A stretch of 64,000 bases of DNA, from assembly GCA_903915955.1 (NCBI GenBank), contig CAIWUU010000174.1, positions 1 through 64,000 of the forward strand. Direction: 5' to 3'. Each line of letters starts with the position of its first letter. Position 1 is the first letter of the stretch. The DNA is from an uncultured Chlorobiaceae bacterium. GTDB lineage: Bacteria > Bacteroidota > Chlorobiia > Chlorobiales > Chlorobiaceae. A program made the translations under genes and the position numbers. Below are positions 1-64,000 of the stretch, piece after piece. A model generated the notes under the pieces. It had not been told where the DNA came from. It worked only from the letters and a program-made list of their open reading frames with translations, and ran no database searches.

Positions 1-312
1 ACTAACGTGAGCTGCTTGAACTTGCGCTTATACATTATTTTTCAGGTGCAAGGGTTTTGGGCTATTTCCTCCATTTTACCTGCACAAATATATGAAAAAT
101 ATAGATTTAATCAAATATAAAATATAGCTTTAGCGCTTTTTCAGCAGACCCTACTGATCTCATCGGCTTTGGTGGCAACACTGATAGAGGGCTTATCCAA
201 TACCACCCACACAACGCCATAAACGCCTCCAAATATCTGCACAGTTTTCATAAACTCGTTCAGTGGAGTACCGTCCATATCGGCATTAACCGCAAGGCGA
301 TTCAGGTTGTGG

Positions 313-1836
313 TTAAAATGGTGCGTCGTCATGAGCAAGAAATGTGCTGCTCTTTGGTTTTTCTGTATCCGCCAGGGCAGGAAAATGGTGCTCTTGTTCA
401 TGGGAGGATCCGGGCTCTTCATGGCTGGTAATATACGCATTTGCTGTCGACTGAAAACGTCCGTAGTTTTTAAGGAAGAGTAGTCGTATATCTCCGATCG
501 GGCCGTTTCTCTGCTTTCCGATGACAATTTCAACAATATCTTTTGTGGATGAACCGTCTTCGAATGTTGTTTTGCCGTACATCTCTGGCCTGGAGAGGAA
601 CATGACCACATCGGCATCCTGTTCTATTGAGCCAGACTCCCTGAGGTCACTGAGTTGTGGCCTGCGGTCTCCCGATCGCTGTTCGACCGAACGGTTAAGC
701 TGAGCCAGGGCTATGACCGGAATATTCAGCTCCTTTGCAAGAGCTTTCAGTGATCGGGATATCTGTGCGATCTCCTGCTCACGGTTTGTTCTGCCATCCC
801 TGACTGGTGTCACCAACTGGAGGTAATCGACGACAAGCATGCCAATGTTGTGCTCCTGCTTCATGCGCCGGGTTTTGGCAGCAAGCTCCATAATGGAGAT
901 GCCTGGTGTATCGTCAATAAAGAGCTTGGCTTCATTGAGCTTGTCCATGCTGTTGATAATCCTGCCCATCATTTCAGGAGTTATACGGCCAGTTCGGACA
1001 AGCTGTGACTCAACGTAAGCTTCAGCGCACATGAGCCTTATGGCCAACTGCACCTCTGCCATTTCAAGGCTGAAAAAGAGAACCGGAGTATCGAAATCCA
1101 CAGCGGCATTGCGGGCAACAGCAAGCGCCAGTGCTGTTTTACCGGCGGAAGGCCTTGCTGCAATAATAATCATGTCGGAGGGTTGAAATCCGGCCGTAAG
1201 CTGATCAAGTTCGGAGAATCCAGAACCGACACCGGTCACCGATGATTGCGATGCTCTCAGGCTTTCCAGCATCCGAATGCCGTTTTTAACAAGCTCTTTG
1301 ATTAATGAAGCTTTCTTTTTGATGCCAGCCTGGGAGATATTGAAAAACTGCTGGGAGGCGTGTTCTACAAGATCAAAAATGTCCATTGAGGAGCTGTAGG
1401 CAGCGCCAGAAATTTTGGCCGATATGGAGATCATTCGCCGGTAGAGGTATTTCTCTTTTGCCAGGCGTGCATAGTACTCGATATTGGCTGCGCTGATCAC
1501 TTTGCCGGAAAGTTCAGCGAGGTAATGTCTTCCACCGACAGGCTCAAGCTCGTTCATTTTCAGCAGCTCTTCGCTGACGGTGATAATGTCAATAGCCTGC
1601 CGTTTATGATAGAGCTGCATCATCGCCTTGAAAATGATCTGGTGCCGCCGCTCATAAAAGACCTCTTCGCCGTTGTCGCCAAAAATCTGAATGACCTGTT
1701 CAATAGGGTCATCTTCAAGCAGAATACAGGCGAGAACCTCCTGTTCAATTTCAGTTGAATAGGGAGGGACTCGGCTCTCTTGACTGAAATCGATATCCTT
1801 GCTGAAATCTATGGCTACGGGTGCTTTTTTGATCAT
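313..1836 (-). CDS. dnaB: Replicative DNA helicase DnaB
   Basis: 507-aa ORF with DnaB N-terminal domain (PYSTEIEQEVLACILLE) and RecA-like core (ARPSAGKTALAL, VVDYLQLV, LRESGSIEQDADVVMFL). Confidence 0.97.
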   Translation of the reverse strand: MIKKAPVAIDFSKDIDFSQESRVPPYSTEIEQEVLACILLEDDPIEQVIQIFGDNGEEVFYERRHQIIFKAMMQLYHKRQAIDIITVSEELLKMNELEPVGGRHYLAELSGKVISAANIEYYARLAKEKYLYRRMISISAKISGAAYSSSMDIFDLVEHASQQFFNISQAGIKKKASLIKELVKNGIRMLESLRASQSSVTGVGSGFSELDQLTAGFQPSDMIIIAARPSAGKTALALAVARNAAVDFDTPVLFFSLEMAEVQLAIRLMCAEAYVESQLVRTGRITPEMMGRIINSMDKLNEAKLFIDDTPGISIMELAAKTRRMKQEHNIGMLVVDYLQLVTPVRDGRTNREQEIAQISRSLKALAKELNIPVIALAQLNRSVEQRSGDRRPQLSDLRESGSIEQDADVVMFLSRPEMYGKTTFEDGSSTKDIVEIVIGKQRNGPIGDIRLLFLKNYGRFQSTANAYITSHEEPGSSHEQEHHFPALADTEKPKSSTFLAHDDAPF

Positions 1837-2486
1837 TCGTTAACTCTCTTTTCTGTCAGTTTCTCTTCGTCGCAGATTGTCGCGTAGTGACGCATCATGA
1901 CCTGAATATCTTCCCAGCATCCTTTTTTCCAATTGGGGTTTCGCAGCAGGGCCGCAGGATGATAGGTAATAAAACAGTCGTATCCTTTCCATTGTATCAA
2001 TTTCCCTCTCATGGTTCCGAGTGAAAGGGTATTACCAAGAATAGTGTTGGCAGCAACTTTTCCAAGCATCAGGATAACCTTTGGCTTGATAATCCTGAGT
2101 TGCTGGAGTAACCAGGGCATACAGTTCGCGATTTCATCGTTGAGAGGGTTCCGGTTGCCGGGTGGACGGCATTTCAGGATATTGCAGATATAGACCTCTT
2201 CGCGTCTGAAGCTGGCAGCCAGAAGAATTTTATCAAGGAGTTGACCAGATCTTCCCACAAAAGGCCTCCCTGAAGCATCTTCTTCCGCTCCCGGAGCCTC
2301 TCCGATAACTACCAGATGTGCCAAAGGGTTGCCTTCACCAAACACAAAATTAAGCCTGCTTCCGGCCAGCATACATTTGCTGCACGTTTTTGCTGTATCA
2401 AACAGGAGTGCCAGTTCTTCAGATTTCGAGGCCGAACCCTTTGAAGGTGTACTCTGTTCAGGTTTATCGAATAAAAAACCTTGCAT
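1833..2486 (-). CDS. Uracil-DNA glycosylase, family 4 (Fe-S type)
   Basis: GEAPGAEEDASGRPFVGRSGQLLD and ICNILKCRPPGNRNP motifs, CSKCML cysteines; overlaps dnaB start by 4 nt. Confidence 0.93.
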   Translation of the reverse strand: MQGFLFDKPEQSTPSKGSASKSEELALLFDTAKTCSKCMLAGSRLNFVFGEGNPLAHLVVIGEAPGAEEDASGRPFVGRSGQLLDKILLAASFRREEVYICNILKCRPPGNRNPLNDEIANCMPWLLQQLRIIKPKVILMLGKVAANTILGNTLSLGTMRGKLIQWKGYDCFITYHPAALLRNPNWKKGCWEDIQVMMRHYATICDEEKLTEKRVNE

Positions 2487-2508
2487 GAAAATTGTGGGTT
2501 TTCAAGGG

Positions 2509-3738
2509 TTACTGCCGATTTTCGGGCAAGAGCCCTTCAATGGCATCAAGAAGCTTGCCTGCGGCTTCATCTTTGGTCAATTGCGGGAGTTCTGTTGTTA
2601 TTCCATTGCGTTGAATGAGTGTAAGAATATTTGTGTCAACATCAAAACCTGAGGTTTTCCGATCAAAAAAATTAAAAGCAATAAGATCAAGATTTTTTGA
2701 GACCAGTTTTTTTCGGGCATTCTCCAGGCCGCTTTGTGTTTCAAGCGCAAACCCTATGGCAAGCTGCTCGTCAGTTTTCTGTACACCGAATTCCGCAAGG
2801 ATATCTGGATTTTTAACAAGAACAAGCTCAATTTCCTCCGCTTCTTTTTTCATTTTCCCTTCATGAGGAGCCGCCGGACGATAATCGGAAACCGCGGCAG
2901 CGCTGATAAAGAGGCTGCAACTCTGGAAAAAGCCCTGAGCTATCGTATACATTTCCGCTGCACTTTCAACATCGAGTCGTTCTATCCCGGGTGGCGTTTC
3001 CAGATGAACCGGGCCAGTAATGAGCGTGACCTTTGCACCGCGTTTTGCAGCAGCGCGGGCGATGGCAAAACCCATTTTACCCGAAGAGTAGTTAGAGATG
3101 AACCGTACACCATCAATTTTTTCCCGTGTCGGACCTGCCGTTATCACGACCGATTTACCCGATAGTGGGGAGATTTGTGACATTGCCCGAAAAGCTTCCT
3201 CAAGAGAGGTAAGGATAGACTCCGGCTCGGGCATACGGCCAAGTCCGCATTGGCCAGAGGCAAGTTCTCCGCTGTCAGGACTGATGACACTGCATCCCTG
3301 GGATGAGAGAGTTTTGATATTTCTCTGAACAGAAGGGGACAGGAACATCTGGCCGTCCATTGAGGGAAAGATAAGCGTCGGCTTACCTGGTCGCAGCGTT
3401 ATAAAGCAGGTGGTGAGCATGTCGTCACAAAGCCCGGCACAGAGCTTGGCCAACGTATGTGCTGTTGCTGGTGCAATCACAAGGGCATCAGCCCATTCGC
3501 CAAGGGAGATGTGGCTTGTATAGTCTGTGTTTCTGGTATCAGTTGGTGGAAATATTGTTCGATATACCGGTTCACCGGAAACAGTTGCCAGTGCCAGTTC
3601 ACTGACAAATCGGGTACCTCCCTCACTGAGTGCAACTCTGACGTTTGCACCTCTTTTTTTTAACAGCCGCACCAATTGCGGTGTTTTATAGGCGGCAATG
3701 CCTCCGCTGATACCGACGATGATATTTTTTCCTCTCAA
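2509..3738 (-). CDS. coaBC: Bifunctional phosphopantothenoylcysteine decarboxylase/phosphopantothenate-cysteine ligase
   Basis: N-terminal flavoprotein GISGGIAAYKTPQLVRLL; C-terminal ITAGPTREKIDGVRFISNYSSGKMGFAIA. Confidence 0.96.
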   Translation of the reverse strand: MRGKNIIVGISGGIAAYKTPQLVRLLKKRGANVRVALSEGGTRFVSELALATVSGEPVYRTIFPPTDTRNTDYTSHISLGEWADALVIAPATAHTLAKLCAGLCDDMLTTCFITLRPGKPTLIFPSMDGQMFLSPSVQRNIKTLSSQGCSVISPDSGELASGQCGLGRMPEPESILTSLEEAFRAMSQISPLSGKSVVITAGPTREKIDGVRFISNYSSGKMGFAIARAAAKRGAKVTLITGPVHLETPPGIERLDVESAAEMYTIAQGFFQSCSLFISAAAVSDYRPAAPHEGKMKKEAEEIELVLVKNPDILAEFGVQKTDEQLAIGFALETQSGLENARKKLVSKNLDLIAFNFFDRKTSGFDVDTNILTLIQRNGITTELPQLTKDEAAGKLLDAIEGLLPENRQ

Positions 3739-3799
3739 AACGTGACTTCCTTATTTATTGAAGAGTTGTTCTGGGGCAATTTACGAAAACTACAATGAT

Positions 3800-6700
3800 T
3801 TATCTCTTCTTGTCGGATGAAGGGATGATGCGTTTCCAGAACTCTTCCCACGAGTGGAATCGTTCTTTGTATGAGAGGCTGATGCCCAAGGTTTCTGCAG
3901 GTTTCTGAAGATTGGAGCTGTAAGTGGTAATTCCGTTTTGCCCAAAAGAGCGTGATGCTTCAAAGTAGACTTTCGGAGTAATCCGGTATTCAATTTTTTG
4001 AGCGGTACCATAGTAATCGGATAAGGCAGCTCCACCCAGGTCGGTAGAGCTGCCGGTGCCGATAAATCGGACCTTACCCTTGGTCCCCGGCACGCTGAGT
4101 GCAAAATAAAGATCAAGCCCACTCAGCGTGCCGCTATTATTGACACCTACATTGACGTTAAAGCTTTCAAGTCCGCCGATATCCTGAATAACTCTGGATA
4201 TTCTGGAAGAGAGAATACCTGTACCAGCAGAAAATCCTGCGCTTGATACTGCAATATTGGTGAGCTGGCCGCTGGTTCCAGGTCGGGCATACCACTGTTT
4301 TGCAAGGAGCATGGAGATAACGTTCAGCTCCGCATTGGGGTCAATCTGGCTTGCATATTTCCCGATCATATTCACTGATGCGTAAGGCTGGGTCTGTTCA
4401 TTAAGGTAATAACCCATGGTAACCTGAGGGTTATTAAGGGAGCCTGTGATGGCAAGGAGCATATTTACCTGATCCCGGTCGCCGTTCTGCTGGTTTGAAG
4501 CATTCACGTACTTGCTTCCGTAAAGGTTATCCATGATGCCACTACGAATGTCAACATTGTTCCAGGTGATTGTTCCTCCATCCTGCAAGTCAAAGTTGGA
4601 GTTGGAAAATTTATATTTCCCATCAATAATATTGACCGATCCAAAAAGGCGATATTGCTGATTGTTCTTGTTAACTATCAGAGAGAGATTGTTGATTGAA
4701 GTTTCAAGTTGTTCTCCTCTGTTGCTATCAAAAATCATGGTATACTTGAGCGGTTCAACACTGCTCAGCTTCAATTCTTGAATCTGCAGAATATCGATAA
4801 GTGAGTGATAAAACTCCGCAGGTTTTGCCTGCGTTATATTGTTCCCGGAATTTTGAGCAGTCACAACCTTATTGTAACGGGGCATAATTTCAATAAACTT
4901 GTCGGCGCCGACATATTTTGCACTCTCGTTTGCTCCCGATCGGTAAAGAGAAAAATCTGCAGCATCAATTCTCATCTCTCCCTCAACAACAGGTGCTGAG
5001 AGTTTGCCGTGAACACGAATGTTGTTTGTTGTCCCGGTAATACTTCCAAACGAGGTTTCATCCTGGTTGTCTTTTTTATTAAATAACAGCAATTTTTCAG
5101 TCTTTGCTGTAAGGGATAGCGCACTGGGTTTCAGTTTTTCAAGCATCACAACTCCATTGATGACACCACTGCCCTGCACGTTATCGCTGATGGTTATCTC
5201 CCGCAGTTCGATACCATTTGGTGTGACAAGGGCGTCTCCGTTGAGCAGGTAAGATACTTGAGTCGGTTCAATTTTAATTTTTGTATTACGCAGACGACTG
5301 GTCATGGAGATGTCTGGTTTTGACATTCTCCCCTGGATTTGAAGTGTTGTCGGTATAATGCCTTCAACGGAGGTAACTATCGGAAACAGAAGCTCAATAA
5401 ACTTGGCAGAAAGGTTATCAGAACGGAACGATGCGTTTATGGGTAGTTGTTCCGTTACATTGAGTTGCAGGGGAAAGTAGCTGATAACAACCGGAATTGT
5501 TCCTTCTCCATCGATAGTACTGATTGCTGTTACGCTTTTTTCTGAACTTGTTTCCGATAGTGGGCCACTGCTGTGTATGTCAAAACGAAGTTGATTACCG
5601 TTGTGAATTCCGCTTCCTTTTACTTCTCCAATAGTCAACTTGTCATAACGGATCTTCTCTCCGGTGATGTTGAACGAGCTCTTTTTTGAGCCTGGCTCGC
5701 CACTGACCATCAAAGAGGCATTGATGCGTCCTGAAATTTTTTCGAGAGAGGGATTTGGAGCAAACCGATTCAGCTCGTTGATATCAAAATTGTTCAAGGT
5801 GCACAAAAAATTGCCGGGGAGGGAATTGCTGAGTTCTCCGTCAAATATCGCCTGTTGTAATCCCTTTGTTATCGTGAAATTGTTAAACTTTGCCGATGTT
5901 TTTCCCACCATAACATTCGAGTTATCTGCTGTCAGCCATATTCCGGAAGCGTCTTTCAACGAGAGGTGTTTAAAGAGGATCTCATAGTTGTTATTATTTT
6001 TTGTTGCGGTAAATTTTACAGACAAGCTCTGGGCTGGATCGGGTATTGCAAGGTCAACAGCAGCTTCAAGATGAGCTGTAGAATAGATGCCTGAAAAAAG
6101 AGCATTACCAATGTTTTTGCCTGCAACAGTAATTGATTCAACCTTGCCTGATACCGATGCTTGTGGTATTCCAAGGCTGTTGCAATCCAATCCGAGCTCC
6201 ATGGAGAGTTTTTTTAGAAAAAAATCATTATGGGCGTGCAAGCTTGAAAGGTCAATAAGAGTGTTTATCGAACATTGTCCGTTTTTGTATGCAACCCTTC
6301 CTTCTGCCCTGCCTTGAAGAGCGAATTTTTGTACAGGCCACAGAAGTACCAAAGGTGAAATATCTTTGACGTTGATTCGGTAATTGATGGTGATTGGTCT
6401 TTTGAGTGTATTTTCCGACGTGAGCGGAGCCGCAACTGTTGTGGGCCAGATATTTTGTGCGCTTATTTCTCGCATAACACCTGAACTGGCAAATTGGCCC
6501 GCATGGATCAGCTCTTCAAACGAGTAATCTCCCTCAGCAATAACATCAATAAAATCGCTGCTTATTTTTGCAAGTGAAGATGTTGCATTCTGTACAATTT
6601 CGAGCGAGGCTTTGGATTGCTCCGTCAGCTCAAACCCGTTGATCAAAGAGGGTGAAAACTGTATGGAGGCAGCAATATTGAGCATTTTTGGATTAAAACC

Positions 6701-8338
6701 CGAACCTTGAAGGCTAAAAACTCCGTTGAGGTCGGTTGTGAGATCTTTTGAATCAATAATGGTTAAAAGATTGAGTTTTACTGCTTTGCCGGAAGCTCGG
6801 TACCGGGGTAATTCATTCGCCCAGTCTATCTCGGAGTCAAGCGCAAAGCTTGTCTGGTTGTTTTTAAGAAACAGAGCACTCTTCAGTAGTTTGTTGCTAT
6901 ATAATGCTGATACCGTGCCTTCCTGAAGCTGCTGATTATGCCAGAAAGAATCTTTAAGCTTCATGTCCAATTTTAATTGACTGAGCTCATTGTTGCTTGC
7001 TCTCGCCTCAAAACTGCCGGAAGCGTTGATAAGACTTTTTTTGTTGCCAGCGTCAATAAATGTGTGAGGCTTTACATTTTTAAGTTCGATTGTACCATTG
7101 CTGCCGAATTGTCCCGCTTCTTTCCTCGAAATTTCTCCGCTTAGTGACACATCGCCAACAGCAGAGAGTATCGTTACATCTGTTTTAACTGCCTCCAGTG
7201 TTCCCTTTGCCGTGCCCAAAAATGTGATGTCTCCTGTTTTTCTGGCAACCTCTGTTTGTGTTCTCTCTTTCAGATATGATTCAATAAAAGGAAGAGCGAT
7301 TTTTGAACTGTCGCATTTCAGATCATAAGCAAAGGCATTGCTGCTTTGCGGGTTAAGCAGGTTTCCTTTTATTGCTATTTTACTCTCGGCATGGGTCAGC
7401 AGTGCATCAATAATTTCAATATCGTCCATTTTGCCCCTGACGTTACCCTTGAGGGTATAGAGCCCTGCGGGTATTTCAAGTTTGGGGTAGAAACGCTTCA
7501 TGTCGTCGGTATCAAGGGAGATCTCCTGAATGTTCAGAAATGAATTACTGAGGTTGAGCTCTTTTTGCCGTTCACGGGAAAAGATGTTGAAGTGGTCAAG
7601 TGTTGCCGACAGTTCGGCGTGGCTTTTATTGCTTTTGACTTTAAGGGATAGTACCTCTGATCGGGTTTCAGAAAAGAGAAATTGTCCTGAAGCCTCTTGT
7701 AATGAGATGTTGCGCTGAGGAATGGTGAGCTGTAACCTGGCAAGTTTTCCTTTAACAAGCTTTTTCTTGAAGGTGAATTCTGACAGCTCAAGCTTGATAT
7801 TCTTTATGCTGAATTGCCCGCTATCCGGATGAGTGCTGTTTCCGGAATATGAGATTGTACTGTTGTTGATCTGCATTGATTTGCAGAAAAAATGATCCAG
7901 CAATGTCTTCGTCGAATCGGCATCTCGGCGGTTAAAAATACGCTCCAGGTTAAGCTTGCCGTTTTTCTGTTGAATAATTCTGGTGTTGAGGTAATCGGCT
8001 TTGAGCAGTGGCAAATACAGGGATCTGAAATCAGGCCGCAGAAGCGAAAAAATATTGATTTTTATGGAGATGGAGCGAGCTTCAAGGGCCGGTGTTTTTT
8101 CCCCGATACCATAAATACGGGGGTGGATCAGAAGAACATTGTTCGGAAACTTCAGGTGCAGCTCCTGCAATTCAACTCGACCAAAAAATTTCTCCCCAAA
8201 AAGCTTGATAATCCGATCTTTGACAAGCAGGTCAAGCAGTCCGCTGTTCAGCACAATCATCACCGAGAGTGACAACAGCAGTGTGACTGCCGAAACTACG
8301 GTGAGTAGTCTGAGGATGTAGTGTTTAATTCGTTCCAC
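3800..8338 (-). CDS. tamB: Translocation and assembly module TamB-like (AsmA/DUF490) protein
   Basis: 1512-aa ORF, N-terminal TM, long repetitive beta-rich region, C-terminal TamB-like segment (ISMLLAKQWYARPGTSGQLTNIAVSSAGF... NVNVGVNNSGTLSGLDLYFALSVPGTKGKVRFIGTGSS). Confidence 0.85.
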   Translation of the reverse strand: MERIKHYILRLLTVVSAVTLLLSLSVMIVLNSGLLDLLVKDRIIKLFGEKFFGRVELQELHLKFPNNVLLIHPRIYGIGEKTPALEARSISIKINIFSLLRPDFRSLYLPLLKADYLNTRIIQQKNGKLNLERIFNRRDADSTKTLLDHFFCKSMQINNSTISYSGNSTHPDSGQFSIKNIKLELSEFTFKKKLVKGKLARLQLTIPQRNISLQEASGQFLFSETRSEVLSLKVKSNKSHAELSATLDHFNIFSRERQKELNLSNSFLNIQEISLDTDDMKRFYPKLEIPAGLYTLKGNVRGKMDDIEIIDALLTHAESKIAIKGNLLNPQSSNAFAYDLKCDSSKIALPFIESYLKERTQTEVARKTGDITFLGTAKGTLEAVKTDVTILSAVGDVSLSGEISRKEAGQFGSNGTIELKNVKPHTFIDAGNKKSLINASGSFEARASNNELSQLKLDMKLKDSFWHNQQLQEGTVSALYSNKLLKSALFLKNNQTSFALDSEIDWANELPRYRASGKAVKLNLLTIIDSKDLTTDLNGVFSLQGSGFNPKMLNIAASIQFSPSLINGFELTEQSKASLEIVQNATSSLAKISSDFIDVIAEGDYSFEELIHAGQFASSGVMREISAQNIWPTTVAAPLTSENTLKRPITINYRINVKDISPLVLLWPVQKFALQGRAEGRVAYKNGQCSINTLIDLSSLHAHNDFFLKKLSMELGLDCNSLGIPQASVSGKVESITVAGKNIGNALFSGIYSTAHLEAAVDLAIPDPAQSLSVKFTATKNNNNYEILFKHLSLKDASGIWLTADNSNVMVGKTSAKFNNFTITKGLQQAIFDGELSNSLPGNFLCTLNNFDINELNRFAPNPSLEKISGRINASLMVSGEPGSKKSSFNITGEKIRYDKLTIGEVKGSGIHNGNQLRFDIHSSGPLSETSSEKSVTAISTIDGEGTIPVVISYFPLQLNVTEQLPINASFRSDNLSAKFIELLFPIVTSVEGIIPTTLQIQGRMSKPDISMTSRLRNTKIKIEPTQVSYLLNGDALVTPNGIELREITISDNVQGSGVINGVVMLEKLKPSALSLTAKTEKLLLFNKKDNQDETSFGSITGTTNNIRVHGKLSAPVVEGEMRIDAADFSLYRSGANESAKYVGADKFIEIMPRYNKVVTAQNSGNNITQAKPAEFYHSLIDILQIQELKLSSVEPLKYTMIFDSNRGEQLETSINNLSLIVNKNNQQYRLFGSVNIIDGKYKFSNSNFDLQDGGTITWNNVDIRSGIMDNLYGSKYVNASNQQNGDRDQVNMLLAITGSLNNPQVTMGYYLNEQTQPYASVNMIGKYASQIDPNAELNVISMLLAKQWYARPGTSGQLTNIAVSSAGFSAGTGILSSRISRVIQDIGGLESFNVNVGVNNSGTLSGLDLYFALSVPGTKGKVRFIGTGSSTDLGGAALSDYYGTAQKIEYRITPKVYFEASRSFGQNGITTYSSNLQKPAETLGISLSYKERFHSWEEFWKRIIPSSDKKR

Positions 8339-8344
8339 CGCTGA

Positions 8345-8830
8345 TTAAGAGTAACGCTGAAGAATTTTTTCTATAATACCACTTGTTGAACGGCCTTCAA
8401 GCAAGGGTAATGTCAATACTTTCCCGCCATTTGCAAGGATTGTTCTGGCCCCGGCAATACGCTCAATATCCCAGTCAGCTCCTTTGACAAGAATGTCTGG
8501 TAACAGCATGCCGATCAACTCTTCGGGGGTCTCTTCATCAAAGAGTGTTACAGCATCAATCATACGGAGAGCAGAGAGCACAAAAGCCCGGTCTGTTTCA
8601 GCGCAGACAGGCCTGTTCTGGCCTTTTAAACGTCGGACTGAAGCGTCACTGTTCAACCCGATCAGCAGTACATCCCCAAGCTTTCTTGCTTCTGTCAGAT
8701 ATTCGACATGTCCAGCATGAAGTATATCAAAACAGCCATTCGAAAAGACAACTTTTTTTCCTGAAGATTGCCATGCACGAACTTTTTCAAGAGCTTCATG
8801 TTGGGTTATCAGCTTTTTGGAAGCGATCAT
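8345..8830 (-). CDS. D-glycero-beta-D-manno-heptose 1-phosphate adenylyltransferase (HldE C-terminal/RfaE2 type)
   Basis: SNGCFDILHAGHVEYLTEARKLGDVLLIGLNSDASVRRLKG nucleotidyltransferase motif; start refined to internal ATG (ORF track 8857). Confidence 0.93.
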   Translation of the reverse strand: MIASKKLITQHEALEKVRAWQSSGKKVVFSNGCFDILHAGHVEYLTEARKLGDVLLIGLNSDASVRRLKGQNRPVCAETDRAFVLSALRMIDAVTLFDEETPEELIGMLLPDILVKGADWDIERIAGARTILANGGKVLTLPLLEGRSTSGIIEKILQRYS

Positions 8831-8917
8831 AGTGTTCAAAAAAGATAAATTGCACAATATTGCTATCTAATTTAGTGTATACTCTTCTATTGTCCGCATG
8901 ATAAACGACTTGCTCTT

Positions 8918-9820
8918 ATGGCGCGTAGGTGGGGGAAAAATAAGAAGTTTCTGCAAAAGGTGTTTTATACCCTTATCATGACGCTTGGCGTTTTGGTCAG
9001 GAGCATCAGTCGCGAAACATCAACAGCCATCGCCCGTTTTTTTGGGGATGTTGGTTATGATTTTCTTAAAATAAGAAGGGAGCTTGTTAATCAGAACCTT
9101 GCGCTCACTTTTCCTGAAAAAAGCCTCTCTGAAATTAGTACCATTGCTCGTCACGTTTACCGCAACCAGGCTGAGAATGTGATTGAAATGCTTCGTCTGC
9201 CCATGATAAAAACCACAGCAGATGCTGCGCTGTTGTTAGATATTGATGCCAGTGAGTTTTTAGCAAAAACAATTGTTAAAAAAAAGGGGGGAGTACTTCT
9301 CTCTGCACATTTCGGTAACTGGGAACTGTTTGCGCTCTGTGCTGGCTTACTTGTCACTCCTGTAACAATTGTTGTAAAAAGACTGAAAAATCCTGAAATA
9401 GACCAGCAGATCAACACTTGGAGAACTATGCATGGGAACAGGATTGTCTATAAAGGGCAGGCTCTTCGTGAGGGCATGAGAACGCTTAAAAATGGTGGTA
9501 TTTTATCTGTTCTTGGTGATCAGTCTGACCCTGGAGGCTCTTTTTATACTGAATTTCTTGGCCGTCGAACCTCAGTGTTTCTTGGCCCGGCTTATCTTGC
9601 CCTTAAAGCGGGAGTTCCACTTTTCGTCGGTATGTGCCGCCGAATCGGTGATGGCCGCTACATTGTTGAGTGTGAAGAGATTGACATGACAGGTCTCGGA
9701 ACAGCCAAAACAGATGCCGAAGAGCTTGCCCGCCGCTATACCAAAGTACTTGAACGCTATATTTACCAGTATCCCGAAGAGTGGTTCTGGTTGCACAACA
9801 GGTGGAAGCGTGCCGGATGA
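8918..9820 (+). CDS. Lysophospholipid/lipid A acyltransferase (LpxL/HtrB family)
   Basis: LSAHFGNWELFALC (HxxxxE-type acyltransferase motif), GDQSDPGGSFYTEFLGRRTSVFLGPAYLALKAGVPLF, WFWLHNRWK. Confidence 0.92.
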   Translation: MARRWGKNKKFLQKVFYTLIMTLGVLVRSISRETSTAIARFFGDVGYDFLKIRRELVNQNLALTFPEKSLSEISTIARHVYRNQAENVIEMLRLPMIKTTADAALLLDIDASEFLAKTIVKKKGGVLLSAHFGNWELFALCAGLLVTPVTIVVKRLKNPEIDQQINTWRTMHGNRIVYKGQALREGMRTLKNGGILSVLGDQSDPGGSFYTEFLGRRTSVFLGPAYLALKAGVPLFVGMCRRIGDGRYIVECEEIDMTGLGTAKTDAEELARRYTKVLERYIYQYPEEWFWLHNRWKRAG

Positions 9821-10150
9821 GTGAGTTGAATCTGAAAATTTCATCGGTAAAAAACTGATTATACTTGTTTGCTCATGATTGGGGTCGCGCTCTAAAAAGA
9901 TATTTCAACGAAGTGTGTGAACGACCTTTTTGCGCAGGTCCGTTAGGAGATGTTCCTTTCCAGAAGAGGAAAAATATCCATACAATCAAAAACCTTTTCG
10001 TTGATTATCTCCCAGCTTTAGTGTGAAATGGTAAAGAATAAATAGTGCTGGTTGATGTCGTAAAACGTTTATTTTTTTTACGTTGATAACTTTTTTCAAA
10101 AGATTTAACAGGTATTTGACACCTAATTTCCAGCATAAAATATCTAATAC

Positions 10151-10414
10151 ATGGGCGTAGATAAAAATGATGGCATATATTGTCATAAGGTGACGATTTA
10201 TGGAAAAAAAGAGTGCTGTCTGTGTGACCAAGCTATGGATCTGCTTGAAAAAGTTAATGTTTTGATGCCATTCGAACTTGAAAAGATAGATATTTCCGAT
10301 AACCCTGAATTGCTTGCTGAGTTCGGCCTTAAAATTCCGGTTATTATTGTCGATGGTATTCAGGCGTTCAAATATCGGATAAACGAAAACCGCCTCAGGG
10401 CATTGTTGAGCTGA
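10151..10414 (+). CDS. Glutaredoxin-family thioredoxin-fold protein
   Basis: 87 aa; VTIYGKKECCLCDQAMDLL (CxxC) and KIPVIIVDG cis-Pro motif. Confidence 0.8.
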   Translation: MGVDKNDGIYCHKVTIYGKKECCLCDQAMDLLEKVNVLMPFELEKIDISDNPELLAEFGLKIPVIIVDGIQAFKYRINENRLRALLS

Positions 10415-10647
10415 TGCTGAAATTTATTCTTTTTGCTCTCGTCCTTTTTTTTTGCGTTCGACTGGCGATTCGCTTGGTTGTGCGTCTCTTGCGGGGTGTG
10501 ATTTTTTTGATTAACCGGCGGGGTTTTGACGATACAGGCAACTCATCAGTTCATCGTTCGCCAGGAGATCATCTTGATGAAGCAGACTATGAAGTTATAG
10601 AAAGCCACCTTAACGATAATAAAGATAACGGACGTAGTGCCATGTAA
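10414..10647 (+). CDS. Small single-TM membrane protein (possibly DUF4834-like)
   Basis: 77-aa ORF, N-terminal TM helix and acidic tail, overlaps upstream stop (TGATG); family assignment tentative. Confidence 0.6.
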   Translation: MLKFILFALVLFFCVRLAIRLVVRLLRGVIFLINRRGFDDTGNSSVHRSPGDHLDEADYEVIESHLNDNKDNGRSAM

Positions 10648-10720
10648 GGTGTTTTGCTGTTGACAGGTTTTTTATTACATTGCGATGCTTGATTTTGGAC
10701 GGGTGAAGTTATCTTATCTG

Positions 10721-10743
10721 AAGTGGGGGATCCCCACTTTTTT
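10721..10743 (+). terminator. Intrinsic terminator/attenuator-like hairpin upstream of rimP
   Basis: AAGTGGGG-GAT-CCCCACTT followed by a T-run; perfect 8-bp stem. Confidence 0.75.
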
Positions 10744-10773
10744 GTTTTCTGTAAAAGTTCGTATGAGGTGTCC

Positions 10774-11295
10774 ATGCAAGAACGCATAAGCAATTGTGTT
10801 CTCCAGATTATTGCAGAATCTGCCGGAACGCGGGGCGAAGGGGCCTATCTTATTGCTGTTAAAGTAACGGGTAAGGGGAATGGTCGGAAGATAGAGGTAC
10901 TCATGGACGCGGATATTGGTATTCGTATTCATCAGTGCGCATGGTTCAGTAGAAGGATCAGGGAAAAAATTGAGGGTGATGATGAACTTTTGGAGCTGTT
11001 CGGTGAGAATTTTGACGTGATGGTCTCCTCTCCCGGTCTTGGCGAGCCAATCGTCCTTCCACGCCAGTACATCAGGCATATCGGAAAGCTTTTGAGCGCC
11101 AAGTATATTGACCTGGCTGGAGCACAGACTGAGCTGCGTGGCCACCTTCAGGATGTTTCACTGCTGGAAGATGGCAGATCGTGGATTATCATCATGCCGG
11201 AAAAAAACAAGAAAAAAGGCACTCAGTCGACAATGGAAGGTATAACACTTTACCTTGATCAGGTAATTTCTGCGGTGCCTGAAGCGGAATTATAG
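10774..11295 (+). CDS. rimP: Ribosome maturation factor RimP
   Basis: Position before nusA; YLIAVKVTGKGNGRKIEVLMDADIGI, VSSPGLGEPIVLPRQY; ATG at 10774 preceded by GAGGTG (ORF track start 10723 lies inside a terminator hairpin). Confidence 0.9.
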   Translation: MQERISNCVLQIIAESAGTRGEGAYLIAVKVTGKGNGRKIEVLMDADIGIRIHQCAWFSRRIREKIEGDDELLELFGENFDVMVSSPGLGEPIVLPRQYIRHIGKLLSAKYIDLAGAQTELRGHLQDVSLLEDGRSWIIIMPEKNKKKGTQSTMEGITLYLDQVISAVPEAEL

Positions 11296-11354
11296 CATGT
11301 TTTTACTGAAGGGCAGAGGTTTTCTTTTATAAATGCACAAGTCTATAGAGAGAG

Positions 11355-12899
11355 ATGGTCAGAAAGAAGATAAAGGATGAGGGGCAGGACAGAAGGTTGC
11401 TGATTGCCGGTGCTTTTGGTGAAATTGAGCAATCAAGGATCTTTCTGGATAAACGCACCGAAGTTGCGGCTGTGAAGATGGATATTGCCGATCTTCTCAA
11501 GGATATTATCCAGAAGCAGCTAAGAAAAGATTATGATCCTGAAGTTGAATCCAACATTTTTATCAACCCCGAACGTGGCGATTTTGAGGTTTACATTCTG
11601 AAAAAGATTGTTGATGAGGTCGATATAGAGAGCATTGAGATTTCCCTGAACGAGGTAAGAAAAATTGATGATTCCCTTGAAATTGGAGACTATTATGAGG
11701 AGGGGCCTATCAGGCTTGAGGACTATCTGAGTCGTAAATCTATTCAGATTATAAAACAGTCCGTGCAGAAAAAAGTCAGGGATCTCGAACGCATGGTTGT
11801 TTATGAAGAGTGTCTTGAAAAGGTTGGAGAAATTGTTGCCGGTGAGGTCTACCAGATTCGTGCAAATGAGGTTATTTTTACCTACAATACCTCGAAAGAT
11901 CATCGTGTTGAACTGGTGCTGCCGAAGTCAGAGATGATGAAAAAAGATAATCCTCGTCGCACTCCAAGGATGAAACTCTATGTCAAGCGTATCGAGCGTG
12001 AGAAGGCTAAAGTGCGGCTTGATGACGGGAGTATGGTTGAACGGGAAAAAGCTGACGGAGGAATGAAGGTCATTGTATCGAGAGTTGATGACAGGTTTCT
12101 GTACAAGTTGTTTGAGCATGAGGTGCCGGAAATTCTTGATGGTTTGATTGTGATCAAGGCTATTGCGCGGGTGCCGGGTGAACGGGCCAAGGTTGCGGTT
12201 GAGTCAACTAGCGCAAGGATTGATCCTGTCGGAGCAACAGTTGGCTATCGCGGCAAACGCATCCAGAGCATTGTCAAAGAGCTGAACAACGAGAATATTG
12301 ATGTTATTTATTATGCTGATGAGCCACAGATATACATATCGAGGGCTATGCAGCCAGCAAAGATTGATCCGCTCACGATTCATGCGGATATGAAGACTCG
12401 CAAAGCGAGAGTTATGCTCAAGCCCGATCAGATCAAATATGCCATTGGAAAGAATGGAAACAATATTCATCTGGCAGAAAAACTGACCGGTTATGAGATT
12501 GATGTGTATCGGGATGTCATCGACAAATCAACCGAAGACCCTACGGATATCGATATCATTGAATTCCGTGAAGAGTTTGGCGATGATATGATTTATCAGC
12601 TTCTTGATGGTGGTCTCGATACGGCCAAAAAAGTTTTAAAAGCTGGAATTGATCAAATAGAACTCTCTCTTCTGGGATCTCCAAAAACAGAAGAGCAGAC
12701 GGTTTTTGGTAAAAGTTACAAGAGTAGCGTCAAGCCAAGAGAACGAAAAGTGACCGATGATGAAAAGCGCTATTGGAAAAAGATTGCTGAAAATATTTAT
12801 AAAACCGTGAAGGAACAGTTTACTGAGGCGGATCTGGAGGCTCTTTTTGATGACGATATCTATCCGGAATCCGATGAATCGACGATTGACAACTCATGA
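11355..12899 (+). CDS. nusA: Transcription termination/antitermination protein NusA
   Basis: S1 and KH domains (RIDPVGATVGYRGKRIQSIVKELNNENIDVIYY, YAIGKNGNNIHLAEKLTGYEIDV); located rimP-nusA-infB. Confidence 0.95.
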   Translation: MVRKKIKDEGQDRRLLIAGAFGEIEQSRIFLDKRTEVAAVKMDIADLLKDIIQKQLRKDYDPEVESNIFINPERGDFEVYILKKIVDEVDIESIEISLNEVRKIDDSLEIGDYYEEGPIRLEDYLSRKSIQIIKQSVQKKVRDLERMVVYEECLEKVGEIVAGEVYQIRANEVIFTYNTSKDHRVELVLPKSEMMKKDNPRRTPRMKLYVKRIEREKAKVRLDDGSMVEREKADGGMKVIVSRVDDRFLYKLFEHEVPEILDGLIVIKAIARVPGERAKVAVESTSARIDPVGATVGYRGKRIQSIVKELNNENIDVIYYADEPQIYISRAMQPAKIDPLTIHADMKTRKARVMLKPDQIKYAIGKNGNNIHLAEKLTGYEIDVYRDVIDKSTEDPTDIDIIEFREEFGDDMIYQLLDGGLDTAKKVLKAGIDQIELSLLGSPKTEEQTVFGKSYKSSVKPRERKVTDDEKRYWKKIAENIYKTVKEQFTEADLEALFDDDIYPESDESTIDNS

Positions 12900-12966
12900 A
12901 TGTTGTTATAGACAGTAAAATTGTGGCTGAAGTGGTAAAGAGTTTATAAATCCAGAGGAGGATGTA

Positions 12967-15795
12967 ATGGCCCTTGAGGACATGGAGAAGAGATATCGTA
13001 TAAGTGATATAGCGAGAGAACTGCAGGTGAGTCCGCAGGAAGTATTACTTTTTGTCAAGCAGGAAGGTGTCAAGGTGGCATCGACATCCTCTATGGTAAG
13101 TGAAGAGATACACGGACTGATATTTGGGCATTTCAGCGTCGAGAAAAAGATGGTTGATGATACCAAAAAAATAAGAGCTGAGAAGGAAAAACGTTTATCG
13201 AGGCTTGAGGAGCAGTCCAGAAAAACTTATGAAAAAGAGCAGCATCTGAGTGAAACTCTTAGTCCTCAGCCGCTTCAGGTTGCACATCCAGTTACGGTGG
13301 TTCCTCCTGCCCCGGTACCAGTTGCTCACAACATCAAGAGCGAGGTTGTTGACGCTGTTGTTGCGTCAGAAATCGCGGAATTGCTTACAGAACATGACGT
13401 TCCTGTTGCTGAGCTCTCTGCGCCAGTTATTTTGCCTGAGGTGCTGGAGCTTTTTGATGCTAATGAGTACACTGAACCTGAACCAACGACGCACATAGAG
13501 CTCATCGAATCCATTGAAATTCCACTGCCAACGCAAGAAATTCCTGAAGTTCCAGAGCCTGAACTACAAAAAGAGGAGCCGTCGGTCAATGAGCATCTTA
13601 TCTCTTTTGATGCTCCGCAGATGATGGGAGGACTTACTGTTCTTGGCACTCTTGACATGCAGGCAGGCAGGAACAAGAAAAATCGTAAAAAGAATTTCAA
13701 GGAGCAGGCTGATGCTCTGAAAGATGAGTTTGTGCCCAAGGTCGCAGTAGAGCTTCGTGAAGAGGAGAAAGTTGCTCTTGCAAAGAAACCGCTGAAAGCC
13801 GTCGTCGAAGTCAAGCCAAAAGTTGTGGTGGCTGACAGTTCTTCCATAAAAAAGAAAAAAGGGAAGAAGAAAAAGAAAATAGAGGTTGATGACAAGGTAA
13901 TTTCAGCCAATATCCAGAAAACAATCAGCGGGATTGAGGATCGCAGCAGTACAGGTTCACGACAGAAATTCAGAAAATTACGCCGAAATGAGCGTGAGCG
14001 CGAACACGAAGAGGATGAGGCCTTTCGTGAGTCACAGCGGCTGATCGTCCGGGTTACCGAGTATGCTTCACCGCATGAATTGGCTGAGCTTATGGGTATT
14101 ACAGCAAAGGATATTATCCAGAAGTGTTTTGCCCTTGGCAAATTTGTTACCATCAATCAACGGCTTGACAAGGAGTCGATAGAACTGATAGCCCTTGAAT
14201 TTGGTTTTGAGGCAGAGTTTATTTCAGAGGTCGAGGCAACTGCCGTTATTGTTGAAGAGGATGCAGAAGAGGATTTACAGACTCGTCCGCCAGTGGTCAC
14301 GATTATGGGTCATGTCGATCATGGAAAGACCTCTTTGCTCGATCATATTCGAAACAGTAAAGTTGTTGCCGGTGAATCTGGTGGTATTACCCAGCATATC
14401 GGTGCTTATGAAGTGACTGTGGATGGCAATCGCAAAATCACCTTTCTTGATACGCCTGGCCATGAAGCATTTACTGCGATGCGGGCAAGGGGTGCACAGG
14501 TGACTGATATTGTTATTCTCGTTGTTGCGGCTGATGACAGTGTTATGCCTCAGACGATAGAGGCGATTAACCATGCCAAAGCGGCAGGTGTGCCGATTGT
14601 TGTTGCTCTCAACAAAATAGACAAGGTGGAAGCCAATCCAGAGAAGATCAAAACCCAGTTGTCAGAAGCAGGTGTGCTTGTTGAGGAGTGGGGCGGCACC
14701 TATCAATGCCAGGAGATTTCTGCCAAGAAGGGTATTGGTATTGCTGAGCTTATGGAAAAGGTGTTGACCGAAGCTGAAATGCGTGAGTTGAAGGGCAACT
14801 ATTCTCCAGATATACAGGCGAGCGGTATTATTGTTGAGTCCGAGCTTGACAAGGGCAAGGGTGTTATCTCCACCGTTCTTGTGCAGCGAGGAATTCTCAA
14901 GGTTGGTGATCCTTTTGTTGCTGGAAATACGATGGGGAAGGTTCGTGCTCTTATGGATGAGAGAGGCAAGAGAATTCTTTTTGCTAACCCATCGCAGCCG
15001 GTCAGGGTGCTTGGTTTTGAGGAGCTTCCGCAATCAGGCGATGCCATGACGGTTATGGTAACCGACAGAGAGGCGCGCGATCTTGCACAAAAAAGGCAGG
15101 TGATCCGTCGTGAACATGATTTCCGCCGGAGTACTCGTGTCAAGCTCGACAGTATTGCCCGTCAGATCAAGGAAGGGCTGATGAAAGAGCTGAGCGTTAT
15201 TATCAAGGCTGATACTGATGGTTCCATCCAGGCACTGGCAGATGGGCTTATGAAAATTCAGAACGAAGAGGTCAAGGTACAGATCATTCACCAGGGTGTC
15301 GGGCAGATTACGGAAACCGATGTGCTGCTTGCAGCGGCTTCAGATGCCATCATTATTGGTTTCAGAGTCAGGCCTAACGTCAATGCCAAAAAGCTGGCTG
15401 AGAAGGAAGATCTTGATGTTCGCTTCTACAGTGTCATTTACCATGTTTTGGAAGATGTTGAGAAGGCACTCGAAGGGATGCTCTCTCCTGAACTTCATGA
15501 AGAGAGTCTTGGTTCACTTGAGATCCGTCAGATCTTTAAGGTACCCAAGATTGGTAATGTCGGTGGATGTTATGTGCTGGAAGGGAAGGTTTTCAGGGAC
15601 TCCAAAGTTCGTCTTCTGCGTGATGGTGTACAGATTTACGAGGGCCAGCTTGCTGCGCTCAGGCGTTTCAAAGACGATGTAAAAGAGGTGGATGCTGGCT
15701 ACGAGTGCGGCATGAGTCTTAAAAATTATGATGATTTTAAGGTGGGCGACGTTGTTGAGGCCTATAAAATTGTCGAAAAGAAAAGAAAACTTTAA
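12967..15795 (+). CDS. infB: Translation initiation factor IF-2
   Basis: [28 protein letters not shown]1 motif, [17 protein letters not shown]; long low-complexity N-terminal linker. Confidence 0.98.
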
Positions 15796-15813
15796 ACAGT
15801 TTATTGTTGATAC

Positions 15814-16191
15814 ATGTCGATACGTACTGACCGGGTTGCATCGCTGCTGCAACATGAGCTTGGAGCAATTTTTCAGAAAGAGCTTCCCCGAAGCGGTCCG
15901 CTTGTTACCGTGGTCGATGTAAAGATCACGCCGGATCTGAGCATCGCAAGGTTTTATGTCTCCATTATAGGTACGGATGAAGAGAGGGCAGCAGCGATGG
16001 CAGCCTTGAAGGAAAAAACCAAAAGTATCCGAAAGATTCTGTCCTCGAAAATTCGCCACCATTTCAGGCGTATTCCTGAACTCGAATTCCATGAAGATCA
16101 CCTGTATGAACGCGCAAACAGGATTGAGCAGCTTTTGAATGGAGTGAGGAAAGCGCCCGTTGCAACAGACGAACCGAAAGACTTGTTATAA
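15814..16191 (+). CDS. rbfA: 30S ribosome-binding factor RbfA
   Basis: MSIRTDRVASLLQHELGAIFQKELP... VVDVKITPDLSIARFYVSIIG; RIPELEFHEDHLYERANRIEQLL. Confidence 0.95.
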   Translation: MSIRTDRVASLLQHELGAIFQKELPRSGPLVTVVDVKITPDLSIARFYVSIIGTDEERAAAMAALKEKTKSIRKILSSKIRHHFRRIPELEFHEDHLYERANRIEQLLNGVRKAPVATDEPKDLL

Positions 16192-16193
16192 CA

Positions 16194-16934
16194 GTGTGTA
16201 TGGAAGAACAGCCCGGGCGCGAATCTCTCCCTGAACAGGGCGATTTTCTCCTGATTGACAAGCCTCTCGACTGGACGTCATTTGATGTTGTGGCTAAAAT
16301 CAGAAATACCTATAAGCAGTGCGGGTTGAAACGCAAAGTGGGTCATTGCGGGACGCTTGACCCCAAAGCAACTGGGCTGCTTATACTTGCTACTGGGCGA
16401 AAAACTAAAGAGATCTCTGCACTTGAAGTGCTTGATAAGGTATATGATGGTGCCATAAAGCTCGGGGCCATGACTGAAAGTCACGACATTGAGACGGCCG
16501 AATATGGCCACTGCGGTACATTGCACCTGACGGAAGAGGAGGTTAGGGCTGCAGCTTGCGGTTTTGTTGGTACGCACCAGCAGCAGCCACCGATGCACTC
16601 CGCAGCTTGGCATAATGGAAAACGACTCTACGAACATGCACGCAAGGGAGTTGTGATCAAAGAGCGCAAAGCAAAAGAGATTGTTATCCACCGCTTTGAA
16701 ATTACAAGCATAGAACTTCCGGTAGTGAATTTTATTCTGCATGTATCCAAAGGTACCTATATCAGGTCTATTGCGCATGAGTTCGGTTTATTGCTTGGTG
16801 TTGGTGGTTATCTTGCTTCACTCAGACGGGTATCTATTGGCTCATGGCATCTGAACTCAGCCAGAACAGTTTCAGAGACTATAGACGATATTCTTCAGAA
16901 GTCATCAAACACCAGTGAGGGTGAAGGGAGATAG
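16194..16934 (+). CDS. truB: tRNA pseudouridine(55) synthase TruB
   Basis: LLIDKPLDWTSFDVVAKIRN, KVGHCGTLDPKATGLLILATGRKTK catalytic motif. Confidence 0.96.
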   Translation: MCMEEQPGRESLPEQGDFLLIDKPLDWTSFDVVAKIRNTYKQCGLKRKVGHCGTLDPKATGLLILATGRKTKEISALEVLDKVYDGAIKLGAMTESHDIETAEYGHCGTLHLTEEEVRAAACGFVGTHQQQPPMHSAAWHNGKRLYEHARKGVVIKERKAKEIVIHRFEITSIELPVVNFILHVSKGTYIRSIAHEFGLLLGVGGYLASLRRVSIGSWHLNSARTVSETIDDILQKSSNTSEGEGR

Positions 16935-16942
16935 CAGGACGT

Positions 16943-17905
16943 ATGCGTATTATTGACTACAATGATAATCATGTTTATAACTATGGCTCAAGTATCCCTG
17001 TCAATTTATTGCCTGTACCATCAGTTGTAACTGTAGGCTCTTATGATGGCGTGCATAGAGGGCACCGGAAAATTATTGCCCGGATGGCTGATGTTGCACA
17101 ATCCCGCAGTTTACGAAGTGTTGTTGTGACTTTTGAGCCGCACCCGAGAAGAGTGCTCGAAGGCGACGTCTCTGGTCCACTGGGTTTATTGACCACGCTT
17201 GATGAAAAAGTTGCACTGCTTGAGGCTGAATGTGTTGATCTTCTGGTTCTTGTTCGTTTTACTCATGACTTCGCTTTGCGAAGTTCCGATGATTTTATCA
17301 GAAATTTTCTTGTCGGCCTTCTCGGAGCAAAAAGCATTATTGTGGGATATGATCACGCATTTGGTCGTGACAGGAGTGGGAGTCGCGAAACTCTTGAACG
17401 TTTAGGGAATGAACTTAATGTTGCCGTTGAGGTGGTTGACGAAGTGTTGATCGGAAATGAACACTTTTCCAGTACAAAGATAAGAATACTGCTTGAAACT
17501 GGTATGGTTGAAAAGGCTAATGAATTTCTTGGCTCACCCTATATGATTACGGGAAGGGTGATTGAAGGTGATAAACGGGGGAGGGAAATCGGGTTTCCGA
17601 CCGTCAATCTCAAGTTGATCGATTCGAACAAGCTGTTGCCACATTCTGGAGTCTATCTTGCGGAAACGGTGATCTACGATTTACCCTATAAGGCTTTGAT
17701 GAATATTGGTGTTCGGCCAACGGTATCTTCGGCAGCTCTTTTATCTCTTGAAGCCCATATTTTAGGATATAGCGGAAATCTTTATGGCACCATTATCAGG
17801 TTCAATCTGCTCAAGTTTATCAGAGAGGAGAGGAAATTTCTGAATGTTGACGAGTTGAAGTTCCAGATTGAAAAAGATAAGAAAACGGTAGAGTTGTATT
17901 GTTAA
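16943..17905 (+). CDS. ribF: Bifunctional riboflavin kinase/FAD synthetase
   Basis: VGSYDGVHRGHRKIIARM; GRVIEGDKRGREIGFPTVNLKL. Confidence 0.96.
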   Translation: MRIIDYNDNHVYNYGSSIPVNLLPVPSVVTVGSYDGVHRGHRKIIARMADVAQSRSLRSVVVTFEPHPRRVLEGDVSGPLGLLTTLDEKVALLEAECVDLLVLVRFTHDFALRSSDDFIRNFLVGLLGAKSIIVGYDHAFGRDRSGSRETLERLGNELNVAVEVVDEVLIGNEHFSSTKIRILLETGMVEKANEFLGSPYMITGRVIEGDKRGREIGFPTVNLKLIDSNKLLPHSGVYLAETVIYDLPYKALMNIGVRPTVSSAALLSLEAHILGYSGNLYGTIIRFNLLKFIREERKFLNVDELKFQIEKDKKTVELYC

Positions 17906-17955
17906 TAATATTATATTGAAGGCTAATCGATTTATCATATAACAACTGAAGAGAT

Positions 17956-18225
17956 ATGAGTTTGACAAAAGAGTATAAAGCTGAGGTTATCAAGCAGTTT
18001 GGTGCTTCTGGTAAGGATACCGGGAAGTCAGAGGTTCAGGTGGCGCTCTACACCCGCAGAATCAGTGACCTTACTGGTCATTTGCAACAGCATCCGAAGG
18101 ATAAGCACTCCCGTCGTGGATTGCTTATGCTTGTGGCCAAGCGCAAGAAAATGCTGAATTATGTGAAAAATGTTAATATTGACCGCTACCGTAAGGTGAT
18201 CGGTGAGCTTGACCTTCGCAAGTAA
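17956..18225 (+). CDS. rpsO: 30S ribosomal protein S15
   Basis: 89 aa, GKSEVQVALYTRRISDLTGHLQQHPKDKHSRRGLLMLVAKRKKMLNYV. Confidence 0.98.
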   Translation: MSLTKEYKAEVIKQFGASGKDTGKSEVQVALYTRRISDLTGHLQQHPKDKHSRRGLLMLVAKRKKMLNYVKNVNIDRYRKVIGELDLRK

Positions 18226-18302
18226 TAGTGTTTGTTGTCTGATCTCTGCAGGGTCTCCCCCTGTAGGTTATCTTGTTAACACAAACCGCGAGAGGGAAAG
18301 CT

Positions 18303-19190
18303 ATGTTGGAAAGTATGACCGGATATGGCAGCGCTGAAGCCGTTGAAGATGGTATCCGGACACTCGTAGAGTTGCGCTCAGTGAATAACCGGTTTGCTGA
18401 AATCAGTGTTAAGCTTCCTCGTCAATTACTCTCTTATGAACTTGAAGTCAGGGAGCTGATCCGTGAGCATTTTCAAAGGGGGAAGATATCTGCTTTTGTT
18501 CAGATTCAGATTGATGAGGATCAGGCTATCTCGATAAGTGTTAATGTCCCAAAAGTAAAGGCATACAAAGAGCTTCTTGAAGCCCTCAAGAGGGAGGCTG
18601 CTCTTGATACTCCTCTTCAGCTTGAGCATATTCTGAGATTTCCGGAAATATTTGATAATGGGACGACCGCTCTCGACAGTGTTGGGGAGTGTTGGCCTTA
18701 TGTCAAAAGGCTTTTGCTTGATGCTGTTCTTCGTCTCAAAGCCATGCGCCGAAGAGAAGGTGAGGAGCTATCTATAGATTTTAGAGGAAGAATAGCTGAA
18801 ATTGAAGGGACTCTTCAGATCATTACAACCCTTGCCTGCGATAATCTTGAGGCGGTGCGAAAAAGACTTGCCGCTAAAGTTGAGGCTGTTGCTGGAAAAG
18901 ATTTAGCCTATAGCAGAGATCGCCTTGAAATGGAGCTTGTTCTTGCTGCCGATAAACTTGACATCACTGAGGAGCTGACAAGATTTGCTAGTCATAATAA
19001 ATTTTTTCTTGAAGAGTTGGATAACGATGAAAGTGGTACTGGCAGAAAGCTGAATTTTCTGCTTCAGGAGCAGTTACGCGAAGCCAATACGATTGCATCA
19101 AAATCCCAGAATGCAGAAATTTCCCAGAAAATTGTCCAGATCAAGGAAGATCTCGAGAAGATAAGGGAACAACTCCAAAATATAGAGTAG
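18303..19190 (+). CDS. YicC/YloC family endoribonuclease
   Basis: MLESMTGYGSAEA N-terminus, GRKLNFLLQEQLREANTIASKSQNAEISQKIVQIKEDLEKIREQLQNIE C-terminus; start refined to 18303. Confidence 0.94.
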   Translation: MLESMTGYGSAEAVEDGIRTLVELRSVNNRFAEISVKLPRQLLSYELEVRELIREHFQRGKISAFVQIQIDEDQAISISVNVPKVKAYKELLEALKREAALDTPLQLEHILRFPEIFDNGTTALDSVGECWPYVKRLLLDAVLRLKAMRRREGEELSIDFRGRIAEIEGTLQIITTLACDNLEAVRKRLAAKVEAVAGKDLAYSRDRLEMELVLAADKLDITEELTRFASHNKFFLEELDNDESGTGRKLNFLLQEQLREANTIASKSQNAEISQKIVQIKEDLEKIREQLQNIE

Positions 19191-19194
19191 TTTT

Positions 19195-19779
19195 ATGGGC
19201 GAAAAGCATCATCAGCAGGGAAAACTGATTGTTTTTTCAGCCCCTTCGGGTACAGGAAAGTCGACCATTGCCAAGATGGTGCTTGAGCGTCTGCCGAATA
19301 TTCAGTTTTCAGTTTCAGCGACAACCCGGCCGAAGCGGGAGGGTGAGCAAGATGCGGTCAACTACTATTTTCTCACCAAAGAGGATTTTGAGACAACGAT
19401 ACAATGCGGTGGGTTTATTGAATATGAATTCTTTTTTGGTAATTATTACGGCACACTGATTGATAAAACAGATCAAGTCATTAATTCTGGATCAAATATT
19501 CTGCTGGATCTTGATGTGAAAGGTGCCCTGAATCTGAAAAAGTGTTTTCCTGATAATTCTTTGTTGCTGTTTATAAAGCCTCCGAGTATGGATGTTTTAA
19601 AAGAGAGACTTGAACGACGTGAGAGTGAAGATGAAAATAGTTTAAAGATGCGCCTTCAGCGGGCTCAGTTAGAGCTGGGATATGCGGATCAGTTTGATGA
19701 GGTTGTTGTTAACGATACTCTTGATTCTGCAGCCGATACCGTGACAGCCATAATCAGCAAATTTCTTTCTAAAACGTAA
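19195..19779 (+). CDS. gmk: Guanylate kinase
   Basis: VFSAPSGTGKSTIAKMVLERLPNIQFSVSATTRPKREGEQDAVNYYF. Confidence 0.97.
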   Translation: MGEKHHQQGKLIVFSAPSGTGKSTIAKMVLERLPNIQFSVSATTRPKREGEQDAVNYYFLTKEDFETTIQCGGFIEYEFFFGNYYGTLIDKTDQVINSGSNILLDLDVKGALNLKKCFPDNSLLLFIKPPSMDVLKERLERRESEDENSLKMRLQRAQLELGYADQFDEVVVNDTLDSAADTVTAIISKFLSKT

Positions 19780-19790
19780 AACATAGTACA

Positions 19791-20144
19791 ATGTCGGTTA
19801 AACCAGTTGACCTGAATAAATTAAGAAGTTCGCACCTAAATCTTTATGAAACTGTGGTCGCAATTTCAAAAAAAGCGAAAAGGTTACATGATGACGAGCG
19901 CGCGGAACTTGAAGACAAGCTTCTTCCTTATAAAGAGATGATTCGCAATCCGACCAGCGAATCTGAGTCTGACAAGATTTATCCAGAACAGATCGCAATC
20001 AGTTTGGAGTTTGAAATTCGTGAAAAGTCATCACACAAGGCTGTCGCACAGTACTTTGAACGGAAATATGACTATATACTGGAAAAGCCGGTAGAGAAGA
20101 AGGTTGTTCAAAACGAAGATAATGATGAAACTGACGGGGATTAA
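19791..20144 (+). CDS. rpoZ: RNA polymerase omega subunit-like protein
   Basis: 117 aa, directly after gmk; N-terminal NLYETVVAISKKAKRL consistent with RpoZ of the Bacteroidetes/Chlorobi group; moderate assignment. Confidence 0.7.
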   Translation: MSVKPVDLNKLRSSHLNLYETVVAISKKAKRLHDDERAELEDKLLPYKEMIRNPTSESESDKIYPEQIAISLEFEIREKSSHKAVAQYFERKYDYILEKPVEKKVVQNEDNDETDGD

Positions 20145-20619
20145 CCAGATTACCCTTCGCGTTAATGACCTGCGTCAGGCGGAAGATTTTTATTGCGGCA
20201 TTCTTGGTATAAAACTCGATCAGAGGGTTGGTGCCAATATTTCATTTCTTCGTCTTCAATCAGATCTGCTTGTGCTGGTGAAGGCAGAAACAGTTGGCTC
20301 ACCTGAAGCGCGGGATATAAGGGTAGACCATTTTGGCTTCAGACTTGCTTCTGATGCGGAAGTAGACTCTGCAGCACGTTATCTTGACGACAAGGGAGTT
20401 CATATGGTAACTCGTCCAGCCCACCGCCGTGAGGGTAAGGCTTTTTTTGTTATGGATCCTGATGGTAATCTGGTTGAGTTTTACTCGATGCATGACAATG
20501 GCATACGGGATAGTAGTTCTGATGTAGATTTTTCCACACCAAACTCTCATGCTAAGGCAAGTCGCAAGGAGATTGTCGAGGAGAGAGAGTCAACAAAGAC
20601 TCGGCGATCAAGAAAATAA
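20122..20619 (+). CDS. VOC family protein (glyoxalase/bleomycin-resistance fold)
   Basis: ITLRVNDLRQAEDFYCGILGIKLDQR..., VDHFGFRLAS..., FFVMDPDGNLVEFYSM; starts inside the rpoZ 3' end. Confidence 0.88.
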   Translation: MMKLTGINQITLRVNDLRQAEDFYCGILGIKLDQRVGANISFLRLQSDLLVLVKAETVGSPEARDIRVDHFGFRLASDAEVDSAARYLDDKGVHMVTRPAHRREGKAFFVMDPDGNLVEFYSMHDNGIRDSSSDVDFSTPNSHAKASRKEIVEERESTKTRRSRK

Positions 20620-21357
20620 GCCGGGATTTTGGAGAAGCATCCGTTCAGCATCAAGAAGCTGCGCGGGGGTATTGATGCCAAGAATTTCGTTGGCATTATC
20701 TGTTTTGAAAGCACAAACCCTTGTTCCTTTCCTGAAGCAGACCGCAAAAACATCAGTCAGATAGTACTCTTTCTGGGCATTGTTGGTGTTAATCTGCCCG
20801 AGAGCTTCAAAAAGCAGACTGGTATTGAAAACGTAAACTCCGGAATTGATCTCTTTCACGGCACGTTCCTCTTCAGACGCGTCCTTTTGTTCAACGATTT
20901 TCAGGACGCTGTCATTTTTTCTTTCCCGAATAACTCTGCCATACCCTGTGGGGTCATCAAGCTCTGCAGTCAGCACTGTTGCCACTGCGTATGTTGAACG
21001 GTGAAATGCTATCAACTTCTGCAGGGTTCCTGCATTAACGAGTGGGGCGTCCCCTGAAAGGATAAGCACCTCGCCATCAAAATCGTGGAGCTGTGCCTCT
21101 GTTTGCATGACGGCATGACCAGTTCCCAATTGAGGCTCCTGAAGCGCAACAGTCGCCTTGAATCTGGCTGTAGCTTTTATGACCAGTTCAGCCTGGTGTC
21201 CAACAACAAGTACTATTTTTTCGGGGTCAAGAGATTGAGCTGTCCCAAGAACATAGTCGATAAGAGGGCGGTCATTTGCCTGATGCAGTACCTTTGGAAG
21301 CTCTGACTGCATTCTGGTGCCTTTTCCGGCGGCCATGATGATTACTGCAAGTGCCAT
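20608..21357 (-). CDS. UDP-N-acetylglucosamine pyrophosphorylase-type nucleotidyltransferase (stand-alone GlmU N-terminal domain)
   Basis: MALAVIIMAAGKGTRMQSELPKVLH signature, GTGHAVMQTEAQL; no C-terminal hexapeptide-repeat domain. Confidence 0.88.
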   Translation of the reverse strand: MALAVIIMAAGKGTRMQSELPKVLHQANDRPLIDYVLGTAQSLDPEKIVLVVGHQAELVIKATARFKATVALQEPQLGTGHAVMQTEAQLHDFDGEVLILSGDAPLVNAGTLQKLIAFHRSTYAVATVLTAELDDPTGYGRVIRERKNDSVLKIVEQKDASEEERAVKEINSGVYVFNTSLLFEALGQINTNNAQKEYYLTDVFAVCFRKGTRVCAFKTDNANEILGINTPAQLLDAERMLLQNPGLFS

Positions 21358-21392
21358 TGATCAGTAATGAGTATGAAAAGCATCGGAGAGAA

Positions 21393-21785
21393 TCATGATA
21401 ACAGTTGTGTTTCTTCACCTACATAGTGCCGACTCTTCGGGTTGTTCTTCTTATCGACGATAAGAACCATTGGTTTGAAATGGCGTGCGTCAGCCTCTTC
21501 CATAACAGCAAAAGTCATGATGATTATCTCGTCTCCAACCAGAGCGCATCGGGCAGCAGCGCCGTTGAGTTGAATCTCCCTGGAGCCCTGGGCTCCCTTG
21601 ATGATGTAAGTTTCAAAGCGCTCACCATTATTATTATTGACAACAAGCACTTTTTCGTTGGGTATCATATTTGCCATTTCCAGCAGCTCATTATCAATCG
21701 TGATGCTGCCTTCATATTCGAGATCTCCGCTGGTAACTATAGCGTTGTGTATTTTTGACTTAAGGACGTGTAATTTCATGAACAA
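21393..21785 (-). CDS. panD: Aspartate 1-decarboxylase
   Basis: [31 protein letters not shown] (cleavage G-S), [15 protein letters not shown]. Confidence 0.96.
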
Positions 21786-21795
21786 ACGAACTTCA

Positions 21796-22344
21796 TTATT
21801 GTTTTATAAATGCCTCTCCACTTCCCCGGAAAATCCGGTACTTTTTCAAGGCTTGATCACTCTCAAAACCCTCTCCTCGAATAATCTTTTCTTGCATGGT
21901 AATAGTAACAGCTCTGTCCGAACGTATCATTTTATCTTTAGCGCTTCGCTTTACGTACTCTGTTGTTATTACGGTTCCTTCATTTGAGGTCATGATGACG
22001 CGCCCCATTGCCTCAACATCCTGATTATCCTGAATAACAGCCTTTTGTGCTGTTATGGTTGTTGTGGAATTGCCGTTGACGTCAAAGAGAGTTACCTTTA
22101 TCCCTCCATCAAGATGATGTTCACTGCCTCTCTTTGTTCTGTACTCCGCTTCATGAGCAGCCTCCACGACTCCTCGGGGTATACCTGATTCGGTAAGAGC
22201 AACCTTGACAACCCAACTCTCTTGTACGAGATTCTCCCGAAAAACAGCCCTCTTTGCAGCGGGACGCCTATCTTTTACATTCCCGCTGCATCCTGGCATT
22301 ACGATCAGATGAACAAGCAGAATAAGAACAATGACTCTTCTCAA
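21796..22344 (-). CDS. lptC: LPS export ABC transporter periplasmic protein LptC-like
   Basis: Lipoprotein-like signal (LIVMPGCSG), repeat region ATVTAQKA.../[18 protein letters not shown]... typical of LptC/LptA-like proteins. Confidence 0.72.
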
Positions 22345-22356
22345 ATCAGGAGATCG

Positions 22357-22908
22357 TTACTTGATATTCAACTTGTCCAGAACTTTGAAGGTAAGGTCAT
22401 TTTCCGTAGTTACATAGATAGAGCTATTCTTTTCAAGCACCAAAGTAACTTCTTCTTGTATTGCAATCGACTCAACGGCAGCCAAAACCTTCTTCCGAAT
22501 TGGCAGGAAGAGTTCCTGCTGTTTCGTTTCGATAGTCCCGCTTCGCCCAAAATGCTCCTGCTGATATTTTTCAAGAGTCTGAGCTTTCAGTTTCAACTCC
22601 TTCTCTTTCTGGTCTCGCACTGTTCTTGTCAAAGATGCCGCTTTTTGTTGGTAAGCTGCGACTGATTGCTGATAATCGACGTTCATGCGATTCAGCTCTT
22701 TTTGCAGAGGAGCCGCTATTGCCTGCAAGCTCTCTTCTGCTTGTTTTGTTTCGGGCAACTGTTGCAGGATTTTTCCTGAATCCACGACACTGACTTTTGT
22801 TCCAGCTTGTGTTATCGCAAATGTTTGTGGTGGAACCAGTACCAAGCTCAATGCCGCAGTCATGAAGATACGGCGAGACATGTTTATAAATTCTTTTGAA
22901 AGAATCAT
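22357..22908 (-). CDS. OmpH/Skp family periplasmic chaperone
   Basis: Signal peptide, VSVVDSGKILQQLPETKQAEESLQAIAAPLQKEL..., coiled-coil, EEVTLVLEKNSSIYVTTENDLTFKVLDKLN. Confidence 0.88.
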   Translation of the reverse strand: MILSKEFINMSRRIFMTAALSLVLVPPQTFAITQAGTKVSVVDSGKILQQLPETKQAEESLQAIAAPLQKELNRMNVDYQQSVAAYQQKAASLTRTVRDQKEKELKLKAQTLEKYQQEHFGRSGTIETKQQELFLPIRKKVLAAVESIAIQEEVTLVLEKNSSIYVTTENDLTFKVLDKLNIK

Positions 22909-23062
22909 TAATGTTATCGTTTAGGTTAGCGTGATTAATGCTTCAATACCTGTCCAATATGTAATTTATCCATATATAATGTCAAAGGTAATAATTCCTT
23001 GACAAAAAACTACACAAAGCTGAATAACCTGTTCTTTTGAGTGAAGAGGAGGTTGATAACGT

Positions 23063-23191
23063 TTTTTTCTGGAAAAATTGCCATGTTTGTTTTACAATTG
23101 TGGTTTTAAGTTCGAGTTTTAACAGACAGATAAGACGAGAAGGGATATCCATCGCAGAAGCAAAAGATATTAACCGATTTGTATAATATGG
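23063..23191 (-). pseudogene. Relic of dprA 3' end (C-terminal winged-helix tail)
   Basis: Within ORF 22982..23248(-): LISFASAMDIPSRLICLLKLELKTTIVKQTWQFFQKK aligns ungapped with DprA C-terminus LATASNIDIPALLVHLFELELKEAILQQPGQFFQK; DNA also shares tttctggaaaaa and gttcgag blocks at identical spacing. Confidence 0.7.
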
Positions 23192-23282
23192 TTTACTGGC
23201 ATTTTCTTTTTTTTGAAAGAATTTATCACTATAGTAATTAAAGTACAATCTATTGTACTACTAAATAATATTGAGCTTATTA

Positions 23283-24002
23283 ATGGGTTATTACAACAAA
23301 GTCAAAAGGAGTCTCAGGCAGCTTGCTGGCCAAGAGGTGATTGCTCGGGTTGAGTTTACATGTGCATGTCGTAATATCCATGACTGGCGAATTTGTCCTG
23401 TCGGTATTGACAGTAATAGCGTCGTGTTTTCCTTGGGTGTGGGAGATGATATTGGTTTTGATAAAGGGATGATTACAACATACAATTGCAATGTTCAAGC
23501 GTTTGATCCGACACCACGATGGATTGAGTGGATCAAATCCCAGAATCTTCCTCAGCAATTTTGGTTTTATCCGTATGCAATTGGAGGAACGGATGGCACC
23601 ATGAAACTTTTTCCTCGTATGCCGAATGGAAAGCCTTTCTCAACGATGCTTACGGTGATGAACGAAGGAGTTAATGATGCCGTTGAAGGTATAACTGTCA
23701 ATGTTAAAAGACTTTCAACTCTTATGACAGAGCTTTGTGTCTCTCACATTGATATTCTTAAAATGGATATTGAGGCGGCGGAATATCAAGTCATTGATGA
23801 TTTCCTTGCGGCTGATCTGCCAGTTTATCAGCTTTTGGTAGAGTTTCATCACCGATTTACATCGGTTCCAGTGCAGAAAACCAGAGATGCCCTTGATAAA
23901 TTGTATAAAGCTGGATACAGGATTTTCTATATCACTGAAAAAGCCAGGGAGTACTCGTTTATTCATGTTGATACCTATAAAAAGTATTTGCAACAAATCT
24001 GA
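23283..24002 (+). CDS. FkbM family methyltransferase
   Basis: VFSLGVGDDIGFDKGMI..., NVQAFDPTPRWIEW, HIDILKMDIEAAEYQVIDDFL (FkbM-type motif). Confidence 0.85.
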   Translation: MGYYNKVKRSLRQLAGQEVIARVEFTCACRNIHDWRICPVGIDSNSVVFSLGVGDDIGFDKGMITTYNCNVQAFDPTPRWIEWIKSQNLPQQFWFYPYAIGGTDGTMKLFPRMPNGKPFSTMLTVMNEGVNDAVEGITVNVKRLSTLMTELCVSHIDILKMDIEAAEYQVIDDFLAADLPVYQLLVEFHHRFTSVPVQKTRDALDKLYKAGYRIFYITEKAREYSFIHVDTYKKYLQQI

Positions 24003-24023
24003 ATGAGAGTATCCTGTTGTTGA

Positions 24024-25175
24024 TTAGGGCATTATTTTCTGGAAAAACTGTCCTGGTTGTTGCAAGATTGCCTCTTTTAGTTCGAGCTCAAACAGATGTA
24101 CAAGAAGAGCGGGAATATCAATGTTTGAAGCGGTGGCAAGTGCATCTATATGAATGGGCGCTGTGCCCATACAATGGATGATGCTTTTTTCGGGAGGAGT
24201 AAGATTGTCGTCGGTGCTGTTTTTCTGTAATGGAGAGATCCCTGAACAGTTTTTTGCAAATTGTCCTTCAAGTTCGCTGATGATGTCGTCAACGCTCATG
24301 ATCGCCTTTGCTTGACCTTGCTGGATGAGCTTGTTCGTGCCTTTCGATGTTCTTGAAAAGATACTGCCTGGAATAGCAAAAACCTCCCTGTTTTGCTCAA
24401 GCGCAGATGCTGCCGTAATCAGCGATCCCCCTTTCAGATCTGACTCAATGACGATGGTACCTGAAGAGATGCCTGAAATAATGCGGTTTCTCTTAGGAAA
24501 TTTTCCAGGGGAGAGTTCAGAACCAATCCACTCTTCTGAAATAATAGCGCCCTGTTCAACGATTTTTGGCCACACTTTTCCCTTCGGATCGGTATAGATG
24601 GTGTCAATGCCACTTGCAAGAACGGCAACAGTAATACCTCCGTTCTCAAGTGTTGCCGTGTGTGCGGCCATATCAATGCCATAAGCCAGGCCGCTGAAGA
24701 TTATAATGCCGCAATTGACCAGATCCTTGCATACCAGAGCCGTAGCTTGTTTGCCATATTGAGAGGCATACCTCGTTCCTACCACGGCAAGGCCATAAGA
24801 CTCTGCGTCAGGAAGTTTTCCCCGTACAAAGAGGCAGGGTGGGGGATCATAGATTTCTTTCAACAGTGGAGGATAATCATGATCAAGGATGGTAATGATA
24901 TTTGCATTGTAGCGGGGAAGTGCCGCAAACTGCTCTTCGGCAGCTCGTCTGGCTACTTCTCTCGTTGGTGCATGGTGAAGAAAATGGTGAATTTGTCGGG
25001 CAAGAGATTCACCAATTCCCGATACCTGCACAAGCTCATTGATATCAGCATGCAAAACATCGGTCAGGTCAGGAAAATAGCCAGCCATTGCCTTGATTCT
25101 TGCTGGGCCAATACCCGGAACAAGCGTCAGGAGAAGGAGAAGAAGCCTCTGTTCCATGGTATCTGGAGGTTTCAT
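24024..25175 (-). CDS. dprA: DNA-processing protein DprA
   Basis: VVGTRYASQYGKQAT, FSGLAYGIDMAAHTATLENGGITVAVLASGIDTIYT, SPGKFPKRNRIISGIS motifs. Confidence 0.96.
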   Translation of the reverse strand: MKPPDTMEQRLLLLLLTLVPGIGPARIKAMAGYFPDLTDVLHADINELVQVSGIGESLARQIHHFLHHAPTREVARRAAEEQFAALPRYNANIITILDHDYPPLLKEIYDPPPCLFVRGKLPDAESYGLAVVGTRYASQYGKQATALVCKDLVNCGIIIFSGLAYGIDMAAHTATLENGGITVAVLASGIDTIYTDPKGKVWPKIVEQGAIISEEWIGSELSPGKFPKRNRIISGISSGTIVIESDLKGGSLITAASALEQNREVFAIPGSIFSRTSKGTNKLIQQGQAKAIMSVDDIISELEGQFAKNCSGISPLQKNSTDDNLTPPEKSIIHCMGTAPIHIDALATASNIDIPALLVHLFELELKEAILQQPGQFFQKIMP

Positions 25176-25187
25176 AACAAACAGTGG

Positions 25188-26201
25188 TTAGAAATCTCTC
25201 TTCATGAGCATATTTGCAAATCCTTTCAGGTACTCTTTTCCTTCTGCATGAGGCAGACTTTCCAAAGCGCTCAGCGCCTCTATTGTATCTCTGTTAATCA
25301 GTGCCGCAGTCTCTTCAAGGACCCCACACCGCTCAAAGAGCGCTTTCACTTCAGGTACCCTCTCAGCGGCAATGCCTTTATTGATGATGATGGAGTTAAG
25401 AAGTTCGCGGTCTGCACCTGAACTCAGCTCAAGAGAACGAAGCAAAAGGTAGGTTTTTTTGCCGTTGATGATATCTCCACCAGCCATCTTTCCGGACTTT
25501 CCATCTTGAGCCATAATATCGAGATAGTCATCCTGTATCTGAAAAGCTCGACCTATTCTTTCACCGAACTGCACCAGACTTTGAAGTTGCTCTTTAGTCC
25601 CATCAGCAGCAACCCCGCCGGCTTCAAGTGCGGCTGCAATGAGACTACCGGTTTTCTTGTCAATCATGTCGAGATAGTCAGCGATCGTGGCATCTTTTTT
25701 CTCTTCAAGTTCCATGTCGAGCGCCTGCCCTTCACAGATAGTCATATTGGCGTGGTTGAGAATATGAACCAGTTCAGCATGTCGGTTACTCTTGGCCTGC
25801 AGGGCAAGTTCATAAGCGTAGGCAATCATCATATCTCCCGTCAGTATAGCAGCATTGGTGTTCCAATGCTTGTGAACGGTAGGTCGGCCATGGCGCAGCT
25901 CAGCCTGGTCCATGATATCGTCGTGGATCAGAGTGAAATTATGCAAGATTTCAACCGCCAAGGCGACATTGAGCGCATCTTCCGAAAAGCCGCATACCGC
26001 TTCCGATGCAAGCAGCGTCAGAAACGGACGTATTCTCTTGCCTTTGCCTTCAAGAATATATCTGGCTGGCGCATAGAGGGTGACAGGACTCTCACTTTCG
26101 AAACATTTCCCAAGCGCAGTGTTGATTTTGGAGAAGTAAAGGTTGTACTTTTTTTCGACAAGTTCCTGCGTAATCGGCATAGTCATGATGAAATCGGTCA
26201 T
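25188..26201 (-). CDS. Polyprenyl (geranylgeranyl/farnesyl-type) diphosphate synthase
   Basis: [20 protein letters not shown] (first Asp-rich motif), [10 protein letters not shown] (second Asp-rich motif), [13 protein letters not shown]. Confidence 0.94.
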
Positions 26202-27271
26202 TGTTTGATGGTAAGTCTTTTGTTTCTGAGCTCCTCAATGGTCGCAGCTCCGGTCAGGAACATCACGGCCCTGAGATCGTTCAGCCAGGTATCAATGGTT
26301 TTTTCAAGGGTTCCTTCATAAAGGGCTTTGAGGAGAGATCTTGCAGAAGCGGCAAGCTGAGCTCCAAGCGCAAGTGATGTGGCGATATCGGTACCGCACT
26401 TTATTCCTCCTGACGCAATGATTTCAATGTCAATAAATTCAGAATGCTCCTTTTTTAGCTCCCTGATGTCAATCAGGCATTGAGCCGTAGGAATTCCCCA
26501 GTTCAGCAGGAGGTCAAGAGCGGGCAGACTGAAACGGTCATCCTGCCCGAATTGTCGGTTATATCGGATTTCTTCTACTTTCTGCCAACTGATGCCTCCG
26601 GCACCTGCCACATCAATGACGCTCACACCTGCTTCAAGAAGTTGTTGTGCGACGGTTGCCGAAATGCCGCATCCAACCTCTTTAACAATAACCGGTACGG
26701 TTATTGTGTCGGTGAGTATTTCAAGTTGCTCAAGAACATGCCGGAAATTTGTGTTTCCTTCAGGCTGAAAGAGCTCTTGCGCAGCATTGAGATGTACAAT
26801 CAACCCATCGGCTTCCAGCAGTTCAAGCATAATACTGATGTCGCTTTTGCGTAACCCTTTGGCAATCTCGGGAGCTCCAATATTGGCAAAGATCTGGATT
26901 GATGGCGCGAATTTTCTTGTAATGGCAAAACTGTCGCGATATAACGGGTTTTCAAGTGCCTGTCGCATACTGCCAACGCCAAGCGGAATCTTAAACCGTT
27001 CCGCAGCTTCTGCAAGATGCTGGTTGAGCGTTGCCGCTTCACTATAGCCTCCCGTCATGGAGGAGATCATCAGAGGCGCCCCTATTCTCCTTCCAAGAAA
27101 TGTTGTGGAGAGATCAATGTCACAAAGCGACAGCTCTGGTAACGCATTATGGATAAATTCAAATTGCTCAAACCCTGTCGTTTTGCTTTTGAACGCAACA
27201 TCCCCCTGCAGACATATCTCGACGTGACTGTGCTTCCGCTCAATTGTTATATTGTCTGCTGTGTTGCTCAT
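26198..27271 (-). CDS. fni: Type 2 isopentenyl-diphosphate delta-isomerase
   Basis: [78 protein letters not shown]; 4-nt overlap with downstream synthase. Confidence 0.95.
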
Positions 27272-27363
27272 GTTGTGGGGAAAGGCTCCTCGAAGGGTTA
27301 GTAATACCTCAATAAAAAATGATACAACATAACAAAAATATTCAATAACTTCTCACCTCCATA

Positions 27364-28647
27364 TTGAGTGGATTTATCATGCTGAAGACATTGTTTGATA
27401 TAGCCGTCCGTCACCTGATTGGGCGCCGCCGGCAGACGCTCACCACCATATTTGGTGTTGCAATAAGCACGATGGTGCTGATTACCACAAATTCCCTGAT
27501 GCGCGGATTGCTTGACTCCTTTGTAGAAACAATCGTCAATGTTGCTCCCCACATCACGCTTAAAGGGGATAAAATGAACCCAATGCCTTTGAATCTCTTT
27601 GACAAAGAGAACTCTTCAGTGGTTGCCTATGTCGATGATAACATCCAGAAGCTTGAACCGGAAGAGGTGCGAAACTATCGCCAGATTCTCGCTCTGCTGA
27701 GCAGTCCAGAGTATCAACAACAAGTTACGGTCGCGTCACCTTATGTCAATGCACAGGTTATGGCGGTAAAGGGTAGTCGTAATCAGCCAATTCTCCTCAA
27801 AGGTGTTTTGATTGACAAGGAGGATGCTGTAAGTGGTATCCGAAAAAAACTTGTCAATGGCGATATTGCCCTGTTTGAAAAAACAACCAATGCGCTACTT
27901 GTGGGGAGAACAGTTGCAAAGGATATGAATCTCAAGCTGAATGATCAGGTCGTTATTATTCCAGCTTCTGGAAAAAGTCGGCAGTGCAAGGTGGCGGGCA
28001 TTTTTTTTTCCGGGGTCAATGCGGTTGATAATAGTGTTCTTGTCTCCCTCAAGTTTGCCCAGATTATTGAGGGATTGCCAGCAAACAAGGTTTCTGGTAT
28101 TGCGCTTAAAGTGGCTGATCCATTTGCCAATGCTTTACTTGCCAGAGATCTTGAGCGGGTTACCGGTTATCAGTGCCTGACCTGGCAGAAGGAAAATGCA
28201 AGTCTTCTCTCACTCTTTACCCGTATCGGTTATATCGTTTTCTCTCTGGTTGGCTTTGTTGGTATTGTCTCCGGATTTGGAGTGGCAAATATTCTTGTGA
28301 CCACCGTTTTTGAAAAGAGTCGGGACATTGCCATTATGAAGTCGCTCGGATTTTCTGCTCTTGAAATGGTTAGCATGTTTATTTTTGAGGGTTTTATGGT
28401 GGGATTGGCTGGTGCACTTGCTGGAGGAGTGCTGGCCATCGGATCAATAAATCTCCTTGCCAGCCTTCCCATAGAGAGTTCTCAGGGGCCACTGACTAAA
28501 ACGGGCTTCAGTATGTCTTACAATCCTCTCTATTTTCTGCTCATTATCGGTATAACTGTTTTGATCAGCACGATCGCTGCAATTCTTCCGTCAGCGCGGG
28601 CTGCTAAACTTGAACCGATCACCGTACTCAGGGACAGCAGCTTGTAG
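27364..28647 (+). CDS. ABC transporter permease (FtsX-like, LolC/LolE-type)
   Basis: N-terminal TM, periplasmic domain, three C-terminal TM helices; FEKSRDIAIMKSLGFSALEMVSMFIFEGFMVGLAG motif. Confidence 0.9.
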   Translation: MSGFIMLKTLFDIAVRHLIGRRRQTLTTIFGVAISTMVLITTNSLMRGLLDSFVETIVNVAPHITLKGDKMNPMPLNLFDKENSSVVAYVDDNIQKLEPEEVRNYRQILALLSSPEYQQQVTVASPYVNAQVMAVKGSRNQPILLKGVLIDKEDAVSGIRKKLVNGDIALFEKTTNALLVGRTVAKDMNLKLNDQVVIIPASGKSRQCKVAGIFFSGVNAVDNSVLVSLKFAQIIEGLPANKVSGIALKVADPFANALLARDLERVTGYQCLTWQKENASLLSLFTRIGYIVFSLVGFVGIVSGFGVANILVTTVFEKSRDIAIMKSLGFSALEMVSMFIFEGFMVGLAGALAGGVLAIGSINLLASLPIESSQGPLTKTGFSMSYNPLYFLLIIGITVLISTIAAILPSARAAKLEPITVLRDSSL

Positions 28648-28649
28648 GT

Positions 28650-30473
28650 TCACAGCTCTCCGGGCGGAGTCTGTTCCGGGTGTTGCAGCAAGTAGAGTTT
28701 GTAGTAAAGTCCTCTTTTTGCGAGAAGCTCCTGGTGGTTTCCACACTCCCTTATTACCCCTTTATGCAGGACAATAATTTTATCTGCTTTTTGAACTGTT
28801 GATAGTCTGTGGGCAATAATAATCGATGTACGGTTGCTCACGAGGCTGGTGGTTGCTGCATCAATAAGGGATTCCGTTTCAGTATCAACCGAGCTGGTGG
28901 CCTCATCAAGCACAAGAATTTCAGGATTGTAGAGGAGCGCCCGGACGAAGGCGATTAACTGTTTCTGTCCGGAGGAGAGGCCGGTGCCGTTTTCAAGAAC
29001 CCTGTACTCGTAAGCGCCGGGAAGCTGTTGAATAAAGCGGTCAGCTCCGACTACTCGTGCTGCTTCACGCAACTCCTCATCCGTCACATCAGGATTGCCA
29101 AATGCAAGGTTCTCCCTTATTGTGCCGGAAAAAAGAAACACATCCTGCATGACGATACCTACGAGCCTCCTTACCGAAAGTTCCGTTATCTGCTGCAATG
29201 GGATGCCGTCAATGGTCACCGATCCTTTTGCGAAGGGGTAGAGTTTTGAGATGATGTTGATCAGGGTTGTTTTTCCGCTTCCCGTGGCACCGACAATGGC
29301 AATTTTCTCTCCATGCCGGATGGTCATCGAGATGTCTTTCAGCACCCAGTGTTCACTCTCATAAGCAAACCAAACATTTTTGAACGCAATGCAATCCTTG
29401 AACGAGGCGATATTGTTCAGATCAGACTGCTCTTCTATTCCCTCTTTCTCGTCAAGGAGTCGGATAATGCGGTCAGAGCTTGCAATGGCTGTCTGAATAA
29501 CATTGAATCTGTCAGAGAGATGTTGTAACGGCCTGAAAAATAACCAGATATACTGAACAAACGAGACTACAACACCGATAGAGAGATCAGCCTTGAGTAG
29601 CCTTACACCGCTGTACCATAGTACAAGGCCAGCAGCAGCCGAACTCAGCACCTCAATCAGTGGAAAGTAGATAGAGAAGTAAAATACTGTCCGGATATTG
29701 GCATCCCGATGATCTGCATTGATAGCGGCATATTTGCCTGCTTCGCGCCCTTCACGGTTAAAGAGCTGGACAATGGTCATGCCGGTAAGGTGCTCCTGAA
29801 AAAAGGTGTTGAGTCTTGCGTTATGGGTGAGCACATCCTGAAAAGCAATCCTGACCCGTTTTTTGAAGGACATGGTTGCATAAATCATCAAAGGGAGAAT
29901 TCCGAGGACAATGAGGGTCAGTTGCCAGTCAATCCAGAGCATCATTACCACGATAAAGAGGAGTTGCAACAGGTCGCCCAGAATCGTGATGATTCCGCTG
30001 GAAAGCATCTCATTGAGTGACTCTACATCACTTGTTGTACGGGTGATCAGTCTTCCAATAGGGTTTCGGTCATAAAATCTTGCTGGTAGCTTCTGCAGAT
30101 GGGTAAAAATATCCATCCGGATGTCGAGCACTGCTTTTTGGCCGATAATCTGCGTTAGCCATGTGGTGATATATTGCTTCACGCCGTCAAGCAGAATAGC
30201 GCCAGCAAGCAATATACTGACCATCGTCAGCCCTTTGAAATTGCCATTGGCGATGTAATCGTCAATAGCAACTTTTGTCAAATATGGTCTCAGTGGACCG
30301 AGAAAAGAGCCAGCAATTGTAATGACAACCGCAATTGCTACCAGCTTGTTGTATGGTTTGATATACCTGAAAAGCCTGGAGATGATATAGCGGTCAACTG
30401 AACTTTTTTTCTCTTTTTGGAGCGTATCATCCTGTTGTGGCCTGAAGCTTTTTTTTGTCGAGTCGTTAGTCAT
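28650..30473 (-). CDS. ABC exporter, fused TM-ATPase (MsbA/MdlB-like)
   Basis: Walker [46 protein letters not shown], six-TM N-terminal domain. Confidence 0.96.
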
Positions 30474-31881
30474 GCTTTTTTATGCCCGAGCCTCTTTTTT
30501 CGATTTCATGCTTCAGCTCACTTGCCAGCGCTTCAGCTTCTTCTTTAGAGGGGGCCTCGGCATAGATTCTCACAATAGGTTCGGTGTTTGATGGGCGCAG
30601 GTGAACCCAACTGTTGGAAAAATCAAGCTTCAGTCCATCAAGCCGGTTAGCTTCAGCGGTATGGTAAAGCCTTTCGATATCAGTAAATATGGAATCAAGT
30701 GCTTCACGATCTGCATGGTTGAGTACAATTTTCTGCTTGGACATAAAATAATCAGGGAACTGACGCCTGAATTGTGACAGTGTTCCACGGTTGTTTTCGC
30801 TACGCCAGAAGGTGAATGCTTGAACAATCAGCGCTATACCGACCAACGCATCACGCCCATAGTGTAACTCAGGCAGAATGACTCCACCGTTTCCTTCACC
30901 ACCAATGACAACATGTTTTTCTTTCATTACCTCACTGACGTTGGCTTCTCCAACTTTGGCGCTGTAACAAGCCACCCCATATCGGTGGGCAACATCACGA
31001 AGTGCTCGACTGCTCGAAAGATTATTTGCCACAGCTCCAAGTTTGTGCTTGAGGTAAAAATCCGCACAGGCAACCAGGGTATACTCCTCTCCGAAGAGCG
31101 TGCCATCTTCGCAGAGAAGAGCAAGCCGGTCAACATCCGGATCGACAACAAGAGCAAAGTCGCATCCACTCTTCTGCAGTGCGGTGATGGTTTCTGACAA
31201 ATTTTCTTCAATTGGTTCAGGATTTCGGGGAAAGAGGCCAGTGCCACCACAAGCAACCTGCACAACGCTCTCAATTCCAAGTCTTTCACAAAGCCTGGGA
31301 ACAATCGAAAAACCAGCCCCTTCAACACAGTCAACCAGTACCTTGAACTTCTCTCTGGCTATTAAAGCTGGATCGATACAGGGTAACTGAAGGACTTTGT
31401 CAATATGATATTCGTCATACCCGTTCTTATGGCTGATTGCTCCGATGGCATCCCAGCGTGCCGGAAAAAATTGCTCTTTTTCCGCAATATCAAGAAGTTC
31501 AGACACCTCTTCGGCGTTTAAAAATTCCCCAAGGTGGTTGAGCATTTTCAGTGCATTCCATGGAACAGGGTTGTGAGAAGCTGTAATGATAAGTCCAGCA
31601 TCAGCCTGTTCAGCGGCCACAGCAATTTCAACGGTTGGAGTGGTGGCGATACCCAGATCAATCACATCACACCCGCAGAGGAGCAGCGTATTGCTGACCA
31701 GATCACTGATAGCTTTGCCTGTAGGCCTGGTATCCCTGCCGATAACAATACGAGCTTTTTTTTCAAGATTCCGCCGAAGCGTCCACGAAGCAAAAGCCAT
31801 TGCAAATGCGGTCAGATTTTTTGGGGTCAGGCTTTCGCCAACAACACCCCTTATTCCGGAAACGCTGATCATCAAGCTCAT
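30466..31881 (-). CDS. glmM: Phosphoglucosamine mutase / phosphohexomutase
   Basis: [17 protein letters not shown] catalytic Ser loop, DPDVDRLAL metal loop, [15 protein letters not shown]; symbol by similarity of style. Confidence 0.88.
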
Positions 31882-32124
31882 AAACGGCTGGGTCTCATGA
31901 TTAAAATTTTGCGTAATATAAAAAAAAATGGGTAGGGTGTGTATCGGTATGGCGTTGCAAGTAGGTGATAAGAGGAGAGGTAGGGCACTGAATAGAGGGT
32001 ATAGGCGAAATCTTTATTGAACTTTATCAATCTTTCTCGTTTGTCGTTTGTCGTTTTGATTCGTTTCTTCTATATTGTGAGTCCTTTATTATTCTAATAA
32101 TATTTTATCTAAGAGTAAGCGTAT

Positions 32125-32400
32125 ATGCCTTTACACAAATCGGCTGAAAAAAGACTGCGGCAGTCAGAGAGAAGAAATGCCAGGAACAGAGCACGGAAAA
32201 AAGAGCTGAAAGTTCTTGTTAAAACCATGCAGAAACTGATTGATACCAGCGCGGACAAGGCTGTAGTCGAGGTTGCTTACCGTTCGGCTGTTCAGAAACT
32301 TGACCGTCTTGGGGTAAAGAAATACATTCACGCCAATAAAGCGTCTCGCAAGAAATCACAGTTGACACGGCTTTTAAACAGCTATGTAAAAGCTGATTAA
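32125..32400 (+). CDS. rpsT: 30S ribosomal protein S20
   Basis: [29 protein letters not shown]... [15 protein letters not shown]. Confidence 0.97.
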
Positions 32401-32412
32401 GATGTAGAAGAA

Positions 32413-32439
32413 AGTTATGGCGCTGCCATAACTGATTTT
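32413..32439 (+). terminator. Hairpin downstream of rpsT
   Basis: AGTTATGGC-GCT-GCCATAACT perfect 9-bp stem followed by GATTTT; a second small hairpin ACATCC-GGGCT-GGATGT follows at 32449..32465. Confidence 0.55.
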
Positions 32440-32499
32440 CGTTGTCTGACATCCGGGCTGGATGTTCTTTTCAGTCCGGGTTTCCATATCCTTCGATTC

Positions 32500-33102
32500 A
32501 TGTTTGCATATTTTCGTGGCAAGCTGGTTTCAGTTTTGCCTGAGGAGGCGGTTGTTGAAGTTGCTGGTATTGCTTACCAGTTTTTGATTTCTGCAACGAC
32601 AAGCCGACGCTTGCCGGAACAGGGGTCCGATGTCCTTCTTTTTTCACATCTTTATGTCAGGGAAGATGCCCTCCAGCTCTATGGCTTTTCGGGGGAAGAT
32701 GAGCGGCAACTCTTCCGCTTGCTTTTACTTGCCTCCGGGGTGGGGCCAAAACTTGCGCTTGCGGTTCTCTCTGGATTACAGGTACAGGAAGTGCATGAGG
32801 CTATTCTGGCCAATTCGCCTGAGCGGCTTTATGGTATTTCCGGTGTCGGCAAGAAAACCGCAGCAAGGATTATTCTCGAATTAAGGGATAAAATTCTGAA
32901 ACTTGCTCCCGTTGGTACCATGGTTTCATCGGCTTCGCTTCAGCCCAGTCGGTTACGGGATGATGCCATCAATGCTCTGGTAACGCTTGGTTTTTCCAGG
33001 CCTGCTGTTCAAAAAGCTGTAGTTACTATTCTTGAACAAGGTACCTCCCTTACTGTTGAAGAGGTAGTTAAATCAGCACTTGTTTCCATCCATAACAGTT
33101 AG
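32500..33102 (+). CDS. ruvA: Holliday junction branch migration protein RuvA
   Basis: [69 protein letters not shown]. Confidence 0.97.
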
Positions 33103-33111
33103 CAGCAAACG

Positions 33112-34374
33112 GTGACCTACCAGGACGCACTTGATTTTCTTTATCCACTACACCGCTTTGGTATAAAGCCTGGTCTGCACCGGGTACTGAGACTGCTTGA
33201 TCTTCTTGGTGCACCACATAAGCGTCTGGGGCAGGTTGTTCATATTGCAGGGACAAACGGCAAGGGAACTGTAGCGGCATCTCTCGCATCGATTTTTCAG
33301 GCGAGTGGCAGGAAAACTGCGCTCTATACCTCACCTCATCTTGTTGATTTTACAGAACGAATTCGTATCAATGGCGGGCAGATTCCTCGTGAAAAGGTTG
33401 TTCACTACTGCTCATTGTTACAGAGTGCGGTTATTGATAATCATTCGACCTTTTTTGAAGCGACGACAGCGATAGCTTTTGCCTGGTTTGCGGATGAAGG
33501 GGTAGATGTCTCCATTATTGAGACAGGTATGGGGGGGCGGCTTGATGCGACCAATGTTGTTGATTCTGATTACGTCGTTATTCCAAGTATTGGATTCGAT
33601 CATACCGAGTGGCTTGGTGGAACTCTTGCCCTCATTGCAGCGGAAAAAGCGGCTATCATCAATAACGGGTGCCAGGTATTCACCGCAGTCTCTGATCTGG
33701 AAGCGTTACAGTCTATAAAGAAGAGTGCCGAATTGTGCGACGCTCCTCTCTTTTCTGCAGAAAAAGATGTGGCGTGCCGCATAACTGCCCAGGAGCCGGG
33801 AATGATTGAATTAGACATCAGAACGGCATCGTGGCATTATTCAGCATTGAAAGTACCACTGACCGGCTCATTTCATGCAAAAAATCTCTCTCTCGCCGTT
33901 ATGGTAGCCGAAGCTGCTGGTATCGCTCCAGAACATATCCGAGTGGGGTTAACCCGTTTATCAGAGGGTGGCTACAGGGCAAGGCTTGAATTGATTGGCA
34001 ACTCTCCGACCGTATTTCTTGATGTGTCACATAATCCTGATGGTATGAGGGAGACAGTTAATACGCTCTGTTTATTCCGCCATCGTTATAATCGGGCCTA
34101 TGTTGTGCTTGGTTTTGCTTCGGATAAAGATGTCAAGGCAATGATTCGTGAGCTTCTCCGTCTCAACATCTTTTTTGTTACCGTCGCTATTCCATCTGAA
34201 CGCAGTGTGCCTGCCGAATTACTCTGCTCTTTGTGCAAACATGAGGGTGCTGAGGCAATGGTCTTAGGTAACGGGAGAGAGGCGCTTGCCTCTTTGAGGG
34301 CAATGGCAGGTGTAGATGACCTGATTCTTGTGACAGGCTCTTTTTATCTTGCCGGTGATATTCTTGCAGGATAG
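33112..34374 (+). CDS. folC: Folylpolyglutamate synthase/dihydrofolate synthase
   Basis: HIAGTNGKGTVAASLASIFQASGRKTALYTSPHL, IIETGMGGRLDATNVV; GTG start. Confidence 0.95.
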   Translation: MTYQDALDFLYPLHRFGIKPGLHRVLRLLDLLGAPHKRLGQVVHIAGTNGKGTVAASLASIFQASGRKTALYTSPHLVDFTERIRINGGQIPREKVVHYCSLLQSAVIDNHSTFFEATTAIAFAWFADEGVDVSIIETGMGGRLDATNVVDSDYVVIPSIGFDHTEWLGGTLALIAAEKAAIINNGCQVFTAVSDLEALQSIKKSAELCDAPLFSAEKDVACRITAQEPGMIELDIRTASWHYSALKVPLTGSFHAKNLSLAVMVAEAAGIAPEHIRVGLTRLSEGGYRARLELIGNSPTVFLDVSHNPDGMRETVNTLCLFRHRYNRAYVVLGFASDKDVKAMIRELLRLNIFFVTVAIPSERSVPAELLCSLCKHEGAEAMVLGNGREALASLRAMAGVDDLILVTGSFYLAGDILAG

Positions 34375-34656
34375 TATATGAACCACCTTTTTTATGGATT
34401 TTTTTATTTATATTTACGGAGCTACAAAAATTCTTCTCTGTAATTCCTTGTTGTTTTTATCCCTTTTCAATTATAGATATTCTTCCCCTTTTATATTCAT
34501 TTCCTGCTTTTATGTCATACAGACAAAGCGCTAAAGGTAATTTCCGTTCATGATTCGTGTCATTGGACACCGTATTGATGCACATCGGAGGGGTGGCGTG
34601 TTTTTCGTCCTTTTTTCTATAGCTTTTTTACAAACAAGCGTTGAATACAACTTACA

Positions 34657-35946
34657 ATGTCGAACAATTCGAGTTTTAAAGGTCTGGACATCAATATGCT
34701 CCAGAAAAAGAAGGTTTCTGAGTTGCATGTTTTAGCTAAAGAGCTTGGGGTAATGGCTGCTGGCTTGCGCAAGGAAGAGCTTATTTTCAAGATTATTGAA
34801 GCCCAGTCACAGAAGAATACCGACTCTGAAAGCGGAAATGTCATGGTCAATACCGGTGTTCTGCAAGTTATCCCTGAAGGCTACGGTTTTTTACGATCTG
34901 CTAATTACAACTACCTCTCATCTCCGGACGATATCTATGTCTCTCCCTCACAGATCAAGCGCTTCAATATGCGCACAGGTGATACGGTTTCCGGGCAGGT
35001 AAGGGCACCAAAGGAGGGCGAGCGTTTTTTTGCTCTGCTGAAGATCAATACGATTGACGGCAACGATCCGGAAATTACAAGAGAGAGGCCCTATTTCGAA
35101 AATCTCACCCCGCTTTTTCCCCGTGAACGTCTCAAGCTTGAAACCAAGCAGACCGAAGCATGTGGTCGCATCATGGATATTTTCACACCGATAGGCAAAG
35201 GGCAGAGAGGTTTGATTGTGGCACAGCCGAAGACCGGTAAAACCATGCTTCTCCAGATGATTGCCAATGCGATCATCAAAAATCACCCGGAGGTCTACCT
35301 TATAGTTCTTTTGATTGATGAACGACCTGAAGAGGTGACTGATATGGCCCGCAGTGTGCCAGCAGAGGTGGTTAGTTCAACCTTTGACGAGGATCCTGAG
35401 CGTCACGTCCTTGTGGCTGATATGGTGCTTGAAAAGGCGAAGCGGCTTGTAGAGGTTGGCAGGGATGTGGTCGTCCTGCTCGACTCTATTACCCGCCTTG
35501 CAAGAGCCCATAACACCATTATTCCCCATTCCGGGAAGATTCTTTCGGGTGGTATTGATGCCAATGCGTTAACCAAGCCGAAACGTTTTTTTGGTGCAGC
35601 CCGTAATATTGAGGAAGGAGGTAGTCTTACCATTATTGCCACTGCGCTTATCGATACTGGATCACGTATGGATGACGTTATTTTTGAAGAGTTTAAGGGA
35701 ACAGGCAATATGGAGCTTCTGCTTGATCGCAGGCTTTCCGAGCGTCGTGTGTTTCCCTCTATTGATATTCTTCGCTCCAGCACTCGTAAAGAGGAGCTAC
35801 TGTTCTCACAGGAAGAGCTCTCAAGAACATGGCTTCTGAGAAAGTATCTTGCCGACAAGAACCCGATTGAATGTATGGAGTTCATGCGCGAGAAAATGGC
35901 TGATACGAAGGATAACAAGGAGTTTTTTAAATACATGAATGCCTGA
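34657..35946 (+). CDS. rho: Transcription termination factor Rho
   Basis: [93 protein letters not shown]. Confidence 0.98.
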
Positions 35947-36025
35947 TCTACGATAGAAAGTTTGTATGTTTAAAAAAAATTCCTATATTATCTGCCTTTA
36001 AAACAAGAGGAAAGACACTTACTAT

Positions 36026-36133
36026 ATGCCCTGCGGAAAAAAGAGAAAACGCCATAAAATGGCTGTACACAAGCGTAAGAAAATGCGTCGTAAGAACAGG
36101 CACAAGAAGCGCCAGAGATACCAGAATAAGTAA
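36026..36133 (+). CDS. 35-aa highly basic AURKAIP1/COX24 (mS38)-type ribosome-associated microprotein
   Basis: Read directly from sequence, absent from ORF track: MPCGKKRKRHKMAVHKRKKMRRKNRHKKRQRYQNK*; KRHKMxxHKRKKxxRKNRHKKR core matches the mS38/COX24 C-terminal domain pattern. Confidence 0.8.
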   Translation: MPCGKKRKRHKMAVHKRKKMRRKNRHKKRQRYQNK

Positions 36134-36164
36134 GTTCCGGTACTCCTGTACCTATTTTTAGGTT

Positions 36165-36237
36165 GAGAATATAGCTCAGTCGGTAGAGCATCTGCCTTTT
36201 AAGCAGAGGGTCGAAGGTTCGAGTCCTTCTATTCTCA
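36165..36237 (+). tRNA. tRNA-Lys (anticodon TTT)
   Basis: Cloverleaf: GAGAATA...TATTCTC acceptor, TCTGC-CTTTTAA-GCAGA anticodon arm, GGTTCGAGTCC T-arm. Confidence 0.97.
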
Positions 36238-36270
36238 CTGAGTGTATTGAAGCATTCAGCAATTTGACAA

Positions 36271-36352
36271 GCCCGAGTGGTGAAATTGGTAGACACACTA
36301 TCTTGAGGGGGTAGCGCCGAAAGGTGTAGGAGTTCGAATCTCCTCTCGGGCA
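36271..36352 (+). tRNA. tRNA-Leu (anticodon GAG)
   Basis: Acceptor GCCCGAG/CTCGGGC, D-loop TGGTGAAATTGGTAGACAC, anticodon loop TTGAGGG, variable arm, AGTTCGAATCTC T-arm. Confidence 0.96.
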
Positions 36353-36365
36353 CTTGTTAACTCAT

Positions 36366-36392
36366 AAAAAAGCCGCTTTTTGCGGCTTTTTT
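36366..36392 (+). terminator. Intrinsic terminator after tRNA pair
   Basis: AAAAAAGCCGC-TTTTT-GCGGCTTTTTT. Confidence 0.85.
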
Positions 36393-36429
36393 AATTCTGC
36401 TTTGGCTATGGCACTAAGGAGAATCATCG

Positions 36430-37176
36430 ATGAATATTGCTGTATGTGTCTGCCAGGTACCCGATACCGCATCGGTTATCGGATTTGTTGACGGCCTCAT
36501 AGATCTTTCCAGAGTCAATGAGGTGATGAACCCTTATGATGAATATGCTCTGGAAGAGGCTGTACGTCTCAAAGAGCTTTTCACAGGCAGTGTCGTCACT
36601 GTTTTTAGTATTGCTCCAGCCTCAGCAAAAGAGATGCTTCGCAAAGCCCTTGCCATGGGGGCGGATCGTGCCATTCTTTTGAATGATGCCGTGCTCTCTG
36701 ATCCATATCAAACTGCCGTTGCCTTGAGTCGTGCCCTTGTAGCTTTTTACGCGGATACCCTTCCTGATCTTGTTTTTTGTGGTAAGCAATCAACTGATTT
36801 TCAGAGTGCACAGGTACCAGCGATGCTTGCAGAGCTTCTTGGTATGGGAGCTGTTACTGGTATTTGCTCTCTGCACGCATCAAGCGAAGGCCTTCAGGTT
36901 GAACGTGAAACAGAAGGTGGTGTTGAGTCTTTTGATGTTCACTATCCAGCGCTCTTCAGCACTGAAAAAGGGTTGAATATACCCCGAAAAACCAGTATCA
37001 AATCGGTTATGGAGGCGAGAAAAAAAACGATTGATTTATTCTCTCCCTCTCTTGATGAGGCATCTTATGTGGTCATGACAGGCATGAAGCCTCTTGACAG
37101 AAAAAAAAGATGCCAATTTCTCTCTGATGAAAAAGAGCTGATCAGGCTTCTCCGTGAGGAGCGCAACCTTTTCTGA
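36430..37176 (+). CDS. etfB: Electron transfer flavoprotein beta subunit
   Basis: MNIAVCVCQVPDTA, MNPYDEYALEEAVRLKE, LPDLVFCGKQSTDFQSAQVPAMLAELLG. Confidence 0.95.
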   Translation: MNIAVCVCQVPDTASVIGFVDGLIDLSRVNEVMNPYDEYALEEAVRLKELFTGSVVTVFSIAPASAKEMLRKALAMGADRAILLNDAVLSDPYQTAVALSRALVAFYADTLPDLVFCGKQSTDFQSAQVPAMLAELLGMGAVTGICSLHASSEGLQVERETEGGVESFDVHYPALFSTEKGLNIPRKTSIKSVMEARKKTIDLFSPSLDEASYVVMTGMKPLDRKKRCQFLSDEKELIRLLREERNLF

Positions 37177-37204
37177 GCAGGTGGAAAAAAAGAAAAACGT
37201 CATT

Positions 37205-38197
37205 ATGGCGATGAACAAATATCTTGTATTTCTGGAACAGAGGGAAGGTATTGTAAAAAAGGCTTCCATTGAGCTCTGGAACACTCTTCAGAAGCTGGTC
37301 GCTGTACATGAAGATATTGCAGTGTGCGCTCTTCTTGCCGGAGCTGCTGATCTTCAACTGCTCCAAGCCACTCTTGTCGGCGAGGGCGCTGTCTATTGCG
37401 CTAGTGACCATGGGTTCAGTCTGTACAATCCGGAGTGCTATGCCAATCTTGTTGCTGATACATTCAAGCGGGAGGCCTGCAGTGCCCTTTTTTTTGCCGA
37501 TACGATACTCAGCCGCGAGCTTGCCCCAAAACTTTCTGTACGTCTAAAGGCTGCATTGCTGTCTGGCTCTCCAGTGTTTGATGCTGCGGGGGTAGATAGT
37601 GGCTCTGTTCGGCCAGTCTATTCTGGTTCTGCCTTGGCATCGTTTCACTCCGACCGTTCACTCAGGATCTATACCATATCATCATTTCCGATAATCACAC
37701 CCACTCCTTCCAGAGTTCATATTGATTTTATTCCTCTTCAGCAGCGATGCTCCGTCAGTGGGGAGGAGCTTTTTCCGCTGATTCGCATGATGACGATGCG
37801 TGACGGTATACAGGATGTTACCGAAGCAGGCATTATTATAGCTGGCGGGAGAGGTGTTGGTGGAGCCGATGGATTTGCATTGCTTGAGCAGCTTGCGTTG
37901 CTTCTTGGAGGAGTTGTTGGCGCGAGTCGACCAGCCGTGGATGAAGGGTGGCGGCCCCATAGCGAACAGATAGGGCAGACTGGCAGAACGGTGGCGCCAG
38001 CGCTCTACCTTGCCTGTGGGATATCCGGCTCGGTCCAGCATCTTGCGGGGATTGGTTCAGCCGGTCTGGTGGTTGCCATCAACAGTGATTGCCATGCCCC
38101 GATTTTTGATGTCGCTGATTATGGGATTGTTGGTGATGCCCCTCTTGTATTGCGCAAACTGATAGATGCCGTACAGGATTTTTTGAAGAAGAAATGA
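37205..38197 (+). CDS. etfA: Electron transfer flavoprotein alpha subunit
   Basis: IIIAGGRGVGGADGFALLEQLALLLGGVVGASRPAVDEGW, IGQTGRTVAPALYLACGISGSVQHLAGI; start refined to 37205. Confidence 0.95.
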   Translation: MAMNKYLVFLEQREGIVKKASIELWNTLQKLVAVHEDIAVCALLAGAADLQLLQATLVGEGAVYCASDHGFSLYNPECYANLVADTFKREACSALFFADTILSRELAPKLSVRLKAALLSGSPVFDAAGVDSGSVRPVYSGSALASFHSDRSLRIYTISSFPIITPTPSRVHIDFIPLQQRCSVSGEELFPLIRMMTMRDGIQDVTEAGIIIAGGRGVGGADGFALLEQLALLLGGVVGASRPAVDEGWRPHSEQIGQTGRTVAPALYLACGISGSVQHLAGIGSAGLVVAINSDCHAPIFDVADYGIVGDAPLVLRKLIDAVQDFLKKK

Positions 38198-38273
38198 TTA
38201 GTACTACTTTAGCGTTATGGTATACCATAGTTGGTTATTTTATGACCTTTGATGTAATGTTAATTTATTGTTC

Positions 38274-38864
38274 ATGCGTAAACTTCAGGTAGATATTCTC
38301 GGACTTTCAACAAGCCCGCATACCAACGGGGCTTATGCTCTTATCCTCTATGAGCTGGAGGGGAAGCGAAAACTTCCGATTATAATAGGCGGGTTTGAAG
38401 CCCAGGCAATTGCCCTTAAACTTGAAAATATAAAGCCGCCGCGTCCCTTCACCCACGACCTTTTCAAGAATATTGCCGATGCATTTCATCTGCAGGTCAA
38501 TGAAATCATTATTGATGAGCTGCACAATGAGACTTTCTATGCCAAAGTGATCTGCGAAGTAAATGGTGAAGTGCATGAGATTGATGCGCGCCCCAGTGAT
38601 GCTATTGCCATCGCAGTGCGTTTTAATGCCCCTCTTTTTGTGACCGAAGAGATTATGGACGAGGCCGGTATCAAGGAAGAGCAGAAGGAGGAGGGTGAGG
38701 AGGAGGCAGTTCCTGAACCTGATGAGATTGTGAGCACTGCTGTTACTCCTGATACTCTACTCAAAGAACTTCAGATATCTCTCAATGAGGCGGTGAACAA
38801 TGAAAACTATGAAGAGGCTGCAAAGCTTCGTGATCAAATTTCGCGCATGAAAAAAGGAAGCTGA
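38274..38864 (+). CDS. Bifunctional nuclease (DUF151) family protein with C-terminal UVR motif
   Basis: YALILYELEGKRKLPIIIGGFEAQAIALKLE, DARPSDAIAIAVRFNAPLFVTEEIMDEAG; C-terminus LNEAVNNENYEEAAKLRDQISRMKK is UVR-like. Confidence 0.92.
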   Translation: MRKLQVDILGLSTSPHTNGAYALILYELEGKRKLPIIIGGFEAQAIALKLENIKPPRPFTHDLFKNIADAFHLQVNEIIIDELHNETFYAKVICEVNGEVHEIDARPSDAIAIAVRFNAPLFVTEEIMDEAGIKEEQKEEGEEEAVPEPDEIVSTAVTPDTLLKELQISLNEAVNNENYEEAAKLRDQISRMKKGS

Positions 38865-38899
38865 AGAGGTACTGCCATCAGATACCTCTTCGCTTTTTT
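38863..38899 (+). terminator. Intrinsic terminator downstream of the bifunctional nuclease gene
   Basis: GAAGAGGTA-CTGCCATCAGA-TACCTCTTC-GC-TTTTTT. Confidence 0.85.
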
Positions 38900-38903
38900 C
38901 ACA

Positions 38904-41408
38904 CTACTCCGTTGTTGTGCCGAAACTGAATAAAAAGTTCCATCCCTGTTTTGACTGATCAGGAATACTCTCGACAGCATCAAACCCATAACCGTAATCG
39001 AGACCAATTTGCCCTATAATCGGCAGATAGAGGCGAAGGCCAATGCCAGCCGATTTTTTAAGGTCTGAAAAATTGACTGCGCTGCTGTTTTCCCAGAGAT
39101 TTGCAGCTTCAACAAATGTCAGGGCATAAATACTTACCGCCTGGGACATGGAGAGCGGATAGCGAACTTCAGAGGTGAACTTGGAGTAAACCTTGCCAGC
39201 ATACAGGGTGGAGGTACCTGAACTATCACCAAGCTTTCGACCGAGGCTGCGGTCATCATACCCTCGAAGAGGAATGGTTGGGAGACTCGACATCCCGCTG
39301 CCACCCATATAGAAGTACTCTGTGTAGGGGATATAATCACTATCATTGAAAGTGGCCAGATAGCCGTGTTGTGTCGAAAGGTTCCAGACGACTTTTTTTG
39401 TTATCGGGAGGTAAAAGCTTGATGATCCGGTCAATTTATAAAAATCGACTGAACCTGGCAGTGGGCCACCAGCAAGTTGCCCTTTAATCGAGTTTTTGCT
39501 GCCCCGTCTTGGATAGATGGGGTTGTCGATGCTGTTCCGTGTTGTCGTGAGGGTAATGGAAAACTCTTCAGCGTTGTCAGGAGCATTGAGATCACTATAG
39601 TTTATAAAACTCAGGAAGCCGCCAGAACTATGCAGGTATTTCAGCTTCAAGTTGATTGAGCTGTAATCGTCGGGCCAGGTGAGTCGTCTTCCGACGGACA
39701 GAGTTGTTCCATACTGGTCAATGACTGTAGGGTTGTCAGTGGTATCATTCGTATAGTCGTAAGCGCTATGGGTCTTGAACGCTGAAAAGCCTACTGCAGT
39801 TGGTGTGCCAAATGCCCATGGCTCAGTAAAGTTGAGGCTGAGTGTTCGGTAATTATAACTTCCAAATTGCCACTGGAAGCCAAGTTGCTGGCCGTCACCA
39901 TGTGGTAATGGTCGGTAAGCCTCTGCATTGAAAATATCTTTCAGTGAAAAATTATTGAAGGTGACTCCAAACGCACCAGTAAATCCGCTGCCGCTGTAGC
40001 CGACAGATGCGTTAAAGGTATCAGTCTGTTTTTCAGTAACATTGTAGGTCAGGTCTACCGTATTGTTTTCGGGATGCGGATCTATATCCGGTGTAATTTG
40101 TTCGGGGTCAAAGTAGTTGAGCATACTGAGCTCCCTGATGCTGCGCACAACGTTTTTGCGGCTGAACATATCTCCAGGAACAGTGTACAGCTCACGTCGA
40201 ATGACATGATCCTTTGTTTTGTTATTTCCACTGATATTAACCGTGTTAAGCTGGAACGGTTCCCCCTCCCTGAGAGTGATAACCAGATCGACAATATCAG
40301 GTTTGATAACCTGTTCCTCAAGATTTGCCTTGAAGGAGAGGTAGCCACGATCGAGATAGAGTGAGCTGACATCTGAATTGTCTTGCGAATAGTTCAATCT
40401 TTCCTGGATCAATTTTGAATTGTAGGTATCACCTTTTTTTATCCGGAATGTTTTTTCAAGAATATCCGTTGTGGCAAATTCCATGGTGTTGCCTGACCAT
40501 GTAATATTTCTTACATGATATTTGTTGCCTTCCTCAAGATAAATATCAAGAAAAAGTCCTTTGTTATTCTTGGCATAACTGATTGAGTCTTTTAAAACAC
40601 GAGCATCGCGGTAGCCATTGCCTCGATAGAACTCAACCAGCAGGTTTTTGTCTTCGCTGAATTTATCGGTATCCAGTTTTGGCGACCCAAAGATTTTTCG
40701 CCACCAGGAATTTTGAGTCGTCTCTTTAAAAACCCCTCTGAGTTTTTTCTGATCAAAAGCAGTGTTGCCGTGAAACGTTATTTTTTCAATTGATACCTTT
40801 GAGCCTTCGATAATGTTGAAAAGAATTTTTGTATGATTTTTGGCAAGTCCCTGTTGCTGGAATTCGGCTTTAGCTGTCAAATAACCTTTTGACGCATAAA
40901 GTTTTTCAATTTTATTGGCGGCTGTAAGTAACGATTGTTCCGAGATTTTTTTTCCAGTTACAAGTGCTGCTGTCTTTGTTAATTCATCACTGTCAATCTT
41001 TTTATTTCCACTAAAGACGACCTCATCAAGCATTGGTAATTCCGTAAGGACGAAGTGGAGCGCGATATTGTTCTGGCCAAGATCGTTTTTACTCAAATTG
41101 ATATCGCTGAAAAGCTGGAGTTTCCAAAGGTATTGCAGTGCTCCAGAGAGCTCTGTTCCCGGGATTGAAATCTTGTCCTTGACTTTAAGCGGAAGGCTGT
41201 ATTTTAACTCTTCATCGTTGAGCGATTCAAGGCCGCTAAAGGATATCGAGGCTACAGTGTAGATATCTTTTTTCGCAACACTTACTTCCGGTTGCTCTGC
41301 AGCACTGGGCTGTTTGGTCAGTCGATTTTTTGCCTCTACGTCCTTTCCTGTCGCATTAAAGGCAAGAGCCAGCAAACTTATGGTTATCAGTTTTCGTGTT
41401 TGTTTCAT
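38904..41408 (-). CDS. bamA: Outer membrane protein assembly factor BamA
   Basis: POTRA repeats (VASISFSGLESLNDEEL, LDEVVFSGNKKIDSDELTK...) and C-terminal barrel (GIGLRLYLPIIGQIGLDYGYGFD... WNFLFSFGTTTE); start refined to MKQTRKLITISLLALAF signal peptide. Confidence 0.94.
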   Translation of the reverse strand: MKQTRKLITISLLALAFNATGKDVEAKNRLTKQPSAAEQPEVSVAKKDIYTVASISFSGLESLNDEELKYSLPLKVKDKISIPGTELSGALQYLWKLQLFSDINLSKNDLGQNNIALHFVLTELPMLDEVVFSGNKKIDSDELTKTAALVTGKKISEQSLLTAANKIEKLYASKGYLTAKAEFQQQGLAKNHTKILFNIIEGSKVSIEKITFHGNTAFDQKKLRGVFKETTQNSWWRKIFGSPKLDTDKFSEDKNLLVEFYRGNGYRDARVLKDSISYAKNNKGLFLDIYLEEGNKYHVRNITWSGNTMEFATTDILEKTFRIKKGDTYNSKLIQERLNYSQDNSDVSSLYLDRGYLSFKANLEEQVIKPDIVDLVITLREGEPFQLNTVNISGNNKTKDHVIRRELYTVPGDMFSRKNVVRSIRELSMLNYFDPEQITPDIDPHPENNTVDLTYNVTEKQTDTFNASVGYSGSGFTGAFGVTFNNFSLKDIFNAEAYRPLPHGDGQQLGFQWQFGSYNYRTLSLNFTEPWAFGTPTAVGFSAFKTHSAYDYTNDTTDNPTVIDQYGTTLSVGRRLTWPDDYSSINLKLKYLHSSGGFLSFINYSDLNAPDNAEEFSITLTTTRNSIDNPIYPRRGSKNSIKGQLAGGPLPGSVDFYKLTGSSSFYLPITKKVVWNLSTQHGYLATFNDSDYIPYTEYFYMGGSGMSSLPTIPLRGYDDRSLGRKLGDSSGTSTLYAGKVYSKFTSEVRYPLSMSQAVSIYALTFVEAANLWENSSAVNFSDLKKSAGIGLRLYLPIIGQIGLDYGYGFDAVESIPDQSKQGWNFLFSFGTTTE

Positions 41409-41430
41409 GAAATGTGGCGGGTCAATCTGG

Positions 41431-42279
41431 TTAAAGCTTGTTGGCAGGAATATTTTTTGTCTGAATTTGTTCACTGGTCTGTCCAAACCTTCGTTCCCTG
41501 CTCTGAAATTCACGAATGGCATCATACAGTTGTGAACGACGGAAGTCAGGCCAGTAGGTGTTTGTAAAATAGATTTCAGAGTAAGCGCTTTGCCAAAGCA
41601 TAAAGTTGCTGATTCTGAATTCTCCGCTTGTACGGATAAGCAGTTCTGGATCTGGCAGCGAAGCTGTTGCAAGGTACGATGCGACTGTCTGCTCGGTAAC
41701 CGTCTCAGGTTTGAGCAGCCCAGCCTTCACATCAAAGGCAATGGCTTTGCATGCTTGAGTAATATCCCATTGGCCACTGTAACTGAGTGCAATGTTCAAC
41801 ACCAGTTTATTGTTGTTTTTGGTGAGCTCCATGGTATTTTCAAGGACGGAACGGACTTTTTTAGGCAAAAGCACCATCTCTCCAATCATATTGAGCCGGA
41901 TATTGCTGTCGTGCAGTTTACGACTTTCTCTGCCGATCACTCTTACAAGGAGTTGCATCAGCGCCGATACCTCTTTTTCCGGTCGCTTCCAGTTTTCAGT
42001 GGAAAAGGTGAACAGCGTAAGATATTTGATCCCAAGTTGGGTGCAGGCTTCAACGATATCCCGGACTGATTCCACACCAGCGACATGACCATCAATTCTT
42101 GTTTTACCCTTCAATCTTGCCCAACGCCCATTCCCATCCATAATGATGGCAATATGACTGGGAAGTTCGCATGATGATTGAAGCTCAGCCTGTACCTGTT
42201 TGTCTTCATCGTCAGAGCCCGTAGACAACCAACGGGTTTTAAGTGCGGATGAAAAATCCTTTACATGTATGAGTTCCAT
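41431..42279 (-). CDS. uppS: Isoprenyl transferase / undecaprenyl diphosphate synthase
   Basis: HIAIIMDGNGRWARLKGKTRIDGHVAGVESVRDIVEAC, TLFTFSTENWKRP, DPELLIRTSGEFRISNFMLWQSAYSEIYFTNTYWPDF. Confidence 0.97.
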   Translation of the reverse strand: MELIHVKDFSSALKTRWLSTGSDDEDKQVQAELQSSCELPSHIAIIMDGNGRWARLKGKTRIDGHVAGVESVRDIVEACTQLGIKYLTLFTFSTENWKRPEKEVSALMQLLVRVIGRESRKLHDSNIRLNMIGEMVLLPKKVRSVLENTMELTKNNNKLVLNIALSYSGQWDITQACKAIAFDVKAGLLKPETVTEQTVASYLATASLPDPELLIRTSGEFRISNFMLWQSAYSEIYFTNTYWPDFRRSQLYDAIREFQSRERRFGQTSEQIQTKNIPANKL

Positions 42280-42479
42280 ATATTCACGTTACTACCTTAT
42301 CGCAGGATCGGTATTCACGGTTAGAATCCATGAATAAACTTCTCTATAACTAAATCAACCCGAATTGAAAAATATGCAGTTATTTCTTATAATGCAAACT
42401 ATACAATAATTGGAAACTGTCGCAAGGTACGTAAAAATCAGTTACAGACTCTCTTCTCTTAAAATAATTCACAAAAGAC

Positions 42480-43907
42480 GTGCAATTAAGTAGTTACGAA
42501 GATCTTCGTTCAAAGATTGTCTCGCGTATGGTAACCTGTGAAGAGGTTGTGCGTTTTTATCTTGAACGTATTGACAGACATTGCAATGACAACATCTACA
42601 TAACAGTTTTTCATGAGCAGGCGCTTGAACGGGCAAGAACTCTTGATCGGAAACTCAGGGATGGAGGGGTTCCGGGCAAGTTGTTCGGTATGCCGATGGC
42701 TATCAAAGACAATATTGCGATAAAAGGAAGTAGGCTTACCTGTGCATCCAAAATTCTTGAACAGTACAAAAGTGTCTATGATGCAACCTCAGTTCTTCGG
42801 CTTGAGGCAGAAGATGCAATATTTCTGGGGAAAACCAACATGGATGAGTTTGCCATGGGCAGCTCAAATGAAAATTCAGCGTTTGGCAATGTCCCCAATC
42901 CGTTTGATAAAAAAAGAGTACCTGGCGGCAGCTCTGGTGGTTCGGCGGCAGCAGTTGCCAATGGACTTGCCATGGTAGCACTCGGTTCTGATACAGGCGG
43001 CTCTGTTCGTCAGCCAGCCGGTTTTTGTGATATTGTCGGGTTAAAACCAACTTACGGAAGGATCTCCCGCTATGGACTTGTGGCTTTTGCCTCTTCATTC
43101 GATCAGATAGGAGTATTAGCCAGGAACTGTGATGATGCAGCCCTTGTGCTTGAGGTTATGGCTGGAAGGGACGATCGGGATGCCACCTCTTCATCTCATG
43201 CTGTGCCGCCTTACTCTTCAGAGATGGCTGCTGTTTCGGTTGCAGGATTGAAGATTGGTGTTCCGAAAGAGTATTTCCCTGATAGCCTTAATCCTGATGT
43301 TGCTCGTATGGTCAAAGGAAAGCTTTCTGAACTTCGTGATCAGGGAGCTGAACTTGTTGACATTACACTTCCGGATAGTGAGTATGCTATCGCGGCCTAC
43401 TATATTCTTGTGACTGCCGAAGCCTCATCTAATCTTGCCCGTTTTGATGGTGCCCGGTATGGGTATCGTTCCGGGCATTCTACAGATCTTGCTGCCATGT
43501 ATGTGAATTCGAGGACGGAAGCGTTCGGCAGGGAGGTCAAGCGCAGGATTATGCTTGGAACTTATGTGCTCTCTGCGGGTTATTATGATACCTACTATAA
43601 AAAGGCGCAGCAGGTTCGTCGGGTGTTTCAGGAGCGATACCGCGAAGCACTTGAGAAGGTTGATGTTATTGCTGGTCCGACATCACCATTTCCCCCTTTT
43701 GGCATAGGAGATAAAACCGGTGATCCTCTTGAGATGTATCTTGCCGATGTTTTCACTGTTCCTGCAAGTATTGTTGGTATGCCGGCAGTCAGTGTTCCGC
43801 TTGGATTTGACAGTTTGAATCTTCCCGTGGGAATGCACCTTATCTGCAACTTTTTCGAGGAGGGAAAGCTGCTTGGTATTGCGAAACAGATGCAGTGCTC
43901 TCTATAA
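42480..43907 (+). CDS. gatA: Asp-tRNA(Asn)/Glu-tRNA(Gln) amidotransferase subunit A
   Basis: [96 protein letters not shown] start. Confidence 0.97.
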
Positions 43908-43953
43908 TCTCTGGTAACCTCCTAATAACTATTAATCTTAATAAATCTGTACT

Positions 43954-44853
43954 ATGAGCGTATTAGTGAACAAGGATACCCGCCTGCTCGTGCAGGGGAT
44001 AACCGGTACGGAAGGTACTTTTCATACCTCCCAGATTCTTGAATATGGAACCAATGTGGTTGCCGGGGTTACTCCTGGAAAAGGTGATCTTCTCTATCAT
44101 GGAAACGAAAAAGACAAGTTCTGTCGTCCAGTGCCGGTTTTCAATACAGTACGGGAAGCTGTAGAGAAAGCGGAAGCCAACGTAACAGTTATTTTTGTAC
44201 CTGCACCATTTGCTGCTGATGCAATCATGGAGGCTGCGGATGCCGGGTTGAAAGTGATCATCTGTATTACTGAAGGTATTCCAGTTAACGACATGATGAA
44301 AGCCTTTGCATTCGTCAAGCAGAAGGGAGCTGTTCTTATTGGGCCAAATTGTCCAGGTGTTATTACTCCAGGAGAGGCTAAAGTTGGCATTATGCCAGGC
44401 TTTATCCATAAAAAAGGGACGATTGGTGTTGTTTCCCGCAGTGGAACCCTGACTTATGAAGCGGTACATCAGCTTACCCAGGTAGGTCTGGGCCAGTCAA
44501 CCTGTATTGGCATTGGTGGTGACCCGATTATTGGTACGCAGTTCATCGATGCAGTCAAGCTCTTTGCCGCTGATGATGAGACGGAAGGGCTGGTCATGAT
44601 CGGTGAAATAGGTGGCAGTGCCGAAGAAGAGGCTGCCGCATATATTCAGAAGTATTTCAAAAAACCTGTGATAGGATTTATCGCTGGTCGAACAGCGCCT
44701 CCAGGTCGCAGAATGGGGCATGCTGGCGCAATTGTATCAGGAGGCAAAGGGACAGCAGAAGACAAGATAAAAGCAATGGAAGCAGCTGGCATTCACGTCG
44801 TTGACAGTCCGGCCGATATCGGCGAAGCCATGATTAAAGCTTTGGGTCGGTAA
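43954..44853 (+). CDS. sucD: Succinyl-CoA synthetase alpha subunit
   Basis: [71 protein letters not shown]. Confidence 0.97.
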
Positions 44854-44869
44854 GATGATATAAGGTTTT

Positions 44870-44900
44870 GAGTGGACTCATACCTTCTATGAGTCCACTC
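44870..44900. terminator. Convergent-gene hairpin lacking a U-tract
   Basis: GAGTGGACTCATA-CCTTC-TATGAGTCCACTC, perfect 13-bp inverted repeat between sucD(+) and the kdsD-like gene(-). Confidence 0.6.
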
Positions 44901-44914
44901 ACTCTTGTAACTCT

Positions 44915-45895
44915 TTAGAGCCCCAGCGTAATCAAATCATGGATATGCACCATTCCCACCGGTCGTTCTTCACGGTCACACACCAGCAACTGCGTTATAC
45001 GCCAGGTTTCAAGAATATCAAGACACTCCTTGGCCATTGTTTCTGTAGAGACGGTTTTGGGATGAGGTGTCATAACCTCTCCGGCACTGAGGCTTAAAAA
45101 CTCTTTGCCACTCTGAACCATGCGGCGAAGGTCACCATCAGTAAATATTCCACGGAGAACCCCTTCTGCATTTACAACAGCGCTGACACCGTATCGTTTT
45201 GAGGTCATTTCAAGGATAAGATCAGTCACGGAGGCTTGTTCAGCCACAACAGGCACAGCGTTACCCTTGGCCATGATATCACTGACTTTAACTGTCAATC
45301 GTCGACCAAGGGAACCTTTAGGATGTGTCAGCGCAAAATCTCTCTGTGTGAACTTTTTCTGTTGCATCAAACAAACAGCAAGAGCATCCCCCATCGCCAA
45401 CATTGCTGTCGTTGAGGTTGTCGGTGCCAGATCGTAAGGACAGGCCTCTTTTTCTATACCAGTATCCAGAGTGATATCCGCATTCAGAGCAAGAAATGAG
45501 CGAAGGTTGCCAGTCATGGCAATAATCCTGGCACCGATCTGCCTGAGCGCGGGGAGGATAAAATTCAGCTCCTCCGTTGTGCCACTTTTCGACAGACAGA
45601 CAACAACATCGTGTGGCCCAACAATGCCAAGATCGCCGTGCGCAGCATCTGCGGGGTGAAGGAAAAGGGCAGTTGAGCCCGTTGATGACATCGTTGCCGC
45701 TATTTTCTGGCCAATAATACCCGATTTACCCATACCGGAGATAATAATTTTTCCTTTACAGGATACTAAAAGTTCTACAGCAGATGCAAAGTTTTCATCA
45801 AGCCGTTGTGCGATGAGGAGAATGGCTTGTGCCTCCTGTTCAAGGATTGTTTTTCCGCTTGCGGTAATAGTCATGGTTTGGAATGGTTCGCTCAT
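44915..45895 (-). CDS. KpsF/KdsD family arabinose-5-phosphate isomerase
   Basis: SIS domain (GKIIISGMGKSGIIGQKIAATMSSTGSTALFLHPADAAHGDLG) and two CBS domains. Confidence 0.95.
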   Translation of the reverse strand: MSEPFQTMTITASGKTILEQEAQAILLIAQRLDENFASAVELLVSCKGKIIISGMGKSGIIGQKIAATMSSTGSTALFLHPADAAHGDLGIVGPHDVVVCLSKSGTTEELNFILPALRQIGARIIAMTGNLRSFLALNADITLDTGIEKEACPYDLAPTTSTTAMLAMGDALAVCLMQQKKFTQRDFALTHPKGSLGRRLTVKVSDIMAKGNAVPVVAEQASVTDLILEMTSKRYGVSAVVNAEGVLRGIFTDGDLRRMVQSGKEFLSLSAGEVMTPHPKTVSTETMAKECLDILETWRITQLLVCDREERPVGMVHIHDLITLGL

Positions 45896-46016
45896 ACTCT
45901 TCTGGCAGAATAGATGCTTCAGTGAAGAAAAGATGGTTGGTTACTATTTTTATAAAAGGTAATATCGGCTAAATTGATGAAATACCATTTTCTTTGCTAA
46001 TCATAACAATTTTCTC

Positions 46017-46364
46017 ATGAGTTGGCTCGTTCTTCTGGGTTTATCCCTGTTCGTATTTTTTATCTTTGTTATCTTGTTTCGCAAGTTTGTGGGCTATATG
46101 AAAAAAGAGCAGAATCTGGTCATTGAGTCATTCCATGACGCGCTTATCGACAAAGATAATCCTGTTGGCCTGAACAAGGAAGAGCTGGATAAACTCAAGC
46201 AGCAGCAAGAGGAGGCACAGCGCCACCTCCGCGATGTCATATCAAGAATCCCTGTGATTCAGAAAGATGGCAGATTTCAGATTGATGAAGAGGCCATCAG
46301 GCAGAGACGAGCTGAGGCTCAAAGCAACGGAACGTCCGAGACGGTAACGAATGATAATGTATAA
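46017..46364 (+). CDS. Small membrane-anchored protein of unknown function
   Basis: 115 aa, N-terminal TM (SWLVLLGLSLFVFFIFVILF) and charged helical tail; 22 nt before flippase gene. Confidence 0.65.
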   Translation: MSWLVLLGLSLFVFFIFVILFRKFVGYMKKEQNLVIESFHDALIDKDNPVGLNKEELDKLKQQQEEAQRHLRDVISRIPVIQKDGRFQIDEEAIRQRRAEAQSNGTSETVTNDNV

Positions 46365-46386
46365 GGCTCTCTGATTTTTCTTCTGC

Positions 46387-47907
46387 ATGCTCTCAAAATT
46401 AAAGCTTCTTTTCAAAGATACAGTTATCTACGGATCGAGTACTATTCTTGCCCGTAGCCTCAATTATCTGCTGGTTCCTCTCTATGCCAACAAACTCTCC
46501 ACGTTTGATAATGGCATACAGACTATCATCTACGCCAATATAGCTCTGGCAAATGTTCTTTTTTCTTATGGCCTTGAGACCTCCTACCTCAAAGTGGTAT
46601 CAGACTCTGCACAGAAAGAGAGAGACGAAACGCAGCTTTTTTCCACGGCCTTTATCACGCTTTTTGTGACATCAACGCTTTTTGCGTTTCTGATTGCCAT
46701 CTTTGCCCCGGATCTCGCCCAACTTATCGGGCTCTCTTCTGGAGACTACCTCTTTGTCCGGTTCGCAGCCCTGATTTTATGGCTTGATACTTTGCTGGTT
46801 ATACCCTTTGCGGAATTGCGTCTTAAAAGAAAAGCCTTTCAGTTTGCGATTGCCAGAGTGGTTGGAGTGATTGCTGTGGTTGCATGCGCGATTATTCTGA
46901 TTGTTCCCTTCCATTTTGGATTGTCGGGTGTCTTTATTGCCGAGGCATTTGGCTCATTAGTGAGTCTTCTTCTGGTTATTCCTGTGTTCCGTCAGTTCAG
47001 GCTGTTCTATTCATCGATACAGTTGCGCGACATGTTGCGCATTGGCTTGCCCTATGTTCCAACCGGTATCGCCGGTCTGTTGATTCATCTTATAGACCGG
47101 AACATATTAATTCGTATACCAGCCTCCGACATTGAGCGCATTTACGGCCCAGGCTATCAGGCATCTGACATTGTTGGGATTTATGGAAGGATCGCTGCTT
47201 TCGGTGTTGTCCTGCAACTTGTTATCCAGGTCTTCCGCTTTGCATGGCAGCCTTTTTTTTTGCAACACTCCAAAGATCCCGATGCTAAAAGGCTTTTTCA
47301 GCACGTGCTCAGCATTTCAACTCTTGTTACCATGTTTCTTGCACTTGCAGCCACCTTTTTTATTCCGGATCTTGTTCGCTACCACTATGCAGGAAGCTTT
47401 TACCTGCTTCCACCCCGTTACTGGATAGGGCTTTCAATTCTGCCATGGATTTTTCTGAGTTATGTCTTTGACATGATTTCAACCAACCTTTCTGCTGGAC
47501 TTCTCATCACCGGCAATACCCGTTACCTGCCCATAGTCACCTTTTCGGGCGCCGCAGTGACCGCCATCTTCTGCTGGTGGTTTATTCCCTTGAGTGGTAT
47601 GGATGGAGCGGCTTACGCCATTGTTGCTGGCACAGCCGTCATGTGCCTGGTGATGGCATGGTACTCTCTGAGATTTTTTCCGATTCCCCACGACTGGCTC
47701 AAGCTTTTTCTCATTCTTGTTGCAGGCATTGCTTTGGCCTCAATTCAATTCTCCATTGGCGCAGAGCTTCCACGAACAGGAGCTGTGGTTACTGTGAAAG
47801 TGGGGTTACTGTTGCTCTATTTCGGGATTGTGGTCGTGCTGTTTCATAAGGAGACCGCGCTTGTTGTTGTGAAAGTTGGCAAGAAATTCGGGAAGAGGAT
47901 ACCATAG
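46387..47907 (+). CDS. Polysaccharide/oligosaccharide flippase (MATE/MVF, Wzx-like)
   Basis: 506 aa, about 12-14 TM helices; [39 protein letters not shown]-terminus. Confidence 0.88.
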
Positions 47908-47922
47908 AGTGCGGAGTTTTTG

Positions 47923-48420
47923 TTACTGCCGCTGTTCAATCCATCTATTCATCCTCATGGCGTGTTTGTGTGCAGTAATCTGGTTGAGCACCTGTTTGAG
48001 CGAATCACGTTGGGCAGGTGTGCATACCTTTGCCAGTGCATGAAAATGCAAAGCTAGTTCACGCTCTATGGTAACCTGATGATTGCCGATACTTAAGGCT
48101 ATAGTCCCAAGTATTTTATTATCAGGGTTTGCTTTGAGTGATTCTTCTACCAGTTGTTGTTTCAGCAGAGCGATGCTCTCCATCTCAGGTCTGACTTTGA
48201 TAAAATGCTGTTGACGCAGTTGACGGAAAGAGAGAGCCTGGGACTTGCTGAGGGCCAGAGACTCAACAAATGCAGTATGTGATCCAAATCGATCTCCTCC
48301 AGGTATCGTCCGTACTCTGCACGTGTTTTGCCAGAAAAGCACACCGAGCAGCGTCATGTTAAACACAGCGAGAAGAACAAGAGCTACTGTAACAAGGCGC
48401 TTTGAAGCGAGAACATTCAT
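47923..48420 (-). CDS. Membrane-anchored CpxP/ZraP/CnrX-like periplasmic protein
   Basis: N-terminal TM anchor; periplasmic helical LSLSKSQ..FRQLRQQHFIKVRPEM... CTPAQRDSLKQVLNQI (LTPAQ-type motif). Confidence 0.72.
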   Translation of the reverse strand: MNVLASKRLVTVALVLLAVFNMTLLGVLFWQNTCRVRTIPGGDRFGSHTAFVESLALSKSQALSFRQLRQQHFIKVRPEMESIALLKQQLVEESLKANPDNKILGTIALSIGNHQVTIERELALHFHALAKVCTPAQRDSLKQVLNQITAHKHAMRMNRWIEQRQ

Positions 48421-48455
48421 AGTATTTTATCAGGGTACGTGTTTTCCTCTGCACA

Positions 48456-48490
48456 AAAAAGCAGGCTTCGAAGTTGTCAACCTGCTTTTT
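48456..48490 (-). terminator. Hairpin between spy-like and cnrX-like genes
   Basis: AAAAAGCAGG...CCTGCTTTTT, 10-bp stem with A/T runs both sides. Confidence 0.65.
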
Positions 48491-48511
48491 CATGCTTTCG
48501 GGGTTAATTAC

Positions 48512-48976
48512 TTATTTCAGCATCATCCCACCATAACCACCTGGCCTCGGCCATCCAGCCGTCATAGTGCGCATGGAATCGAGTTGAGCAGGGGTCAATA
48601 TTGCAGCAACTTCGGCCATTTGAGTACTACTCAGGCGGGCTAGCGCAGTATGCTGTTTTCCAATCTGTTCTGAGAGCTGATAAATTTTTTTGTTATCCGG
48701 TTTAGCTTTCAAAGACTCTGTTTGCAACTCACGCTCCATTGCTGCAAGCTTTCTTCTTTCGGATGATACCTTACGGAAATGAATTGACCGGAGCTCATCC
48801 ATCTTCTCACTTTGTTTCTCGTTCAGTCCCAGACGCTCCTCCATCATGGTTACCCCGCATCCTGCCCCTCTGCCACCGAACCCCCCCATAGATGTGCAGC
48901 CTGGTGCTGCTGAAGCGCTGTTGAATCCAAGCAGCAATGCCGACGCTGCCAATACCACCAATGTTTTTTTCATCAT
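48512..48976 (-). CDS. Spy/CpxP family periplasmic chaperone-like protein
   Basis: Signal peptide MKKTLVVLAASALLLGFNSASA; LGLNEKQSEKMDELRSIHFRK; ILTPAQLDSMRTM; start refined (SD GGAGAG before ATGATG). Confidence 0.78.
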   Translation of the reverse strand: MMKKTLVVLAASALLLGFNSASAAPGCTSMGGFGGRGAGCGVTMMEERLGLNEKQSEKMDELRSIHFRKVSSERRKLAAMERELQTESLKAKPDNKKIYQLSEQIGKQHTALARLSSTQMAEVAAILTPAQLDSMRTMTAGWPRPGGYGGMMLK

Positions 48977-49033
48977 CTCTCCTTTTTGTCGTGTGTGTTG
49001 TCGTCTCATGGTTTTTAGATAATAAAACAGGAG

Positions 49034-49393
49034 TCAAGGTGTCGTGCGTTCATAAGAGGTAGTCCGGTCATAGTAGGCAAACTCCTGACTCGAATAATCA
49101 TCACTCTGACTCTCTGCAAGTTGACCAGCTTCCACCATTGCCTGGTCTTTATCAGGTTTTACAAGAAGAAGTGCGGACGCAAGATTGACGACAAGAAGCA
49201 TGACAAGAAACGCCAGCTTATACTCGCTACGCGTGTTGCCCCGGCCCTTCACCCTCCTCTCCAGCTCATCTTCTATTCTCCGCATAAGCCGCACCCTGAA
49301 AAGATGATGAACCTCAAGAGGCTTTACCTCATCAAGCAACTGCATAGTTCGCCTCACTTCAGCCGCTATGTTTTCATTATACTTTTTCATCAT
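49034..49393 (-). CDS. Single-TM protein, candidate anti-sigma factor
   Basis: Cytoplasmic helices then TM (YKLAFLVMLLVVNLASALLLV); located directly after ECF sigma gene; start refined to ATGATG after AGGAG. Confidence 0.55.
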   Translation of the reverse strand: MMKKYNENIAAEVRRTMQLLDEVKPLEVHHLFRVRLMRRIEDELERRVKGRGNTRSEYKLAFLVMLLVVNLASALLLVKPDKDQAMVEAGQLAESQSDDYSSQEFAYYDRTTSYERTTP

Positions 49394-49455
49394 TTTCTCC
49401 TGTTTCATTACATGGGACGACAGGTTTCTTAAAAACTTGCGGGTGCTGAAAAAAA

Positions 49456-49998
49456 TCAATGTCCAGCATAATAAGCATAGAGCTTGTCATGAAGCTTTTT
49501 TTTTGCCCTGTGGACCAGAGACTCGACGGCTGGAATTGATGTTTTGAGGATATCAGCAATTTCCTTATTACTGTATCCCTCCTGTTTGCTGAGGATGAAT
49601 GCTGCTTTCTGGCTTTCAGGGAGGGAATCAAGAGCATCCTGCAATATTCTGGCTCGCTCATTACCTGCGAATGCTTCAGCGGGATTATCACGAGAGGGAG
49701 CGGCAATATCATCGGCTGGATCAGTGAGGCCAATCATCCTTTTCAGCGAACTGAACCTTTTTTTTCGGTTCAGTCGCCGCAGATGATCAAGGGATTTCGT
49801 GACAGCAATCCGGTATATCCATGTTGAAAGTTTTGACTCTTCACGGAACTGTTCAAGAGAACGGAAAACCTCGACAAATACATCCTGCGCAAGATCCTCG
49901 GCATCTTCACGGTTGAAGACGAATCGATAGCATGTATTGATCACCATCTCCTGATGTTCAGTAACAAGGGCTTTGAACAACTCATCTCTGGAGGTCAT
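49456..49998 (-). CDS. RNA polymerase ECF-type sigma factor
   Basis: [50 protein letters not shown] (sigma2) and [47 protein letters not shown] (sigma4); start refined to 49998. Confidence 0.94.
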
Positions 49999-50023
49999 AC
50001 TTGTCTTAAGCCCCACACTCTCA

Positions 50024-51406
50024 TCAGGCAAGCTTTGCAGCAAAAGCAAGTACTTTGTCAACTTTCTCTTGAGAGTCCGCTTCGCAATAGATGCGTAATA
50101 TCGGTTCAGTACCTGATGGCCGTATCAGCATCCATCCACCCTCGAAATGATATTTATAGCCATCAAGATTACTGAACTTCAGTACTTTGTAGCCAGCAAT
50201 CGAATCCAGATTTCCGCCTGCTGCACGGTCGATAATTGCCTGTTTTTTTGCATCACTTACATGCAGATCGAGGCGATTATAACAGAAAAAGCCATACTCA
50301 TCATAAAGCTCTTCAACAAGCTGTGAAAGGGTTTTATCCCGGCGAGTCATCATTTCAAGAATCAACAGTCCGGTATAAACTCCGTCGCGTTCAGGCAGAA
50401 AGGCTGTAATGCCAATGCCGCCAGACTCTTCACCACCCATAAGAATATCGTTGGTGGTCATGAGTTTGCTCACATACTTGAAGCCGACTTGCAGCTCATG
50501 CATGACAAGATTATGCTTGTGGCATATTTTGTCGATCACGTCGGTCAGGGCAAACGTCTTTGCAACCTCACCAGTTTTGTGTTTTTCCTCAACGAGATCT
50601 TTGAGAATAATGGCAAAAAGTTTGTGTGAATCAACAAATGCACCATTTTCATCGAGCATACCGATCCTGTCGGCGTCACCATCATTGATAATGGCAACAT
50701 CAGGTTCAACCTCCTTGAAGAATTCGATAAACTCTCCAATATACTGAGGCATCGGCTCTGGATTGATTCCTCCAAAACCGGGATTAACACTACAGTGATA
50801 ACAACTGAGCATCGACTCATCAAACAGGCTGGTTAGCAGATCTTGCCCGGCGCCATACATGGCATTGTGTGCTATCTTTATTCTTGATTCGCGGATCAAC
50901 GGCAGATCAATGCAGCTTTTCAGATAGGTGAGATAGAAACCCTTCATATCGACCAGCTCAACCAGCTTTTTGTCACCCTTGATTTCTGTTTCAGTATCAA
51001 TCAGGCCAAGGTTTTTTTCTATTTCAGCAATCACCTCTGGATGTGCGGGGCCGCCATACGATGCCTTGACCTTGAATCCATTATAGATTGAAGGGTTATG
51101 GGAAGCGGTAATGACAATACCTCCCGCAAGCTGCTTCGCTTTTGTGAAAAGAGAGACGGCAGGAGTTGATGCAAAGCTGTTCGACAGAAAAACCTTCAGC
51201 CCTTGTGAAGAGAAGACCTCAGCGGTATATTCAGCAAAATCCTTTGACATGAAGCGTGTATCGTATCCGACGCATACTCCTTTCGCCCGGTTTGGGTGAC
51301 CAAGAAAGTAGCGTGCAGATGCCAGCGCAGCAAGCTTCAGATTATCAAAGGTGTAGTCCTTTGCGATAATTGCGCGCCATCCGTCAGTACCGAATTTAAC
51401 TTGCAT
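50024..51406 (-). CDS. Phosphoglucomutase/phosphomannomutase family protein
   Basis: [71 protein letters not shown]. Confidence 0.93.
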
Positions 51407-51523
51407 TCTTTATTGATTTTGATATAATTAAGCGAGGGAACAACTCTGGCATAGCAATAAAAGATAAATAAACCAAACAAAGATACAGATTTTCGGTCGT
51501 TCATCCAATTATCATCTTTTTTG

Positions 51524-52666
51524 ATGGCAAAGAAGCTTTTTGTTTTAGCCGGTGAAGTTTCCGGAGACATGCATGCCGCCGGAGCCATTGCTGAACTGTT
51601 GCAAGCACGCCCTGATGTTAAGGTATTTGGTGTTGGTGGTCCTAAAATAAGGGCACTTGGTGCGGAACTTCTCTATGATACCGCGCAGATGAGCATTATG
51701 GGCATGGTCGAAGTGATAAAACATGCCAGCTTTCTTCGGCGGGTTATTCGTGAGCTAAAGGCGGCCGTGCTTCGAGAAAAACCTTCAGTCGCGCTTCTTG
51801 TGGATTATCCGGGAATGAACCTTATTATGGCTCGTTTTTTGCGCGAGCTTGGTATTCCCGTTATCTACTATATCTCTCCCCAGGTTTGGGCCTGGAAAGA
51901 GGGGAGGGTAAAGGCGATCAAGCGTGATGTTGACCGGTTACTGGTGATTTTCGATTTTGAAGTTGAATTTTTTCAGCGTCATGGCATCCATGCGGAATTT
52001 GTCGGTCATCCCGTTATTGAAGAGCTTGCCGAACTCAGCTTTCCGCCTCAGGAGTTGTTCCTGAAGAAACATACTCTTGCTTCTGAAACTCACCTTCTCG
52101 GTCTGCTTCCAGGAAGTCGCAAGCAGGAGATTGCGCACATTCTGCCAGATATGTTGCAAGCGGCACGTCTGCTGAGCAAGGAGTATCGTGTAGTTGTTCT
52201 TTTAGGACGAGCAGCACATCTTGACAAAGAGCTATTCCAGATTTTGTCGGACTATCAAGAGCTCTCCATTATTGAGTGTTCAGCCTATGAGGTGATGCAG
52301 TACAGTGAGCTTGTTTTGGTCACCTCCGGAACCGCCACATTCGAATCACTATGTTTTGGTGTGCCGATGATTGTTGTGTACAGGACAGGGCAGCTCAATT
52401 ACCTGATTGCCCGTCAGTTGGTCAAGCTGAAAAGTATCTCATTGGCTAATATTGTGGCGAAAGGACTCCTGAGCAGTGACAGGGCAGTGCCCGAGCTGAT
52501 TCAGCAGGAGGCGAATGGTGCAGAGATATTCCGGCAGGCACGGATGATTCTTGATGATCCCTCCGTTGCCAGTGCCATGCGCAGCGAACTGCTTGCAGCA
52601 CGGGCTAAACTTGCCGAAATTTCCCCTTCGCCAAGAGTTGCTGCTATTTTGCAGGAATATCTTTAA
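51524..52666 (+). CDS. lpxB: Lipid-A-disaccharide synthase
   Basis: LFVLAGEVSGDMHAAGAIAEL, VLLVDYPGMNLIMARFLRELGIPVIYYISPQVWAWKEGRVKAIKRDVDRLLVIFDFE. Confidence 0.96.
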   Translation: MAKKLFVLAGEVSGDMHAAGAIAELLQARPDVKVFGVGGPKIRALGAELLYDTAQMSIMGMVEVIKHASFLRRVIRELKAAVLREKPSVALLVDYPGMNLIMARFLRELGIPVIYYISPQVWAWKEGRVKAIKRDVDRLLVIFDFEVEFFQRHGIHAEFVGHPVIEELAELSFPPQELFLKKHTLASETHLLGLLPGSRKQEIAHILPDMLQAARLLSKEYRVVVLLGRAAHLDKELFQILSDYQELSIIECSAYEVMQYSELVLVTSGTATFESLCFGVPMIVVYRTGQLNYLIARQLVKLKSISLANIVAKGLLSSDRAVPELIQQEANGAEIFRQARMILDDPSVASAMRSELLAARAKLAEISPSPRVAAILQEYL

Positions 52667-52683
52667 CAGAACAAGAGGCGCTT

Positions 52684-52971
52684 ATGGAAAAAACGGTAGA
52701 ATATCTCACCAGTCATCCGGTGTTTTTTGTTATCGCCGTGATCATTTCTGTCATGATTCTCTTCTCTTCGCTCAAAAAAATTGTGGAGCTTCTGCTTATG
52801 GTTGCAGCTCTTGTTGTGCTCTATGCTGCGTATCTCTACCTCAGCGGGGGCCATGTTCCTGAACTCTTTCGGAGTATTGAGCAGTTTTTCAGTCACTGGT
52901 TCCATCTTCTGGGCGATGCCATAACCTGGCTCTTCAATCTTTTGAAGTCCCCGAAGAGAGAGCTGCTGTAA
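52684..52971 (+). CDS. Small membrane protein, unknown function
   Basis: 95 aa, 2 hydrophobic segments, 17 nt after lpxB and before a terminator. Confidence 0.6.
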   Translation: MEKTVEYLTSHPVFFVIAVIISVMILFSSLKKIVELLLMVAALVVLYAAYLYLSGGHVPELFRSIEQFFSHWFHLLGDAITWLFNLLKSPKRELL

Positions 52972-52979
52972 ATGGAGAC

Positions 52980-53013
52980 GGGGTAACAGTGATTTGAATC
53001 TGTTACCCCTTTT
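52980..53013 (+). terminator. Intrinsic terminator between lpxB operon and GH13 gene
   Basis: GGGGTAACAG-TGATTTGAAT-CTGTTACCCC-TTTT. Confidence 0.8.
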
Positions 53014-53015
53014 CC

Positions 53016-56000
53016 TTACGCTTTTTCCCTGAGCAACTCCACCATCTCATACCCGGCAAGGAAGGTGTGCATGTCAAGCTGTTCTGATGCTTCCAGCCAT
53101 TCGTCCAGTGTGGTTGCCTGATCTCTCAGCAACTCCTGCATGATAAACCAAGCCACGAGCACGCTGAAGCGTTGTTCGCGGAACCAGGTTTTATAGTGAC
53201 GTTCGTCAAATTGCAGCAGACGGCCAAGATGGGGGCGACTGACGCTATTCAGCCTTTTGATAAAAGCCAGCAGACGCTCTTCCGGAGTTTCATCAGCCTC
53301 TGTTTCCGGTTGTGGAGTGAGCAGGCAGGCGAGCAGGTCTGGCAGGTTTTCGCCTGGAATGCCTATCATGCCTGATTCTGGATAGATTGTCCGCAGTGCG
53401 TCGCTCATAAGCCAGTCGTCGATGACGTTCTGATGCAGCGAGTCAGTTGCGGTCAACATCTGTTGCAACGCATTGAGGGTAACCCAATGCCGTGCAAGAG
53501 TCTCGTACTCCGCCCCCCCCTGGCTGCTCAAACCGAGAGCAGTTTGAAGCTTGCGAGCCTCTTTGTTTTTTTTCAGCAACTCAGGAAGCTGGAGCGCCTG
53601 GCTGTAGAGTTCCGTTGCCTCGGCCGCAAGCTCTTCTGGTACCTCGAGCGGTTTTTCCATGAGCTCGCTGAATTGCAGCGCAACTTCGTGGAGCAGTGTG
53701 GCCAAGGTTGTTTCAAACATCTCTTCCACAAGTACAGGCTCTGTTGGAGCAAGTGCAGTGGTAATAATACGGTGGAGTGGCGAGAGGCTCATGGTGAGGG
53801 CTGCCAGCTCGATTGACGGTACGCCGCGCCCGTTGAGTTCCGCAGCAAGCCGGTAATATGGTCTTAGTTTTGAGGGGTAAACCTCCCTGAAATCAAGGAA
53901 AACATTGTATTTGTAGCCATCAATTGCAACATGCATCCCATTGTAGCCGATATCCTGGCAGGAGCGGATAAACTCCAGGCCACTGGCGTGATCCCTGAAG
54001 ACGACATAGCTGTTCTGATTGTGGCTCAGGTTCAGCCCTTCAGAGAGCGAGCTCTGACGGATTTCGCCGTTCTGACGATAGCCGACGGATATTTTAATCC
54101 AGCCAGTCGCCTGCTCAAAGCAGTTGTTGAAGATAACAAGAGCGGTTTCGTTGCCAAGTCGATTGGAATAGGCGAAGATATTCTCATTAACCGTTCCCGA
54201 TGGCGAATAGACATCATAGAGGAAAAAGTTGCGCACCTCTGCAAAGAGTGGACGCCTCTTCATGATCGGGAATATTTCGTGATAGTGCCGCCAGACGAGG
54301 TGCTCGTCCGGTTGCTCATCATAATAGGCTTTCGCGTACTCCATGCCATATTTTTCAGTAAATCCCTCAACCTGTCCATGGCCAAACATCGGCAGGCCCG
54401 GCATGGTGAGCATCATCATGCAGACACCAAAATATTTGTCGCCCCGACCAAACTGGGCAATGGCGGTATCTTCATCAGGGTTGTTCATGAAGTTGACGTA
54501 CCGCTTGAGAATTTCAGCGTCAAACTCCAGCGTGTTCTTGATCAGGTATCGATAATTGGCATTATCCTCTTTTTTGAGCATGTGCATGAAGGCGCTGTTA
54601 TAGACCCGGTGCATCCCAAGGGTGCGGACAAAGTAGCCTTCGAGCATCCAGAATGCTTCGGCAAGCAACAGGGTGTCGGGAACCTCCTGGTGAATGCGGT
54701 CAACTACTTCGCGCCAGAACTCTTCAGGAATGGCCGCATCAAATTCCGCCATACTCATTGAGTGGGAGGATCGTGACGGCACTGCGGCGCTGTGGCCATG
54801 CAGCGGGAACCAGAGGCGCTGGATGTGTCGTTTTGCGAGAACCATGGCCGCATCAAAACGGATAATAGGGAACATTCTGGCGACGTGCAGCACTTGCTGA
54901 ATTACCCCTTCGCGCACCTCGGCACTGAGAAAGTTGAGCTGCGCAGTATCGTTCCACGGCATGTTGGTACCATCATTGCCGTGATAGATGTAGCGCGTGT
55001 CGCCATTCATATAATCAACCCGCTTGAAGGTAACTGCTGCATCGGAGCGGTTCCAGTAGCCATCTTCAAGATAGATGCCATAACGAGGGTCGCTGCTGAG
55101 GTTCGGGCCGTTATAGGAGTAGTTATAGTAAGGCGGAGTGTATGTTGAGAGAAACCAGTCAGGATTGTTTCGTACCAGCTCGGAATCCATTGCAGTATGG
55201 TTCGGTACCATGTCGCTTGCAAGACGAATACCGCGTTGTTTTGCTCTGTGCATCAGGTTCAGATAGCCGTCATAGCCACCGATATCGTCAGAAATATCAT
55301 ATTTCTCAAGAGCATAAGCTGAAGCTTTGGCTTCAGGATTACCATGCAACTGTTTGATTTTCTGTGATGCAAAGCTGCGCTGCCAGAGTCCTATCAGCCA
55401 CAATGCGGTGAACCCCCTATCGGCGATTGTATCAAGCTCCTCATCGGGAATATCCTGCAGGCGATGGACCGGGCGTTGGTAGAGTTTGCTGAGCTGGTCG
55501 AGCCAGACGTAGGTACTTTTTGCGAGCATGACCACTTCCGGCATCCACGATGAGTCAACAGAGTAGTTGGCCGGTGCATTGGCATCATCAAAGGTGTAAT
55601 CGGGGACATGTGCCTCTTTTTCAAACTCATGGCCATCATTGCGGAGCGCCTTTTCTAAAGCGATTTTCTCGAAGAAGAGATATTTGTCTTCATCCTCAAT
55701 AAAATCGATGGCACCGGCAAGCAATCCCCAGAAGGCGGAGTCTTCAAGCAGTTCAGCCCAGTTCAGACGGATATAGCGAAGCTGGTCAAGGATGGAGGTT
55801 GGTGCATGTTTTATTGGACTGATGAGAAGTTCAGCAAGATCAAGATTATCCGGTCCGACAGGCCCCATCTCCTGCATGGAGTTGCGCATGGTCATAATCA
55901 GTTTCCGGTATGCTGTCCCTTTGGTCAGAGGATCAGTCAAAAGATCAGAAAACTGCTGAAGCGCCGGATTCTGATTATTAAGCCAGACAAGAAAAGACTC

Positions 56001-56462
56001 TTGAAGCACTTCCGTTTTATGGCGTTGCGGCTTCAGCCATTCGGTGTTAGCCACTTCTCCGGCATACAATTTTTGTGTTGGAAAAGAGGTAATAAAGTGT
56101 TCCAGGTACTCTCCCGACAGCTCCGGCGAAAGCTGTTCCTGAAATGCGTCAAAGACGTTTTGAAGAAAGTTCGGTTGCCGTAATGTGATGGCTTTTACTA
56201 TAATAGCGTGAAACAGCTCGTGTAGCAGTTTCATCCCGTGTAACTGAGCTGGAAGCACTGCTTTTGCTTCAGAGCCATGCCGTTGCTTCAGGAAATCGTT
56301 GATGACCACAGCCTGTTTTTCTGCTTTTTTCAGGCTTTCCATACCTGAACCGGATAACAGAAGAAATTCAGGATCAGCAAGATGAAAAAGCTCTCTGGCA
56401 TTCCTGTTGACATAAAAGTGTTCTTTGTTCTGCAACACTGGCGGGTTTTGCTTGATGGTCAC
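53016..56462 (-). CDS. Large alpha-amylase family (GH13) protein with long N- and C-terminal extensions
   Basis: 1148 aa; DMVPNHT, FPIIRFDAAM (nucleophile Asp), DTLLLAEAFW (acid/base Glu), VNFMNNPDED. Confidence 0.88.
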   Translation of the reverse strand: MTIKQNPPVLQNKEHFYVNRNARELFHLADPEFLLLSGSGMESLKKAEKQAVVINDFLKQRHGSEAKAVLPAQLHGMKLLHELFHAIIVKAITLRQPNFLQNVFDAFQEQLSPELSGEYLEHFITSFPTQKLYAGEVANTEWLKPQRHKTEVLQESFLVWLNNQNPALQQFSDLLTDPLTKGTAYRKLIMTMRNSMQEMGPVGPDNLDLAELLISPIKHAPTSILDQLRYIRLNWAELLEDSAFWGLLAGAIDFIEDEDKYLFFEKIALEKALRNDGHEFEKEAHVPDYTFDDANAPANYSVDSSWMPEVVMLAKSTYVWLDQLSKLYQRPVHRLQDIPDEELDTIADRGFTALWLIGLWQRSFASQKIKQLHGNPEAKASAYALEKYDISDDIGGYDGYLNLMHRAKQRGIRLASDMVPNHTAMDSELVRNNPDWFLSTYTPPYYNYSYNGPNLSSDPRYGIYLEDGYWNRSDAAVTFKRVDYMNGDTRYIYHGNDGTNMPWNDTAQLNFLSAEVREGVIQQVLHVARMFPIIRFDAAMVLAKRHIQRLWFPLHGHSAAVPSRSSHSMSMAEFDAAIPEEFWREVVDRIHQEVPDTLLLAEAFWMLEGYFVRTLGMHRVYNSAFMHMLKKEDNANYRYLIKNTLEFDAEILKRYVNFMNNPDEDTAIAQFGRGDKYFGVCMMMLTMPGLPMFGHGQVEGFTEKYGMEYAKAYYDEQPDEHLVWRHYHEIFPIMKRRPLFAEVRNFFLYDVYSPSGTVNENIFAYSNRLGNETALVIFNNCFEQATGWIKISVGYRQNGEIRQSSLSEGLNLSHNQNSYVVFRDHASGLEFIRSCQDIGYNGMHVAIDGYKYNVFLDFREVYPSKLRPYYRLAAELNGRGVPSIELAALTMSLSPLHRIITTALAPTEPVLVEEMFETTLATLLHEVALQFSELMEKPLEVPEELAAEATELYSQALQLPELLKKNKEARKLQTALGLSSQGGAEYETLARHWVTLNALQQMLTATDSLHQNVIDDWLMSDALRTIYPESGMIGIPGENLPDLLACLLTPQPETEADETPEERLLAFIKRLNSVSRPHLGRLLQFDERHYKTWFREQRFSVLVAWFIMQELLRDQATTLDEWLEASEQLDMHTFLAGYEMVELLREKA

Positions 56463-56520
56463 TGCGAAAAAAGTTTGAATGTTGTCCAGCGGGTTTGAAT
56501 GGACAGATCTGAAAGCTCAG

Positions 56521-56913
56521 CTATCTGATTTTCTTTTCGAGGTAGCGCTGAAGGTAAGTAAATCCAATATCCTTTACTGAGCGCAGCACTTCAAATCCAA
56601 TGGTGGAAAGGGCGGTTTTACTCTGTGTTGAAAAGTTGTGCGATGGAGCGGGATGTTGTGTGTGCTCCACCCGAATGGAAGTGCTTCTATGGCCTCTCAA
56701 TGTTCTCGTCAGAAGCAGACCGGCTAAAAAAGCTGCCCCCGCCGCTTTACCAGGGTGCGTTCTGATAATGTTTTCCGGAGAAATTTCCTCTTTCAGATTC
56801 ACCGCAAGTTTTCTTGTTCTCATTTTGATCTGCTCCTCCTTTTCCGTAATGGTATTATGCAGCTCTTCTATGCGTGCCTGAATGCCGATTAACGGCTCAT
56901 TTGGTGTAGTCAT
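56521..56913 (-). CDS. Small membrane protein, YqjK/DUF883-style
   Basis: 130 aa; IRTHPGKAAGAAFLAGLLLTR hydrophobic glycine-rich segment; third gene of a membrane-protein trio. Confidence 0.5.
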   Translation of the reverse strand: MTTPNEPLIGIQARIEELHNTITEKEEQIKMRTRKLAVNLKEEISPENIIRTHPGKAAGAAFLAGLLLTRTLRGHRSTSIRVEHTQHPAPSHNFSTQSKTALSTIGFEVLRSVKDIGFTYLQRYLEKKIR

Positions 56914-57313
56914 GGACGGATAAGAGAATTTTCAGGATCAGGTTTTTAAGGAGTAATGGTCTGAATCTTGTGAAAAACAGAAAGCACAAAAGAAAGATAA
57001 AGCTTACCAGAAGATAACCAAGAAAAGGATATCCCAGCAGCTCACCTGCCAGCAGCGCCAGGGTTGTTATAAAGTAACCCGTGCCTATAACCAAGATGAC
57101 ACCGAGTACAACGCTTGCACCAACAAGGGCAAGCGTTTCGGTCATCTCTATCTTGAGCAATTCTATTTTCGCCTCAATAATAGCCACAATATCCTTATAG
57201 GTGGAGGTTGCCGACTCGTCAAGCATTTGCTGTATCCCGCTTTTTTTTTGCTGTACAGGTGTTTGGCCATCACCCTCTCTCTTCTGGCGATTCATCATAG
57301 TCTCTGAAATCAA
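56897..57313 (-). CDS. Phage holin family protein (Holin-X / YqjE-like)
   Basis: 138 aa; STYKDIVAIIEAKIELLKIEMTETLALVGASVVLGVILVIGTGYFITTLALLAGELLGYPFLGYLLVSFIF, two TM hairpin. Confidence 0.7.
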   Translation of the reverse strand: MISETMMNRQKREGDGQTPVQQKKSGIQQMLDESATSTYKDIVAIIEAKIELLKIEMTETLALVGASVVLGVILVIGTGYFITTLALLAGELLGYPFLGYLLVSFIFLLCFLFFTRFRPLLLKNLILKILLSVHDYTK

Positions 57314-57322
57314 TGCCTGTTA

Positions 57323-57589
57323 TCACTTCTTTTTCAGCAAAAGACCGAAAAAAGCGCCAGCTCCCACCGAAAAGAGCATCGCTTGCCCGGGATTTTTTTT
57401 GATATACTCTGTTGCCTTTTCAGCACCTTTCAGCATCAGGGTACCAAACTCACTCTGCTTGAAGCGCGACAACGCCTGATCAAGTGTTTCACTGATCTCT
57501 GATTGTTGTTTTGGAGTTTCATACCGCGGTTCCTCTGTCAACTCCTTCGGCTTGCCGCTGTGTATAGTAACCGGGACTTCCTGTTCCAT
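57323..57589 (-). CDS. DUF883/YqjD-like small membrane protein
   Basis: 88 aa; amphipathic region then YIKKNPGQAMLFSVGAGAFFGLLLKKK C-terminal TM as in YqjD/ElaB proteins. Confidence 0.6.
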   Translation of the reverse strand: MEQEVPVTIHSGKPKELTEEPRYETPKQQSEISETLDQALSRFKQSEFGTLMLKGAEKATEYIKKNPGQAMLFSVGAGAFFGLLLKKK

Positions 57590-57671
57590 AAGCGTTCAAA
57601 AAAATTCACATGAGTTATTATAAGTCTGTGCTGCAAATATATGAAAACAATATGGTCTTTGCATGGTACAC

Positions 57672-58409
57672 TTACTGAAGAAGTCTTCCTCCGTCAACAG
57701 TAATGACCTGTCCGGTGATATAATCGCTCTCAAGGAGAAAAATAATGGTTCGGATAATATCAAGAGGATCACCAAGTCGTTTGAGCGGGATTTTATTGAT
57801 CATCTCTTCCAGCGGTTCAATCTCCTTGTCAGGATGTATGGTGATGGTGCCCGGTGCAATTGAGTTCACAAGAATGTGTGGTGCACAGGTTTTTGCGAAG
57901 ACTCTCGTCAGGTGCTGGATGCCAGCTTTTGATACGGTGTAGGGGGCAAAGTTTCGCCACACAAGGTCAGCAGAGATATCGGTCATGGAGATGATGCGTG
58001 AAACAAACGACTGTTGCTGCATGATGCGTACCGCCTCTTGCATGGTAAAAAAGGTGCCTTTCAGGTTTGTGTCTATCAGGCTGTCCCACTCCTGTTCGGT
58101 AACGTCCGGGAGTGGTGTGCTGAAAAAATTTGATGCACTGGCAATCAACAGGTCAAGCCGTTCAAATTGCTCCCGAAAAGCTGCAAAAGCGTTGCTGATG
58201 TCGGCGGGTTTTGTGACATCGCAGCGGATCATCTGTGATTCCGGGCTTATCCAGCGGATTTTTTCGAGGGTTTGAGCAGCCTTCTCTTCCGACGAGTTCC
58301 AGGTAAAGAAGATGGTATATCCCTGTCCGGCCACTGAAAGCGCAATTTCACCACCGAGCAGGCCTGACGCGCCGGTCATAAAGCATACTTTTTTGCCTGA
58401 ATGGCTCAT
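57672..58409 (-). CDS. SDR family oxidoreductase
   Basis: MTGASGLLGGEIALSVAGQG (Rossmann), NFAPYTVSKAGIQHLTRVFAK (YxxxK), VNSIAPGTI. Confidence 0.94.
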   Translation of the reverse strand: MSHSGKKVCFMTGASGLLGGEIALSVAGQGYTIFFTWNSSEEKAAQTLEKIRWISPESQMIRCDVTKPADISNAFAAFREQFERLDLLIASASNFFSTPLPDVTEQEWDSLIDTNLKGTFFTMQEAVRIMQQQSFVSRIISMTDISADLVWRNFAPYTVSKAGIQHLTRVFAKTCAPHILVNSIAPGTITIHPDKEIEPLEEMINKIPLKRLGDPLDIIRTIIFLLESDYITGQVITVDGGRLLQ

Positions 58410-58582
58410 TGTCGTTGTATAATGGTTGATCCAGCAAACGAAGTTATTACTATTCGAATATGCGCATTGTGACGATCATTACGAATTTTTTCTGTGTTGT
58501 AATGATAGCTGTTTATTGATGGTAGCCCCATGTTTGTCTGCAATTTTTGTGATATTCCTCTTCAATGTCCTCCAATTTTGAA

Positions 58583-59431
58583 CTATGAGGGAGTTATTGA
58601 AACAGCAATATCTGATGGTTTACCGAAATAGAGTGATGACAACACAAGAATATCAACACCGGTTTCTGCATAAGCCGAGGCATTGTCGGCATTGATGCCG
58701 CCTGATGACGAGATCGTGATGCCAGGAGCGTCGTGACGAAGTTGCCTGACGAGCGGGGAGAGCTCTTGAGGAGAGAGCTTGTCAAGCTGAACCACATCAG
58801 CACCTGCAACCGCAATTTTCAGAGCCTCCTCTGCGGTGTCGGCTTCCACAATGATTTTGTGTTCTGGTGTTTTGGTTTTCAGTGTTGCCACGGTTTGCAG
58901 AAAACGGTCGAGTCCACCGATGAATGTTGTATGCTGCCGGAAGACAAGCACAGACTCTGAAAGGCCGAGTCGGTGTGGGAGTGCCCCACCAGCCATGATG
59001 GCCTTGATCGCAACTTTTTTTGTACCGGGAAATGACTTGCGAGTTGAAACGACGTTGATACCAGGATTGATCTCTTTTGCTTGAATGACGATGTTCCTTG
59101 TGCGGGTTGCAATGCCCGATGCATACTCAAGCAGATTCAACGCCACTTTCCACCCGGCATGGAGAGCATCTGCTGTTCCGCTCGCTTTAAGGATGGTGCT
59201 ACCGGCATCAACTGTTGTGCCGCTTTGCAGGCAGAAGGTTACTGAGGCTCCACATTTTTCAAGCACCCGTGCCGCTTCTTCAGAGCAGCAGATCGTTGTT
59301 CTTTCACGGCTGGTAAAGGTGATCATCCCTGATATATTGCCAATGCCGAGCAGGAGTGTTGTCAGATCGCCATAAGGCAGATCCTCTTCGATAAACCGCT
59401 CGATATCGGCATCAGAGAGTTGATAGAGCAT
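58583..59431 (-). CDS. modD: ModD-type NadC-like pyrophosphorylase
   Basis: FIEEDLPYGDLTTLLLGI N-terminus, ALNLLEYASGIATRTRNIV, STRKSFPGTKKVAIKAIMAGGALPHRLGLSESVLVFRQH characteristic of ModD over NadC. Confidence 0.85.
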   Translation of the reverse strand: MLYQLSDADIERFIEEDLPYGDLTTLLLGIGNISGMITFTSRERTTICCSEEAARVLEKCGASVTFCLQSGTTVDAGSTILKASGTADALHAGWKVALNLLEYASGIATRTRNIVIQAKEINPGINVVSTRKSFPGTKKVAIKAIMAGGALPHRLGLSESVLVFRQHTTFIGGLDRFLQTVATLKTKTPEHKIIVEADTAEEALKIAVAGADVVQLDKLSPQELSPLVRQLRHDAPGITISSSGGINADNASAYAETGVDILVLSSLYFGKPSDIAVSITPS

Positions 59432-59758
59432 AATAGTTTTTGTTTAAAAAGGTTTGCAGCGTTCTATGGTTCGAGTGTCACAAGTTGTAAAAGTATATCT
59501 CCCAGAAGAGAGTTTTAAGAATATGAAACATTTGTTCAGATGAAGGACATTCTGTTTATTCTTTTTGACATGGTCTCAAGGTATTGCTTGTTATCCCGGC
59601 TCTGGAATAACCAGGCCTGAACAATGAGTTGGAGCAGAGAGAGAACTCAAAAAGTGTTTGCCATCGGGTATTGTTACCTCCCAAATGGGGGCCGAGGAGC
59701 AGTGTCACGTCTTGAACATTTTTTTTATAAAAAGTAACTATAGCCCAGTCAATAAATT

Positions 59759-60574
59759 ATGAATGAACGTTTTTTTTTGAAACTCCTTTTCGCTCTTTTT
59801 TCAGGGCTTCTTGTTGCAGAGCTGCTTGTTGTGCTGCTGTTTGGCTTCAAGCTGGAGCTGATTGTTTTCTGTTTTGTTGTTGCTGTTGCCATGACGGGCA
59901 TGCTTGTGGTTATGCGGCTTTTGCTGCAACATCGAGCAGAGATTGACTCTGTTTCGTCGCGGCGTGCAAAAGCCAAACGCTCCGATGTGATGCGTGATCG
60001 GCTCAGAGAGTACAGTGTTGATGAGGAGTTTCTTGGCGGTGAGAGTTACACACGGGAAAAAGGAGGCTCTCCGGCAACTTCTGCAGCAGAGTCGCGCAGC
60101 AGTCGCAATCCGTCGGCAAGCGAGTCTACGGTGACGATTGAAGAGGCTATCAAGGCTCACGCAGAGGTGTATGGCGGGCTTGGGGAGTTGCTCCAGATGA
60201 TGGAGAAGATTGACGATGGTGCATTTGGTCATCTTCTGAAAAAAGTCGGATTGTATGAGATTTCTCGTGAAGAGGTGATACTCAAGATCACTCTGATGAT
60301 TGAGGCAGAATCTCCGGCATTGGGAAATGCCGCTGATTTTCAGGGGGAAGAGCCTTGTATTCTGGAGGGGCACACTCTCGATAAAGAGAGTTTTGATGAC
60401 TACATTCGCCGTTGTATGACCGGCGCCGAGGATGATGAAAAATGTGGCGATGGTATTTCCGTTGATCTTGATGACGCGGCTCTTTCGCGAGGAACCGGGA
60501 GTCCGCCAGAGGATTTTGAGCACAACCCAAAATCGGTGATTGCAAGTCTGAAGAGGGCGGGGATGAAGCCATGA
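59759..60574 (+). CDS. Membrane-anchored protein of unknown function
   Basis: 271 aa; two N-terminal TM helices, acidic soluble C-terminal part; 4-nt overlap with next gene. Confidence 0.65.
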   Translation: MNERFFLKLLFALFSGLLVAELLVVLLFGFKLELIVFCFVVAVAMTGMLVVMRLLLQHRAEIDSVSSRRAKAKRSDVMRDRLREYSVDEEFLGGESYTREKGGSPATSAAESRSSRNPSASESTVTIEEAIKAHAEVYGGLGELLQMMEKIDDGAFGHLLKKVGLYEISREEVILKITLMIEAESPALGNAADFQGEEPCILEGHTLDKESFDDYIRRCMTGAEDDEKCGDGISVDLDDAALSRGTGSPPEDFEHNPKSVIASLKRAGMKP

Positions 60575-61371
60575 AGCCGCTCAATAGAGTTGCATTAAGC
60601 AAGGCCAGGTTGCGGCATTTTGCCAAGCTTCACCAAAAAAAGTTCAGGGATTCTGAGGAGCTTTTTCTGGCGGAAGGGCTTCGCACGGTGAGAGAGATTT
60701 GCATGAATTTGCCTGATGAGGAGATGCTTGTTGCTTTGCTCGTCAGGGATGATGAAACAGAGGCTACCCGTTTTGCTGAAGCGTACAAGGGAAAGCTCTT
60801 TTCCGTCACGGAAAAAGAGTGTGCTCAGCTTTCTGGAACCTCAACCCCGCAGGGGATTTTCGGCGTTTTCCGACAGCAGCGGCAGGATGAGCCTGAGGCT
60901 GCGGAAAAGCCCGGGCGATCGCTCATCGTTGCCCTTGATGATCTTCAGGATCCAGGTAATGTCGGTACCATTCTCAGAACGGCGGTATGGTTTGGCGCTG
61001 ATGCCATGATCTGCAGCGTTGGAACTGCCGACCGCTATAATCCCAAAGTGATACGTTCCTGCGCTGGAAGCATTTTTGCTCTCCGCCATTACGGTGTTGG
61101 GCAGCTTCATCAGGAGCTTCGCCGTCTTCAAACGCTCGGCTATTCCATTGTCTGTTCGTCGCTTGAGGGCAAGGATTTCAGGGAATTCGCAGCATGGCCT
61201 GAAAAAGTTGTACTGGTGATAGGCAACGAAGCCAACGGTGTCAGCGAATTGGTAAAAGCACTGGCTGACCTCCTGGTGCGCATTCCTCATGCTGGCGCAC
61301 AGGCGAAGGTCGATTCGCTTAATGCTTCAGTCTCTGCTGCGATTCTGATGGAACGGCTGGTGCTGGGCTGA
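60571..61371 (+). CDS. TrmH/SpoU family RNA 2'-O-methyltransferase
   Basis: LDDLQDPGNVGTILRTAVWFGADAMIC, VLVIGNEANGVS, VDSLNASVSAAILMERL. Confidence 0.95.
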   Translation: MKPLNRVALSKARLRHFAKLHQKKFRDSEELFLAEGLRTVREICMNLPDEEMLVALLVRDDETEATRFAEAYKGKLFSVTEKECAQLSGTSTPQGIFGVFRQQRQDEPEAAEKPGRSLIVALDDLQDPGNVGTILRTAVWFGADAMICSVGTADRYNPKVIRSCAGSIFALRHYGVGQLHQELRRLQTLGYSIVCSSLEGKDFREFAAWPEKVVLVIGNEANGVSELVKALADLLVRIPHAGAQAKVDSLNASVSAAILMERLVLG

Positions 61372-61509
61372 AGGGGTATGTATTAACTACGGATCTTTAT
61401 CGGCAATGATCTGGATAGGTTCGCTCATTATGGTCGAAAAATTGACGTTTGCGTCGAATTTTGTGCGTTGTAGCGAGACGTTTTCTTGCAATGGCGGCTG
61501 CGTACAAAT

Positions 61510-61541
61510 GAACATCCCCGCAACGTTGGCGGGGTTCGTTC
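61510..61541. terminator. Convergent terminator-like hairpin between trmH-like and terC genes
   Basis: CCCCGC-AACGTTG(G)-GCGGGG core with flanking GAAC/GTTC complementarity. Confidence 0.5.
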
Positions 61542-61558
61542 AAAAATGGATTTTTTGT

Positions 61559-62317
61559 TTACCCGTTCTCCCCGTCGATATTCATGGTTGGATGCAGATG
61601 CACCGGCTTCGCAGATTTTTTGCGCAGGCTGATATTCAGCATCTCGACAGCGACTGAGAAGGTCATGGCGAAGTAGATGTATCCTTTGGGAATTTCAAAT
61701 CCAACACCCTCGGCAAGCAAGGTGACGCCCACAAGAATCAGAAAGCTGAGCGCGAGCATCTTGATGGTCGGGTGAGCTTCAACATAATCACTGATAGCCT
61801 TGGCACCCAGCATCATGATGCCAATCGAGATCATGATGGCGATGACCATCACCTGAACATCTTCGGCAAGGCCTACTGCGGTAATAACTGAGTCAAGCGA
61901 AAAGACAATATCAATGACCGCTATTTGCAGCATGGTGAGGATAAAGGCTTTTCCGGAAGCCGCTCCTGAGCCCTCTTCCTCTGCACCCTCAAGGCTCTGG
62001 TGAATTTCATGGGTACTTTTTGCCAGCAGAAAGAGTCCACCACCAAGCAGAATCAGGTCACGACCTGAAAAGGTGTGGCTGAGCAGGGTAAAAAGGCCGG
62101 TTGTCAAACTCATCACCCAGCTTATTGAGAGCAAGAGGGCAACTCTCGTGAACATGGCAAGTCCGAGGCCAATGACCCGTCCTTTGCTCTGCTGCTCTTT
62201 TGGCAGGCGCCCGACGATGATTGAGATGAAAATAATGTTGTCAATGCCGAGAACTATCTCCAGAGCCGTTAATGTTGCCAATGCAATCCAGGCTTCTGGC
62301 TGCGTGATCCATTCCAT
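61559..62317 (-). CDS. TerC family integral membrane protein
   Basis: LEIVLGIDNIIFISIIVGRLP; IAVIDIVFSLDSVITAVGLAEDV; FLILVGVTLLAEG. Confidence 0.95.
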   Translation of the reverse strand: MEWITQPEAWIALATLTALEIVLGIDNIIFISIIVGRLPKEQQSKGRVIGLGLAMFTRVALLLSISWVMSLTTGLFTLLSHTFSGRDLILLGGGLFLLAKSTHEIHQSLEGAEEEGSGAASGKAFILTMLQIAVIDIVFSLDSVITAVGLAEDVQVMVIAIMISIGIMMLGAKAISDYVEAHPTIKMLALSFLILVGVTLLAEGVGFEIPKGYIYFAMTFSVAVEMLNISLRKKSAKPVHLHPTMNIDGENG

Positions 62318-62498
62318 AAAAAGTCAGATTAGAGTAACTGTTGCTGAAAAAGCTTATTCTTATATGTAATGTACGGAACGGATTGTGCTCTGCCAAAAAA
62401 CACTCATCCGACGTACTCTTCTCTCCACGACATTGTAGTCGAAAGCCCTTGATATGGCAGGAGAGCAAGGATAATGCTGCACGATATACATCCTTTCT

Positions 62499-63887
62499 AT
62501 GCAAAGAGATAAGTTTTTTTCTGAATTGGCAATGTTGAGAGCCACATTTCAACAAGGCACAACCAGAGATCTGAAGTGGAGGCGCACGCAGTTGCTTGCA
62601 CTTGACACGTTTCTCGTTGAACGCGAAGCTGAAATTGCCAGGGCTTTACACGACGATTTGCGAAAATCCCCAGCCGAATCATTTTTAACCGAAACCAACT
62701 TTCTTCGTGGCGAAATCCGATTTGCTCTCAGGCATCTTAAATCATGGATGAAGCCTCATCGCGTTTTGGTTCCGCTTATCTATCAACCAGCAAAAGCCCA
62801 TTATTCGCGTGAGCCTTATGGTGTTGTACTCATTATTGGCGCCTGGAATTATCCTCTGCAACTTTGTCTGGCACCGCTGATAAGCGCTCTTGCTGCTGGT
62901 AATTGTGCGGTGATAAAACCTTCGGAACAGGCTCCGCATACCTCCGCAGTTATTGCAACAAGGCTGAAAGATTATCTTGACCGGAGCGCAATCTGTGTGA
63001 TTGAAGGGGGTGTGGAGGAGGGTAAAGCTCTGCTTGAACAGAGATTTGACTACATCTTTTACACCGGCAGTCAGGAAATCGGGCAAAAGGTGATGCTTGC
63101 CGCAGCAAGGCATCTGACACCCTTGACGCTTGAACTGGGAGGAAAATGTCCCTGCATTGTTGAAAAAGATACCGATATCACGGTTGCGGGGCGACGGATT
63201 GTATGGGCGAAGTTTTTGAACGCCGGTCAAACCTGCCTCGCGCCAGATTATCTTCTCGTACACGAAAAGCGGGCGGATGAGCTGCTCCTGTCGATGCAGC
63301 AGGCCATCACCGACTTTTATGGAGCTGATCCCCGAGAGAGTTGCGATTATCCCCGCATTATTAATGAGTATCATCTCCAGCGGCTTGAGAGACTGCTTGA
63401 AGGCACCACGCTGTTGTGTGGTGGCGATACTGACGCTGCTGACCGGTATCTGGCTCCAACCATTCTTTGTGGGGTTCGACCTGAGTCGCCTCTGATGCAA
63501 TCGGAGATCTTTGGCCCACTGTTGCCGGTTATGGTCTATCGAGAACTTGATGAAGCGCTTGCTTTTATCCGTAAGGGAAAAGAGCCGTTAGCGATCTATC
63601 TTTTCTCCTCTGACCGACAGGTGCAGGAGCGAGTGTTGCGTCACTCCCGTTCAGGCGCTCTCTGCATGAATGATCTGCTTTTTCAGGCAGCGATTCATAG
63701 CCTTCCGTTTGGTGGGTTTGGCGGAAGCGGGTTTGGCGCTTATCATGGTCGCGCCGGATTTGAGACATTTTCCTTTCAGCGAAGCGTTTTGCACCGTGGG
63801 CTGCATCCCGATCCTGATCCCCGGTATCCTCCATACGGCAGTCGGAAAATCGGGTTTCTCCGGCGACTTGTCACTGGCAGAGGGTAG
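62499..63887 (+). CDS. Aldehyde dehydrogenase family protein (class 3-like)
   Basis: LIIGAWNYPLQLCLAPLISALAAGNCAVIKPSEQAPHTS, LTLELGGKCPCIVEKDTDI, NAGQTCLAPDYLLV (catalytic Cys). Confidence 0.96.
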   Translation: MQRDKFFSELAMLRATFQQGTTRDLKWRRTQLLALDTFLVEREAEIARALHDDLRKSPAESFLTETNFLRGEIRFALRHLKSWMKPHRVLVPLIYQPAKAHYSREPYGVVLIIGAWNYPLQLCLAPLISALAAGNCAVIKPSEQAPHTSAVIATRLKDYLDRSAICVIEGGVEEGKALLEQRFDYIFYTGSQEIGQKVMLAAARHLTPLTLELGGKCPCIVEKDTDITVAGRRIVWAKFLNAGQTCLAPDYLLVHEKRADELLLSMQQAITDFYGADPRESCDYPRIINEYHLQRLERLLEGTTLLCGGDTDAADRYLAPTILCGVRPESPLMQSEIFGPLLPVMVYRELDEALAFIRKGKEPLAIYLFSSDRQVQERVLRHSRSGALCMNDLLFQAAIHSLPFGGFGGSGFGAYHGRAGFETFSFQRSVLHRGLHPDPDPRYPPYGSRKIGFLRRLVTGRG

Positions 63888-64000
63888 GCTCTCATTCTTG
63901 TTCTATGAAGTCAGACCGAAACAAGGGGTATGCGGCTTGCTCTTATTACCGTAATATGTTACTTTGGAAGTAAGTTGTTGGGCTGTGCTCTCTTAATAAA

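Follow-up and report, generated by a model that had tools for sequence, protein, structure and literature searches.

The 64,000-nt window, a stretch of a 2.5-Mb Chlorobiaceae genome (G000), carries the scar of a gene gain beside the competence gene dprA: an fkbM-family methyltransferase gene lies between the intact 3′ end of dprA and a second, decaying copy of that end, which is the end that dprA had before fkbM arrived. The locus is a clear case of a gene-transfer or recombination scar of a type already known, rather than a new system, and its added result is the repeated use of the dprA–ompH junction by surface-glycan genes. Because the relic records a formerly empty locus, the gain is polarised and relatively dated. 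The locus further draws attention to a short stretch adjoining a competence gene that two or more unrelated families of surface-glycan genes have used; gene exchange in these bacteria has received little study.

A second dprA end lies beyond fkbM

The features of the locus, in window coordinates, are as follows.

22357–22908, minus strand: ompH, which is conserved downstream of dprA in Chlorobiaceae (Pfam OmpH, E 1.2e-26; synteny)
22909–23061, minus strand: native dprA–ompH intergenic region with a conserved TTCAGCTTTGTGTAGTTTTTT...GGAATTATTACCTTTGA block before ompH, colinear with loci L040, L041, L043–L045, L072 and L087
23062–23161, minus strand: old dprA 3′ end, left as a decaying relic of about 33 codons, 5′-truncated (70% identity to 24032–24131; shuffles; common to L039)
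23158–23170, no strand: inferred junction of the insert 5′ flank with the old dprA end, where L042-like sequence ends and dprA-like sequence begins (base approximate)
23170–23282, no strand: insert DNA 5′ of fkbM, with homology to the L042 fkbM 5′ flank up to about AAATCGGTTA (alignment of the window, L039 and L042 flanks)
23283–24002, plus strand: fkbM-family methyltransferase gene, 239 aa, intact, convergent with dprA (Pfam Methyltransf_21, E 8.1e-10)
24003–24023, no strand: 21-nt spacer between the convergent dprA and fkbM stop codons (from the sequence; similar short spacers in L039, L042 and L081)
24024–25175, minus strand: dprA, intact, 383 aa, with a winged-helix C-terminal domain (ORF; Pfam DNA_processg_A, E 2.5e-73; DprA_WH, E 9.6e-12)
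24032–24131, minus strand: present dprA 3′ end, the functional copy of the duplicated stretch (repeat D1; agreement with the species tree in a 255-nt 3′-region tree)

A repeat search returned one family, the 100-nt direct repeat D1, in which 23062–23161 matches 24032–24131 at 70% identity, ungapped, with an offset of 970. An earlier note on this DNA had reported such a second dprA end beyond fkbM, with equal spacing of shared tttctggaaaaa and gttcgag blocks, and the ungapped repeat bears out both points. Local alignment of the two DNA copies scored 282, against a shuffle maximum of 233 (n = 2000), and alignment of the relic peptide (ISFASAMDIP...QFFQK) to DprA residues 346–380 scored 85, against a shuffle maximum of 48 (n = 5000). 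The relic lies on the minus strand, in the same orientation as the present dprA end. Its limits need correction: the predicted peptide is there, but instead of starting at 23191 it begins (LISFA...) at about 23173, and clear dprA homology begins at about 23161–23165. The dprA and fkbM genes were rightly described as intact. The fkbM product scores 39.5 bits against Pfam PF05050 (FkbM methyltransferase; curated cut-off 22.7), and fkbM is the sole gene between the two dprA ends.

The stretch at 23062–23161 is the old dprA 3′ end, since it continues unbroken into the ompH promoter region and is colinear with the empty L040 and L041 loci. In L039 the relic has lost its reading frame through a frameshift and a short tandem duplication, and thus the relic is decaying. 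It probably has no function. The same frameshift, with the lack of any Pfam match to the relic above cut-off, rules out that it is a piece of an unrelated conserved gene, a possibility that the earlier note had raised. Chance similarity is ruled out by the shuffles and by the copy common to L039, and assembly error by the same arrangement in L039, a sister species with an independent assembly. A search of the rest of genome G000 found no second copy of the relic.

Within the insert flank, the minus strand at 23196–23225 encodes DKFFQKKENA in the frame of the relic, resembling a DprA ending, and L042 has SFQKK at this place. This may be a dprA end displaced earlier, or a chance resemblance in A-rich DNA.

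The dprA–ompH junction is empty in most Chlorobiaceae

We compared 78 distinct Chlorobiaceae dprA loci. In 66 of them dprA is followed directly by ompH, with a gap of 103–415 nt (median 176). Four carry fkbM between the two genes (the window, L039, L042 and L081). Another five carry at this position, convergent with dprA, a gene of glycosyltransferase family 9 (GT9, heptosyltransferase); these are L154 (G022), L143 (G062), L144 (G067), L148 (G066) and L153 (G004), from Chlorobium genomes in two clades. The junction has thus received surface-glycan genes more than once. No ompH was seen in the remaining three, two of which stop at a contig end; the third, from G017 (L152), has an rpsT-like gene, ruvA, a folC-like gene and a rho-like gene there in place of ompH, and synteny breaks precisely where dprA ends.

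Just two of the 78 loci, the window and L039, show a further dprA tail downstream of the first (z 9.7 and 10.7; next best 2.7). The same scan found none beside the fkbM genes of L042 and L081 or beside the GT9 genes, and no relative with a duplicated tail that lacks fkbM. A candidate relic in the L042 and L081 flanks was rejected, as the matches were not significant against those loci's own tails and were borderline only for some other pairings.

In the window and L039, the stretch from the relic through the intergenic DNA to ompH aligns end to end with the empty L040 and L041 loci, at a similar distance to ompH. The alignment with relatives that the earlier note had proposed therefore gives a clear answer, in that empty loci match the relic, the intergenic DNA and the ompH promoter region throughout. 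Its central claim, that fkbM-bearing DNA entered at the dprA 3′ end and left the old tail beside ompH, is supported by the 66 empty relatives and by the colinearity of the relic with L040 and L041. Since the relic shows that the locus was once empty, fkbM at this junction is a gain and not a retention.

A probable one-step origin by one-sided integration

We infer that the scar was probably made by one-sided homologous integration during natural transformation, with DNA from a related Chlorobium that bore dprA and fkbM. The window species and L039 would descend from an ancestor with an empty dprA–ompH junction that took up related-Chlorobium DNA already bearing fkbM just downstream of dprA. 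At one end, homologous recombination would have taken place within dprA; at the other, in the fkbM 5′ flank, an illegitimate join would have linked the DNA to the resident dprA about 100 nt short of that gene's end. The product would be a dprA with the donor's end, a convergent fkbM, and then the resident's 5′-truncated dprA end joined to the ompH promoter region, with fkbM retained afterwards by selection. This reading accounts for the scar in one step, with dprA as the anchor and an illegitimate join in the fkbM flank.

Several observations bear on the two ends. The similarity of the insert 5′ flank to that of L042 breaks off abruptly where dprA sequence starts; microhomology here does not exceed about 4 nt (TGCY possible), with L042 serving as a distant proxy for the donor. 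On the other side, dprA is continuous and intact, with no visible breakpoint inside. Genome G000 contains comEC as well as dprA, and green sulfur bacteria (Chlorobaculum) have been naturally transformed in the laboratory (PMC3613366). In transformable bacteria, one-sided integration typically yields inserts of about 1 kb with 3–10 bp of microhomology on the illegitimate side, at frequencies 10^2 to 10^6 times lower than ordinary recombination (PMC3240628).

Among the closest known counterparts is homology-facilitated illegitimate recombination, of which cases in Streptococcus pneumoniae, Acinetobacter baylyi and Pseudomonas stutzeri have been summarised (PMC3240628). There, as here, about 1 kb of foreign DNA lies beside a homologous anchor with a non-homologous join on its other side. 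In contrast to those cases, which come from experiment, the present one is known as an old scar, and its join lies within the end of the anchor gene itself, leaving a duplicated 3′ end. The displaced effector 3′ ends and orphan immunity genes of the Vibrio cholerae T6SS, and orphan Rhs tips (PMC5361080), are similar in that DNA anchored in a conserved 5′ part brings in a new end and pushes the old one downstream. In those systems, however, toxin and immunity modules change, whereas in the present locus the anchor is a housekeeping competence gene that keeps an end of the same kind, and the cargo is a separate convergent gene.

A different route to the same architecture is a circle carrying a dprA 3′ fragment and fkbM that integrated by a single (Campbell-type) crossover, or an element targeting the dprA 3′ end whose recombinase was lost or acted in trans. 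Either would give exactly what is seen, namely an intact gene with a new end, an insert, and a 5′-truncated old end in the same orientation. There is also a precedent in prophage e14, which gives icd a new 3′ end and leaves the old one on the far side as a 163-bp icd′ duplicate, or pseudogene (PMC6379469); the same-orientation duplicate of a gene 3′ end on the far side is found here too, at about 100 nt. However, e14 is a prophage with an integrase, whereas the insert here encodes fkbM alone, a single non-mobility gene, with no integrase. Nor is the dprA tail repeated beside the genes of the other carriers (L042, L081 and the GT9 loci). Finally, a search of phage records returned no relatives of fkbM, and the only matches in viral contigs spanned 39 residues; these results also led us to reject a phage origin of the gene. 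We therefore regard such a circle or element as rather unlikely.

No conflict between the present dprA end and the species tree

If the incoming DNA carried its own dprA end, the present end would be the donor's. In a 3′-region tree, the last 255 nt of dprA agree with the species tree, which would mean that the donor was close or that the end was copied locally. This is a counterpoint to integration from outside: with the present end in line with the species tree, a close donor and a local duplication would look alike. The earlier note had proposed either an old event or a replacement end from another lineage; half of this is answered, in that the event predates the L039 split and the present end shows no sign of a distant lineage. 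A visibly foreign 3′ end on the present dprA was rejected because sliding identity and trees show no conflict, and the odd tail proved to be that of L041. In L041 (about 5850–6152), the last ~300 nt of dprA are 75–78% identical to those of its sister L040, against ~90% for the rest of the gene.

In the comparison of DprA tails, which the earlier note had suggested, the relic is nearest to L041, with 72–74% identity over the ~100 nt compared, versus 67–68% to the tails now found in its own lineage. This grouping has support of 89/91, although with only ~100 nt the alternatives were not rejected (p-AU 0.43 and 0.13).

A local tandem duplication of the dprA end, with fkbM inserted later between the copies, would account for a present end that is not visibly foreign. 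It requires two independent events at one spot, however, and the intermediate, a duplicated tail in a locus that lacks fkbM, occurs in no relative. The higher identity of the relic with L041 than with the tails that its lineage now carries also speaks against it, with the caveat that the AU test is not significant. We consider this order of events improbable.

Trees of ompH from the window and L040–L087 conflict with those of dprA and lptC; L048, L058 and L072, for example, fall outside in ompH and inside, with strong support, in lptC. Thus, ompH may recombine between divergent alleles.

History of fkbM

In a carrier tree built from GGPP synthase and DprA without its end, the fkbM carriers occupy three separate places, and the starred branches force at least three changes. 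In the fkbM tree itself, the window, L039 and L042 are joined (98/98) and L081 is more distant. The insertion predates the split of the window from L039. Between the window and L042, the synonymous difference of fkbM (pS = 0.42) is lower than that of the other neighbouring genes (0.50–0.68), which suggests transfer, although as the lowest of 12 values it is not decisive. GC content, which the earlier note had proposed to compare with the flanks, is indeed lower in fkbM (40.7%) than in dprA (46.8%) or the GGPP synthase gene (47.4%) of the window, and fkbM lies about 5.5–7.5 points under dprA in all four carriers. With dN/dS of 0.18 against L039 and 0.17 against L042, fkbM is under purifying selection.

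More improbable still is an ancestral fkbM. In this history, empty-type DNA (dprA end, promoter and ompH) would have recombined back at its ompH end and brought in the relic through an illegitimate join to the fkbM flank. The fkbM protein distances do roughly follow dprA distances, and the best ompH tree separates the window and L039 from L040 and L041 at a gene that may recombine here. Yet fkbM would have to have been lost many times to leave 66 loci empty, the ompH conflict does not reach significance (p-AU 0.14), and the pS of fkbM against L042 is low if descent was vertical.

A possible exchange site for surface-glycan genes

The fkbM product is predicted to O-methylate, probably, a surface glycan. 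Function and target are suggested by its membership of the FkbM Pfam family, by a related fkbM in G090 that sits among genes read as glycosyltransferases (ORF reading), and by the heptosyltransferase-family gene at the same junction elsewhere. In the literature searched, we found no report of FkbM in Chlorobium. More tentatively, the dprA–ompH junction of Chlorobium could be a place where surface-glycan genes (fkbM and GT9) are preferentially exchanged by natural transformation, with the conserved dprA and ompH as recombination arms, and the relic would then be the trace of one imperfect exchange; we see this as possible rather than probable.

In L149 (G080), dprA and ompH are separated by a long gap of 415 nt (410–825) with no convincing gene, which may be what is left of an insert since lost.
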